Source of the DNA: Chloroflexota bacterium
GTDB lineage: Bacteria; Chloroflexota; Anaerolineae; Anaerolineales; Villigracilaceae
DNA: 56,046 bases
Reading direction: 5' to 3'
NCBI GenBank assembly: GCA_016866195.1
Contig: VGNF01000002.1
Location: 1 to 56,046 of the forward strand
A model generated the notes under the pieces. It ran no database searches and was not told where the DNA came from. It worked only from the letters and a program-made list of their open reading frames with translations. A program made the translations under genes and the position numbers. Shown here in pieces: positions 1 to 56,046 of this stretch (position 1 is the first letter of the stretch; each line of letters opens with the position of its first letter).

Positions 1-2
1 CC

Positions 3-446
3 GCCGCGTCCGCGATTGCCGTTGCATGCCCAGTGACGAAGATCGTGATGCTCACCGTATCCGAGCACGAAGACGACTTGCTGGCCGCGTTCAAGGCCGG
101 GGCGCGCGGCTACGTTCTCAAAGGCATCTCGGCGCGCGATCTCGTGAACATCCTGCGCGCGGTGGCCGCGGGCGAAGTGTATGTCTCGTCCTCCCTCGCC
201 GCGGGAATGTTGTTGGAAATGACGCACAGCCGCCCGCCGGATCCACTGAGCGATCTCACCGAACGCGAACGCGAAATATTCCAACTGCTGGCCAAAGGCC
301 TGACCAATCGCGAAATCGGTGAGCGCATGCACCTGGCCGAAAAAACCATCAAACATTACATGACCAACGTAATGGGAAAACTGCACGTCCGCAGCCGCGT
401 GGAGGCCGCGATCCTGGCAGCCCGCCATGAGGAGCGGAGGGAATGA
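3..446 (+). CDS. LuxR/NarL-family response regulator, 5' end cut by window edge
   Basis: Frame stays open to the window edge upstream of the listed GTG start; receiver-domain end (KIVMLTVSEHEDDLLAAFKAGARGYVLKG) plus LuxR HTH (LTEREREIFQLLAKGLTNREIGERMHLAEKTIKHYMTNVMGKL). Confidence 0.9.
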   Translation, partial: AASAIAVACPVTKIVMLTVSEHEDDLLAAFKAGARGYVLKGISARDLVNILRAVAAGEVYVSSSLAAGMLLEMTHSRPPDPLSDLTEREREIFQLLAKGLTNREIGERMHLAEKTIKHYMTNVMGKLHVRSRVEAAILAARHEERRE

Positions 447-548
447 CTCCGCGCTTGTGAAGAATCGGGCATGGAGTCTGGCGTTTCATTCATGTGTGTG
501 TTATTCTTGCGCCTATTCTGCAAAGTCACCGCTTAAGAATCATTTACT

Positions 549-599
549 GGTCTCGGTACGGCGGCGGTGGTCGAGTAGGACGCAGTCCGTATCGAGACC
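549..599. repeat. Inverted repeat GGTCTCGGTACGG...CCGTATCGAGACC
   Basis: 13-nt arms with one mismatch, read directly; intergenic palindrome. Confidence 0.7.
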
Positions 600-636
600 C
601 CGCCGCTTACTCGAGCAACGCGCGCACAGGACAGTA

Positions 637-858
637 ATGGCGCAACTCGAAATCCGTCTGCTCGGAAGCCCGCAATTTCTGTGAGCCAACTCCCCCATCA
701 CCGATTTCATCTCCAACAAGGTTCCCGCCCTGCTGACCTATCTCGCCGTCACCCACCCCCCACCGCGCCAACATCTATCGGAAAATATTCTGGAACATAT
801 TTTAGACCGCCGCCTCGTCAACGCCATACCGACCACACGATTTGCGTTCAACGGAAAT
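637..858 (+). pseudogene. Remnant of a SARP/BTAD-type transcriptional activator N-terminus
   Basis: MAQLEIRLLGSPQFL then in-frame TGA (682-684), same frame continues ANSPITDFISNKVPALLTYLAVTH...; resembles the start of AfsR/SARP-BTAD regulators but is interrupted and shortened. Confidence 0.55.
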
Positions 859-1260
859 TTATTTGAGCGTGCGGATGAACGAAACAACCTGCCAGATCTG
901 CTCATCGGTCAGAACGCCTCTCCATGCAACCATGGAAGTGCCTTCCTTGCCAGTGGCAATACGCCAGAATAGATAGTCGTCTCCTGCAGCAACCTGTAAA
1001 TCTGCAAGGTTTTTGGGGGTGGGATCAAGCGCGGCACCAGCGGGACCATCACCATGGCCTTGAGATCCGTGACATGATTCACAATTGGTCTTGAACAAAC
1101 TCGCGCCAGCAGCGGATGCATCCGCGCCCAAGGGATTGGCCAGACCGGCAAAATCGGATGGAACGGGAGCTAATGTAGCAACCGCATCCGCCCCGCCGCC
1201 ACAAGCCGTCAAAGCGAGGGCGGCTAAAACCAAAACGGCAGAAAACCAGACTTTCTTCAT
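859..1260 (-). CDS. Monoheme c-type cytochrome lipoprotein
   Basis: Lipobox-like LALTACGGG and heme motif CESCH; cytochrome c class I C-terminus (GVLTDEQIWQVVSFIRTLK). Confidence 0.88.
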   Translation of the reverse strand: MKKVWFSAVLVLAALALTACGGGADAVATLAPVPSDFAGLANPLGADASAAGASLFKTNCESCHGSQGHGDGPAGAALDPTPKNLADLQVAAGDDYLFWRIATGKEGTSMVAWRGVLTDEQIWQVVSFIRTLK

Positions 1261-1294
1261 AGTCGATACCTCCGGTTGTTATTTAGCAGGCGGC

Positions 1295-1903
1295 TCACGA
1301 AAACTGAGCGCAGTCTGCACTCTCCAACGCCTCCGCCGGGCGATAATAGCCGCCGTGAGCGCAGGCGTAACAGACGATGTGACTATCGTAAATGATATCG
1401 CGTTCGTTGATAACCTCTTCCCCGCACACCTCGCAATTGACGCGTACGCCTGGTCTGCTGAGAATTTGTTCGATGGCTGTATTGAGCGTAACCTCCTGAA
1501 TCGAGAGCAATTCATCGTCTGGCATAACTTGATAGGCGTGGAGTTGGGCGAAGTAATGGCGATTTTCTTCAGGAACCAACTCGAACGCGCGTTGACGGAT
1601 ATCAAGCCGTGGGGCGACACGAAGCGCTGTCCCTGAGACGAGATCTATGAAAGTCGCGGCAATTTTCCCGTAGTCTTCGACGCGCAGGGTGCGATGTCCA
1701 ATCGTGCAACCGGTCGCGACCTCCACCCCGTCTGCAAAGCATCCATCCGTTTCAAGAATAACGAGCAGACGTTTATCCGCGCGTGGAACGGAAAGCCCCA
1801 ACGCCGCCGCGCCCGCCAACGCCGCGCGGACTCCCAACACTTGCCGCGGACATAAGTGTGTGTGCCGCGCGGCAGAACGCTCAAGCAGGCTTTGGATGTT
1901 CAT
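1295..1903 (-). CDS. FmdE-like protein (formylmethanofuran dehydrogenase subunit E family) with C-terminal zinc ribbon
   Basis: CPRQVLGVRAALAGAAALGL, ETDGCFADGVEVATGCTIGHRTLRVEDYGKIAATF, and C-terminal CEVCGEEV...CYAC; typical FmdE layout. Confidence 0.85.
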   Translation of the reverse strand: MNIQSLLERSAARHTHLCPRQVLGVRAALAGAAALGLSVPRADKRLLVILETDGCFADGVEVATGCTIGHRTLRVEDYGKIAATFIDLVSGTALRVAPRLDIRQRAFELVPEENRHYFAQLHAYQVMPDDELLSIQEVTLNTAIEQILSRPGVRVNCEVCGEEVINERDIIYDSHIVCYACAHGGYYRPAEALESADCAQFS

Positions 1904-2849
1904 CAGGATTTTTATCCAATCCGTTGACCGCGCCGCTCAATAACAAAAAGCCGAGCAACACGAGCAACGCGTAATACGATAAATCCCAGCGCAAGCCGCC
2001 GAGCGCGATGAGAGCCAAGCCCAATGCCTGGCGACGCGTGTTTTCGCGTTTCATCAATGAAGTAAACGTGTAAAGCCACAAACCAAACGCGAGAATATAA
2101 ATCGGCGCGGGCAGATAACCCGTAAGCGCGACCGACCAAATCATCAACGTGGGCGGAAGCCATTGAACGCTGAACCACAAGCCAGCCAAAAGAATCGCGC
2201 CGATTATGCCGACAAGGGCGGCTATCCACTCGCGGCGCGGACGCAACAGGATGAACGGCGCGGCAAGGGTCGCCAGAACGATGAGCAGTTCGCTCAAGCC
2301 GCGCGCTTCGGCGGTATAGGGGGATGTCGCATGAATGGTGTTGACAATGGTTGGATAAGCCAGCGCGAGATATGCCGCGAGGAAGAACGCCAGCCAACCC
2401 ATATAAGATTTGGATTGACGCGCAGACCAGAGCAAAATGCACATGGTCGTCAACGCAGACAGGATGAACGCGACAAACAAGAATGGAGGCGGCGCGTCGC
2501 CTGCAAGCGCGAGCACGATGGTCAACACAATCACCGCGACAATGCCATACCGCAATGAATGACGGGATGTCTGCCATGCCGCCATCATCAAAGACGCGAG
2601 GACCAGCAGGAAGGCAAAGGTCAACGCGATAGAGCCGATGAGCATCAACGTCTCTGTGATGGTTACGGTGATTTGCGCGCGCGGCAGAACGGGACCGAGT
2701 CGAATGAGCAATCGAAGCGAGAGAAATTCAATCAACGTCGCGACAGCCACAAAGGTCGAGAGGCGAGGCGCCCAAAACGTCAGAGACGAGCGAATCTGAT
2801 TCAATCCCGAATCCCATCGCGAAGGCGCGGCGCCTGATTCTAATCGCAT
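1881..2849 (-). CDS. Polytopic integral membrane protein in molybdoenzyme operon
   Basis: 322 aa with many hydrophobic segments; overlaps both neighbours (FmdE-like and TorD-like genes) by a few bases. Confidence 0.75.
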   Translation of the reverse strand: MRLESGAAPSRWDSGLNQIRSSLTFWAPRLSTFVAVATLIEFLSLRLLIRLGPVLPRAQITVTITETLMLIGSIALTFAFLLVLASLMMAAWQTSRHSLRYGIVAVIVLTIVLALAGDAPPPFLFVAFILSALTTMCILLWSARQSKSYMGWLAFFLAAYLALAYPTIVNTIHATSPYTAEARGLSELLIVLATLAAPFILLRPRREWIAALVGIIGAILLAGLWFSVQWLPPTLMIWSVALTGYLPAPIYILAFGLWLYTFTSLMKRENTRRQALGLALIALGGLRWDLSYYALLVLLGFLLLSGAVNGLDKNPDEHPKPA

Positions 2850-3547
2850 GACATGTCCTCCCCCTCCGGCGTCCCAGCGGCAATCGCAGATTCACCGAGA
2901 GCGGAGGCAAGGCTGACTCCGAGGTCTTCAGCCTCCGAAGCGATAAGCGAGGCGAGTATTTCAGTCAGCGCGGGGTAAAGAGGCAGACGCGCTTTCTCCT
3001 GAACGCGCGAGGCAAAGGCCGACGCCCAACATCCAAGATGGTCGCGCAAAAAAGAAGCGCGCGCGTCACGGCAAATTTGAGCCTGCTCAAGCATTTCATT
3101 CCGCAAGGCGTGCGCTTCCTTCGCGCACAACACCGCCATGAATTCCAATTCACATCCGATGTGGTCGACGCGCTCATGCGCCGCAGGCGACATCTGCATG
3201 CCAAAGGCTCGATAAAATCCCGAAATGTCGGCGAGGCTTTGCTCCATGCCCGCGAGCGAATATGACGACTCATACGGCGGACACAACGCCTGACGATGAA
3301 AAAGAAACGTATACTCCTCGGCGGGACTAAAATCGGAAGACGGCAACTGACGAATCGCGGAATGCAGATTGTTCAGACTCGCGCGCAATGAAGCCGCGTC
3401 GGGACTCACCCCAGCCTGCGCGGCTAAAGCGACGGCGTCCTCCAACTCCAGCACGACCAACTCAAAGTCCATCCCTTCCTGTGGATAGGCAAAGGCAAGC
3501 GCCAAGGTGGAATACAAAGCCGCGCGTGATTCGAGTTTGTTCAACAT
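2840..3547 (-). CDS. TorD/DmsD-family molybdoenzyme maturation chaperone
   Basis: All-helical 235 aa protein, motif AEEYTFLFHRQALCPPYESSY, position between gamma subunit and membrane protein of a Mo-enzyme operon. Confidence 0.82.
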   Translation of the reverse strand: MLNKLESRAALYSTLALAFAYPQEGMDFELVVLELEDAVALAAQAGVSPDAASLRASLNNLHSAIRQLPSSDFSPAEEYTFLFHRQALCPPYESSYSLAGMEQSLADISGFYRAFGMQMSPAAHERVDHIGCELEFMAVLCAKEAHALRNEMLEQAQICRDARASFLRDHLGCWASAFASRVQEKARLPLYPALTEILASLIASEAEDLGVSLASALGESAIAAGTPEGEDMSCD

Positions 3548-3557
3548 GAATTATTCC

Positions 3558-4598
3558 TCACGCGGCTTTACGTCGGCGCATGACCAGCAAGACGCCGCCG
3601 AGGATGACCAGTACGACGACAACCCCAACAGCAATCGCCGCGCCAATGGGAAGCCCAAGGATTTTCTTCGCGGGACCCGCGATACCTTCTTTGGTTTCAA
3701 GCAACATCGTCGTCCAGGTCGAAAGTTGTTTGCGCGCGCCCACTTGCTGGTCAGAACCGTCCCATGCGGCAAAGGCAATGGAAAAGGAACGGTCAGTGGT
3801 AAATTGTATGTCGGCGGCATCGTTGTCTGTCAACGAACGCGAAAAGACAACATACCACTTTCCATCCTGCCAGACGCCGCGACCCAGTAAATCCTGGTTC
3901 GCCTGTGATGTCACTGTGCCAAAGCCATAGGCATTCAAATCCTCCACCGGAGTCACGCGCGCCGGGTCCGAAAGCGGATTACCCGCAGACCAGCCGATTA
4001 GATACCTTTTGGCTGAGTCGGAATTGAAATCGGTGGGCAGGCGGAAGGGAGGCTCGCCAACGACGAAGGGATAATGGTCAAGCCAGAAATTTGGGTAGGC
4101 ATCCACGACATCGAAAAAGCCTTCGTCCACATCGTATTGCCAGTCCGCTTTCCAATGCCAAAGGTTTGTCAACTGCCCTGCCGCGCCCATGCAGAGAATC
4201 TTTTGGGTTTGTTCCGCGTCGAGATCCTGCACGGAGAATTGGAGCGCGGCGGCGTCGCGAAATTCATCGGGTTTCGTGGCATGCAAGTCCTGCGTCTCAT
4301 CCGTCCATACGAGGCGGAAGACAATATCCTTGCCATTGTTGAGCGATTGCACATCAATGGATGAAATCGTCGCCTGGAAGAGAGTCGGTTTGATGGCAGA
4401 TTGCGGCGTGACCGAGGCGGTGTAGACCGGAACAGAATCCCACGCGGCTGACAGTGGGTCTGCCACCGGCAAATCCCCGTCCTGGTATGCCGATATGAAC
4501 TGAGGCTGAGCCTGCGCCAGCGCCAATCCATTGGACGAAAGCGCAATCGCCAGCGCCAGCACGAACATAAGCGGAAGGTATTTGGAAAAACGTGTCAT
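3558..4598 (-). CDS. Ethylbenzene dehydrogenase-related heme-b (gamma) subunit, Sec signal and C-terminal membrane anchor
   Basis: N-terminal signal peptide (MFVLALAIALSSNGLALAQAQ), EB_dh-like FRLVWTDETQDL...RDAAALQFSV, C-terminal TM plus RRRKAA. Confidence 0.8.
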   Translation of the reverse strand: MTRFSKYLPLMFVLALAIALSSNGLALAQAQPQFISAYQDGDLPVADPLSAAWDSVPVYTASVTPQSAIKPTLFQATISSIDVQSLNNGKDIVFRLVWTDETQDLHATKPDEFRDAAALQFSVQDLDAEQTQKILCMGAAGQLTNLWHWKADWQYDVDEGFFDVVDAYPNFWLDHYPFVVGEPPFRLPTDFNSDSAKRYLIGWSAGNPLSDPARVTPVEDLNAYGFGTVTSQANQDLLGRGVWQDGKWYVVFSRSLTDNDAADIQFTTDRSFSIAFAAWDGSDQQVGARKQLSTWTTMLLETKEGIAGPAKKILGLPIGAAIAVGVVVVLVILGGVLLVMRRRKAA

Positions 4599-4616
4599 AG
4601 TGTTTTCCTTGATTGG

Positions 4617-4647
4617 GACCTGACAGGTTTTTCAAACCTGTCAGGTC
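4617..4647. repeat. Perfect inverted repeat GACCTGACAGGTTT-TTC-AAACCTGTCAGGTC between beta and gamma subunit genes
   Basis: 14-bp perfect arms, 3-nt loop. Confidence 0.9.
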
Positions 4648-4652
4648 TATTC

Positions 4653-5780
4653 TTACGGAGTATTGTGCAGGAAGGCGCCGGTCGCAGCGTTGAAATCCGG
4701 GCGGATGTAAATCGGCTCCTTGAGCGGGACGCGGGAAACTTCGTCGCCTTTCGCGTCGTAACCGTATGCAAAGCCTTCCTTCACGCGGAATTTCTCAATC
4801 CATTTATCGGTGGAACCCATCAACAAGAGGACACCCAACAACTCCGGATCATCCTTGACGCGCTTGTAGGTATCAATCGCGTTCGGCACGCCGGGACCGA
4901 ACATCTGTAACAGAAATTCCGAAGGGACATGAATGGGCGGGATATAGTAGATGTTGACGTTCAACCCAAACTGCGGGTACAACGGCAGGGCAACTTTGCG
5001 TCCATGCACCAGAAAATCAACAGGGCTATCCAGCACGGCTTTATCGGGGAAGTTCACCCAGCCGTTGATGCGGATGCGCCCGATGCAACTGAGCGTGCAA
5101 TATGTCTGCCGTCCCTGCTCGACGAGCGGGTAACAGGCAATGCACTTTTCGGAGACGCGCGTCACGGTGTTGTATAAAACCTTCTTGAACGGACAGGAAC
5201 GCGCGCATTCGCGATAACCGCGGCAACGCGTCTGGTCAATCAACACGATGCCGTCCTCTTCGCGTTTGTAAATCGCTTTGCGCGGGCAGGAGGCGAGACA
5301 GGCGGGATAACTGCAATGGTTGCAGATGCGCTGTAGATAGAACATCCAGACCGGGTGCGGCAGGGTGAAATATGCTCCGGTGTCAATCGTCCCGGCGACT
5401 TCGTCCTCGCCGTGGTTCGGATGCGCCCAATCTTCGTCTTCAGGCAGGAAACCCAGCGCGGCGCGTCCGGCAGGCGCGGCTTCGAAGACGGTCTTGCCAG
5501 TGTAGACGCCGCCGCTCCACGATTGACCACCGAGTTGTTCGAGCAGGCGCACATCCCAGCCAAGCGGATAGGAGCCGTAGGGCTTGGTCTCCACGTTATT
5601 GAAGAACATATGCTCCTGCCCGCGCCCGGAAGTCCAGGCGTTTTTGCAGGCAAGCGTGCAAGTCTGACAGGCGATGCACTTGTTGATGTCGAAGACCGCG
5701 CCGAATTGTTTTTCAGGATACGCCGCCTCGTAGGGGTAGTCCATTTCGCGTCCGATTTGCCAGTTATATACTTTGGGCAT
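4653..5780 (-). CDS. Type II DMSO reductase family Fe-S (beta) subunit, NxrB/NarH-like
   Basis: Cys clusters [43 protein letters not shown]...CTLSC; N-terminus [33 protein letters not shown] resembles NxrB. Confidence 0.92.
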
Positions 5781-5848
5781 GATGACCTCGTTGGTTGATT
5801 GCGTGATTGGCGCGTATTGGCGTGAGAGAACGCCGGTTACGCATGACT

Positions 5849-9349
<3,501 letters not shown>

Positions 9350-9532
9350 TACCGACTATTTCATATTGTCACGCTTTCCTTCGTGAATTTCTGTGACAAA
9401 AGTCGCAAAATTGAGTTGCAAACTCTCTTCACTCCCCAGCAAGTTTCCGATGGGGAATTCGGACGCGAAACCGCCTGCGAATTTATTCCGCAGGCGGCTT
9501 TGGTCAATTGAGGTCTCCGAATTCGTTACGAA

Positions 9533-9672
9533 TATATAATACCCACGGTCACACACCTGCCCCACCTGCACTGCAACGCGCGCAGTGCGGTGCAAGTGTG
9601 GTGGGCGGTGCCAGGGAATTGCGCTTCCCGCCTTCTCAAAAATGCGCAATTTGTGACCGAGTGCGGTATAAC
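9533..9672. repeat. Composite palindromic element upstream of the molybdoenzyme operon
   Basis: TATAATACCCACGGTCAC ... AATTGCGCTTCCCGCCTTCTCAAAAATGCGCAATTTGTGACCG; shares flanks and core with the element at 19440-19520 but carries a nested imperfect palindrome. Confidence 0.7.
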
Positions 9673-10030
9673 ATCTGAAAAACTCCCTGCGCCCACAGGA
9701 TGGGCGCCTGCGGGATGATCCCATGCACGGCAGCAACTGTCAAAACCGACTCTAGTGGGCGCCTCTTGCGACCCGATGCGAACCTGTGGGGCTATCCCCG
9801 TTCAACCGCCAATCATAGGCGGCATACAGCAAACGGACCGTGTTGCAATTTTGCGCCAGCCATTCCCGCTTTTCATCACGCGGAACCTCGCTCGGCGAGG
9901 GTCTACCCCTTCGGGGCACACGTCCCGACCCCGCCGAGAGGAGACCGCCGGTCTCCATTCAAGCCAAACCTGCCTGCAGATATTCAACCTCATTTCACTT
10001 CCGCTATTCCCGGCGAGAAGAGGCCCGTTG

Positions 10031-10594
10031 TTATCTCGAACTCTCCGTGAAGTCCGAGGGCAGGAGCGAATACATCCAGGCATCATACACCCGCTCCCTC
10101 ACCACCATGCGGTTGAGCAGGATGCCCTCGTAGTGTGCGCCGATCTTCTCCGCTACGCGTCTGCTGGCGGTGTTTCCGACGGTGATCACGATCTCGACCC
10201 GCATCAAACCAAGGTTTTCGAGGGCGAAGCGCGCCGCCAGCCGGGCGGCGCGTCCGGCAATCCCCCGTCCGCGCTGTGTCGTCCGCACCCAATACCCCAG
10301 GTTGCAGAAGCGATAGACGGGATGAATGTGGCTCAGGCTGCAGCCTCCGAGCAGATCCCCGGTGCCGGCCTCGATGATCGCAAAGCCATAATAGGCTCCG
10401 CCCGGCCAGTGGTTGCGGATCAGCGTGATGAAGTTCTCCGCGGTCGCGTCGGTGTAACCTTCATCCGCCCACGACATCCAGGGCTTGAGTTCCTTGAGGG
10501 ATTCACGCACGGCATGATGTAGCACCTTCGCCTCGCCGGGTTCGAACGGGCGCAGGGTGATCACTCCGTCGGTCAATTCAACAAATGGGCTCAT
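10031..10594 (-). CDS. GNAT family N-acetyltransferase (RimJ/RimL type)
   Basis: ITLRPFEPGEAKVL...LGYWVRTTQRGRGIAGRAARLAARFALENLGLMRVEIVITVGNTASRRVAEKIGA. Confidence 0.9.
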   Translation of the reverse strand: MSPFVELTDGVITLRPFEPGEAKVLHHAVRESLKELKPWMSWADEGYTDATAENFITLIRNHWPGGAYYGFAIIEAGTGDLLGGCSLSHIHPVYRFCNLGYWVRTTQRGRGIAGRAARLAARFALENLGLMRVEIVITVGNTASRRVAEKIGAHYEGILLNRMVVRERVYDAWMYSLLPSDFTESSR

Positions 10595-10611
10595 GCCGTT
10601 TAATTTCAGTG

Positions 10612-10698
10612 TGCTGCGTTAATATCTATACTGTAGTTGCGATTTCCTGCCTTGGTTTGGCCTAATCCCGTTAAGAGATTTATGCAAGAAGCAGTAAA
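10612..10698. repeat. ~87-bp interspersed palindromic repeat, copy 1
   Basis: GTGCTGCGTTAATATCTA...GCGATTTCCTGCCTTGGTTTGGCCTAATCCCGTTAAGAGATTTATGCAAGAAGCAGTAAA; near match at 26569-26656. Confidence 0.85.
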
Positions 10699-10769
10699 CA
10701 AAAAAGGAGACCCGCAACTTTCGAAGGGTGCCTCCATGGAATCGCTTCTCCGTGATCGAATTGAATCCA

Positions 10770-11429
10770 CTACATCGAGATGTATTCCCTCAGGTTGTGC
10801 TCCACCGCGTAGGCTGCGGCCTCGGCGCGATTGTTCACACCCAGCTTGGAGAGAATGCTCGAGACATAGTTGCGGACCGTGCCTTCGCCCAGGAACAGGT
10901 TCTTGGCGATCTCGCGGTTGGTCTTGCCTTCTGAAACTAAAAGCAGGACGTGCTTCTCCTGCTGGCTGAGATGCGAGAAGGCCGAGGCCTCCTCCTCCTT
11001 CACCGCCCGCCGCACCTCCTGGAACACGCGCTGGGTGACCGCGGGATCGAGCAGGGCCTCGCCGCGCCCCACCGATTCCAGCGCCTTGATTAGGTCCTCG
11101 CTGCCGATCTGCTTGAGGATGTAGCCGGAAGCCCCGGCGCGAATGGCGGAGAACAGCATTTCGTCCTCCGCATAGGACGTGAGCATGATGACTTTCGTAT
11201 TGGGATATTGCGCAACGATCTGCTCGCAGGCTTCGATGCCGGAGGTGCCCGGCAGGCGGATGTCCATCACCACCACATCCGGCTTGAGCGAGGCGGTCTG
11301 CTCGAGGGCTTCGCGGGCGGAGGCGGCTTCGCCCACCACGTCGAAATGCGGGTGACGCTCGAGCAGGGATTTCAACCCGAGGCGCACCACTTCATGATCG
11401 TCCACGAGGATGATTCGCTGCTTTTTCAT
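10770..11429 (-). CDS. NarL/FixJ-family response regulator
   Basis: [27 protein letters not shown]...VVMDIRLPG...LTSYAEDEM + LuxR HTH; start trimmed to internal ATG. Confidence 0.92.
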
Positions 11430-11696
11430 GGCGCTAATTTTACCCCATCCCACTCCGAATTGCAGGTGGTTCTTCTTTTTCCGGGGAATGGCGAAAAGGA
11501 TGGGCAAACTCCATTTCACCGCAGAGAGCGCGCATCGTCCCGACACTTGCACCGAGCGCAAGTACGGTGTGTCCTTCGGGAGAGTTCGCAGAGCAGAACA
11601 AAGAGGGTTCTCTGCGCCCCTGGTGAACTGTGCGGCAGGTTGCGTTGAAAGCCAACAGCATTAGCCACTATCCTTTGCCAGCTTTCCGCGGGAGAA

Positions 11697-12926
11697 TCAC
11701 CTTCGTAAGAGCCGCATGACGCCCTTGCCGCGCCAGTTCTGCAGGATGGCCTCGATGTACAGGTCTTCCAGGGCCCGCACCTGCTCTTCGATCGAGAATT
11801 TGCGGCTCAATTCCATGGACCGTGCGCCATATTGTCCGGAACGTTGCGGATCGGCGAGCAAACCGCCGATCCTTTCATTGAATATAGTCAGGTCCAATGG
11901 CGTCATGTGGCCGTTCTCGCCTTCGAGGATCATGCCTTCGAAGGCCTCATCCTGCACGGCCACGATCGGCAGGCCGGAGGCGAGCGCCTCGATTACGGAG
12001 ATCGGATGCACCTCGGTTGTGGAAGCCGAGAGGAACACGCTCGCATCGTGCAGGACGTTCGGCAGTTCTGCGCGATCCACCATTCCGAGAAAGTGAATGC
12101 GCTTCGCCACGCTCGTGGCAGCTGCCCTGGCCTCCAGGCCTTTGCGCGCGCTGCCGTCGCCGGCGAAGACCAGCCTGGCCTGCGGAAACCTGCCATCCAG
12201 ACGCGCGAAGGAATCGATCAGAAAATCGAGCCGCTTTTCCGGGTCGATCCGTCCCACCGAAAGCAGGATCGGCGCCTCAGGACCGATCCCCAGCCGGGCG
12301 CGCAGGCTGCCGGGCAACTTCGACTCCTTGAAGCTGCTCAGGTCGATCCCGTTGGGAATGATGTGGATCGGTTTTCGTACCTTTTGCTCGAGCAGCAACC
12401 GCTGGAACTTTGGAGAGGGGACCACCACCTGGTCGCCGAGGTTTGTTGTGGCCGTGCTGAACCAGCGCGCCGCGCGGCGTATGATGTTTGTGCCGCCGAT
12501 GATCTTGAGATAGTGCGTGTAATCCGTGATGGATGTGTGGTAGGTGTAGATCAGGGGAATGTTCTTGGTGGAGGCGGTTACATACGCGAGCAGGCCCACC
12601 GTCAGTGGGCTGTGGGCATGCAGGACGTCGAACTGTTTGCGCGTCAAGGACCAGGTCGTGCGCGGGGTTCCCAGAACGGCCACGTAGATCGGCGGTTTGT
12701 TCAGGTACTTCAAGGAGGGGACGCGGAAAACGCTCGGCTGGTCATCGTGATAGCCGGGGAACTTCGGCGCGAAGATGGTCACCTGGTGGCCCGCCTCGCG
12801 CAGGCCTTTTGCGATCAATTGCAGGGAGATCGAGACCCCGTTTACCTGGGGCGCAAACGTATCGGTGAACAATCCGATGCGCAGCGAGCCGGTATTCAGC
12901 CCGGGTGAGGATTGTGCGACAGACAT
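11697..12926 (-). CDS. Glycosyltransferase family 4 protein
   Basis: GLFTDTFAPQVNGVSISLQLIAKGLREAGHQVTIFAP...SVGRIDPEKRLDFLIDSF...SASTTEVHPISVIEALASGLPIVA. Confidence 0.93.
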   Translation of the reverse strand: MSVAQSSPGLNTGSLRIGLFTDTFAPQVNGVSISLQLIAKGLREAGHQVTIFAPKFPGYHDDQPSVFRVPSLKYLNKPPIYVAVLGTPRTTWSLTRKQFDVLHAHSPLTVGLLAYVTASTKNIPLIYTYHTSITDYTHYLKIIGGTNIIRRAARWFSTATTNLGDQVVVPSPKFQRLLLEQKVRKPIHIIPNGIDLSSFKESKLPGSLRARLGIGPEAPILLSVGRIDPEKRLDFLIDSFARLDGRFPQARLVFAGDGSARKGLEARAAATSVAKRIHFLGMVDRAELPNVLHDASVFLSASTTEVHPISVIEALASGLPIVAVQDEAFEGMILEGENGHMTPLDLTIFNERIGGLLADPQRSGQYGARSMELSRKFSIEEQVRALEDLYIEAILQNWRGKGVMRLLRR

Positions 12927-12963
12927 TTGAATGAGGTCCTGTTCGGTCGAAGCGATGACTTCG

Positions 12964-13182
12964 CTAGGATGATGCGCCTTGGTTCCCTTCCTGCGCCTGT
13001 TTCGTCAGGTTGATTTTCATACGCTTGGCCAGCTCGCGGCGGGTGAGCAGCACGCGATGCCCGCAGCCCTTGCATTCCAGACCGATGTCCGCGCCCAGTC
13101 GGACAACGGTCCATTCGTACGAACCGCAGGGATGCGGCTTGCGCAGGCGCACATGATCGTTCAAGAGCAGGTCGGGCAGCAC
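12964..13182 (-). CDS. DUF951-type small zinc-ribbon protein
   Basis: Downstream part of the 255-aa ORF only: VLPDLLLNDHVRLRKPHPCGSYEWTVVRLGADIGLECKGCGHRVLLTRRELAKRM; GTG start at 13182 proposed. Confidence 0.8.
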   Translation of the reverse strand: MLPDLLLNDHVRLRKPHPCGSYEWTVVRLGADIGLECKGCGHRVLLTRRELAKRMKINLTKQAQEGNQGASS

Positions 13183-13320
13183 GAAAAGGATTATACCGCC
13201 GCCCTTCGCTCGGGTCTCGACTGGGAAATATTTCCCAGCCTGTGTGGGAAGCTTTTCCTTGCGTAATCGCCTGCGGGGAAGATAATCGAAGAGCGTACCG
13301 ACATCCTGTGGAGGTGAAAG

Positions 13321-14274
13321 ATGGACAGGAATTTGATGGTCAGGTTCTGGGGTGTGCGCGGCAGTCATCCCGCGCCTGGTGCGGGGACGATCCACTACGG
13401 CGGCAACACATCCTGCGTGGAGGTCCGGGCGGGAGAGCGCACGATCGTCCTGGACGCCGGCACCGGGATCATCCCCCTGGGACGTGAATTGATGCGGAGG
13501 GCTGCCGGAGGAAAGAGCCCGCTGGAGGTGATGCTGCTCTTCAGCCACCTGCATCATGACCACACGCAGGGATTTCCGTTCTTCGTCCCTGCCTATTTGC
13601 CGGGCGCGCGACTGCACATTTTCGGCCCCGGCGGAACCCCGGAGACTGTGAATCATGTGCTGGAACACAATCAGTCCCCCGAGACCTTCCCAGTGAGTCT
13701 GCGCGACATGCCTTCGGCGAAGGACATCCATTCGGTGCGGGACACACAGGTCATCCTCTGGGACGAGGGGGGAGTGCGCGTGGTTTCCTCTGCAGAGCCG
13801 GTGGCGGAGGAGGCCCTAGCGATCCGTATTCACCGTTCTCACGCACACCCCGGCGGCGTGCACGTCTATCGCATCGGGTGGCTCGGAAGGTCGGTGGTAT
13901 ACGCAACGGATACCGAGGGATATGTTGGCATCGACCGAAGATTGGCGGCTTTCGCGCGGGATGCGGATGTGCTGATCCATGACGCGCAATACAGCGCGGC
14001 GCACTACCGCGGCGAGCTGGCCGGCTTTCCCTCCACCCAGGGATACGGGCATTCCACGGCGGCAATGGCCGGCGAACTGGCGGCTGCTGCGGAGGTTGGA
14101 GAATTGATCCTGTTCCATCACGATCCCGCCTATGCCGATGAGCAGGTTTCTGTGCAGGAGGACGCGGCGAAGGAAATCTTTCCTGAGGTGCGCGCCGGGT
14201 TCGAAGGCTTGGAGCTGTCCCTCCTTCCGCTTGAGAGAGCAGCGGTGGCGTCGTATGGTGCGCGGGAGGCGTAA
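13321..14274 (+). CDS. Metallo-beta-lactamase-fold metal-dependent hydrolase
   Basis: GGNTSCVEV...LDAGTGI, SHLHHDHTQGFPFF, and C-terminal LILFHHDPAYADE. Confidence 0.92.
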   Translation: MDRNLMVRFWGVRGSHPAPGAGTIHYGGNTSCVEVRAGERTIVLDAGTGIIPLGRELMRRAAGGKSPLEVMLLFSHLHHDHTQGFPFFVPAYLPGARLHIFGPGGTPETVNHVLEHNQSPETFPVSLRDMPSAKDIHSVRDTQVILWDEGGVRVVSSAEPVAEEALAIRIHRSHAHPGGVHVYRIGWLGRSVVYATDTEGYVGIDRRLAAFARDADVLIHDAQYSAAHYRGELAGFPSTQGYGHSTAAMAGELAAAAEVGELILFHHDPAYADEQVSVQEDAAKEIFPEVRAGFEGLELSLLPLERAAVASYGAREA

Positions 14275-14292
14275 AGGTACAATAGGTCCAGA

Positions 14293-14991
14293 ATGAACGG
14301 GATTAAAAAGGATGATACGCGCAACCTGCTCTCTGAGATCCAGTTCTTCGAAGGATTGACCCCTTCGCAATTGGACTGGGTGGCGCAGCGCGCGCACCGC
14401 AGGATTTTCGCGGCCGGGACGAACGTGCTGACGGTGGATCAGCCCGGCGAAGCCGTGTATGTCATTTTGCACGGCACGGTGAAGATCCATGTGGAACAGG
14501 GAGAGCGCGATGTGATTCTCTCGATCCTTGGCAGCGGGGACCTGTTGGGGGAGATGAGCCTGATCGACAGTGTGGGCCGCTCCGCCAGCGCAGTGACCCT
14601 CGAGGATTCGCTCATGTTGTGGATGGATCGGACAACGTTCACCCACCTGCTGGAGAACGTTCCGCCGGTGGCTCGCAACCTGGTGCGCATCCTTTCCGCC
14701 CGGGTGCGGCTCTCGGACCAGATGATCCAGGCGCTGGCAACGCTGGATGTGCCCGGGCGGGTGGCGCGCCAGCTGCTGGCTTTTGCCGAACGGTATGGCC
14801 GTGAGGTGGAGCGCGGCGTGCAGATCCGCATTACCCTGACGCAGGGCGACATCGCCGATTTGGTCGGCGCCTCACGCAAACGCGTGAATCAGGCGATGGT
14901 GCTGTTCAGGGAGCAGGGATTGGTCAGTCCGGGCTCGGAGGGGCGCATGATCCTGCACGACCGGGAGGGCCTTGCGCGGTACTGTCACTGA
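14293..14991 (+). CDS. Crp/Fnr family transcriptional regulator
   Basis: cNMP-binding fold (GEAVYVILHGTVKIHVEQGERDVILSILGSGDLLGEMSLID) and HTH (LTQGDIADLVGASRKRVNQAMVLFREQGLV). Confidence 0.92.
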   Translation: MNGIKKDDTRNLLSEIQFFEGLTPSQLDWVAQRAHRRIFAAGTNVLTVDQPGEAVYVILHGTVKIHVEQGERDVILSILGSGDLLGEMSLIDSVGRSASAVTLEDSLMLWMDRTTFTHLLENVPPVARNLVRILSARVRLSDQMIQALATLDVPGRVARQLLAFAERYGREVERGVQIRITLTQGDIADLVGASRKRVNQAMVLFREQGLVSPGSEGRMILHDREGLARYCH

Positions 14992-15683
14992 CAGGTTGGG
15001 ACCGTTTCCGGGTTTTCGCCGGCGTTGAGCGGCAGGCCCAGATAGGGGGATGGATCGTACGTGTTATCGAAATCCAGTTCGTTCTTGAATCCCCCAAAGC
15101 CGTCGTCTTTCACGATCGAGAGGTGCAGGTGCACGCCCACAGGGTTGCCGGGCTCGCCGGAGAAATTTCCCTGGTAACCAAGGAGTGTGCCGGCTTCCAC
15201 ATATTCCTCAAAGGTGCCCATCGGGAACTGTTCAGAGATGAAGGAATTGCCCTGCGGATCGGCCATGTGGGTGTAGTAGACCCAGATTTGCCGCCCGGGG
15301 CGCAGCGGGTCATCCGGCACGCGCACGATGACGGAGGCTTTCCAGTCCGGCTGGCGCGTCAGGTAGCCGGGATATGCCGCGATCACCGGCGTGATCCCCA
15401 CGTCGGTGCCGGCGAAGATATCGATCCCCTGATGGCGGTGACCGGGCCGGAAGGAATCGTCCCAAAGGAAGCCGACCAGCCCATCGGTAGGAAAGAGAAA
15501 CGGGGCGGAATCGCAGCGGGAGCCGGCAGTCAGGGTCCATTCCGGGTGGGTGGCCGGATCGCTGATCCAGCTTCGGAAGGACAGCAGGCGAGCCGCGCTG
15601 GGCCGGGAGGTCCAATAGATGTAGGCTGCCGCAACGGCCAGAGCCGTGAGCAGAATTCCAACAAGCACGGTTCTTTTTGACAT
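14985..15683 (-). CDS. M23-type peptidase domain protein, membrane-anchored
   Basis: N-terminal TM; HRHQGIDIFAGTDVGITPVIAAYPG and GVHLHLSI motifs. Confidence 0.8.
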   Translation of the reverse strand: MSKRTVLVGILLTALAVAAAYIYWTSRPSAARLLSFRSWISDPATHPEWTLTAGSRCDSAPFLFPTDGLVGFLWDDSFRPGHRHQGIDIFAGTDVGITPVIAAYPGYLTRQPDWKASVIVRVPDDPLRPGRQIWVYYTHMADPQGNSFISEQFPMGTFEEYVEAGTLLGYQGNFSGEPGNPVGVHLHLSIVKDDGFGGFKNELDFDNTYDPSPYLGLPLNAGENPETVPTCQ

Positions 15684-15799
15684 GAAGGGGGATTATACCT
15701 TTTCCTGTTGTGTCCCTTTCGTGCTTGATTCCGACTCGAAATCGGAGAAATATATTGATGCAGCTTAGAACCCAATTTTGCATTCCCATTAGAGGTGAA

Positions 15800-15896
15800 G
15801 TCGGTACCCCGAAAAGGCAAACCCACCGTGAGGTGGGGGCGCAAAGTCATGGATCTGCGGTCCGAGGTACAGGATGGCAGACCGCCAGACTGCCGT
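15800..15896 (+). ncRNA. Cyclic di-GMP-I (GEMM-I) riboswitch aptamer
   Basis: GGCAAACC-CACC-GTGA-GGTG-GGGGCGCAAAGTC (GNRA-capped stem and GCGCAAAG core) followed by GCGGTC..AGGATGGCAGACCGC; matches GEMM-I consensus architecture. Confidence 0.9.
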
Positions 15897-15918
15897 TTTT
15901 TTTCGGCAGTCTTTTTTT
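15888..15918 (+). terminator. Intrinsic terminator overlapping 3' side of riboswitch P1
   Basis: GACTGCCG-TTTTTTTT-CGGCAGTC followed by TTTTTTT. Confidence 0.88.
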
Positions 15919-16001
15919 CATGGGAAAGGAGGTTGTATCCGCGATCCAGGGTGTTTAAAAACATTTCCAGTTTCAAAACATTTCACTGTGAGGAGAATGC
16001 C

Positions 16002-18077
16002 ATGCGAATAAAGATATTTAGCGCATTTGTTGTCTTGATCCTGCTGGCGGCCATGCTGCCCATGGCGGCGCTGGCAGACAGCGGCACGGATTTGGTGCCC
16101 ATCGATGTCGGTCCCGAATTGCGCACATGGGAACCAACCCCTGCGCGCATCGTGGGATCGCCGGACGATGTGGATGTTGAAGGTGCATTGGCTGCTGCAG
16201 CCGGCACGCCGTACTTTGATTGCATCATCGATGCAGGCGTGTGGCTGTCGCTCGATGATGTGAATGGCCAGTACTTCTTCGATGTGTTCTACCTGGTGGC
16301 CGAGACCGCCGGCTCCGAGCTGTGGGTGCAGGCGGATTTGAGCTACCCGGAGGGTGACCCGCGCGAACAGCCGATGGTGACTTGTGAGCAGGCGGCCTAT
16401 CTGCTGGGTGAGTTTGACAGTAACATGTATCCGGTCGAAACGAACTTCTTCGGCATACCGGATATCCACAACGGAACCGAATCCCTGCTGGAGGCCTGGG
16501 GGTTTTTCGATCCCGGAACCTTCTACAACGAAGCCGGCCGCCAGGTCGTGCTGGTGTCCAACATCATTGACGATGCGTATTACGACCCCGGCTACCCCAA
16601 CTACATTGCCGGATTTTACTCGCCGTCCTTCGAGGCCTACTTCGATCGAAATATCATGTCGATCGATTCCCATGACTGGGCAAACCGCGTCGGCCCGGAC
16701 GGCTCACGGCCCTATTTGTACGAGAGCGTCTTCGCGCACGAATATCAGCACCTGTTGCACGATGATTATGATTCAGACGAAACCTCGTGGATCAATGAAG
16801 GGCTGTCCATGTTCGCCGAATACCTGACCGGTTATGTGGTGAATGAGGATAACTACACCACCTTCCAGGAATTGCCGGAGAACTCACTCGTGGCTTGGGG
16901 AGATCAGGGCGGCGAGGAGATCGTGGCGGATTACGGCATGGTCTTCCTGTACCAGATGTACCTGTATGAAAAATTTGGCCAGGAGTTCATTCAGGCTGAA
17001 TTCCACAATCAGGATAACGGCATCACCAGCATCAACTCCACGATGGCGATGAACAACAAGTGGAGGAAGAGCAGCTTCGCTGAGACCTACCATGATTTCT
17101 CGGTGGGTGTCCTGATCGATTCGTCCCAGAACAAGTACAAATACGGTTTCAAGCTTTTGGACGTGGGTATTGACGTCGGCACGCCCGCTGCGCCCAATCC
17201 CGAAGCCTACGATACGCCAGGTGCCCCGCCGTGGGGTGCGGATTACATCTGGCTCACCGGAAATCCACGCAGGTTTGGCAAATTTGTCTTCAACGGCGTT
17301 GATCTAAGTCAATCACCCACACCCTGGACCTCCGTGGATGGCATGCTCTACAGCGGCACCGGCGATGAAGTGGACAACTGGGCCATCTTCGAAACCGTGG
17401 GCGGCGGCACATTGACCTTCGATACCTATTGGGATTTGGAGGACTACTGGGATTACGGCTTCGTGCAGGCATCCACGGACGGTGGGCTTACCTGGACCAG
17501 TCTGGAGAATGCCTATACCACGTATGATCATGATCCAAATGCCTATCCGACGGTGATCGAAAACCTGCCCGGAATTACAAGCTGGAGTTGTTACATCGAG
17601 GATGATTGCTTCATCAACGTGAGTTATGACCTGAGCCCGTATGCCGGCCAGGATATCCTGGTTGCCTTCCGCATGATCACCGATTGGGGCACCCATTATG
17701 AGGGCTGGTACATTGACAATGTCTACGTGGACGGCAACCTGATCTCGGATGGCACGGATGCCAGCATCTTCAAGGATATTTCCGAGCTGTTCCCGATCGA
17801 CAACGATTTCACTGTGACCTTTGTCGGGAAGAGGGGCTGGGGCAAGCGGTCTCAATACCGGGTGATCAAGATGAGACTGGATGAGGTAACGGAGGAAGGT
17901 AGGATCTCACTCAAGCGCGTGCTTGGCTCGTCCGACAGCGCTGTGATGATCGTCACCTTCGATGCACCGGAAGGGTATAACGGCTATGCCGATTACAGCT
18001 ACGAGATCATCAACAAATGGGATCACGGCAACAAGATCAATTACAGAAGCAGTCACTCACATCCTGCCGATCACTAG
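16002..18077 (+). CDS. Secreted zinc metalloprotease (M6 immune-inhibitor-A/M30-like)
   Basis: Start trimmed to ATG at 16002 after AGGAGA; signal peptide MRIKIFSAFVVLILLAAMLPMAALA; FAHEYQHLLHDDYDSDETSWINEGLSMFAEYL; C-terminal immune-inhibitor-like beta domain. Confidence 0.87.
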   Translation: MRIKIFSAFVVLILLAAMLPMAALADSGTDLVPIDVGPELRTWEPTPARIVGSPDDVDVEGALAAAAGTPYFDCIIDAGVWLSLDDVNGQYFFDVFYLVAETAGSELWVQADLSYPEGDPREQPMVTCEQAAYLLGEFDSNMYPVETNFFGIPDIHNGTESLLEAWGFFDPGTFYNEAGRQVVLVSNIIDDAYYDPGYPNYIAGFYSPSFEAYFDRNIMSIDSHDWANRVGPDGSRPYLYESVFAHEYQHLLHDDYDSDETSWINEGLSMFAEYLTGYVVNEDNYTTFQELPENSLVAWGDQGGEEIVADYGMVFLYQMYLYEKFGQEFIQAEFHNQDNGITSINSTMAMNNKWRKSSFAETYHDFSVGVLIDSSQNKYKYGFKLLDVGIDVGTPAAPNPEAYDTPGAPPWGADYIWLTGNPRRFGKFVFNGVDLSQSPTPWTSVDGMLYSGTGDEVDNWAIFETVGGGTLTFDTYWDLEDYWDYGFVQASTDGGLTWTSLENAYTTYDHDPNAYPTVIENLPGITSWSCYIEDDCFINVSYDLSPYAGQDILVAFRMITDWGTHYEGWYIDNVYVDGNLISDGTDASIFKDISELFPIDNDFTVTFVGKRGWGKRSQYRVIKMRLDEVTEEGRISLKRVLGSSDSAVMIVTFDAPEGYNGYADYSYEIINKWDHGNKINYRSSHSHPADH

Positions 18078-18094
18078 TTCGTCCAGATGATAAA

Positions 18095-18124
18095 AGTGGA
18101 CCCGCCTGACAAGGCGGGTCCACT
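18095..18124. terminator. Bidirectional hairpin terminator between convergent genes
   Basis: AGTGGACCCGCCT-GACA-AGGCGGGTCCACT, 13-bp perfect stem. Confidence 0.85.
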
Positions 18125-18127
18125 CAA

Positions 18128-18664
18128 TTAATTCACCGGCACCCAGGGCTGGCCGTCCTGGATTTCAGTGGGATTGACCGGGATCAACGGCAGCGGCGGC
18201 AATTCCGTTCCATGTGCGGGGGAAAAACCGAAACAGCGGATCACCTGGCTGCCCGTGTCTGTGTGATAGGGGTATTTACCGCCCTTTGCCTCCAGCAGGA
18301 TCCGGTAGCCGGGCGTGATCACCTGGACATACATCACCTCCGGCTGCGGGCAGCCGAGTGAGGCATCCGGCCAGTCGACCGGCTGTGTGTCGGCTATGCG
18401 GATTTGATCCCTGTCCATGTTTAGGTATCCGGCCAGGTCGGTTATCGCCTTTTGGGCGATTTCACGCGAGACGATGTTGGCATCCTCTTCCAATGTGGAT
18501 TCCGGTATGGAGATCTCCGGCGTGGATGGGGAGCTGGTCATCGCTGGTTCCAGTACGGTGGCTGGCGTTTCTCTCAGGGAGGGTTCCTCAGTCGCCGCGC
18601 CGCCGCAGGCGGTCAGAATCAGGACAAACAGGACGCCCAGTGCAGTTAAGGGAATGGATTTCAT
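18128..18664 (-). CDS. Hypothetical lipoprotein
   Basis: Lipobox VLILTACGG; RBS AAGGAG before ATG at 18664; conserved-looking domain with no family recognised. Confidence 0.75.
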   Translation of the reverse strand: MKSIPLTALGVLFVLILTACGGAATEEPSLRETPATVLEPAMTSSPSTPEISIPESTLEEDANIVSREIAQKAITDLAGYLNMDRDQIRIADTQPVDWPDASLGCPQPEVMYVQVITPGYRILLEAKGGKYPYHTDTGSQVIRCFGFSPAHGTELPPLPLIPVNPTEIQDGQPWVPVN

Positions 18665-18994
18665 GGATTCTCCTTGGTTTGACAGATGCAATGATCCTGG
18701 AGGATGGACGAATCAGGCATCCTCTTGGTTCCACTGCGGCGGAATCCACCGTGGTGGTTTTCGGCAGTGAATGAACGGAATGAAAGCCATGCGGGGTCGA
18801 TAGCAGCCGCCGGGCCGGGTCTCCGGATGGGATTTGGTGTTGGATCCGTCTGAATTATATCCTCCGGTTTTCGAACCTCCGCCCGGGGCGGGAGGTATTT
18901 TCTTACAAAAAATCTACCCGCCGTTATCCATTTTCTTACACGGTCAATATAACATTGGGCTATTGATATCGATTTGAAAAGGAGAAACAAACCA

Positions 18995-19378
18995 ATGTCC
19001 CTGTATATCCAACCGTATCCCTTCCGCCGCATCAGCCGCCGAATGGTTTCGCATCCTCAACAGCGTGCGCTGGGTGTCAACATCCGCGAGGAGAATGAAG
19101 CCTACATCCTCTCAGCACTCGTGCCCGGCCTGAAGGCCGAGGAACTGAACGTCCAGGTGTTGGATGATGTGCTGACCATCGAGGGCGAATACAAGGCGTC
19201 GGAAGCAGACTACCTGCTGAACGAGCTGCCGAGCGGCTCCTTCCGACGCACCCTGCGCCTGCCGGCCGCCATCGAAGCGGAACAGGTCGAGGCGAAGATC
19301 GAGAACGGGATGCTGACGATGACACTGCCCAAGGCGGAATCCGCACGCCCCAAAAAGATCACCGTATCGGTCAATTAA
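18995..19378 (+). CDS. Hsp20/alpha-crystallin family small heat shock protein
   Basis: LGVNIREENEAYILSALVPGLKAEELNVQVLDDVLTIEGEY...SFRRTLRLPAAIEAEQVEAKIENGMLTMTLPK; RBS AAAGGAG. Confidence 0.94.
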   Translation: MSLYIQPYPFRRISRRMVSHPQQRALGVNIREENEAYILSALVPGLKAEELNVQVLDDVLTIEGEYKASEADYLLNELPSGSFRRTLRLPAAIEAEQVEAKIENGMLTMTLPKAESARPKKITVSVN

Positions 19379-19397
19379 AGGTAGAGTATGATTCCGC

Positions 19398-19427
19398 ACA
19401 GGACGGAGGCGTCAGCCTCCGTCCTGT
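19398..19427 (+). terminator. Intrinsic terminator downstream of hsp20
   Basis: ACAGGACGGAGGC-GTCA-GCCTCCGTCCTGT followed by CATTTTAAT. Confidence 0.8.
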
Positions 19428-19453
19428 CATTTTAATCGTTGTTATAATGCCCA

Positions 19454-19503
19454 CGGTCACCAATTGCGCTTTCCCGCCTTTGAAAAAGCGCAATTGGTGA
19501 CCG
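19454..19503. repeat. Long perfect inverted repeat CGGTCACCAATTGCGCTTT / AAAGCGCAATTGGTGACCG
   Basis: 19-bp perfect arms around 12-nt loop; flanks also imperfectly symmetric. Confidence 0.92.
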
Positions 19504-19528
19504 CCCTGGGTATATAATTCACCCACCC

Positions 19529-20560
19529 TTGAAACTGGAGCATCCTGTGCGGGCCAAAAACCTGATTGTCCTGGTATCGATCCTCTTGATCTTAACTGCT
19601 TGCGGACGGACGGCAACCGCGGCTCCTCCGACCGCGGTGCCGACTCAAACGCCGATTCCTTCACCGACGCCGATCCCGACCGCCTCGACCCCGCTGGTGA
19701 TCCTCGTCCTGCCCGCGGACATGGATCAGCCCACATCGGACCTTTACCAGAAGACGGTATATGACCTGGCAAGCGGATCCGGTTATCGCTTTCAGGTTCG
19801 AAATGCATTGACCCCCACCGATCTGGTGGATCCCACCTTGAAAGTGGTGATCGCCCTGCCGCCCGATCCTGGTCTCGCCTCGCTGGCGCCCACAGCGCCG
19901 GCGGTGCAGTTCCTGGCCGTGGACATCCCGGATCTGACCGCGGGAGGAAACGTCAGCGTGCTTGCACCCGACTCTCAGGTGGAGCTGCCCGCCTTTATGG
20001 CCGGATACATTGCGGCATTGGTCACTGAAGAATACCACACGGGCATGATCCTTCCGCAGGGTGACCAGGACGCCTTGCGAGCCTATAACGCCTTCGTCAC
20101 CGGCCGCAGGTTCTACTGTGGTTTGTGCAACACGTTTTATTACACGCCCATCACCTACCCGACCTACATCGAGATCCCGCCGGATGAAGACCCGGCCCGC
20201 TATGGGGGATACGCAAACGTGTTGATCAACGACCGCGACGTCGATACGCTCTACATTTATCCCACACTGGCGGAGGATGAATTCCTTTCGTATGTTGGGA
20301 CGACCGGCGCCCTGTTGATCGGCACCCACACGCCCGAGCCTCGCCCGGGCGGCTGGGTGGCGACCATCGAACCCAATCCCATCAAGGCCATCCAGCTTGC
20401 CTGGCCGAACCTGATCGGAGGCCAGGGCGGGCTCAGCATCCAATCCCCTCTCGGGTTGACAGATGTGGACCCGGCCTTGCTTACCCCCGGCCGCCTGCGG
20501 CTGGCGCAGGAAACGCTGGATGGCCTGCTTGCAGGGCGGATAGCTCCCACCGCTCCATAA
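19529..20560 (+). CDS. Lipoprotein resembling BMP-family substrate-binding protein
   Basis: Lipobox LLILTACGR; periplasmic-binding-like fold with GFTAG-type MAGYIAAL; real start may be GTG at 19547. Confidence 0.65.
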   Translation: MKLEHPVRAKNLIVLVSILLILTACGRTATAAPPTAVPTQTPIPSPTPIPTASTPLVILVLPADMDQPTSDLYQKTVYDLASGSGYRFQVRNALTPTDLVDPTLKVVIALPPDPGLASLAPTAPAVQFLAVDIPDLTAGGNVSVLAPDSQVELPAFMAGYIAALVTEEYHTGMILPQGDQDALRAYNAFVTGRRFYCGLCNTFYYTPITYPTYIEIPPDEDPARYGGYANVLINDRDVDTLYIYPTLAEDEFLSYVGTTGALLIGTHTPEPRPGGWVATIEPNPIKAIQLAWPNLIGGQGGLSIQSPLGLTDVDPALLTPGRLRLAQETLDGLLAGRIAPTAP

Positions 20561-20649
20561 TCGTCGAATGACCTTGACTTTCTTTTCGATCCTGTGATAC
20601 ACTCACGCCCGCTTGAAAAAACCAATCCAATGAAAGGAGGCGCACGCAC

Positions 20650-20733
20650 ATGGTTATGAACAAGTACAATACCATCCCCTTGCTCGGCAGCGATGCCGGT
20701 GTCCGTTCGCGCAGTGCGCCTGAAAATCGTTAG
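20650..20733 (+). CDS. Putative 27-aa leader peptide MVMNKYNTIPLLGSDAGVRSRSAPENR
   Basis: Strong SD (AAAGGAGG) upstream; stop followed immediately by palindrome and hairpin terminator before GNAT operon. Confidence 0.65.
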   Translation: MVMNKYNTIPLLGSDAGVRSRSAPENR

Positions 20734-20753
20734 GGTTAACCCTCGTCCCTTGC

Positions 20754-20786
20754 GGCCACGGTGCACCTGCGACCCGTGGCCTTTTT
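20754..20786 (+). terminator. Attenuator-like terminator upstream of GNAT operon
   Basis: GGCCACGG...CCGTGGCC then TTTTT; second copy of GGCCACGG (20802-20809) and CCGTGGTCG (20820-20828) permits alternative pairing. Confidence 0.7.
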
Positions 20787-20854
20787 CTTTGTCCGTTCGA
20801 CGGCCACGGATGACAAGAACCGTGGTCGTGTTGTTTAATGGATCGGAGGAAATC

Positions 20855-21463
20855 ATGTTAGACATTAAAACCCAGTTGTTCGAATCCAGGGATGTGCGTC
20901 TTGGACCGATTGACCTTGAGATTCATCCCGCGATTGAATCCAGATGGACACATGACGCCGAATTCATGCGCCTGATGGAGTTGAAACCTGTACGCCCGCT
21001 TTCACCGGCCATGGTTAAAAAGCAGTATGAATCGATCGAGAAGCGGATGGAAGACGAAAGGAATTTGTTCCATTTCACCGTTCGTGCGCGCGCCGACGAC
21101 TGCCTGATCGGGAAGGCGGTCGTGGAGTGGATCGATTGGACCAACGGCAACGGTTTTCTCTGTCTGGGTATCGGGGAAGCCGCGGAGCGCCGCAAGGGAT
21201 ACGGTACGCAGGTCTTGAACATGCTTCTGCGCTTTGCATTCGATGAGTTGAACCTGTACCGTGTGACAGCCGTCGTGCCGGGATATAACGAAGGCGCCCT
21301 TCACTTCTTCCGGAAGGCCGGATTTGTGGAGGAAATACGCCGCCGCAAGGCTTTGTACCGGGATGGAGAGTTCTGGGACCTGATTTCTTTGGGATTGCTG
21401 AATGCCGAATGGCGTGAGCGGATAGGCAGTATGTTCCCGCGCGGTGCCGGCGGACAGGGGTGA
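20855..21463 (+). CDS. GNAT family N-acetyltransferase (first of three)
   Basis: LCLGIGEAAERRKGYGTQVLNMLLRFAFDELNLYRVTAVVPGYNEGALHFFRKAGFVEE; start trimmed to ATG 20855 after GGAGG. Confidence 0.9.
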   Translation: MLDIKTQLFESRDVRLGPIDLEIHPAIESRWTHDAEFMRLMELKPVRPLSPAMVKKQYESIEKRMEDERNLFHFTVRARADDCLIGKAVVEWIDWTNGNGFLCLGIGEAAERRKGYGTQVLNMLLRFAFDELNLYRVTAVVPGYNEGALHFFRKAGFVEEIRRRKALYRDGEFWDLISLGLLNAEWRERIGSMFPRGAGGQG

Positions 21464-21467
21464 GGCG

Positions 21468-22022
21468 ATGAAAGACATCTATCGCGGAACCCTTGTCCGC
21501 CTCTCGGCGATCTCGTCGGATGATTTGGCGAAGGCCTTCGTCCAATGGGATCGCGATTCGGAAATGCGCCGTCTTGCAGATAGTGATCCGGCTCAGTTGT
21601 GGTCTGAGAACAAGCTCAAGGAATTCTTCGATAAGGACTTTGAGAAGGACCCTCCACGGGCCTATCGTTTTGCCATTCGCACGCTGGCGGAGGATCGATT
21701 GATCGGCACAACCGGCCTTGTCCCAAACCTGCCTCATGGCGACGCCTGGTTTTTCATCGTGCTCGGCGATCGTGAGTCCTGGAATAAAGGGTACGGCACG
21801 GACGCGGCGCAGCTGGTCCTGCAGTATGGTTTTGTGGAATTGAACCTGCGCCGCATTACCCTCGGCCTGCATTCCTACAATGATCGTGCATTCAGATCCT
21901 ATGAAAAGGCCGGATTCAGGATGGAGGGCCGTATGCGCGGCGAAGGCCTGCGCGGAGGTGTGCGCTTTGACGGTCTTTACATGGGAATCCTGCGCGAAGA
22001 ATGGATGGAGAGCAATCCATGA
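21468..22022 (+). CDS. GNAT family N-acetyltransferase (second)
   Basis: WNKGYGTDAAQLVLQYGFVELNLRRITLGLHSYNDRAFRSYEKAGFRMEG. Confidence 0.92.
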   Translation: MKDIYRGTLVRLSAISSDDLAKAFVQWDRDSEMRRLADSDPAQLWSENKLKEFFDKDFEKDPPRAYRFAIRTLAEDRLIGTTGLVPNLPHGDAWFFIVLGDRESWNKGYGTDAAQLVLQYGFVELNLRRITLGLHSYNDRAFRSYEKAGFRMEGRMRGEGLRGGVRFDGLYMGILREEWMESNP

Positions 22023-23011
22023 AGACCATGCAGTTGAATGCCTCACAGCTTGCTTCCGGGCTCACCCTGCGCCCGGTCCAATGGCCAGACCTGCAAGCTG
22101 TGGCGCAACTCATTTATGACGTGTGTGAAAAGGACGGCGATACGACCGTGGCGGTTACTCCCGAGGATTTGAAACTCGAGTGGCAAAAGGAGGATTTCAA
22201 CCTCGCGACGGATACGGCGCTGGTGGAGGACGGGAATGGCCGGGTTGTCGGGTATGAGGAATTTTTCGACATGCACGAGCATTACAGCCTCAGGCTGGAT
22301 GGCTATGTCCATCCGGACTTCAATGGTCTGGGGATCGGCACGACTCTGCTGCGCGCCATGGAAGCCCGGGCACAGGATGCGATACCGCTCGCAGCGCCGG
22401 ATATGCGCGTGTTTCTGCGCAGCACGATCGACAATCGGGACGAGGCCGGCCATTCCCTTCACAGGAATGAAGGGTATTCCCCAAAACGCTATCATTGGCG
22501 GATGGAAATCGAACTCGGGGATACCACTCCCGAACCAGCCCGGCCTGCCGGTATTGAACTCCGCCCGTTTGACCGGGAAACCCATGCCCGGGCGGTGTGG
22601 GAAGCCGCAAACGAAGCCTTCCGAGATCATTGGTCGCACCATGACGTTGATTTTGCTGAATGGTGCCGGGAGCGGTTTGAACGGGAGGATTTCGACCCGG
22701 CGCTCTGGCTGGTCGCCTGGGATGAGGATCAGGTGGCCGGTTTTTCGCTAAACCGATTCCGCATGGGCGTCGGTTGGGTCGGAAGCCTGGGCGTGCGCCG
22801 TCCGTGGCGGAAGCAGGGGCTTGGCCTGGCGCTGCTGCAGCATTCCTTCGGCGAATTCCATCGCCGCGGCATGCGTACGATCGGCCTGGGTGTGGATGCC
22901 CTGAACCCGACCGGCGCGACGCGCCTATACCAGCGGGCCGGCATGCATGTCGCCAGCGAGTTCCTTACCTACGAGAAGGAACTGCGGCCGGGCAGGTCGA
23001 TGGAGGACTGA
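22019..23011 (+). CDS. GNAT family N-acetyltransferase, tandem GNAT domains (third)
   Basis: Two GNAT-like halves (VHPDFNGLGIGTTLLRAME; RRPWRKQGLGLALLQHSFGEFHRRGMRTIGLGVDALNPTGATRLYQRAGM); ATGA overlap with upstream gene. Confidence 0.9.
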   Translation: MKTMQLNASQLASGLTLRPVQWPDLQAVAQLIYDVCEKDGDTTVAVTPEDLKLEWQKEDFNLATDTALVEDGNGRVVGYEEFFDMHEHYSLRLDGYVHPDFNGLGIGTTLLRAMEARAQDAIPLAAPDMRVFLRSTIDNRDEAGHSLHRNEGYSPKRYHWRMEIELGDTTPEPARPAGIELRPFDRETHARAVWEAANEAFRDHWSHHDVDFAEWCRERFEREDFDPALWLVAWDEDQVAGFSLNRFRMGVGWVGSLGVRRPWRKQGLGLALLQHSFGEFHRRGMRTIGLGVDALNPTGATRLYQRAGMHVASEFLTYEKELRPGRSMED

Positions 23012-23086
23012 TTCCTCAAGGCGATTCGCAGTCGGGGCAAAATCAGTGTAGAATCAGGCCATTCTCGATCCAAGAAAGGGTGGCCC

Positions 23087-23584
23087 ATGAACCTGCGTTG
23101 CATTTATTGTCAAACCCCGTTTACGCTCGGCCGGGCGGAAATGTTGAATGCCATCCTGAGCATGAACGAAAAAAACATGAATCATTACGATGCTCATTGC
23201 CCGCGCTGCCGCCGCGCCAATTCGATCTCGCGCCAGCGCATGGAATTGTTCTTCCCGAATTGGCAGGAAGCCGCCAGGCAGCAGGCTGCCATGCCTGCCG
23301 CGCCGGTGACCGCCCCAGCTCCAATTGCCACAGCTGCCCTGCGGACCGAACCCCTATCCAAGGCTGGCAAGGCCCCGGTAAGCGTGCCGGCTAAAGCCGG
23401 CCCCCAGGCGAAGGCAACCATGCCCGGCAAAGCCACAGCCAAAAGGAAAAAGTCGGGGGGGAAGAAGGTTGCGCCCGCCAAGGCAGCTGCAAAATTGAAG
23501 AAGACCACAGGCGGCAAGGTCAAACCGGCCGCGAAAACGGCCTCCAAGGGGAAGAAGTCACCCGTCAAAGGTAAGAAGAAATAA
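23087..23584 (+). CDS. Zinc-ribbon protein with Lys/Ala/Pro-rich basic C-terminal tail
   Basis: CIYCQTPF...CPRCRR followed by long histone-H1-like K/A tail. Confidence 0.75.
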   Translation: MNLRCIYCQTPFTLGRAEMLNAILSMNEKNMNHYDAHCPRCRRANSISRQRMELFFPNWQEAARQQAAMPAAPVTAPAPIATAALRTEPLSKAGKAPVSVPAKAGPQAKATMPGKATAKRKKSGGKKVAPAKAAAKLKKTTGGKVKPAAKTASKGKKSPVKGKKK

Positions 23585-23606
23585 CCTCCGTCCAAAATGA
23601 TCCTCG

Positions 23607-23644
23607 CGAAGCCGCAAAGACGTGAGTGGTCTCTGGCGGCTTCG
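23607..23644 (+). terminator. Hairpin terminator
   Basis: CGAAGCCGC...GCGGCTTCG then GTGGTTTTTAT. Confidence 0.65.
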
Positions 23645-23652
23645 TGGTTTTT

Positions 23653-24270
23653 ATGGGAATCCCCATGCCCTTTCGTGCCGTGTTCTTCGATTTTGGCGGT
23701 GTGATCCTGCGCACCGAGTACCAGTCCCCGCGCCAGGGATTGGCCGAACGCTTCAACATGGACTACGAGGAGATCGAAAAGGTCGTCTTCGGGTCTGAAT
23801 CTTCCCGGCGCGCCTCATTGGGTGAGATCACAGAGGAGACGCATTGGCTTGAGGTGCTTAAACGTCTCAAGCTGCCGGCCTCCGAAATGACAGCCTTTCA
23901 GGACGCTTTCTTCGGGGGTGATGTGATTGACCGCGAGTTGGTGCAGTTCATTCGCTCCCTGCGCGGGAAGGTCCATACCGGCCTGATCTCCAACGCCTGG
24001 AGCGGCTTGCGCGATTACCTTGCGAAGGAAAAGCTGACAGACCTGTTTGAGACCCTCGTCATTTCGGCGGAAGTTGGCGTGGTCAAGCCGGAGGCGAGGA
24101 TCTACAACCTCGCCCTGGAGCGGTCCGGGGTCCGGGCGGAGGAGGCGGCCTTCGTAGACGATTTCGCGGTCAATGTAGAAGGGAGTGAAAAAGTCGGCAT
24201 GCGCGGCGTGCTTTTCAAGGATCCGCAGGAGGCTGTTAGTCAGTTGAAGAAGTTGTTGACGATTCCCTGA
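23653..24270 (+). CDS. HAD-superfamily hydrolase
   Basis: AVFFDFGGVILRTE, LISNAWSGLRDYL, VKPEARIYNLALERSGVRAEEAAFVDDFAVNVEGSEKVGM. Confidence 0.92.
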   Translation: MGIPMPFRAVFFDFGGVILRTEYQSPRQGLAERFNMDYEEIEKVVFGSESSRRASLGEITEETHWLEVLKRLKLPASEMTAFQDAFFGGDVIDRELVQFIRSLRGKVHTGLISNAWSGLRDYLAKEKLTDLFETLVISAEVGVVKPEARIYNLALERSGVRAEEAAFVDDFAVNVEGSEKVGMRGVLFKDPQEAVSQLKKLLTIP

Positions 24271-24366
24271 AAAGGGTTTGTTCATCTGGCGTTATATCGA
24301 AGTGGGTGAGGATGTGGGAGAAAGGATCACCCATGCTTTCATCAAAGGTTGGGAATAAGGGACATT

Positions 24367-25662
24367 ATGATTAATAGCCTCAAGCTGGATGCTGCCAGGG
24401 TTTATCTGTTCATCGAGATTTCCGCCTCGGTCTTCTTTGGCATGATGTTCGTGACCACCTCACTGTACGAGGCCACGGTTGCAGGGCTCACCCCTCTGCA
24501 GCTCGTGTTGGTGGGGACCACACTTGAGCTTTCCGCATTTGTCTTCGAAGTTCCCACCGGTGTGGTGGCGGATGTGTATTCACGCCGTGTTTCGATCATC
24601 ATCGGATATGTATTGATGGGGATAGGCTTCCTTGTGGAGGGTCTCTTCCCCGCTTTTCTGCCCATCCTGCTGGCGCAGGTCATCTGGGGTTTGGGATACA
24701 CCTTCACCAGCGGCGCCACCCAAGCGTGGATCACGGACGAGGTCGGAGAGGAACCGGCCAACAAACTCTTCCTGCACGCCACGCAAGCCGGCCTCGTTGC
24801 CTCGCTGTTTGGAATGGGTCTTGCCATGCTGGTGGGCACGGAAAATGCCGCCATGCCGATACGATTCGGCGCGGTGGGTGTGATGATGATCGGACTCGTG
24901 CTCATGGTCATCATGCCGGAAACGGGATTCCATCCCGCTCCGCGCGAGGACCGGAATTCCTATCAGCACATGTGGCATACCTTCCTTGAAGGGGTGAAAG
25001 CTGTGCGCGCGCGTCCGTCCTTGATCACCATCCTGGGGGTGGGATTGTTCTATGGACTGTACAGTGAAGGCTTTGACCGTCTATGGGTCAAATACCTGCT
25101 CGATAGCTTTGAACTGCCGGTGATCTTTGGGAATAATCAAGTGGCTTTCTTTGCCCTGCTGCGCCTCGCCGGTTCGGTGTTGACCATCCTGGCGGTGCGG
25201 TTTGTGGAAAAACGTGTGGATTCGGGGAATGCGCTCGCCATTGGACGTGCCATGCTGGTGGTGACCGTCGTGATCGCGGTCGCGATGATCGGATTTGCCC
25301 TCTCACCGCTGATGCCCCTGGCTGCCTCGACAGTGCTGGGAGCCAGCATCGCTCTGTACCTGGTAATTGACGCCCTGCGTGATGTCAGGATCCCGCTCAG
25401 CACTGCCTGGGTAAATCAAAAGCTCGATCCGAGCGTACGCGCCACAGTCCACTCGATGGCCGGGCAGGTGGATGCCATCGGTCAGATTGCCGGTGGACCG
25501 AGCGTGGGTCTTATCGCCCGTCTCTTTTCAGTTGGTGCGGCGATTACCGTTTCAGGACTGCTGCTCACGCCTGCCCTGCCGTTGATCGGGCGCGCTAACC
25601 GCCTGTACGCGGAAGGGGTAAAGACCATTTCTGTCCCGCAAGCCCTAGACCCTTCGGATTGA
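24367..25662 (+). CDS. MFS transporter
   Basis: 12-TM-like hydrophobic pattern; FEVPTGVVADVYSRRVSIIIGYVLMGIGF motif. Confidence 0.9.
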   Translation: MINSLKLDAARVYLFIEISASVFFGMMFVTTSLYEATVAGLTPLQLVLVGTTLELSAFVFEVPTGVVADVYSRRVSIIIGYVLMGIGFLVEGLFPAFLPILLAQVIWGLGYTFTSGATQAWITDEVGEEPANKLFLHATQAGLVASLFGMGLAMLVGTENAAMPIRFGAVGVMMIGLVLMVIMPETGFHPAPREDRNSYQHMWHTFLEGVKAVRARPSLITILGVGLFYGLYSEGFDRLWVKYLLDSFELPVIFGNNQVAFFALLRLAGSVLTILAVRFVEKRVDSGNALAIGRAMLVVTVVIAVAMIGFALSPLMPLAASTVLGASIALYLVIDALRDVRIPLSTAWVNQKLDPSVRATVHSMAGQVDAIGQIAGGPSVGLIARLFSVGAAITVSGLLLTPALPLIGRANRLYAEGVKTISVPQALDPSD

Positions 25663-25841
25663 ATCATCCTTCATACGCTGTAAGCCCGACGCACATTCCA
25701 CGCTGATTGGAGAGTCTTCTTCAGGTCATCCGGAGTCGAGCAGCGACATTCGTTGAGTGGTGAAAAATGCCCATTCCAAATGGGCACTTTTGATGTTTTC
25801 GGCGCCTCACCGCCCTGCTATAGTAGCCTTAGGAGCGAGGC

Positions 25842-26489
25842 ATGGACCTGGAACAATTCACCACGGTGTTGGGTGTGCTGGGCGCGTACTTTGTCATGGT
25901 GATGGTGCTTGCGGTGAGCGTGGAAACGATCCTCGAGCCTTTCACCTGGTGGTTTCGCGGACTGCAAAAGCGCGTCAGCCCGGATGAGGTGCTGAAGGAC
26001 ATCAAGAACTGGCTTCCGCCGATCGCGGACCTGGGTACGCGGGCTGCAGCCATTGCCAACTTGAGCGAGGAATATCGCTTGAACATGCGGGAAGTGCAGA
26101 AACGTCTTGAGACGATCAAGACCATTGCCGACGAGACCGCCAAGGGGCTCGGCGTGCACAAGCAGGTGGAGGATGCGGAGAAGAAGATCGCGGTCTACAT
26201 GGCGGCACTGCGCGACAAGTTCATGCTCGACGAACGCAAGCGCGTGGCCACCCTGCGCGTGCTCTCCGGGGTTGTGGGCATAGCGATTGCGCTCATGCTG
26301 CAGATCGATACGTTCGATATCATAGGAACTTTGTTCCCACAGGATGTGCACCTGATCCTCACCACACCCGGCGGTCAAATCGGGGGGATGATGATCACCG
26401 GCCTGGCAGCCAGCGCGGGCAGTTCGTTCTGGCACGACCAGCTGGGCAGGCTGCGAGCGATCAAGGATTCGGTGAGAGAATTGAAGTAA
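25842..26489 (+). CDS. Membrane protein of unknown function
   Basis: N-terminal TM, coiled region, two C-terminal TMs; clean start and terminator. Confidence 0.7.
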   Translation: MDLEQFTTVLGVLGAYFVMVMVLAVSVETILEPFTWWFRGLQKRVSPDEVLKDIKNWLPPIADLGTRAAAIANLSEEYRLNMREVQKRLETIKTIADETAKGLGVHKQVEDAEKKIAVYMAALRDKFMLDERKRVATLRVLSGVVGIAIALMLQIDTFDIIGTLFPQDVHLILTTPGGQIGGMMITGLAASAGSSFWHDQLGRLRAIKDSVRELK

Positions 26490-26495
26490 AGAGCG

Positions 26496-26517
26496 AACCG
26501 CCCGTCAGGGCGGTTTT
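26496..26517 (+). terminator. Intrinsic terminator
   Basis: AACCGCCC-GTCA-GGGCGGTTTTT. Confidence 0.85.
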
Positions 26518-26568
26518 TGGTTGTCAACAGGCTGTTGATCTTGGAGTAGCGAAATCACCACCTACAGA

Positions 26569-26656
26569 GTGCTGCGTTAATATCTAAACTGTAATTGCGA
26601 TTGCCTACCTTGTTTCGGCCTAATCTCGTTTAGATATTTATGCAAGAAGCAGTAAA
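26569..26656. repeat. ~88-bp interspersed palindromic repeat, copy 2
   Basis: GTGCTGCGTTAATATCTAAAC...GTTTAGATATTTATGCAAGAAGCAGTAAA; ends form inverted repeat TAATATCTAAAC/GTTTAGATATTTA. Confidence 0.88.
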
Positions 26657-26714
26657 TCTAACGCGGATTTCTTGTAGTGGGGGTGCAAAACCGCGAAAGA
26701 AAAGCAATTACAAG

Positions 26715-26752
26715 GTGCTGCGTTAATATCTAAACTGAACTTACGATTTCCC
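26715..26752. repeat. Truncated third copy of the same repeat
   Basis: GTGCTGCGTTAATATCTAAACTGAACTTACGATTTCCC, diverges after ~38 nt. Confidence 0.75.
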
Positions 26753-26975
26753 ATTTGTGAAGGAAACAGGAGACCTTTGCGTCTTAGTGACTTTGTGTTA
26801 AATGAGAGCGGATTGGGAAGATCACTTTATGAGCGCGAAGGCGCAGAGTCGCGAAGCAATTGCATTAAATCTTTGCACCTTGGCGGCTTTGCTTCGAATC
26901 GGGCGTATCAGGAAGGCTGAACGCAAATTCGTGAAGGGATTGGATTAAGGCTTTGCGACTTTGGGTCAGATCAGA

Positions 26976-27362
26976 CTATAAATCATCCCCTCCCGCATCC
27001 CCTCCACCCAGATCCGGCAAGGCGGATTCGATCTCTTCCGGACTCTGGCCTGACTCGAGCCGGTCGACGACATCGTCGAACTCGGGAGGCAGGTCCTCAC
27101 CCATCTCACGGCCCATTTTGCGCATCATCCGGCCGAGCGCCTTGGGGTCGTCCTCCAGGCCCTCCATTCCGGAGAAATCATCCGCCATGGAATCCATGCG
27201 GCTCTCCTCCGATTTGGCGATGCGCACGCGGGTCATGCGGCGGCGGACCCGCTCACTGCCGCAATGTGTGCAGGTGACGGGGGTCTTTCCATATTCGCTA
27301 AAAGTCAGGAATACATCGAAGCGTTTTTCGCAGGCGGTGCAGGTAAAGTCGTAGGTTGGCAT
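26976..27362 (-). CDS. FmdB-family zinc ribbon protein
   Basis: MPTYDFTCTACEKRFDVFLTFSEYGKTPVTCTHCGSERVRR. Confidence 0.9.
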   Translation of the reverse strand: MPTYDFTCTACEKRFDVFLTFSEYGKTPVTCTHCGSERVRRRMTRVRIAKSEESRMDSMADDFSGMEGLEDDPKALGRMMRKMGREMGEDLPPEFDDVVDRLESGQSPEEIESALPDLGGGDAGGDDL

Positions 27363-27446
27363 GGGGATATTTTAACGCGAAGACTAAAAGTCGAAAAGAT
27401 TCTTGTTTCTCGCCGTCAGGGATTAGGGAAATTCGTTGGTACAATT

Positions 27447-28070
27447 ATGAACATGTCCAATGAGTTCGCAAATCGCAAACCGGATCCGTTACTGATTGTC
27501 ATCTCCGGCCCCTCCGGCGTCGGGAAGGACACTGTGGTTCAGCGAATGAAGGAACGCGATTTTCCGTTCCATTTCGTCGTCACCGCCACCACGCGTGAGA
27601 AGCGCGGATCGGAAACAAATGGAAAGGATTACTGGTTCGTCTCGAAGGACGAATTCGCCAGGATGATCGAAGCGAACGAATTGATCGAATATGCGATCGT
27701 GTATGGCGATTACAAGGGCATCCCCAAATGGGAGGTACGCGAGGCGCTCGAAACCGGCCAGGACGTGGTCATGCGCCTTGACGTGCAGGGCGCCGAGACC
27801 GTGCGCAAGCTCGCCCCGCAAGCCCTGCTGATCTTTCTGACCTGTGAAAATGAGGATGAGCTCGAACGCCGCCTGCGCCAGCGCAAGACGGAATCCAACG
27901 ATTCACTTTCCCTGCGGATCGCGACCGCGCGCAAGGAGTTGCAGCGCATCGAGGCTTTCGACTATGTGATCGTCAACCGCGATTTTCACCTGGACGACAC
28001 GGTGAACAAGGTGCGCGCCATCATCGATGCCGAGCACCTGCGCGTCCAGCACCGCAAGGTCAGCCTGTGA
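27447..28070 (+). CDS. gmk: Guanylate kinase
   Basis: LLIVISGPSGVGKDTVVQRM...TTREKRGSETNGKDYWFVSKDEF...GDYKGIPKWEVREALETGQDVVMRLDVQGAETVR; start trimmed. Confidence 0.94.
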   Translation: MNMSNEFANRKPDPLLIVISGPSGVGKDTVVQRMKERDFPFHFVVTATTREKRGSETNGKDYWFVSKDEFARMIEANELIEYAIVYGDYKGIPKWEVREALETGQDVVMRLDVQGAETVRKLAPQALLIFLTCENEDELERRLRQRKTESNDSLSLRIATARKELQRIEAFDYVIVNRDFHLDDTVNKVRAIIDAEHLRVQHRKVSL

Positions 28071-28888
28071 ACGAATCCCAAGAATTGCCCCCGCAGGATA
28101 CCAGATCGCCGGCATCTCAAACGGATACGGGACAGGCTCCGGAAATCCTTCCCCCACCTCGCATGATGCGCGTGCCTATGCCCGTCCAAGTGCCTATGGC
28201 GACCTATGTAATCCTTGGTTTTACGGTAGCGGTATACCTTCTCCAATTGCTGAGCGTGGCGGTGGCCGGTTATGCCGTAGGCGAGGTGGATTGGTTGATG
28301 CTCTTCGGGGCGCGTATCAACGAATCCATCCGTGCGGGCCAGTTGTGGCGCCTGATCACGCCGGTGTTTTTGCACGGATCGCCTGCCCACATCTTCTTCA
28401 ATATGTACGCCTTGTTTTCCATCGGTTCGTTCCTGGAGCGACAATTTGGTCACGGGCGTTTCCTTCTGTTGGGGTTTCTTGGCGCCCTCTCGGGCAATGT
28501 GTTTTCCTTTTTGCTCACCGGCGGTGGATTCTCAGTAGGAGCCTCTACTGCCGTGTTCGGGTTGGTGGCGGCGGAGGCGATCTTCTTCCATCAAAATCGA
28601 GGCTTGTTCGGGGGATTGGCAAGGCGGGCGATCGGGAATGCAGTGTTCATCATCGCTGTCAACCTGTTCATCGGCCTGTCCCCGGGGATCGACAACTGGG
28701 GCCATGTGGGGGGATTGCTCGGCGGCGCGATCTTTGCCTGGTTTGCCGGACCGCGCTGGCAGGTGACGGGAATCGCGCCCGACCTGAAACTGGAGAATGA
28801 ACGCGAAACCCGCGAAGTGATCATCGGCGCGGGAACAGTCGTCATCCTATTTGGTTTTCTGACAGCTTGGAAAATATTGGGAATGTAG
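28067..28888 (+). CDS. Rhomboid-family intramembrane serine protease
   Basis: GASTAVFGLVAAEAIFF and GHVGGLLGGAIFAW; HGSPAHIFFNMYALFSIG; GTG start overlapping gmk stop. Confidence 0.92.
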   Translation: MNESQELPPQDTRSPASQTDTGQAPEILPPPRMMRVPMPVQVPMATYVILGFTVAVYLLQLLSVAVAGYAVGEVDWLMLFGARINESIRAGQLWRLITPVFLHGSPAHIFFNMYALFSIGSFLERQFGHGRFLLLGFLGALSGNVFSFLLTGGGFSVGASTAVFGLVAAEAIFFHQNRGLFGGLARRAIGNAVFIIAVNLFIGLSPGIDNWGHVGGLLGGAIFAWFAGPRWQVTGIAPDLKLENERETREVIIGAGTVVILFGFLTAWKILGM

Positions 28889-29149
28889 GCTCTCTACGTA
28901 AAGGCGCGGAGCCGCGAAAGAATTGCATCGAAACTTTGCGTCTTGGCGTCTTTGCGCTGATGAAATGAGGTTGGCGGGGAAAATTACCGCAAAGGTGCGG
29001 AGTCGCGAAGGAGAGGATCCGGTCCTCGCCTCCTAGCGGGATTGAGTTAGTGTGAGACCTTCAGATTTATTGACGTGAAGGCGCGGGTCGCCTGGGGAGA
29101 GGAATCAATTTTTTGTATCTGCGCGTCTTTGGAAAGAAGCCTGGCGAGG

Positions 29150-30097
29150 TTAACTTATATGGGCCAGACGCGGGTCGAGGGCATCGCGCAGACCATCGCC
29201 AAGCAGGTTAAATGAGAGCACAGTCAGCATGATTGCCAGGCCGGGGTAAAAGACCAGGTGAGGTGCGGTGAAGACCTGGTTGCGCTCGGAGCCCAACATA
29301 GATCCCCACTCCGGCGTGGGCGGCTGCGCACCCAGTCCGAGGAAGGAAAGCGCGGCCGCGTCCAGTATGGCAGTGGCGATTCCCAATGTCCCCTGGACTA
29401 TCAGGGGAGTTAATGCGTTGGGCAGAATGCGCCGGAACAGGATCTGCAGATTGGACCCACCCAGGGCACGAGTGGCTGAGATGTAATCCATCTCCCGAAC
29501 GGACAGGACAGAGGCGCGCATGACGCGGGCATAGGCTGGGATAGAGACAATGCCGATGGCCAGCAGGGCATTGATCAGGCCAGGACCGAGGACCGTTACG
29601 ATGGCTATGGCCAGCAGCAGCGAAGGAAAGGCCAGCAACACGTCCATCACGCGCATTATGATATTGTCAATCCAACCTCCAAAGTAACCGCCCAGCGCAC
29701 CCAGTACGGTTCCAATGATGATAGCGAAGGATACTGTGGTAAATCCAACCATCAAACTTAACCGTGCTCCGTACAACAGACGACTGAATTCATCGCGCAC
29801 ATTGCCATCGATGCCGGCTAGGTGTTGCGGTTGGTCTGCAGGGCATCCGAAAAGGTGGATGCAGGGATCCTGCCGCCGTTCGACCTCCTCTATTCCGATG
29901 AGAACCTGATAGGGATCGTAGGGGGATATCCACTGTGCCGTCAGGGCGACGAAGACCAGAACCCCGAGGATGAACATTCCCACCACCGCTGAACGGCGCC
30001 GGAAAAGCCGCCGCCGGGTGATCTGCCACAGGCTGACGGATTTAAGCGACAATCCTTCGGCATCGAGCGTTTTAACCTTCGTTTCAATGTTTGTCAT
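29150..30097 (-). CDS. Peptide-type ABC transporter permease (DppC-like)
   Basis: BPD_transp_1 pattern: ALGGSNLQILFRRILPNALTPLIVQGTLGIATAILDAAALSFLGLGAQPPTPEWGSML; start trimmed to ATG at 30097. Confidence 0.93.
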   Translation of the reverse strand: MTNIETKVKTLDAEGLSLKSVSLWQITRRRLFRRRSAVVGMFILGVLVFVALTAQWISPYDPYQVLIGIEEVERRQDPCIHLFGCPADQPQHLAGIDGNVRDEFSRLLYGARLSLMVGFTTVSFAIIIGTVLGALGGYFGGWIDNIIMRVMDVLLAFPSLLLAIAIVTVLGPGLINALLAIGIVSIPAYARVMRASVLSVREMDYISATRALGGSNLQILFRRILPNALTPLIVQGTLGIATAILDAAALSFLGLGAQPPTPEWGSMLGSERNQVFTAPHLVFYPGLAIMLTVLSFNLLGDGLRDALDPRLAHIS

Positions 30098-30105
30098 GGG
30101 GATTC

Positions 30106-31188
30106 CTAGGTCAGCCGGATGCGTGGGTCGAGATAGGCGTAGGAAACGTCCACGATCAGATTGAGGGCGACAAAGAAGAAAGCGATTACCACCGTGAATG
30201 CCTGCACGATACCGTAGTCGCGGGCGGTGATGGCATCGTACAGTGTGCGGCCCACGCCGGAGAGACCGAAGATCGTCTCGGTCAGGACCGCTCCACCGAG
30301 CAGGCCGCCCAGCGAGAGACCGATGACCGTCACGAGCGGCAGCAGTGAGTTGCGAAAGGCGTGCTTGTAGATTACCGCGCTGCGTTTCAATCCCTTCGCC
30401 CGCGCGGTGCGGATGTAATCCTGTCCGAGAACATCCAACATGGCAGACCGGGCCATTCGGGCGATGAGCGCCATGGGGATGGTGCCCAACGCCAGGGCGG
30501 GCAGGATCAAATGGGTGGTGGAATCTTTGAGCAACTCCCAATTCGCAGTCAGAAGGGAGTTGAGGATGTGCAGCCGACTCAAAAACTGGAACATGGCGAG
30601 CAGGAAACCTTCTGCCGGCAGCGTCAATCCCCAGACCTCATAGAATGGATCATTCGGGATCCCGGGACTGACCCGTCCGGAAGGCGGCAGCCAGAACGGT
30701 GTGTCTTTCAGCAGGAGCGAGAAGACGTAGGCCAGCATCAGGCCAAGCCAGAAGACCGGCATGGAGACACCGGTGTTGGCCCACACCATGGTGGTTACAT
30801 CCACCCAGGAGTTGTGGCGGACGGCTGAAATAACGCCAAGGGGAATACCAATGATTATACTGACGATCAGGGCTGAAAAGCTCAATTCCACAGTCATGGG
30901 CAGCCGCTCGACCAGCAGGCGCGTGACCGGCATGCCGTAGCGGATGGACTCGCCAAAATCACCGCGCGCCATCTCGCTCAAATAAATGCCAAATTGGATG
31001 TGAATGGGTTTGTCCAAACCCTTTTCGCGAATGAAACGGTCACAGACTTCCTGGGTGGCTTTTTCGCCCAGGATTGCACGGCACGGATCACCTGGGATCA
31101 GGCGGGCCAACGCAAAGGTGACCAGCAGAATCCCGAGCAGCACCGGGATGGACGATAGGATGCGGCGTATCATGTATTGGATCATCAT
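30106..31188 (-). CDS. Peptide-type ABC transporter permease (DppB-like)
   Basis: MIQYMIRRILSSIPVLLGILLVTFALARLIPGDP...DYIRTARAKGLKRSAVIYKHAFRNSLLPLVTVIGLSLGGLLGGAVLTETIFGLSGVGR. Confidence 0.94.
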   Translation of the reverse strand: MMIQYMIRRILSSIPVLLGILLVTFALARLIPGDPCRAILGEKATQEVCDRFIREKGLDKPIHIQFGIYLSEMARGDFGESIRYGMPVTRLLVERLPMTVELSFSALIVSIIIGIPLGVISAVRHNSWVDVTTMVWANTGVSMPVFWLGLMLAYVFSLLLKDTPFWLPPSGRVSPGIPNDPFYEVWGLTLPAEGFLLAMFQFLSRLHILNSLLTANWELLKDSTTHLILPALALGTIPMALIARMARSAMLDVLGQDYIRTARAKGLKRSAVIYKHAFRNSLLPLVTVIGLSLGGLLGGAVLTETIFGLSGVGRTLYDAITARDYGIVQAFTVVIAFFFVALNLIVDVSYAYLDPRIRLT

Positions 31189-31275
31189 AAGAGAGTGCTC
31201 CGTGAGAATACGGGATGGCGGTTCAATCCACCATCCCGTATTTCTTGCATCTAGGGCAATTCGCGACCGTTCAGC

Positions 31276-33012
31276 TTATTTTTCCATCAGGCCCCAGAGT
31301 GTGGAGTAATACTCCCACAGGTTGGTGTTGCCTTTGTGGGTGGGCGAACCGGGGTTCAAGCCCATGTTGAAGGTTGCCAAAACGTCGGCAGAATCGAAAT
31401 CGGTGCCATCATGGAACTTGACGCCTTGGCGCAGTTTGCAGACCCAGACTGTCGAGTCTTCGTTCGGGGTACAAGACTCGGCCAAGTGAGGTTCTGTAGC
31501 GGAGTCATTGACCACGAAACCGTATAGCGCCTGGGTAACCTGCTCGCAAGCACGCAGGGTTTCACCATCGGTGTCATCGGCACAGAACAGGCTGATCGGT
31601 TCGGCGTTCTGCATCCAGACAAACGTATCCCGGCCGCCTGGATCAGAGAAGGCAAACAATTCAGTCGTGAGCGGGCTGGCCTGAGGGGTTTCCACATCAG
31701 CGCGGTAAGCTGCGGCGGAAGCGCCATGAGCCACCGGTACCAAAGGTGCCAGTTCGCGGATGGCGTTGTTGGCAGCCACGTAGTACTGTTCCGCATCTTC
31801 CGGCAGACCAATTTGGCCGCCGGCCACCAGTTGCTCATAGATTTCCGGATACGGCGTACCGAATTGTTGCTGTGCCTCGCCAAAGTGATAATCCAGGAAG
31901 TTGGTGATGTGCGGGTAGTCCGCGCCCCAACCCAAGAGATGGAATCCATCCAACTGGCCGGAGCCGGAGGCTTCAATGAAGGCACCGGATTCCATGACGA
32001 CGATCTCGGCATCAATGTTCAGGTTTTCCTTCAGCTGGGCCTGGATATCCTGAGCCACGTTGCCGACCTGCGGCAGGTAGCCGCGCACTACATCGCGATA
32101 GTACAACTTTGTGGAAAATCCATCCGGGAAGCCGGCTTCGGCCAACAGTGCCTTGGCGGCATCGGGATCGAAGTCATACCACGGATCGCCCACGCAAGCG
32201 TTCGGAATGGCGCACGGTGTAAAGTGAGATGCAACTTCGGAGCCTTCGGGATAGAAGGTGTCCACAATGCGCTGGCGGTCAATGCCCTGAGCAACAGCCA
32301 AGCGCACCTTGACGTTGTCAAAGGGCGGATAGGAGTTGGTCATGCCGATGTAGAAGACATTGAGCGCCGGGCGGATTTGCAGGTGCAGGTTGGGATCACC
32401 TTCGATGGTGGCAAAATCTTCCGGACCAACATTGTCAAAGCCGTCAATCGTGCCGGCCTGCAACTCGAGCAGGCGGGCGGCGGATTCTGATGACCAGCGG
32501 AAGACCAGGGTCTCGGCTGCGGGTGGTTCACCCCAATAGTCAGGGAAGGCGGTAAAGGTCAAGCTTTCGCCGCGATTCCACTCGCTGACCATATAGGGGC
32601 CAGTGCCCACGGGCTTTTCCAGACCATCGCTGGTACGGGTGGTCTCGCCGGCGGTTGCCTCAATCCACTCTGAAGGGTAGATGGCAAATGGGCTGAAGGC
32701 AATCTTGGAAAGGAAGGCCGGATCGGACTTGCACATGTTGAAGGTAACAGTGTACTGATCTGTAGCCTCAATGGATTTGAAGAAGCCGCCGTAATCGCAA
32801 TCCGGGACCCCCAGGGTTGTACCGTCGAAGGTCGCGATCGGAACCTTGGGAATGGCTGTGGGTTCTGCCGGTGCTTCGGTGGCCGGTGCTTCGGTGGCCG
32901 GTGCTTCGGTGGCCGGTGCTTCGGTGGCAGGTGCTTCCGGTGTGCCGCATGCTGCAAGAACAAGGCTCATCAGCACGAGCAGCGAAAGCAATACAGAAAG
33001 ATTTCGTTTCAC
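31276..33012 (-). CDS. Substrate-binding lipoprotein, SBP_bac_5 type, apparently circularly permuted
   Basis: Lipobox LVLAACGTPEA; segments FKSIEATDQYTVTF..PVGTGPYMVSEW..YWGEPP..PPFDNVKVRLAVAQGIDRQRIV (normally mid-protein) precede NAEPISLFCADDTDGETLRACEQV...LRQGVKFHDGTDFDSADVLATFN (normally N-terminal). GTG start at 33012 after GGAG. Confidence 0.88.
   Translation of the reverse strand: MKRNLSVLLSLLVLMSLVLAACGTPEAPATEAPATEAPATEAPATEAPAEPTAIPKVPIATFDGTTLGVPDCDYGGFFKSIEATDQYTVTFNMCKSDPAFLSKIAFSPFAIYPSEWIEATAGETTRTSDGLEKPVGTGPYMVSEWNRGESLTFTAFPDYWGEPPAAETLVFRWSSESAARLLELQAGTIDGFDNVGPEDFATIEGDPNLHLQIRPALNVFYIGMTNSYPPFDNVKVRLAVAQGIDRQRIVDTFYPEGSEVASHFTPCAIPNACVGDPWYDFDPDAAKALLAEAGFPDGFSTKLYYRDVVRGYLPQVGNVAQDIQAQLKENLNIDAEIVVMESGAFIEASGSGQLDGFHLLGWGADYPHITNFLDYHFGEAQQQFGTPYPEIYEQLVAGGQIGLPEDAEQYYVAANNAIRELAPLVPVAHGASAAAYRADVETPQASPLTTELFAFSDPGGRDTFVWMQNAEPISLFCADDTDGETLRACEQVTQALYGFVVNDSATEPHLAESCTPNEDSTVWVCKLRQGVKFHDGTDFDSADVLATFNMGLNPGSPTHKGNTNLWEYYSTLWGLMEK
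32869..32945. repeat. 15-bp tandem repeat encoding ATEAP linker
   Basis: Repeats of GGTGCTTCGGTGGCC encode APATEAPATEAPATEAPATE just after the lipobox. Confidence 0.88.
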
Positions 33013-33128
33013 GTTTCTCCTCCAGAGAATTTTGAATTTGGATGAAATTAGGGGCATTGGGTGGGATCTCTCTCTTAAAAATTCACCTCCTTCCGAAAAG
33101 TAGCCCGGATTATACAACAAAACCTTTA

Positions 33129-34241
33129 CTACCACACTGGCAGCGGCCGGCCGAATCCGTTTAACCCCACCTGGGAGGGGTCTTTTGGCCAAATCCCTGC
33201 GACCGGCTCCTCACACTTTGGGCATTTCCCTTCGGTTGTAAGCAGGTACTCCCGGATGATGTACCCGCTGCGCTTCACCACCCGCGTATTGCAGTGCGGA
33301 CAATGCGTGCTTTCATATTCCTCCACATGCCCCGGGATGTTTCCGGCGTACACATATTTCAGCCCAGCCTCGCGACCGATCTCGGCTGCGCGCAGCAGCG
33401 TCCGCGCGTCTGTATTCTCCGGATCGGTCATCTTGTAATCCTTGTGAAAGGCGGTGACGTGCCATGGAATATCCACCGACAGACCGGCCAGAAAGCGGGC
33501 AGCCTCCCACAATTCCTCGTTCGAATCGTTGAAACCGGGGATGACCAGCGTGACCACCTCCACCCACAATCCCAAAGCGCGCGCGCGTCGGATCCCATCC
33601 AGGGTGTTTTGCAGGGTTCCGCCAAGGCTTCGATATTTTTTATCGTTCATGCACTTCAAATCGATCTTGTAGGCATCCAGGTATGGCCGTAGATAGTCCA
33701 TCACCTCCATCGTGTTGTTCCCGTTGGAGACGTAGGCGCACATCAATCCGTTCGCCTTCGCCTCCTTGAAAATCGCCACCGCCCATTCGCTGGTGATCAA
33801 CGGTTCGTTATAAGAGGACACGACCACCGTTGCGTTGCAGCTTTGCGCGTATCCCGTCACTTGTTTCGGCGAGATCCGCCTCACCAATTGGGCAGAGACG
33901 TCCGAGGCCGGATCGCGCATAGCCTGTGAAGTCAGCCAGTTCTGGCAGAATCCGCAGTGATAGTCGCAGCCAAGCATGCCGAAGGTCAGGGCATTTGCCC
34001 CGGGCAGCATGTGAAAAAACGGTTTCTTTTCGATCGGGTCGCTTTGCAGCGCAGCCACATAGCCCCACGGCACGCGCAATTTTCCTCCCTGGTTGAATCG
34101 CACCTGGCAGATGCCGCGTTTGCCGTCGCGAATCAGGCAGCGATGACCGCAGGCGAAACAGCGCACCGAGTTGTCTTCAAGCGACTCGTATAATTCGCCC
34201 TCGGCGGTCAGGCCGTCCAATACTTTTTGCAGTGAACTCAT
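33129..34241 (-). CDS. amrS: AmmeMemoRadiSam-system-type radical SAM enzyme (AmrS-like)
   Basis: GCDYHCGFCQNW radical SAM motif, FFHMLPGANALTFGMLGC; C-terminal CPHCNTRVVKRSGY zinc ribbon. Confidence 0.88.
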   Translation of the reverse strand: MSSLQKVLDGLTAEGELYESLEDNSVRCFACGHRCLIRDGKRGICQVRFNQGGKLRVPWGYVAALQSDPIEKKPFFHMLPGANALTFGMLGCDYHCGFCQNWLTSQAMRDPASDVSAQLVRRISPKQVTGYAQSCNATVVVSSYNEPLITSEWAVAIFKEAKANGLMCAYVSNGNNTMEVMDYLRPYLDAYKIDLKCMNDKKYRSLGGTLQNTLDGIRRARALGLWVEVVTLVIPGFNDSNEELWEAARFLAGLSVDIPWHVTAFHKDYKMTDPENTDARTLLRAAEIGREAGLKYVYAGNIPGHVEEYESTHCPHCNTRVVKRSGYIIREYLLTTEGKCPKCEEPVAGIWPKDPSQVGLNGFGRPLPVW

Positions 34242-34289
34242 TTTGTCTCCGTAGGTCACGTTTCAAACGCGACCTACTATAATGGTGCA

Positions 34290-34931
34290 ATGTTAAGTGT
34301 CGTGATCCAAGCCGGCGGACAGTCCTCGCGCATGGGGGAGGACAAGGCGCTCAAACCGTTTCTGGGCAAACCGCTCATCCAGCGGGTGATCGACAGGCTT
34401 CTACCGATCGCGCATGAGATGATTGTAACCACGAATCGCGTCGAAGACTATGCCTTCCTTAAGGAATCGAATCCCGCGTCAGCCCTGGACCTGAACCTCC
34501 GTCTCGTCCCGGACCTCAAACCCGGACGCGGCGCTCTCGGCGGCCTGTACACCGCGCTTGCCTCCGCCAGCATGCCGTACGTGGCGGTGGCCGCGTGTGA
34601 CATGCCTTTCGCCAGCGCCTCCTTCATGCAAGGCGCGCTGCAGTTGATGATTCGGGAGGGAATGGATGTGGTTCTCGCGAAAACCGAGGAGGGTTATGAA
34701 CCGTTCCACGCGGTCTATCGCCGCGAAACCTGTCTGCCGGCGATCGAATCGGCCATCCAGGCGGATCAGTGGAAGGTGATTTCTTGGTTCCCGGCGGTAA
34801 AGGTGCGCCAGCTCTCGCCCGGAGAATTCAAGTCATTCGACCCGCAGGGACTATGTTTCTGGAATCTCAACACGCCCGAGGAGTTTGTCGAAGCCGAGAG
34901 AAAAGCCGAGCAGGTCACGCATCACACGTGA
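34290..34931 (+). CDS. mobA: Molybdenum cofactor guanylyltransferase
   Basis: MLSVVIQAGGQSSRMGEDKALKPFLGKPLIQRV...GALGGLYTAL...VAACDMPF. Confidence 0.9.
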   Translation: MLSVVIQAGGQSSRMGEDKALKPFLGKPLIQRVIDRLLPIAHEMIVTTNRVEDYAFLKESNPASALDLNLRLVPDLKPGRGALGGLYTALASASMPYVAVAACDMPFASASFMQGALQLMIREGMDVVLAKTEEGYEPFHAVYRRETCLPAIESAIQADQWKVISWFPAVKVRQLSPGEFKSFDPQGLCFWNLNTPEEFVEAERKAEQVTHHT

Positions 34932-34936
34932 CCTGC

Positions 34937-35359
34937 TTATCGAACAATAAGCACCGGGCACGGCGCGTGTGCCACCACCTTCTGACTAACGCTGCCCAAC
35001 AGCAGCCCACTCAGACGGCCCAAACCGCGCGAACCCATCACGATGATATCGCTGGCGCGTGTGTTGGCCACATTGAGGATGGCCTCAGCGGGATCTCCCT
35101 CGCTCATCTCGGTGTGAACCTCGCAAGGGAGATCGCCCACCTGTTCCTTGGCGCGCTCCAGAGTAGCCTGGGCTTCCTTCGTGCGATGATCGATCGCAGT
35201 TTGCAGGTTGGGTTCGCCGAGGTACAAGGGGATCGTGCCGTACGAAACGACGATTCGCAACTCGGCGGGCTTCACTGTGCGCGCCAGTTCACCGGCTTGT
35301 CGCGCGGCATGGTAGCCGTGCTCGGATCCGTCCACAGCCAGCAGGATCTTGCCAAACAT
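34937..35359 (-). CDS. Universal stress protein (UspA family)
   Basis: MFGKILLAVDGSEHGYHAAR...ASDIIVMGSRGLGRLSGLLLGSVSQKVVAHAPCPVLIVR. Confidence 0.94.
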   Translation of the reverse strand: MFGKILLAVDGSEHGYHAARQAGELARTVKPAELRIVVSYGTIPLYLGEPNLQTAIDHRTKEAQATLERAKEQVGDLPCEVHTEMSEGDPAEAILNVANTRASDIIVMGSRGLGRLSGLLLGSVSQKVVAHAPCPVLIVR

Positions 35360-35432
35360 GTGGCCTCCTTTCCATTGGAGCTAATTCCAGTATACTGTTC
35401 GTCCGTCTGATTTTCATTAATGGCCTTAATAG

Positions 35433-35474
35433 AAAATCCGCGCTCCACCGGTACGGAGGTGAAGCGCGGATTTT
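35433..35474. terminator. Hairpin terminator
   Basis: AAAATCCGCGCT...AGCGCGGATTTT with T-rich flanks on both strands. Confidence 0.8.
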
Positions 35475-35495
35475 GTTGTGATGGACGGAATTCCG

Positions 35496-36401
35496 CTACA
35501 GCTTTGGCAGCAGGTAATCGTACGCGCTCAGGGCGGCTTTGGCCCCATCGCCGACTGCGATCAGTACCTGCTCGGCGACGTTGTTGGTCACGTCCCCGGC
35601 GGCGAACACGCCCGGCACATTCGTGCGATTGGCGCCGTCAACGATGATGCGGCCGCGCTCGTCGAGCTTGAGGAGGTCCTTGACCATGTCCGTATTCGGG
35701 GTCAGGGCCTTTTCCACGAACAGGCCATCTGCTTCATATTCCACGATCTTTCCGGCCTTGTCCTTCAGGCGCAGCTTGCGGGCAAATTCATCCCCTTTGA
35801 CCTCGACCACGTCACGATCCTTGAGGATGGTGACGTTCTTGGCCTTCTGCAGTTTGTGCCCGGCCGGGCTATCCAGGGCTTTTTCGTTGCCGCATACCAG
35901 ATACACCTGTTTTGCCACAGTGGCCAGTTCGCTGGCGGATCGCAAGGCCAGGTCCTCGTCACCGATGACGATGGTGGTCTTGTCGATGAAGAGCGGGGCA
36001 TAGCTCAAGGCCGAGTAGCACAGGCCTTTCATGGTGTAGTCCTTTTCACCCGGCACATCCATGCGGACCTGGGTTGTTCCGGTTGCGATGATCAAGGCGC
36101 GGGCTTCCAGCTCGGCACCGCTTTTGGTGCGGACGGTGAAATCACCGTTCTTGCGGCTGATCTTATCCACCGCGTCCATGTGACGCGCAAAGTCGAGGTA
36201 TTCCAGTTCACTGCGGAATTTGTTCACGATCTCCAGACCGCGGATGACCTGGTAGTCCTCGATCCACGGCAGGGACAGGCGATAATTGGTCTTTCCACCC
36301 AGGTCCTTGCTCAGCAGGAGCACATTCAGCCGCTTGCGGATGGCATACACCGAGGCCGTCAGACCGGCCGGTCCTCCTCCGATGATAATCAGATCGTACA
36401 T
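35496..36401 (-). CDS. Thioredoxin-reductase-like FAD/NAD(P)-dependent oxidoreductase lacking redox CxxC
   Basis: MYDLIIIGGGPAGLTASVYAIRK, GVFAAGDVTNNVAEQVLIAVGDGAKAALSAYDYL; CATC position reads SALS. Confidence 0.88.
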   Translation of the reverse strand: MYDLIIIGGGPAGLTASVYAIRKRLNVLLLSKDLGGKTNYRLSLPWIEDYQVIRGLEIVNKFRSELEYLDFARHMDAVDKISRKNGDFTVRTKSGAELEARALIIATGTTQVRMDVPGEKDYTMKGLCYSALSYAPLFIDKTTIVIGDEDLALRSASELATVAKQVYLVCGNEKALDSPAGHKLQKAKNVTILKDRDVVEVKGDEFARKLRLKDKAGKIVEYEADGLFVEKALTPNTDMVKDLLKLDERGRIIVDGANRTNVPGVFAAGDVTNNVAEQVLIAVGDGAKAALSAYDYLLPKL

Positions 36402-36418
36402 CGGGTTCTCCTTTCGAT

Positions 36419-37804
36419 TTAGTACGCAGACTGAATGGTTTCCATGTCGATGTGGGTCTCGCCCTCGTCCGGCGGCGGTGCGGCGATGAAGTGTTCCTCC
36501 ATCATCATCTTGGTCAGGCTGCGCGAGCGCGCGATGATTCGGGTCGCGTTCTCAAATTCAGCCTCGAAGGTGGTGGGGATGCGCGCCAGCCCCTGTTCCT
36601 GGGCTTTCATGGCGACCGCAGCCGCCTCGCGCGGGAAGACCTCCCAATCGTCCATGTTGGGGAGGATGTGATCCGCATCCAGTTTGTCCCCCACATGATT
36701 CGCCATGGCCTCGGCCGCGGCAAAGCACATTTCATCGGTGATGGTGCGGGCGCGCACATCGAGCGTGCCGCGGAAGATGCCGGGAAAGCCCAGCGAGTTG
36801 TTGACCTGGTTCGGGAAGTCCGACCGGCCGGTGGCTACGACCGCTGCGCCCGCCTCCTTGGCCTCCCAAGGCCAGATCTCCGGCACCGGGTTGGCGCAGG
36901 CGAACACGATCGCATCCTTGGCCATGGTCTTGATCCATTCCGGCATCAGCACGCCTGGCCCGGATTTTGAAAGGGCGATGACCACATCCACGCCCTTCAT
37001 GGCGTCCGGGATGTCGCCCTGGCGGCCTTGTGCGTTCGTGATATTGCACAATTTCCATTTATCCTTGAATTCGGCTTTGCGCATCTCGAGATCCTTGCGG
37101 TGTTTGCCCAGGATGCCCTTGGTATCCACCATGAAGCACTTGGCCGGGTCGGCACCCCAGCCGAAGATCAGGCGCGAGCAGGCCACGTTGGAGGCACCCG
37201 AGCCCCCGAAGGCGATCTTCACTTCGCTCATCTTCTTGCCGACCACCTTGAGCGCATTGATCAAACCAGCCAGGGTGACGGTGGCCGTTCCCTGTTGGTC
37301 GTCGTGCCAGACCGGGATCTCGGCTTTTTCGCGCAGCGTATCCAGGATGTAGAAGCACTTTGGCTGGGCGATGTCCTCCAGGTTGACGCCCCCGACGCCG
37401 GGTTGAAGCATGAGCACGGTGTTGATAATGGCATCCGGGTCCTTGGTATCGAGCATGATCGGAACCCCATCCACCCCGCCCAGATACTTGTACAACAGCG
37501 CCTTGCCCTCCATCACCGGCAGGCCCGCCTTGGGACCGATATCACCGAGACCCAGAACGCGTGTACCGTCGCTGACCACAATGACCGTATTCCATTTGTT
37601 GGTGTATTCGTAGGCCAGCTCCGGGTCGGCCTGGATCGCCTTGCAGGGGGCTGCCACCCCGGGCGTATACCAGATGGCAAAATCGTCGAAGCTGTGCACG
37701 GTGCATTTGAGCGCCGTCTCGATCTTCCCCCGGTAGAACGGATGCAGGCGCATGGCATCGGCAGAAGGCTTCTTGGCTTTTGCAAGCAGCTCTTCCACAT
37801 TCAT
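36419..37804 (-). CDS. maeB: NAD(P)-dependent malic enzyme
   Basis: [67 protein letters not shown]...[21 protein letters not shown]. Confidence 0.94.
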
Positions 37805-37844
37805 GTTTGTATTCCTTTCTGAGAGATATCTCTCGAATGACCGA

Positions 37845-38141
37845 TCAGATTTTTGGGTGAGGCGCTCCGCCGTTCCTGCGTTTTGATTCCTCGCGCAGAG
37901 CGAGCATCACCGCGTAAATATCGAGACCGCGTTTGCAGGCGCCGCGCGCCGCATACAGGGCGGAATCCGACCACAGGGTGCGGGTGCCGAGCGCTTCCTC
38001 GTCATCCTGCAGGATCATCTGGATCAGGCTGCCCAGGGGGAGGTCCATGTCGTTCATATGCGGAATCTCGCAATCGAAACAGGCATGGCAGGTATACACA
38101 TCCTGACCGGTGGCGCATTTCACCGCGCGGCGCAAGGACAT
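37845..38141 (-). CDS. HdrC-like small protein with degenerate Fe-S motifs
   Basis: VYTCHACFDCEIPHMNDMDLPLGSLIQMILQDDEEALGTRTLWSDSALYAARGACKRGLDIYAVMLALREE aligns by eye to HdrC, with missing cysteines. Confidence 0.65.
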   Translation of the reverse strand: MSLRRAVKCATGQDVYTCHACFDCEIPHMNDMDLPLGSLIQMILQDDEEALGTRTLWSDSALYAARGACKRGLDIYAVMLALREESKRRNGGAPHPKI

Positions 38142-38142
38142 G

Positions 38143-38709
38143 TTAGAACTCGTCCACCTTCTGGCGCAGGCTCAAGGTCATCAACACCACATCGCAATAT
38201 TCGCCGTCCGGGAACATGAAGTAATCGTCGAGGACGCAGTTCGACCGGAAACCGAGCTGCTCAAACGCCTTGACGACCTTCGTCTGATCTGCAATGACCT
38301 CAGCCAGCAGTATGCCCAGACCCTGTTTGCGGGCCAGTTCGATCAGCGCGCGGATCATCTTCATCCCCAGGCCGCGCTTGCGGAAGTCCTTGGTCAGGTA
38401 CAGGCGCACCTCGCCGATGTGTCGTTTGGGACCGTTGAAAAAATGCAGGGAGGCGCTGCCAACGATGCGCTCTTTGACCAGTGCGATCAAGGGCAGGACC
38501 TTGCTGTAATCCAGGTTTTCGAACCAATCCTGGATCACGGATGGATCCTTGGCATAATGACGGAAGAACCGCATATCCTCCTCGCTGACGGCGGAATAGA
38601 ATTCCATCAAACGCTGCCTGTCGTCCGTGACCAGCGGACGCAGCAGGATGTAGGCGCCGTCCTTCAGAGTTGCCATTTCGCGGAAATTCTTGATTTGTTC
38701 AGGAAGCAT
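38143..38709 (-). CDS. GNAT family N-acetyltransferase
   Basis: AYILLRPLVTDDRQRLMEFY...IGEVRLYLTKDFRKRGLGMKMIRALIELARKQGLGILLAEV. Confidence 0.88.
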   Translation of the reverse strand: MLPEQIKNFREMATLKDGAYILLRPLVTDDRQRLMEFYSAVSEEDMRFFRHYAKDPSVIQDWFENLDYSKVLPLIALVKERIVGSASLHFFNGPKRHIGEVRLYLTKDFRKRGLGMKMIRALIELARKQGLGILLAEVIADQTKVVKAFEQLGFRSNCVLDDYFMFPDGEYCDVVLMTLSLRQKVDEF

Positions 38710-38778
38710 AAACCCTCCCGGTTCAAAATTCTGGCCGCCCTTCCTCGCGCGGGAAGCAGCGGACGAACACAGATCTCC

Positions 38779-40260
38779 CTACGCGGGGACTTTTTCCATT
38801 TCCTTGGGTTTGACGAATCCCTTGGGCAGCAGATTGGCCTCCGTCACGATGCGCGGCACGACATCCTCCCAACCCACCGGCATGATGTGCAGGCCGCTCA
38901 CGCCCGTCCCCGTGCGGATCTTCGCGATCAGCTCGAGGGTGATCTGCACGCCCTCCTCCTGTGCGTTGCCGGCCTTGTCGGCAGCTTCCATGCGTTTGAT
39001 GATGGATTCGGGAACGTACACGCCCGGCACCTGGTTCATGTAGACGGTCATCTTGTAGCTTTTCAAGGGGGTGAGGCCGATCATGATGAAGGCCTTGCCC
39101 AGGATGTCGCGCTTGGCGATCTCGTTCAGCCAGATCTCCATGCGGTCGGGATCGTAGACCAGGTTGGTCTGGAAGAATTGTGCGCCGGCATTGACCTTCT
39201 TTTGTTCCCGCAAAGCCTGGAATTTCGGGTCGGAGGCGAACGGGGAAGCGGCTGCGCCGAGGAAGAATTTCGGCGGGAATTTGATCTCGCGGCCGTCCAG
39301 GTAACGCCCTTCATCGCGCATGCGTCTCAGGATCCAGATCATCTGGATCGCATCCAGGTCGTTGATGTCCATGCGTCCGCGCGGCTGCGGCGCCAGCACC
39401 GGGCTGTCCCCGGTGACACACAGGACGTTGCGCACACCCATGGCGGTTGCACCCAGGATCTCGCCCTGCAGGCTGGCGCGGGTGCGGTCGCGGGCTGCGA
39501 TCTGCATCACAGGTTCGGCGCCATTCTCCACGGCGATCTTGGAGCAGGCCCAGGAGGTCATGCGGGGGGTGGCGGAGGCGTTATCCGTGAAATTGATGGC
39601 TGTCACATACGGTTTGACCAGATGAATGTTCTCGATCAACTTCTTGGTGGACATGCCCAGAGGCGGGGCGATCTCGCAGGCGACAATGAACTCGCCGGAT
39701 TTCAATCCCTTTTCGAGATTCGACACAGGTTCGGTGTAGGCGGGTGCGTGGTATTGGTCATCCCCCTTCCACCAGCCGGGCTCGCGCACACCGCGGAAGA
39801 CCTCGTCCCACATTTTGTAGCGTTCCGCGGCCGGCTTGAAGAGTAAACCGCTCAGCACCTTTGTGGTGCCGATCTTTTTCACGTGTGTGAAGACATCACC
39901 CCAGGTTTCGGTGCCGACCTTTTCCCAATCGAGGGGGGGCAGGACTTCGAGCAGTTTATCCTCGCGCCCCATCTTGAACGAGCGGTCATAGATCTTGTAC
40001 CAGATGCAGGGGCGGGTTTTATCCACGTAACAATGTTCGGGGGTCGAGCCGCCGCAGGGACCGTTGCGCAGCCCCTTGGGACATTCCATCGGGCAGATGA
40101 AGGCGGTTTCCTGAAGCAGGCAGTTGCCGCACATACGGCATCCGAATAGAGGTCCCTTGATGGCATATTCCACATTTTCAAGCAGCAGATTGCCAAAGGA
40201 TTCCTTTTTGAAGGGGGAGTAGGCAGGTTGCCAGCGGCGTCCGGGAGTGAAGATGGGCAT
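38779..40260 (-). CDS. metF: MetV-MetF fusion: methylenetetrahydrofolate reductase with N-terminal MetV-type zinc/Fe-S domain
   Basis: N-terminal CRMCGNCLLQETAFICPMECPKGLRNGPCGG (MetV) followed by MetF TIM barrel (EFIVACEIAPPLGMSTKKLIENIHLVKPYVTAINFTDNASATPRMTSWA...NVLCVTGDSP). Confidence 0.88.
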   Translation of the reverse strand: MPIFTPGRRWQPAYSPFKKESFGNLLLENVEYAIKGPLFGCRMCGNCLLQETAFICPMECPKGLRNGPCGGSTPEHCYVDKTRPCIWYKIYDRSFKMGREDKLLEVLPPLDWEKVGTETWGDVFTHVKKIGTTKVLSGLLFKPAAERYKMWDEVFRGVREPGWWKGDDQYHAPAYTEPVSNLEKGLKSGEFIVACEIAPPLGMSTKKLIENIHLVKPYVTAINFTDNASATPRMTSWACSKIAVENGAEPVMQIAARDRTRASLQGEILGATAMGVRNVLCVTGDSPVLAPQPRGRMDINDLDAIQMIWILRRMRDEGRYLDGREIKFPPKFFLGAAASPFASDPKFQALREQKKVNAGAQFFQTNLVYDPDRMEIWLNEIAKRDILGKAFIMIGLTPLKSYKMTVYMNQVPGVYVPESIIKRMEAADKAGNAQEEGVQITLELIAKIRTGTGVSGLHIMPVGWEDVVPRIVTEANLLPKGFVKPKEMEKVPA

Positions 40261-40269
40261 GAAGGCCTC

Positions 40270-40310
40270 CAGTAGGTGTCAGGGGTTAGGTGTCAGGTGC
40301 AGGGTGTCAG
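40270..40310. repeat. Degenerate tandem repeat GTGTCAGG
   Basis: AGTAGGTGTCAGGGGTTAGGTGTCAGGTGCAGGGTGTCAGGTG between acsE and metVF. Confidence 0.75.
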
Positions 40311-40353
40311 GTGAACAGGTCACGACGCATGCATCTGAAACCAAGGCATAATT

Positions 40354-41277
40354 TCAATTCGCCAAATAGGCGTCGGCGTAGATCACTTTGTTCAGCAGGA
40401 TCTGGGTCGTCTTCCAGATGGCGGATTGTTCGGGGTCTTTAAGGTCGAAATCCTCCATTTGCGGTTCCTCGCTGGCGGCGGTGCGGTCGGCAATTTTATT
40501 GTAGACCCGCGCCAGTGGATTGCTAGTGTCTTTTGTCTCTATCCAGCGGATGACATCGTTCTGTTTTTCATCGAAGGGGTTGGCGATCATCATCTTGAGA
40601 CCAACGCCCATCAACATGGACAGATACGTGCGGTTGATCAGCGGCCGGTTTTCATTGGGAACCGCGTTGGAAACATTGGATAAACCCACCGAGATGTTGG
40701 GCGCCGGATCCCAGGCATATTGCAGCATGCGCACTGTCTCGATCAGATGCGGGCAATACTGCTGGCAGCCGCTGGTGGTGAGCACGAGCGGATCGATGAT
40801 CAGGTCATCCATGTTGAAGCCGATTTCCATCAGGCGCGGGATCAGCGTCTCGACCGCGATGTTGACGCGCGCATCCGCCTCGACTGGAATGCCGCTGGTG
40901 CCCATGGTCAGCGCGATGATCTTGGCGTTGTATTTCTTTGCAAGCAATGGTACTTTCTCAAGCCGCTCCGGTTCCGCCGACGTGGAATTCAGGATCGGCT
41001 TCGCCTTCTTGATCGTCTTGAGCGCGGCTTCCATCCCATCCACATTGGTCGTGTCGATCGAGAGCGGCACGTCCACCACGGTCTCGACCGTTTCGACGAT
41101 CCAGGGGAAGACCTCCGCCCAGTCCTTCTTGCGCGGGCCGAGGTTGATATCGATCGCCTTCGCCCCCGCTTCCACCTGTTTGACGGCCAGGTCCATGAAG
41201 AATTCGCGGTCGCGCGCCGCCAGGGCTTCCTTCACTTTCTCCGAAATGATGTGAATGTTCTCGCCAATGATGTACAT
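40354..41277 (-). CDS. acsE: Methyltetrahydrofolate:corrinoid/iron-sulfur protein methyltransferase
   Basis: MYIIGENIHIISEKVKEALAARD...QVEAGAKAIDINLGPRKKD...VPLSIDTTNVDGMEAALK...SVGLSNVSNAVPNENRPLINRTYL; start trimmed. Confidence 0.94.
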   Translation of the reverse strand: MYIIGENIHIISEKVKEALAARDREFFMDLAVKQVEAGAKAIDINLGPRKKDWAEVFPWIVETVETVVDVPLSIDTTNVDGMEAALKTIKKAKPILNSTSAEPERLEKVPLLAKKYNAKIIALTMGTSGIPVEADARVNIAVETLIPRLMEIGFNMDDLIIDPLVLTTSGCQQYCPHLIETVRMLQYAWDPAPNISVGLSNVSNAVPNENRPLINRTYLSMLMGVGLKMMIANPFDEKQNDVIRWIETKDTSNPLARVYNKIADRTAASEEPQMEDFDLKDPEQSAIWKTTQILLNKVIYADAYLAN

Positions 41278-41332
41278 GTGTACCTCCGTTTTCATATAGC
41301 CATCCCGCATCCCTCGGCGACGGCATTTGGGA

Positions 41333-43255
41333 TTATGTTTTGTCCAACGCCTGCGCCACACTGGGAAACCTGGTCATATCCGTGTGGGGCAGGAACAATG
41401 CGGATGTAAAGGCGTCGTAAAACGAGTTATCCGCGGATAGTTCGATGTAGGTCATGCGCCGGGCGATATCACCGATCCGTTCGCGGCGGCGCCAGTCGAG
41501 CAGGGCATAATATGCGCCCTTGACCGAGGTGTTGCCGAGGAACTCGAAGCGCGACCATTCCATGTCCGGCAGCAGGCCGATCTGCACCGCCTTCTCCACG
41601 TTGATGTATTTTCCAACCGAACCGCCGACCAGCCCCCGACTGGTGGATTCGAGCGGAACGCCGACGGTATCCGCCAGCACGGTGAAGCCTGCATAAATGG
41701 CGGCCTTGGCGCGCAGCAGGTTGTCCACGTCGACGCGCGAAAGGACGATGTCCTCGCCGGTCTCGGTCTCGGTTCCCCACGCCACCACATATTCACCGCC
41801 GTGCGAACCCTCCCGCACGCGTTTGGTTTTGGCCGAGAGGTTGACGTTCCCGGCCTTGTCGATCACGCCGGTCAGGAAGGCCTCCGAGAGCAGGGAGATC
41901 AATCCGGAACCGCAAATGCCCTTCGGTTTTCCACCGCCGATCACGCGGTAGGTGGGTTCAAGGGACTCGCTGTTGATCCACACTTCCTCGATGGCGCCCG
42001 TCGTGGCGCGCATCCCGTTCAATACGCCGGCTCCTTCGAAGGCCGGGCCGGCCGAGCAGGCGCAGGTGACCATCCAGTCGCGGTTCCCCAGCACGGTCTC
42101 TCCATTCGTGCCGACATCGATGAACAGGGTGACGTTCTCCGAATCCTCCAGGCCGGAGGACAGGACACCGGCGGTGATATCCGCGCCGACGTAACTGGCT
42201 ACGCCCGGCAGGCAATCCACCGTGCCTTCATGATGGATCGCCAATCCCACCTCGCTGCCAATCAGCAGGGGCGGGTGATTGACCGAGGTGATGAAGGGGG
42301 AGAGGCGGATGTTCCCTGCGGGAATGCCCAGCAAAAGATGGATCATGGTGCTGTTGCCTGCGATGCTGCACTTCATCACGTCTTCAGGCCTGACCTTGAC
42401 TCGTTTGCAGGCCGTATCCAACAATCCGTTGATCGTGTCCAGCACGCGCTGCCGGAGTTCCTCTCTGCCGCCGTTCTTGGACGAGTAAATGATGCGGGAG
42501 ATCACGTCCTCCCCGCGCCCGATCTGCCCGTTGTACTCGGCAACCTGCGCCTTGACCTGTCCGCTGACGAGATCCACCAGCCATAAAGTGATTGTGGTGG
42601 TACCGATATCCACTGCAGCGCCCCACAAAGGAGAATATTCGTCCACCCGGCCGGGATAGATCTCGATCAGTCGCATCGGCATTTCCGGCTGCTGGATATT
42701 TCGTTCAACCACAGCCGTGACCTGCCACTCTCCGGCGCGTAATGTATCGCTCAGAGTTTGCAGCAGATGGAGGGAGCAAGCCACCTTCTCCATTTTTACC
42801 TGCGTTCGCAGTGCAGTTTGCAGGCGGGACCAGTCATCCGTCTGGTCTTCGAGGGAGGGTGGTGCGAGGTCCAGATGCACGCGCTGAATGGATTGGACCT
42901 GGTCATAGTCGTAATCCGGTGGGACGGTGATTTCAGCCACCACCCGATCGGTGGTCAGCCGCCGCTCGATCTTTTCCTGTGGCCCCACGTAGATCGCAAG
43001 ATCCCCTTCCACGACGGTCTGGCAGGCAAGCGCGAATCCCTGTGCAATATCCTCGGGGGAGAGCCGCAGCGTGCTCCTTCGTCTCGCATTTCCCAGCGTC
43101 ACCTGCACCGCGCATCGGCCGCAGCGTCCCTGCCCGCCGCACGGCTGGCCGATGTCCACGCCCGCGTGTTGGGCGGCATCCGCCAGCAGCGTGTTGGTCG
43201 GGACGGTGATGGTGGCGTGGATGTTTTCGCCGGTGAAGGTGAGGGTGTGTTGCAT
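41333..43255 (-). CDS. acsV: Corrinoid protein reductive activator (2Fe-2S ferredoxin domain + ASKHA ATPase, RACo/AcsV)
   Basis: CGGQGRCGRCAVQV ferredoxin motif, WGAAVDIGTTTITLWLVDL ASKHA motif, CSAGPAFEGAGVLNGMRATTGAIEEV. Confidence 0.93.
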   Translation of the reverse strand: MQHTLTFTGENIHATITVPTNTLLADAAQHAGVDIGQPCGGQGRCGRCAVQVTLGNARRRSTLRLSPEDIAQGFALACQTVVEGDLAIYVGPQEKIERRLTTDRVVAEITVPPDYDYDQVQSIQRVHLDLAPPSLEDQTDDWSRLQTALRTQVKMEKVACSLHLLQTLSDTLRAGEWQVTAVVERNIQQPEMPMRLIEIYPGRVDEYSPLWGAAVDIGTTTITLWLVDLVSGQVKAQVAEYNGQIGRGEDVISRIIYSSKNGGREELRQRVLDTINGLLDTACKRVKVRPEDVMKCSIAGNSTMIHLLLGIPAGNIRLSPFITSVNHPPLLIGSEVGLAIHHEGTVDCLPGVASYVGADITAGVLSSGLEDSENVTLFIDVGTNGETVLGNRDWMVTCACSAGPAFEGAGVLNGMRATTGAIEEVWINSESLEPTYRVIGGGKPKGICGSGLISLLSEAFLTGVIDKAGNVNLSAKTKRVREGSHGGEYVVAWGTETETGEDIVLSRVDVDNLLRAKAAIYAGFTVLADTVGVPLESTSRGLVGGSVGKYINVEKAVQIGLLPDMEWSRFEFLGNTSVKGAYYALLDWRRRERIGDIARRMTYIELSADNSFYDAFTSALFLPHTDMTRFPSVAQALDKT

Positions 43256-43259
43256 TGTT

Positions 43260-43340
43260 TGAAGTACTTAGGTAAACAAGTACACACCTAGGCACCCGTT
43301 TACCTGTGTACCTGTTTACCTGTATTCCTGTATACCTAAT
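43260..43340. repeat. Degenerate GTTTACCTGTGTACCT tandem repeat between acsC and acsV
   Basis: TTAGGTAAACAAGTACACACCTAGGCACCCGTTTACCTGTGTACCTGTTTACCTGTATTCCTGTATACCT. Confidence 0.85.
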
Positions 43341-44655
43341 TGAGTGCCTGCTTCATGAACGCCGGCAGATCCACGGCTTCGCGCGGACCGACGCGGATCT
43401 CCCAGCCGGAGAGTTCCTCCTCCAGCTCGCCGGAAAGCACCGCCACATGGCCGGGCAGGACGATGCGTTTCTTGCTGACCTTTTCGGCCAGGTTGAACTC
43501 CTTCACGGCCTTGGCAATCCGTTCGGCGTCGAACTTGCCCGCCGCCCACGCCGTCAACACCGACATGCCCTCGGCATCCGTGACCACCAGCCAGGCGGGC
43601 AGGCCCGAGCCTTCGACCTCGTTCGCGACCGAGAAGTAGGTGATGCTGAAGTTGGTGGTGACCAGCACCGGGCTCTCGGGCTTGGGCGCGTTGATCTCGT
43701 AGATGCCGGGCTGAACCTGGATCGGTTTCTGCGGGTCGGTGTAGATGTTCTCCCGCAGCACGAGCAGCGCGTAGGCGAGCTCGGGGGTGAAGGTGTCCAG
43801 CACCACGAATCCGGCATACTTCGAAATGGCCTGCGCGGCGTAGACCGGCTCCTTCTCCGGGCCGTTCTGGCCGGCGAAGAAGATGACCGGATATCCCAAC
43901 GGTTTGAAGTTCGACTTAAGCGCCAGGCGCCGCGCTTGAGTAGATAGGGTCAGCCACTCGCCGAGGGTTTTGCCTCCCAGGTCGAGCACCATGTCCTCAA
44001 CGCCTTTCGCCTGGATCTTGGGAGTCAGGTCGGCGAGCGCCTCGAGCGAATCGCCCCTGACCGTCAAGACTGCCTTGTGTTTTGCCGCCGTATCAGCCAG
44101 GGTTTCATACTTGGAAGGGTCGGCTGCGTAGATCAACGCGGTCTCACCGGCAAGCTGGCTTAATGCCTTATCCAGGGCTGCGGGGTCGTTGCTGATCAGG
44201 ATCAACGGCCGTTTGCTCACGCCGCGTACGGTCTTCACCGCCGCGGATAAGTCGCCATCTGCTTCGATGGCGAAGCCATCCAGGGTGAAATCCATGCCCA
44301 CGTAATTAACCTTGTAGGCATCCGCGGCCGCGGCCTTTTTGGCCAGGTCCGCATCGCTGGCCTTGAGGCGCAGGAACAGGCCGGGCTTGTTGTAGAAGGT
44401 CTTCTCGTGGCGAAACATCACGACTTCATTGCCCGCCTTGACCTCAGTGCCGGCCTTCAATGTGATCAGGCGAACCGGCGGTGCAGCCGACTCGGCCAGC
44501 TGCTTCTTCGATTCCTCGGTAACGTATGGGCAAGCCGAGAGCTCCACCTGTTTGGCGGCGAGTTTCATCGCGAACGCGAGACAGGTCGGGAATCCGCATT
44601 CCTTGCAGTTGGTTTGCGGAAGCATTTTGTAGATTTGAATTCCAGAGAGTGCCAT
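43336..44655 (-). CDS. acsC: Corrinoid/iron-sulfur protein large (gamma) subunit
   Basis: MALSGIQIYKMLPQTNCKECGFPTCLAFAMKLAAKQVELSACPYV; start trimmed. Confidence 0.95.
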   Translation of the reverse strand: MALSGIQIYKMLPQTNCKECGFPTCLAFAMKLAAKQVELSACPYVTEESKKQLAESAAPPVRLITLKAGTEVKAGNEVVMFRHEKTFYNKPGLFLRLKASDADLAKKAAAADAYKVNYVGMDFTLDGFAIEADGDLSAAVKTVRGVSKRPLILISNDPAALDKALSQLAGETALIYAADPSKYETLADTAAKHKAVLTVRGDSLEALADLTPKIQAKGVEDMVLDLGGKTLGEWLTLSTQARRLALKSNFKPLGYPVIFFAGQNGPEKEPVYAAQAISKYAGFVVLDTFTPELAYALLVLRENIYTDPQKPIQVQPGIYEINAPKPESPVLVTTNFSITYFSVANEVEGSGLPAWLVVTDAEGMSVLTAWAAGKFDAERIAKAVKEFNLAEKVSKKRIVLPGHVAVLSGELEEELSGWEIRVGPREAVDLPAFMKQALN

Positions 44656-44664
44656 AGTTATTCT

Positions 44665-44757
44665 CCATGTTCGCGCTGAGCGAAGTCGAAGCGCATCATC
44701 CACGCTGTCCTTCGACTGCGGTCTCGATTTTCATCTCGACCTCCGCTCAGGACGAAA
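44665..44757. repeat. TTCGACTTCGCTCAGG-type intergenic palindromic repeat between acsD and acsC
   Basis: GCGCTGAGCGAAGTCGAAGCG...CTTCGACTGCGGTCTCG...CCTCCGCTCAGGACGAAAT. Confidence 0.75.
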
Positions 44758-44759
44758 TC

Positions 44760-45704
44760 TTAGGCCATCACCAATTCTTCGATTGCGCTTTTCACACGTT
44801 TGACGGATTCGGGATGGCGCAGCACGATCACATCCGCGCCGGATTCAACCAGGGCCACGGCGGTCAGCGTCTCCCAGTGCACGGCGCGGGCTTTCCAGTC
44901 TCCCCAGGATTCCGGAACCCCCTCACCGACCTTGGATTCCTTCGCCTTCCAGGCCTCGAAACCGGGCGTGACGATCATGGGAAGCTGCGTCATGGAATCC
45001 CCTTGGAGCGCGGCCAGGCGCAGGCGTTCCATCACCGAGTAGCCGTACTCGATGCCGTATCCGAGCGCGCCGGTGGTCGGATCCATCAGGATTCGATCCG
45101 CGGGCAGGCCCATGTCGGTGATCAGGATGTTCAATTGCTTGGCGAGATTCACATCCATCGGCGTGCGCGCTTCAATGAGATGACCGTTAGCCATGGCAGT
45201 CGCCACAATGGTGCGGTAATTTTTATCTTCGCAGATGCCCAACACGAGCTTCTCGCCCTTGGCGGCTTCGGCCACGGGTACGAGAAGTTCATTGTCCTTT
45301 TCCGCCTGACCCGGCCCCCACACGATGAGAGGCAGACCGCTCGCGCTCAGGACGGATTTGACAGCCTTGACTGCGTCGTCGGGTGAATCAGCCAGCATCA
45401 ATGCCAGCACGATCAGGTCAGCGCCTGCCTCTTCGGCCTTCTTTGCCCATTTTGCAGGATCGTTCATCGCCTCGCCCCAGACCTCCGCCAGGAGCGGCGA
45501 CCAGTCTTCCGGTTTGCGCGATTTGATCTCGATGGCGATGGCGGGACTGTTGGGGGTCGGAGCCTCAAAGTGCAGGTAGGGCAGCGTGGTCTGGCCGCCG
45601 AGCGTGATGCTTTTTGCACGCGTTCCACCCTCCGCGGCGGTCGCGCCCAGGGTGATCTTCTTGATGCTGCCGGGCCACTTGTCTTTTGGGATGTCGATTG
45701 GCAT
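44760..45704 (-). CDS. acsD: Corrinoid/iron-sulfur protein small (delta) subunit
   Basis: LPYLHFEAPTPNSPAIAIEIKSRKPEDW...DRILMDPTTGALGYGIEYGYSVMERLRLAALQGDSMTQLPMIVTPGFEAWKAKE. Confidence 0.94.
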   Translation of the reverse strand: MPIDIPKDKWPGSIKKITLGATAAEGGTRAKSITLGGQTTLPYLHFEAPTPNSPAIAIEIKSRKPEDWSPLLAEVWGEAMNDPAKWAKKAEEAGADLIVLALMLADSPDDAVKAVKSVLSASGLPLIVWGPGQAEKDNELLVPVAEAAKGEKLVLGICEDKNYRTIVATAMANGHLIEARTPMDVNLAKQLNILITDMGLPADRILMDPTTGALGYGIEYGYSVMERLRLAALQGDSMTQLPMIVTPGFEAWKAKESKVGEGVPESWGDWKARAVHWETLTAVALVESGADVIVLRHPESVKRVKSAIEELVMA

Positions 45705-45719
45705 GTTGTCTCCTTGTTC

Positions 45720-45790
45720 GAATGCAAGTACACGAGTAAACAGGTACGCAAGTCTGGCGAGGCGCGTTTACCTGTCTACGTGTCTATTTT
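45720..45790. repeat. Second TTTACCTGTNTACGTG-type degenerate repeat between CBS gene and acsD
   Basis: CAAGTACACGAGTAAACAGGTACGCAAG...GTTTACCTGTCTACGTGTCTA. Confidence 0.7.
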
Positions 45791-45797
45791 TGCGTGC

Positions 45798-46298
45798 TCA
45801 CCTCAACCCTGCCTTCCTCCTCGCTTCGTCCCTTCGTTCCACGAACTGCTGGATCGGTGATCTTCTTTCCGCGGCCAGGCCCAGATCCCTCAGATCGCCC
45901 TCATCCCGGGCTGCCATATGTCGCAGGATGTGGCGGTAGGAAAGAAAAGCTGCTGGATAGATAATCCCGGCGGAGTTATGCATCATGTAGGCGATGCGAA
46001 TCCCCCGGTCCTTCATCAGCTGCGCGGCAAGGTTCAACGGAAGGTCGGCATTCAGCTCGGGAATCCCCTCGCACATGATCTGCTCCGCGGTCAGCGCCTC
46101 AGATCCCTGCCTGCCATATATCCCGACCAATTCCTCCACGCCCACGACGCCGATTCCATGACCCTCCCGGTCAAGCACACACATGGCTTCCAGGTTATGG
46201 TCGAGCAGGAATTGCGCGATGTCCCTGACCGGCGTATCGCACTTGCAGGTGGGTACTCCGACAGTCATCAGGTCGCGGACGAGTTTTTGTTCACCCAT
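45798..46298 (-). CDS. CBS-domain pair protein
   Basis: LVRDLMTVGVPTCKCDTPVRDIAQFLLDHNLEAMCVLDREGHGIGVVGVEELV...AEQIMCEGIPELNADLPLNLAAQLMKDRGIRIAYMM. Confidence 0.88.
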   Translation of the reverse strand: MGEQKLVRDLMTVGVPTCKCDTPVRDIAQFLLDHNLEAMCVLDREGHGIGVVGVEELVGIYGRQGSEALTAEQIMCEGIPELNADLPLNLAAQLMKDRGIRIAYMMHNSAGIIYPAAFLSYRHILRHMAARDEGDLRDLGLAAERRSPIQQFVERRDEARRKAGLR

Positions 46299-46352
46299 AA
46301 TTGCAGAAAAGTGGAACTCCCCAACCTGGAACGTTCCACTTTCCGAATTTCC

Positions 46353-46832
46353 TTATTCCCCAGCCTCTCCCGCCTGATTGCCAAGGTAGGTCTCCAGCCC
46401 CATTTGCTCGATCTGGACACGCTGTTTCTTGGCCCAGTCGTGATGCCCCTCCTCCATCTTGAGGATGTCGGTCAGCAGATCGCCGGTGGATTGGTCGCTC
46501 ACCTCTCCGGCAAGCTGGATGCCGGCGTTGTAGGCCTTGATCGCGCCCATTTCGGCTTCCTGGTCGTTGGTCACCATCTCCAGCACGGTCTTGCCGATCT
46601 TCATCGGGTTGAGGTTGGAGACGATCGGCGTGCCCTCCAGGAAGAGAATGCGCTGGATCAGCCACTCGGCGTGATGCATTTCATCCATGGCTTTCTTCTC
46701 GATGGCCTTGTGCAGTTTCTCGTAGCCCCAGTTGTCGCACATCTCGGAGTGCACCATGTACTGACTGATGGCGGTCAGTTCATCCGCCAGGAGGTCGTTC
46801 AAGACCTTGAGCAGCTTGTCATTGCCTTTCAT
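46353..46832 (-). CDS. Bacterioferritin/ferritin-like protein
   Basis: LLKVLNDLLADELTAISQYMVHSEMCDNWGYEKLHKAIEKKAMDEMHHAEWLIQRILFLEG...EEGHHDWAKKQ. Confidence 0.92.
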   Translation of the reverse strand: MKGNDKLLKVLNDLLADELTAISQYMVHSEMCDNWGYEKLHKAIEKKAMDEMHHAEWLIQRILFLEGTPIVSNLNPMKIGKTVLEMVTNDQEAEMGAIKAYNAGIQLAGEVSDQSTGDLLTDILKMEEGHHDWAKKQRVQIEQMGLETYLGNQAGEAGE

Positions 46833-46911
46833 GTTGTTGATCCTTTCTTCCGAAGCAAATCACGATTCATTCGTTTGATCGCGGCAGGGCCTTCCGCTTA
46901 AATATAAATGG

Positions 46912-46943
46912 GGATTGGGATTGGACAGTATCCCAATCCCCTT
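46912..46943 (-). terminator. Probable terminator downstream of acsB
   Basis: GGGGATTGGGA...TCCCAATCCCC with AT-rich tail on minus strand. Confidence 0.65.
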
Positions 46944-46965
46944 GTTGTTGTCAACCGGCCATGGC

Positions 46966-49287
46966 CTAGAACATCGGCTCCATGGCGATGGCGGGATGGT
47001 TGTGTGCCTCCAGCCAGGCGAGCAGTTCTTCCACCGTGCTCACATTGCGCTCATCGGCGATCCTGTCCATGAAGTCCGGGTCGCCCTCGCGTGTGCAAAT
47101 GGCCTTGAACTCGTCGGCCATGCTGTTCTTCAGCACCGAGGACATCCACACCACGCGCTTGAAGCCACCGTCGGAGGAGATGAACTTGGGGCTGATCAGG
47201 TAAAACTTGCCCACGCCCATCACGCCGGGGGTTTGCATGCCGCCGCCCGCGATGCCGGCCAGGGTCGAGAAGGTCATGCCGGCCGGGGTCATGGCGGTAT
47301 CCTCGCGCGAGACCACCATCACACCGTTGGCTTCGGGAATGAGCATGACGATGCATTCGAAACAGCCGCAGGCCGTCATCGGATTCTCCATGATGGAGTA
47401 CATCGAGACTTCCTGCACCACGCCGTGCGAACCGATCTTGGCGTAGTCGTTGGTCCCCTCCCAGTAGCCCTTGCGCATGTCGAGGGATTTGCCCAGCTTG
47501 ATCGGCTGATTCGGTCCGGTCGGATTGATGCTGAACGAGGCTTTGCAGTCCAGCCAGTTATATGCGCCGCACAGACCGAGCCGCTCGGGGGAGACGACGC
47601 AGACGTGATTCGGCGCAAAGGACTGGCACAGCGTGCACGAATAGAATTCGTCCACCTTGTCGTCTGTCAGGTCGGCCAGGCGCTTGTTGCGGAAGTCATA
47701 GGCTGTTCGCGCCTTCTCCAGCCATTCGGCGTGCAGTTTCGGATCGGTCACGACCGTCACTTGAACCTTGTCCACGATGGCGCCGAAGTCCTCGTGGAAG
47801 CGGGCGTGCAGGATCCTGCCGAAGTGCTCGAGGTTGAATCCCTTGTCGGCCGCCGCGTTTGAGATGCGGATCCAGGCGATGTCGCGCTGACCGACGTGCT
47901 GAATGCCGCTGGCGCCGTTGACGAAGTAGTGCACCTGTCGCTCGAGCACCGGCTCGAAATCCTGCTGCATCTGGCGGCCGGCGACCTGGATGACGATCCC
48001 CAGATCCGTCGACCCCTGCGGATCCACCTTGGAAAAATCCGGTCCGATTACGTCGATCTTGCCGTCTGTGACCTCATCCAGCTTGGCCATGTACAGGTAT
48101 TCGAAGGCGCGGCTGTACTTGCCGCCGAACTCCACGCGCAGGTCCGCCTTGCGGACGACCTCACCTTCGAACGCGGAACCGTACGGCACGGGTACATCCA
48201 CGTTCGAGACCTTCACCTTAACGCCGCGCACCTCGATGCATTTTTGAACGAGACGTTCCGCCCGTTCGAGATCGTCCCTGCCTTCGATCTGATTGAACGG
48301 CATGGATACGACATGCTCGTAGGTCGTCACGCCGGTCGGTAAAATTTCGGGGATGACCGTGTCCGCGATTACAGGAAAGCCGAAGTTGATCGCGCCCGCG
48401 GCTGCCGCGTATTTCAGATCATCCACTTCGCCGAGCGCCAGCACGAAAGCGAAGACGCGTTCCTTGTTGTAGAGCAGGATCTCTCGCGACATGCCGGGTT
48501 TGAGACCGCCGAACGTAAGTGCGGAGCGGGTGGCGAAGCCCAGCGCGTAAATGGCGGAAATCGTGTCCGTGCCGAAGGGGACGGTGTAGGTGTCGTACCC
48601 CAGTTCCACGCCCTCCTCCTGCAGTTGATGGATGATGCTCCGCCCGTTCACGTTGCCGGAGAGGAAGGTCAGAATGTTGCGGCGCTGCAGCTCGCGCACC
48701 AGTTTGACCGCCACTTCGTTGGATTTGGCGCATCCGACGATGGCAGCAAAGCCGGGCATGCGGCCGTCCACAAGTTGAATGCCCCAGGAACGGAGTTGGA
48801 TATCGTCGATCGGTCCGTTAAGATGACCGTCATTCCCCTCACCCCCATCCCCTCTCCCATTGGGAGAGGGGGAAGAGGTGAGGGACGCGTCGGGGCTGGT
48901 GAACGAGGTCCCTCCCGCGAGCTTGAATCCGGGCAGCGGCTCGGGCTGCAGGCTGTAGACAAAGCGCACCGCTTCGATGGTTTCGGCCGCGAGCAGGGTG
49001 GCCATCCCGGAATCGAGGGTCTCGCCGAGGTAGGGAGTCCACTTGGCGTTGGCAGGCAGAGGATGTAGCATATCCCGCGCCTGCTTCATCACCGGCTGGA
49101 GGTCGCCGAGTTTTTCCACCGACCTGCCCGTCATGCCGAGGATGGTCGGCAGGTAATACGCCGTGTTCGGGAACGAAACGGGCGTGTCGGGACCTTTATC
49201 CCCGAGGGCTTTCGTCAGCATGACCTCGGCTTCGGTGACGAGCGCGTTCGCGCCGCGGATGGCTCTGGTTGCGATGTATCGTGACAT
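46966..49287 (-). CDS. acsB: CO-methylating acetyl-CoA synthase
   Basis: GPIDDIQLRSWGIQLVDGRMPGFAAIVGCAKSNE; C-terminal CTLCQSFAPNHVCVVSPERLGLCGAYNWLDCKA and NPMTACGCFECI (A-cluster region). Confidence 0.96.
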   Translation of the reverse strand: MSRYIATRAIRGANALVTEAEVMLTKALGDKGPDTPVSFPNTAYYLPTILGMTGRSVEKLGDLQPVMKQARDMLHPLPANAKWTPYLGETLDSGMATLLAAETIEAVRFVYSLQPEPLPGFKLAGGTSFTSPDASLTSSPSPNGRGDGGEGNDGHLNGPIDDIQLRSWGIQLVDGRMPGFAAIVGCAKSNEVAVKLVRELQRRNILTFLSGNVNGRSIIHQLQEEGVELGYDTYTVPFGTDTISAIYALGFATRSALTFGGLKPGMSREILLYNKERVFAFVLALGEVDDLKYAAAAGAINFGFPVIADTVIPEILPTGVTTYEHVVSMPFNQIEGRDDLERAERLVQKCIEVRGVKVKVSNVDVPVPYGSAFEGEVVRKADLRVEFGGKYSRAFEYLYMAKLDEVTDGKIDVIGPDFSKVDPQGSTDLGIVIQVAGRQMQQDFEPVLERQVHYFVNGASGIQHVGQRDIAWIRISNAAADKGFNLEHFGRILHARFHEDFGAIVDKVQVTVVTDPKLHAEWLEKARTAYDFRNKRLADLTDDKVDEFYSCTLCQSFAPNHVCVVSPERLGLCGAYNWLDCKASFSINPTGPNQPIKLGKSLDMRKGYWEGTNDYAKIGSHGVVQEVSMYSIMENPMTACGCFECIVMLIPEANGVMVVSREDTAMTPAGMTFSTLAGIAGGGMQTPGVMGVGKFYLISPKFISSDGGFKRVVWMSSVLKNSMADEFKAICTREGDPDFMDRIADERNVSTVEELLAWLEAHNHPAIAMEPMF
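48835..48884. repeat. Palindromic repeat inserted in frame within acsB
   Basis: CCCCTCACCCCCATCCCCTCTCCCATTGGGAGAGGGGGAAGAGGTGAGGG; 11-bp perfect core arms; encodes SSPSPNGRGDGGEG in AcsB. Confidence 0.85.
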
Positions 49288-49297
49288 GGTTGTTCTC

Positions 49298-51316
49298 CTA
49301 GTCTGCGGCTACTCCATAGATCGCTTCGCGTTTCGTCGCGAGCGGCAGGGCCTCGAGCTCGCGCATCTTCGCGTCGCCGGAGCGGCCGAAGCGGTTCGGG
49401 TCGTATTCCGGCAGGCCGAGCGCGGCCCGCTTCTTGTCGATGTGCGCCAGCGTGGCCTCGATCATCTTTTGCGGATCGGGGATGAACTCCAGCTTGCCGC
49501 CGTATAGTTTTTCCCAGCCTTCGCTGATGTACTTGAGCACCGCGTCGCTGTCGGAAACGCGATCGGGCATGCCGCTGATCGGCGAAGCGCCACCGAAGAT
49601 CACATACGCGCCGCTCGCCACGCAGTAGGCGGCGATCGCCAGCGCCTTTTCACTCATCCATTCCGGAGCCAGACCGACCGCGGGGATCTGATCGATGTCG
49701 TCGCCCAATCCGCCTTCCTCGGCCATTTGCGTCAGGACGGTCAGGATGCGGGTGTTGTCCACGCAGGAACCCATGTGCAGGACTGGTGGGATGCCGACTG
49801 TCTCGCACACCTCGCGCAGGCCGTTCCCCACCTCGCTCAAGCCCGCCTCTCCAAGCAGCAGACCCAGCTTGCCCGCGGCGATCGCGCCGCAGCCGGTCTG
49901 CACCACCAGCACATCCTGTTTGAGCAGTTCCTTGACCACCTTGTTGTGCAGGTAATCCTGCGAGGAGCGCGGGTTGTTGCAGCCGACGATGGCGGCCACT
50001 CCGCGGATGCGTCCGGTCATGATGGCATCGTTCAACGGGCGGAATGAGGCGCGGTAGGAGCCGCCCAGCATGTAATTGATGTACTCATGCGAGAACCCGG
50101 GGATGACATCCTCCTTGATCTGGGGGATGCGCGTCTTGCCCTGGTCGCGATTGGCGAAGTTGTCGATGGCGGTCTTAAGGATCTCCTTGGCGATGGTCAG
50201 GGCTTTGTGTTCGTCGAACTCGATGTGCGTGGCGCCCTTGATGCGCACCTTTGGGGAGGTCGTGATGATCTTGGTATGGAAGTTCTGCGCCAGCCCGACC
50301 AGCGCCTGCATGATGCACTGCACATCCACGACCATGGCTTCGACCGCGCCGGTCATGATCGAGAGCTCCTGGTGCAGGAAGTTGCCCGCGGCGGGAATGC
50401 CCTGCCGCATCAGGATCTCGTTGGCGGTGCAGCAAATGCCGGAAAGTTGAATGCCCTTGGCTCCGGCCGCCCGGGCGTACTCGAGGATATCCGGGGACTG
50501 GGAGGCCGCCACGAGCATTTCGCTCATGGAAGGCTCATGCCCGTGCACGACTATGTTGACCATGTCTTCTTTAATTACGCCGAGGTTGGCCTGCCCGAGA
50601 ATAGGGGCGGGTGTTCCGAACAGGATGTCGGAGATATCGGTGGCGATCATCGAGCCGCCCCAGCCGTCGGCCAGGGAGGTGCGCACGGCATGGTTCAGGA
50701 TGTGCGCCGGATCCTGGTCGTCCCCGATGTGCGTGCGGTGCAGCGCCTCGACCACCTCGCGGTCCACGCCGCGCGGCCAGATCTTTTGTTCGCGCCACAA
50801 CTGCTGTCTCTTTTTGGGAGCACGGATGGCCGGCAGGATCTCGCCCTGCTGCTGGCCAAACTGGGCGATGTAGTGATCGGCCAGATCGGCGGCGATTTCT
50901 TCCGGCGAGCGGCCTTCGATCTTGATGTCGTATTTGGATGCGACCGTCCGCAGTTTGGCAACATCGCGGATGCTGTATCCCTCAGCCTCCCCGTTGGCGG
51001 TGGCCTTTAATAGGAAAGCCATGTCGCGGCCGTGGTCGGAGTGCGCTGCGCTGCCGGCGGCGATGGCGCGCGTCAGGTTGCGCGCTTGGATGGTGTCCAG
51101 GGTCGCGCCGCACACGCCCACCTCCCCGTTCTTGGTCAGCCGGCACGGACCCATGCCGCACTGCTTGCAGCACATCCCCGCGCCGCCGATGTTGCACGGA
51201 ACCATGTTGTCGGCTCTTGTAAATGCGGTCCCGATCCCAAGCTCCTCCGCGCGGATCAGCATCTGCTGTGCGGCCGGGTCGGTCGAATAATCGTTGATCT
51301 CGCGTTTCTTAGCCAT
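49298..51316 (-). CDS. acsA: Anaerobic carbon monoxide dehydrogenase catalytic subunit
   Basis: GAGMCCKQCGMGPCRLTKNGEVGVCGA; GICCTANEILMRQG; GCNNPRSSQD; MGSCVDNTRIL. Confidence 0.96.
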   Translation of the reverse strand: MAKKREINDYSTDPAAQQMLIRAEELGIGTAFTRADNMVPCNIGGAGMCCKQCGMGPCRLTKNGEVGVCGATLDTIQARNLTRAIAAGSAAHSDHGRDMAFLLKATANGEAEGYSIRDVAKLRTVASKYDIKIEGRSPEEIAADLADHYIAQFGQQQGEILPAIRAPKKRQQLWREQKIWPRGVDREVVEALHRTHIGDDQDPAHILNHAVRTSLADGWGGSMIATDISDILFGTPAPILGQANLGVIKEDMVNIVVHGHEPSMSEMLVAASQSPDILEYARAAGAKGIQLSGICCTANEILMRQGIPAAGNFLHQELSIMTGAVEAMVVDVQCIMQALVGLAQNFHTKIITTSPKVRIKGATHIEFDEHKALTIAKEILKTAIDNFANRDQGKTRIPQIKEDVIPGFSHEYINYMLGGSYRASFRPLNDAIMTGRIRGVAAIVGCNNPRSSQDYLHNKVVKELLKQDVLVVQTGCGAIAAGKLGLLLGEAGLSEVGNGLREVCETVGIPPVLHMGSCVDNTRILTVLTQMAEEGGLGDDIDQIPAVGLAPEWMSEKALAIAAYCVASGAYVIFGGASPISGMPDRVSDSDAVLKYISEGWEKLYGGKLEFIPDPQKMIEATLAHIDKKRAALGLPEYDPNRFGRSGDAKMRELEALPLATKREAIYGVAAD

Positions 51317-51330
51317 CCTGTACCTCCAAA

Positions 51331-51717
51331 TTATTCCTCAGTATGTTTGATGGGACCAAGCCCCGGGCAGGGCCAGAGCGGACGGCCGTTGGTTTTTACT
51401 TGCTGGGCAAAGGAAACGGTTCCTTTGACGGTTTCGTACACGGCCGTATGGCGGAAAATTCCATCCCCCTCCCTTTTCTCCACGGCAACACCCGTTTCAG
51501 CCAGCACCGGGATCTCACCGAGATAGCCGGCCGCTTCCAGGCTTTGTGTGATTTGTTTGACATCCGTTTTCTTTGGATCGAAGGTGACCTCGATCACCTG
51601 GAACGCACTGCTGGCGTACACATCGCTGACCCCCGGAACTTCCATCAGAATGCGCCGCACTTCGCTGACGTGATGATCTCCGAACAATGCGGGCGCCTCG
51701 AAGGTTTTGGTCTCCAT
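51331..51717 (-). CDS. HMA-like (ferredoxin-like fold) small protein upstream of acsA
   Basis: ALFGDHHVSEVRRILMEVPGVSDVYASSAFQVIEVTFDPKKTDVKQITQSLEAAGY resembles HMA domain but lacks CxxC. Confidence 0.7.
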   Translation of the reverse strand: METKTFEAPALFGDHHVSEVRRILMEVPGVSDVYASSAFQVIEVTFDPKKTDVKQITQSLEAAGYLGEIPVLAETGVAVEKREGDGIFRHTAVYETVKGTVSFAQQVKTNGRPLWPCPGLGPIKHTEE

Positions 51718-51980
51718 GCTTCCTCCTAGATGCAAGCGGTGTTAAACAACTTAAGGCCTCTTCAGGAGAGGGAAATTTCAGTAAAATCATTCTAGCACCA
51801 GGCACTTTATCCCACTTGTGCCTATTGTCACAGGAAACTCGGATAAATGTTATAACCGTCCTCCAATTTGAGGAAGAATGCCCGATTTCCTAATTTGGGT
51901 TGCGTTGTAAGATTTGATAGGGATGTTGGAGGCCGCCTTGGTCTCCTGAATTGCACGATTAATTCTAATGAGCGTGAAGG

Positions 51981-52634
51981 ATGCCGGATTTCAGCCCAAA
52001 TTGGAGACCCTTTTGCCTTGAGCAAGCCGCCCGCCCGCTGGCCGACCGCGCCGATGAACTGAGGGCGGAGCTGCAGTTGCGGGACCCGTGCCAGGTCGCG
52101 GCGAACAGCGGAGTTACCTTGATCGATCTGGGTTCCGGCCGCGGCGAATTGCACATTCCCTTTTGGGATAAGGTGTACACATTTTCCTGGCCGGAGCTGA
52201 TCTGCTCCGAAGAGCAGGTGCTTCTTCCGGCGTTTCAACAAACCTTGCTGCTGTATTATCTGAACACCGCCGACGGCGCACCCGCCACGGGAAGATGGGT
52301 TTCCTTTGCGGATCTACCGGGAGGGCGCTTCTACCACCCGGCCTTTCAAGGGTATTCCGGCGACGAGGTTGTGAAGGCATTTGGTGTTGACTTGGATTCC
52401 TTTCGACGGGCCTGTCGTTCGGCCGGAGGCTGTGAGATTGCACGCGGGGACGCCTCCTTTCTATTTATAGCCCTGCCTCGCCTGTCCCTGATGATGACCT
52501 ACTGGCTTGGTGATGAAGATTTTCCATCCTCCTGCAAGGTCCTGTTCGATGAGTCAGCCTGTCATTATCTTCCCATCGATGGGTGCGCGCTGATGGGCAG
52601 CAATCTGGTGCGGCGATTGCTGCACCCGGTTTAG
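51981..52634 (+). CDS. DUF3786 domain protein
   Basis: GVTLIDLGSGRGELHIPFWDKVYTFSWPEL...LLLYYLNTADGAPATGRWVSFADLPGGRFYHPAFQGYSG. Confidence 0.8.
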   Translation: MPDFSPNWRPFCLEQAARPLADRADELRAELQLRDPCQVAANSGVTLIDLGSGRGELHIPFWDKVYTFSWPELICSEEQVLLPAFQQTLLLYYLNTADGAPATGRWVSFADLPGGRFYHPAFQGYSGDEVVKAFGVDLDSFRRACRSAGGCEIARGDASFLFIALPRLSLMMTYWLGDEDFPSSCKVLFDESACHYLPIDGCALMGSNLVRRLLHPV

Positions 52635-52663
52635 AATCGAGACCTGGAAACCTGGAGAAGGCT

Positions 52664-53455
52664 ATGAAACTTGCGATTACCGGAAAAGGTGGCGTGGGAA
52701 AAACCACGCTGACGGCGCTGCTTGCACAGGCGTACGCCGATGCCGGCCGGGAGGTCCTGGCGGTGGATGCGGATCCCAGCCCGTGCCTGGCCGGCGCTCT
52801 GGGTTTCCCGGCGGAGCTGCGTGAGAAACTGCATCCCATCGCCGAGATGGATGAATTGATCGAGGAACGCACCGGTGCCAAGCCCGGCACCGTGGGAGGG
52901 TTCTTTACATTGACAACCCGCGTGGATGACATCCCCGAGCGCTTCAGCATCCTGCACCGCGGAGTGCGCCTGCTCGAAATGGGCAGCGTGGACCTGGGAG
53001 GCTCCGGTTGCATCTGTCCGGAATCCGCCATGTTGAAGACGCTCTTCACCCATCTGCTTTTCCGCCGGGACGATGTGCTGCTGCTGGACATGTACGCCGG
53101 GGTGGAGCATCTCGGCCGCGCCACCGTGGATTTCGTGGATGCCATGCTGGTGGTCGTCGAACCGACGCGCCGCAGCCTTGGCACTGCCGTCCAAATCAAG
53201 CGTCTGGCGAACGACATCGGCCTGATGCGGTTGTACCTGGTGGGAAACAAGGTGCGGAACCGCGACGAGGAGAAATTCCTGGAGCAGGAGGCGTCGGAGA
53301 TCCCGCTGATCGGGTTCTTGCCGGCGGATCTCAAAGTACAGGAGGCGGACCGCCTGGGCATCCCGGTGTATGATCACGTGGAAAGTTTGAAACTCTCGGC
53401 CCTTCAAATCACGGAAAAAATCAACGCGCTGACGAGCGATGAGGTATTGGAATGA
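52664..53455 (+). CDS. cooC: CooC/AcsF-type Ni-insertion MinD-like ATPase (copy 1)
   Basis: MKLAITGKGGVGKTTLTALLAQAYADAGREVLAVDADPSPCLAGALG; GSGCICPESAMLK; start trimmed to ATG 52664. Confidence 0.9.
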   Translation: MKLAITGKGGVGKTTLTALLAQAYADAGREVLAVDADPSPCLAGALGFPAELREKLHPIAEMDELIEERTGAKPGTVGGFFTLTTRVDDIPERFSILHRGVRLLEMGSVDLGGSGCICPESAMLKTLFTHLLFRRDDVLLLDMYAGVEHLGRATVDFVDAMLVVVEPTRRSLGTAVQIKRLANDIGLMRLYLVGNKVRNRDEEKFLEQEASEIPLIGFLPADLKVQEADRLGIPVYDHVESLKLSALQITEKINALTSDEVLE

Positions 53456-54237
53456 CAATTACAATTGCACTGGCAGGCAAGGGCGGCGTGGGCAAGACCA
53501 CCGTGGCGGGCATGGTGATCAAGTACCTGGCCCAGAACCAGACGGGCAGTATCCTGGCCATCGATGCCGATCCGTCCTCCAACCTGAACATGGTGCTCGG
53601 CCTCGATCTCGATTGGACGGTCGGCGACATCCGCGAGGACATGCTGGCGCAGGTCAAATCCTCGCTCACCGAGGGCGGCGCGGCCATGGGCGTGATGCCC
53701 GGAGGAACGAGCAAGCGGGAATACCTCGAATACCACGTGCGTTCCTCGCTGGCCGAGGGATCGCGCTTCGACCTGATCGCCATGGGCCGCGGGGAGGGTC
53801 AGGGATGTTACTGCGCGGTCAACCACAACCTGCGCGAGGTGATCGACTCGATGAGCAAGCACTACGCCTATGTGGTGATCGACAACGAAGCCGGCATGGA
53901 GCACCTCTCGCGCCGCACCACGCGCGACGTCCAGCATCTGTTGGTGGTCAGCGACCCGACCCAGCGCGGGCTGGTGGCGGCACAGCGCATTGCCGACCTG
54001 CGCAAGGAGCTCGACATCCATGTGGAGAACGCCTATCTGATCGTCAACCGCCTGCAGGGGGAGATGCCGCCCGAGCTCATGACTTTTGCCGGCAAACTGG
54101 ATATACCCATGCTCGGGACGATCCCCGCAGATGCCGCGCTGGCCGCTTATGAATTTTCCGGCAAGCCGCTGGTGGATCTGGGGGACGAGTCGCCGGTCTA
54201 TCGCGCTGTGGAGGGGATGATGAGGAAAATCCTCTAA
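53452..54237 (+). CDS. cooC: CooC/AcsF-type MinD-like ATPase (copy 2)
   Basis: MTITIALAGKGGVGKTTVAGMVIKYLAQNQTGSILAIDADPSSNLNMVLGLDL; GQGCYCAVNHNLREV; 4-nt overlap with copy 1. Confidence 0.92.
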   Translation: MTITIALAGKGGVGKTTVAGMVIKYLAQNQTGSILAIDADPSSNLNMVLGLDLDWTVGDIREDMLAQVKSSLTEGGAAMGVMPGGTSKREYLEYHVRSSLAEGSRFDLIAMGRGEGQGCYCAVNHNLREVIDSMSKHYAYVVIDNEAGMEHLSRRTTRDVQHLLVVSDPTQRGLVAAQRIADLRKELDIHVENAYLIVNRLQGEMPPELMTFAGKLDIPMLGTIPADAALAAYEFSGKPLVDLGDESPVYRAVEGMMRKIL

Positions 54238-54291
54238 CCGAGGCGGATTCGAATCCCATCCGCCTGTCAATCTTTGATCAGGAGACCTCGA

Positions 54292-55551
54292 ATGACTCTG
54301 AATACGGACTTGATCCGCCGGCAGTTTCCATCCCTGGATCGACCGGCGGTGTTCTTCGACAACCCGGGCGGGACGCAGATCGCGCGTCACAGCCTCGAAC
54401 GCATCAACCGCTACCTGCTCGAAACCAACGCCAACCATGAGGGCGCCTTCGAGACCAGCCGCAAATCCGACGAAGTGCTGCACGAGGCGCACGCGGCTAT
54501 GGCGGATTTCCTCAACGCCGCGCGGCCGGAGGAGATCATCTTCGGCAACAACATGACCACGCTCACGCTGCACCTCTCGCGCTCGCTGGCGCGGGATTTG
54601 AAGGCCGGCGACGAGATCGTGGTCACGCGGCTCGATCACGATGCCAACATCTCGCCGTGGATGCTGGTAGCCGAGGACAAGGGCTGCCAACTGACCTGGG
54701 TGGACTTCGACGTGGAGGACGGCACGCTCAAGCTGGATGAGTTTGCGAAGGCCATGGAGCGCAAGCCGAAGATCGCCGCCTTCGGGTACGCCTCCAACGC
54801 GCTGGGCACGATCAACCCGGTGCGCAGATTGACGAAGATGGCGAAGGAGGCCGGCGCGCTGACCTACATCGACGCAGTGCAGTACGCGCCGCACGGCCCG
54901 ATCGACGTGCAGGTCATCGGGTGTGATTTTCTGGTGTGTTCCTCCTACAAGTTCTTCGGTCCGCATGCGGGAGCGCTGTACGGAAGGTACGACCTGTTAA
55001 GTGAAATGAAGCCCTACAAGGTCCGCCCGGCGTCGAACGAGCTGCCGTACAAGTTCGAGACCGGCACGCAGAATCACGAGGGGATCGCGGGCGTGCTGGG
55101 CGCGCTGGAATACTTCGAATGGGTCGGCAGGGAATTCGGCGGGGAAGGAGCCGGGGCGTGGAGGGAGGCGGGATTCTCCGGCCGCCGGCTGATCTTCAAG
55201 CAGGCCATGTCCGCTTTGAAAGCCTATGAGTTCGAACTCGCGCGCGCCCTGATCGAAACGATCCAGTCCGTGAAGGGCACGCACATCTACGGCCTTACCG
55301 ACCTGAAGCGCCTGGATGAACGCGTGTCCACGGTGTCGTTTACGCTGGAGGGAAGGCATCCGCAGGAGTTGGCGGCGAAACTTGGCGAGGCGGGTTTCTA
55401 CGTGTGGGACGGTCATTACTACGCGCTGGCCGTCGTGGAACGGTTGGGACTGCTGGAGAGCGGCGGCATGGTGCGCGTGGGCGCGACCCATTACAACACA
55501 CTGGAGGAGGTTGCGCGCTTTGGCGAGGCGTTGAGGAAGATTGCAAAGTAG
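54292..55551 (+). CDS. Class V aminotransferase, cysteine-desulfurase-like
   Basis: FDNPGGTQIARHSLERINRYLLETNANHEGAF...DFLVCSSYKFFGPHAGALYGR (PLP Lys). Confidence 0.9.
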   Translation: MTLNTDLIRRQFPSLDRPAVFFDNPGGTQIARHSLERINRYLLETNANHEGAFETSRKSDEVLHEAHAAMADFLNAARPEEIIFGNNMTTLTLHLSRSLARDLKAGDEIVVTRLDHDANISPWMLVAEDKGCQLTWVDFDVEDGTLKLDEFAKAMERKPKIAAFGYASNALGTINPVRRLTKMAKEAGALTYIDAVQYAPHGPIDVQVIGCDFLVCSSYKFFGPHAGALYGRYDLLSEMKPYKVRPASNELPYKFETGTQNHEGIAGVLGALEYFEWVGREFGGEGAGAWREAGFSGRRLIFKQAMSALKAYEFELARALIETIQSVKGTHIYGLTDLKRLDERVSTVSFTLEGRHPQELAAKLGEAGFYVWDGHYYALAVVERLGLLESGGMVRVGATHYNTLEEVARFGEALRKIAK

Positions 55552-55619
55552 GCTTTTCTCCAAAGGAAGTTTGAGAAGCTCCACAGGTCAAACGACCTAT
55601 TCTTTTCTCCATTGAAATA

Positions 55620-55712
55620 TTGATAAATCGCAGAGTTCGCGGAGATCGCTGAGATGATCAAGAACGCAAAGAGAAACTCTGCGTTCTTTGCGTTCTCAGC
55701 GGTTAAAATTCG
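55620..55712. repeat. AACGCAAAG/CTTTGCGTT-type intergenic degenerate palindrome
   Basis: CGCAGAGTTCGCGGAGATCGCTGAGATGATCAAGAACGCAAAGAGAAACTCTGCGTTCTTTGCGTTCTCAGCGG. Confidence 0.7.
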
Positions 55713-55779
55713 TAACCTGCGCTCAACCCCGAGAGCATTGGAATTTCGATGTGTGTTTTAATTGTCAGGCCGCGTGGTC

Positions 55780-56046
55780 ATGGAAATCCTCACCGCCTTG
55801 CTGAACTCCATAAAGAACGATGCGCCGGTCAGGTCGGTCCTGATCGGCCTGCACTGGACGGTGGTGTGCAGCCGGGGCTGTGGGATGGCGGCCACGCTGG
55901 CCCCGCATGAATCGCATGGTCATGCACGGGTGCGGGAGGCCGGGCGGCTGCAGCGGTCAAGCGCGCGGGAACTGGCCGAATACGCGCTCTCGGGCGATAC
56001 CCTCGAAGCCAGCATCGGCGTGGCGGCAATCAATTCACTGCTGGAG
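55780..56046 (+). CDS. DUF4213/DUF364-type protein (putative heavy-metal chelatase family), truncated by window end
   Basis: Open frame from ATG: MEILTALLNSIKNDAPVRSVLIGLHWTVVCSRGCGMAATLAPHESHGHARVREAGRLQRSSARELAEYALSGDTLEASIGVAAINSLLE, no stop before edge. Confidence 0.7.
   Translation, partial: MEILTALLNSIKNDAPVRSVLIGLHWTVVCSRGCGMAATLAPHESHGHARVREAGRLQRSSARELAEYALSGDTLEASIGVAAINSLLE

Follow-up and report, generated by a model that had tools for sequence, protein, structure and literature searches.

A c-di-GMP-I riboswitch of predicted ON type before an exported metalloprotease gene in Villigracilaceae (Chloroflexota), and its likely peptidase regulon

Riboswitches of the GEMM-I class have been described in two settings that are close to the locus analyzed in this study. 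The pilM riboswitch of Geobacter metallireducens, which is the best-described ON switch of its design, senses 3',3'-cGAMP and has a terminator that sequesters the ligand-pairing base C75 (PMC9262584). P1 of pilM forms only with ligand, and P1 was not detected in Cd1 of Clostridioides difficile (PMC9262584). The second is the c-di-GMP-I switch located before the C. difficile metalloprotease gene zmpI (PPEP-1/CD2830), which is an OFF switch (PMC6200980). The aptamer class, the ON mechanism and the placement of a c-di-GMP riboswitch before a metalloprotease gene (ZmpI, but with OFF logic) are consequently all known.

We have analyzed a stretch of 56,046 nucleotides from an uncultured Chloroflexota bacterium of the order Anaerolineales, family Villigracilaceae (assembly GCA_016866195.1, contig VGNF01000002.1, forward strand), hereafter the window, in which a GEMM-I aptamer lies before the gene for an exported zinc protease. 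Like pilM, this leader has GEMM-I architecture, a weak P1 and a terminator that captures the ligand-pairing base (C15893 here), but it differs in its predicted ligand (c-di-GMP rather than cGAMP), in its target (a secreted protease rather than a pilus operon) and in its Chloroflexota host. As in the zmpI leader, a c-di-GMP-I aptamer precedes a secreted zinc metalloprotease gene; however, the switch is predicted to be ON here and is OFF in C. difficile, and our searches showed no relationship between the two proteases. We consider it probable that the leader acts as an ON-type c-di-GMP-I riboswitch by transcription attenuation, that it would raise production of the metalloprotease and that it likely belongs to a regulon. 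The identity of the aptamer, its diagnostic bases, the terminator, their overlap, its conservation and the association with target genes are all read directly from sequence and are described below.

Aptamer and predicted ligand

The sole RNA matched by Rfam in the window is a c-di-GMP-I (GEMM-I) aptamer on the + strand at 15806-15898, which scores 58 bits with RF01051 (cut-off 35). An earlier sequence-only reading of this DNA had proposed the GEMM-I class and named a covariance search as its check, and the search bears the proposal out. All three helices of the RF01051 architecture are present. P2 is the hairpin CCCACC-GTGA-GGTGGG at 15822-15837, defined by alignment and by covariation in relatives, with a GNRA loop (GTGA, 15828-15831) and with G15817-C15842 and C15818-G15841 at its base. 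P3, also placed by alignment, extends over 15845-15891, and the terminator also makes use of its 3' strand, GACT (15888-15891). P1 has only 2 bp, C15810-G15895 and G15811-C15894; its 5' strand (CG, 15810-15811, pairing with 15894-15895) is position-equivalent to P1 of Vc2 and is followed by a four-base J1/2, AAAA, before G20. The CG/CG pairing is kept in nearly all ON-type leaders, most of the ON-type relatives having a 3-bp version, UCG/CGA. Judged by these features, the RNA is a real c-di-GMP-I riboswitch.

The sequence-only reading had drawn P1 differently, as CGGTA (15802-15806) paired with TGCCG (15891-15895). These segments are indeed complementary, but they are not the P1 of the aptamer. 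A helix between them would tie up C15893, which is needed for Watson-Crick pairing with the ligand; no transcript length folded gives this helix a predicted probability above about 0.01, and orthologous leaders carry other letters there. CGG (15802-15804) is instead paired with CCG (15809-15811) in the apo fold predicted for the leader.

By alignment, the equivalents of Vc2 G20, A47 and G91-C92 in the window are G15816, A15843 and 15892-15893. Positions 20, 47 and 92, which are established ligand contacts, thus carry the letters of the c-di-GMP type and not those of the cGAMP type (A20) or of the "GGC" type (G47). Position 20 is the position of ligand selectivity (PMC9262584), and the G at this residue, which the sequence-only reading had singled out for checking, sets the leader apart from the cGAMP riboswitches of GEMM-Ib. 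Among 149 aligned family aptamers position 20 is G in 114, A in 30 and C in 5. C, the base of neither c-di-GMP nor cGAMP aptamers, occurs in L140, L141 and L133 and in the ON leader L248. The highest Rfam score of the window is with RF03167 (c-di-GMP-I-GGC; 61.9 bits, above the cut-off of 59), but filing under this variant was rejected because its consensus carries G in place of A47. Since the window has A15843 and all 149 aligned family aptamers have A there, we class the window's aptamer with the ordinary c-di-GMP-I aptamers.

The ligand is therefore predicted to be c-di-GMP. That it is instead 3',3'-cGAMP or another dinucleotide, with an otherwise identical mechanism, is improbable, even though pilM senses cGAMP (PMC9262584), about a fifth of the family aptamers have A20 and the top Rfam match is to a variant family. 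G20 is present in the window and in most ON leaders, and A47 departs from the G of RF03167. The genome that contains the window has nine GGDEF and two EAL matches. The Hypr signature is a serine variant of the GGDEF motif, whereas the GGDEF motifs that could be read in this genome are ordinary GHxxGD and lack that serine.

A further c-di-GMP-I aptamer, at G000:C16 (L149:7522-7639, minus strand), has no evident overlapping terminator and precedes genes for a membrane protein, an S8 protease and a GGDEF/HD-GYP protein, an arrangement that could possibly allow feedback on c-di-GMP turnover.

Terminator overlap and predicted direction of switching

An intrinsic terminator is located on the + strand at 15887-15918, as the sequence-only reading had already recognized. 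It is composed of a 5' arm (15887-15895), a T8 loop, a 3' arm (15904-15912) and a T-tract (15912-15918), giving 9 bp with a T7 tail, a folding energy of -15.7 kcal/mol and z = -8.1 relative to dinucleotide shuffles. Compensatory changes in relatives (AT/GC at -4 and TA/CG at -2) support the stem, the top of which changes freely whereas the arm that it has in common with the aptamer is retained. This 5' arm consists of the 3' end of P3, G91-C92 and the 3' strand of P1, so the bound aptamer and the terminator are mutually exclusive. A terminator 5' arm that holds the ligand-pairing C together with a P1/P3 strand is the ON-type design of pilM. The ON direction that the sequence-only reading proposed is thus retained, with comparison across 30 loci behind it, but the conflict does not arise from a 5-bp CGGTA/TGCCG helix: what competes with the terminator is the P3 3' strand together with the ligand-contacting G91-C92 and a P1 of 2-3 bp.

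Ensemble folding of the growing transcript retained a fold of the P3 type to about 15904, with a terminator probability of 0 at 15904 that rises to 1.0 at 15910. These values come from ViennaRNA folding with neither ligand nor tertiary contacts, and the apo fold that it predicts pairs C92 inside an extended P3. In the full-length leader of the window the terminated fold is favored by 14.4 kcal/mol, and it is favored by 14-20 kcal/mol in seven of seven leaders folded. With so large a stability advantage for the terminator, switching must be kinetic, with control exerted before the 3' arm is made.

We propose that aptamer folding can precede transcription of the terminator 3' arm at 15904-15912. 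When c-di-GMP is bound, C15893 would pair with the ligand, P3 and P1 would be held and 15887-15895 would be unavailable, so that the terminator could not form and polymerase would read on into the protease gene. When ligand is absent, 15887-15895 would pair with 15904-15912 and transcription would stop at the T-tract. In the cell the switch would thus be ON, with c-di-GMP giving more secreted metalloprotease.

The same layout is found before orthologous proteases in three other genomes (75, 55 and 34% protein identity), before a neighboring M6 protease gene in two of those three, and before an M28 peptidase gene elsewhere in the window's own genome. The overlap between C92 and the terminator 5' arm is kept in the orthologous leaders and in the M28 leader of the same genome. 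This conservation bears on the possibility that the aptamer has decayed and that the leader is a constitutive attenuator, terminating whatever the ligand. Such decay could be suspected from a P1 of only 2 bp and from a score of 69 bits with R1, our covariance model of the family, which is below most relatives (up to 108). Nevertheless, the leader has intact core residues, with GNRA loop, P3 and C92 all preserved, distant orthologues retain both aptamer and overlap, and P1 is also minimal in the functional relatives Cd1 and pilM (PMC9262584). We consider decay somewhat less probable even than a change of ligand, and a functional ON switch is preferred.

Several further elements of the leaders were observed. 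No sigma-70 promoter for the window leader was found by consensus search. Just 5' of P1 there is a GAGGT...ACCTC (or GAGG...CCTC) pair in L037, L040, L042 and L254 that could form a hairpin hiding the P1 5' strand, and UCGG/CCGA occupies the same place in the window leader. Additionally, an AAGGAGG element at 15926-15932 (+ strand) lies 70 bases 5' of the start codon and has no suitably spaced start codon in the window; many ON-type leaders share this element at a distance of 30-59 bases from C92, which is about 30-45 bases in the window and in leaders such as L037, L242, L238 and L253.

The exported HEYQH protease

The gene downstream of the terminator (16002-18077, + strand) codes for a 691-residue protein, described here from Pfam, an alignment of homologues and a structural model. 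It starts at ATG 16002, which has a Shine-Dalgarno sequence (GAGGAG, 15990-15995) and is followed by a signal peptide recognized by eye. A GTG start at 15795, giving a 760-codon frame, was rejected since that frame runs through the aptamer. The HEYQH motif supplies H246, E247 and H250, which together with E266 are invariant among 28 homologues. An AlphaFold model of moderate confidence (mean pLDDT 68.5) is closest to the M30 protease lugdulysin (7bb8, E = 8.9e-13) and then to InhA2 (4yu5). The HExxH motif, the further conserved glutamate and the zincin-like fold together identify a zincin, at the moderate confidence of the model.

An InhA-like MAM domain (PF20773, E=2.7e-15) is present at residues 450-579 of 691. 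The sequence-only reading of an exported HEYQH protease with an immune-inhibitor-like C-terminal domain holds for the export signal, the zinc motif and the kind of domain, but this domain ends well before the C-terminus and the Pfam M6 catalytic model (PF05547) gave no match at E 0.1. Thus the protein resembles immune inhibitor A (M6) and lugdulysin (M30) in export signal, HExxH zinc site, InhA-like MAM domain and modeled fold, but unlike immune inhibitor A it has no Pfam M6 catalytic match and is not assigned to M6. A MXAN_6640-type match was weak and far below cut-off, a search of PDB sequences returned no match, and a contig search of genomes with the protease sequence found only two relatives. 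From its sequence features the protein is probably secreted and proteolytically active. Convergent with it on the minus strand is a small lipoprotein-like gene (window 18128-18691), and a similar lipoprotein-like protein adjoins the orthologous protease in L040, so that the neighborhood is partly conserved.

ON and OFF leaders across the family

Matches to RF01051 occur in 86 of 119 genomes of the same family, with up to 13 in each. We read 148 aptamers, drawn from the 150 best RF01051 matches and a few other loci, using the R1 covariance model in place of a regular-expression finder that had missed about a third of the loci. In 72 of the 148 leaders there is a separate downstream terminator whose 5' arm is complementary to the P3 3' strand, as expected of an OFF layout, and the mean pairing energy of these leaders with their own partners (-17.5) was more favorable than in each of 5000 permutations, which averaged -16.1. 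An OFF switch of the C. difficile Cd1 kind at the window, with ligand binding promoting termination through an antiterminator in competition with the aptamer, would have these leaders and the OFF control of ZmpI (PMC6200980) as precedents, yet it is the least probable of the readings weighed here, as the window leader lacks any distinct terminator arm farther downstream that could pair with P3, and its one terminator takes up C92 and P1 and cannot coexist with the bound aptamer.

The ON layout, on which our preferred reading is based, was sought as a pattern in 152 family genomes and was found at 38 places in 35 of them, with none in a reversed control. R1 recovered an aptamer at 22 of the 30 pattern loci checked, one of them degenerate, and the pattern loci combined with leaders found earlier give 30 ON leaders in the family. 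Not counted are L109, L120 and L154, automatic "ON" calls with weak and poorly placed hairpins, and L190, which has a degenerate aptamer only (30 bits). Outside the family but within the same class, 11 matches to the ON pattern in 329 genomes included none with an aptamer, so the ON layout looks restricted to the family as far as the exact pattern reaches.

Every ON leader with a readable downstream gene (29 of 29) precedes an exported peptidase, which is of the M6, HExxH/MAM, M28, S8 or S1 type; in the remaining one, L249, the gene has been lost to an insertion. For three of the 29 the assignment is by similarity: the targets of L239 and L254 resemble S8 proteins that were scanned, and that of L244, a truncated gene fragment, resembles the M28 protein at L253. 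Among 65 non-ON targets there are 20 sortase_YLP, 5 WxL, 5 LysM, 4 beta-helix and 2 SLH proteins and only three peptidases, all S8. The difference (28/28 ON versus 3/65 non-ON) has a Fisher p of ~1e-20, a value that overstates independence because the loci are related by descent and that compares ON leaders sampled by pattern search with non-ON leaders sampled by best Rfam scores. The presence of one layout before peptidases of several unrelated families looks like a regulon.

Other arrangements of the aptamer also occur in the family. Tandem c-di-GMP-I doublets in L112, L115, L122, L125, L136, L142, L154 and L168 have A20 in the first aptamer and G20 in the second and mostly precede sortase genes; these may possibly be two-ligand (cGAMP and c-di-GMP) leaders. 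A module of about 300 bases at G000:C42 (L150:7444-7840, minus strand) is conserved in 34 of 152 family genomes and comprises, in order, a promoter-like TTGAA...TGCAATAAT, three back-to-back GEMM-I aptamers with mostly A, A and G at position 20, and an intrinsic terminator. Its neighbors vary (ruvB in 16 of 30), and in the window's own genome there is no same-strand gene downstream. Known c-di-GMP-I triplets are described as gene-regulating, while by its arrangement this module looks like a free-standing cyclic-dinucleotide-binding RNA.

In the open-licence papers searched, we did not find described an ON platform coupled to secreted proteases of many families beside OFF leaders of surface proteins within one bacterial family, and the ON-protease regulon appears to be undescribed. 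With no exception among the readable genes and five protease families represented, an ON leader predicts both the function of its gene and a testable response to c-di-GMP. Taken together the leaders offer an RNA-encoded wiring diagram of c-di-GMP control for a large and mostly uncultured bacterial group, of which there is no such report in that literature, and the ON protease leader is the sign-reversed counterpart of the ZmpI switch of C. difficile. Control of the protease by a second messenger may have a role in a biofilm or community. More tentatively, and with slightly less than even confidence, we suggest that a single messenger acts through two opposite switches built on the same aptamer, with c-di-GMP turning ON a protease regulon of at least five families and turning OFF sortases and surface proteins. 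High c-di-GMP would then mean extracellular proteolysis and surface remodeling and not adhesion, the reverse of the sign in C. difficile.
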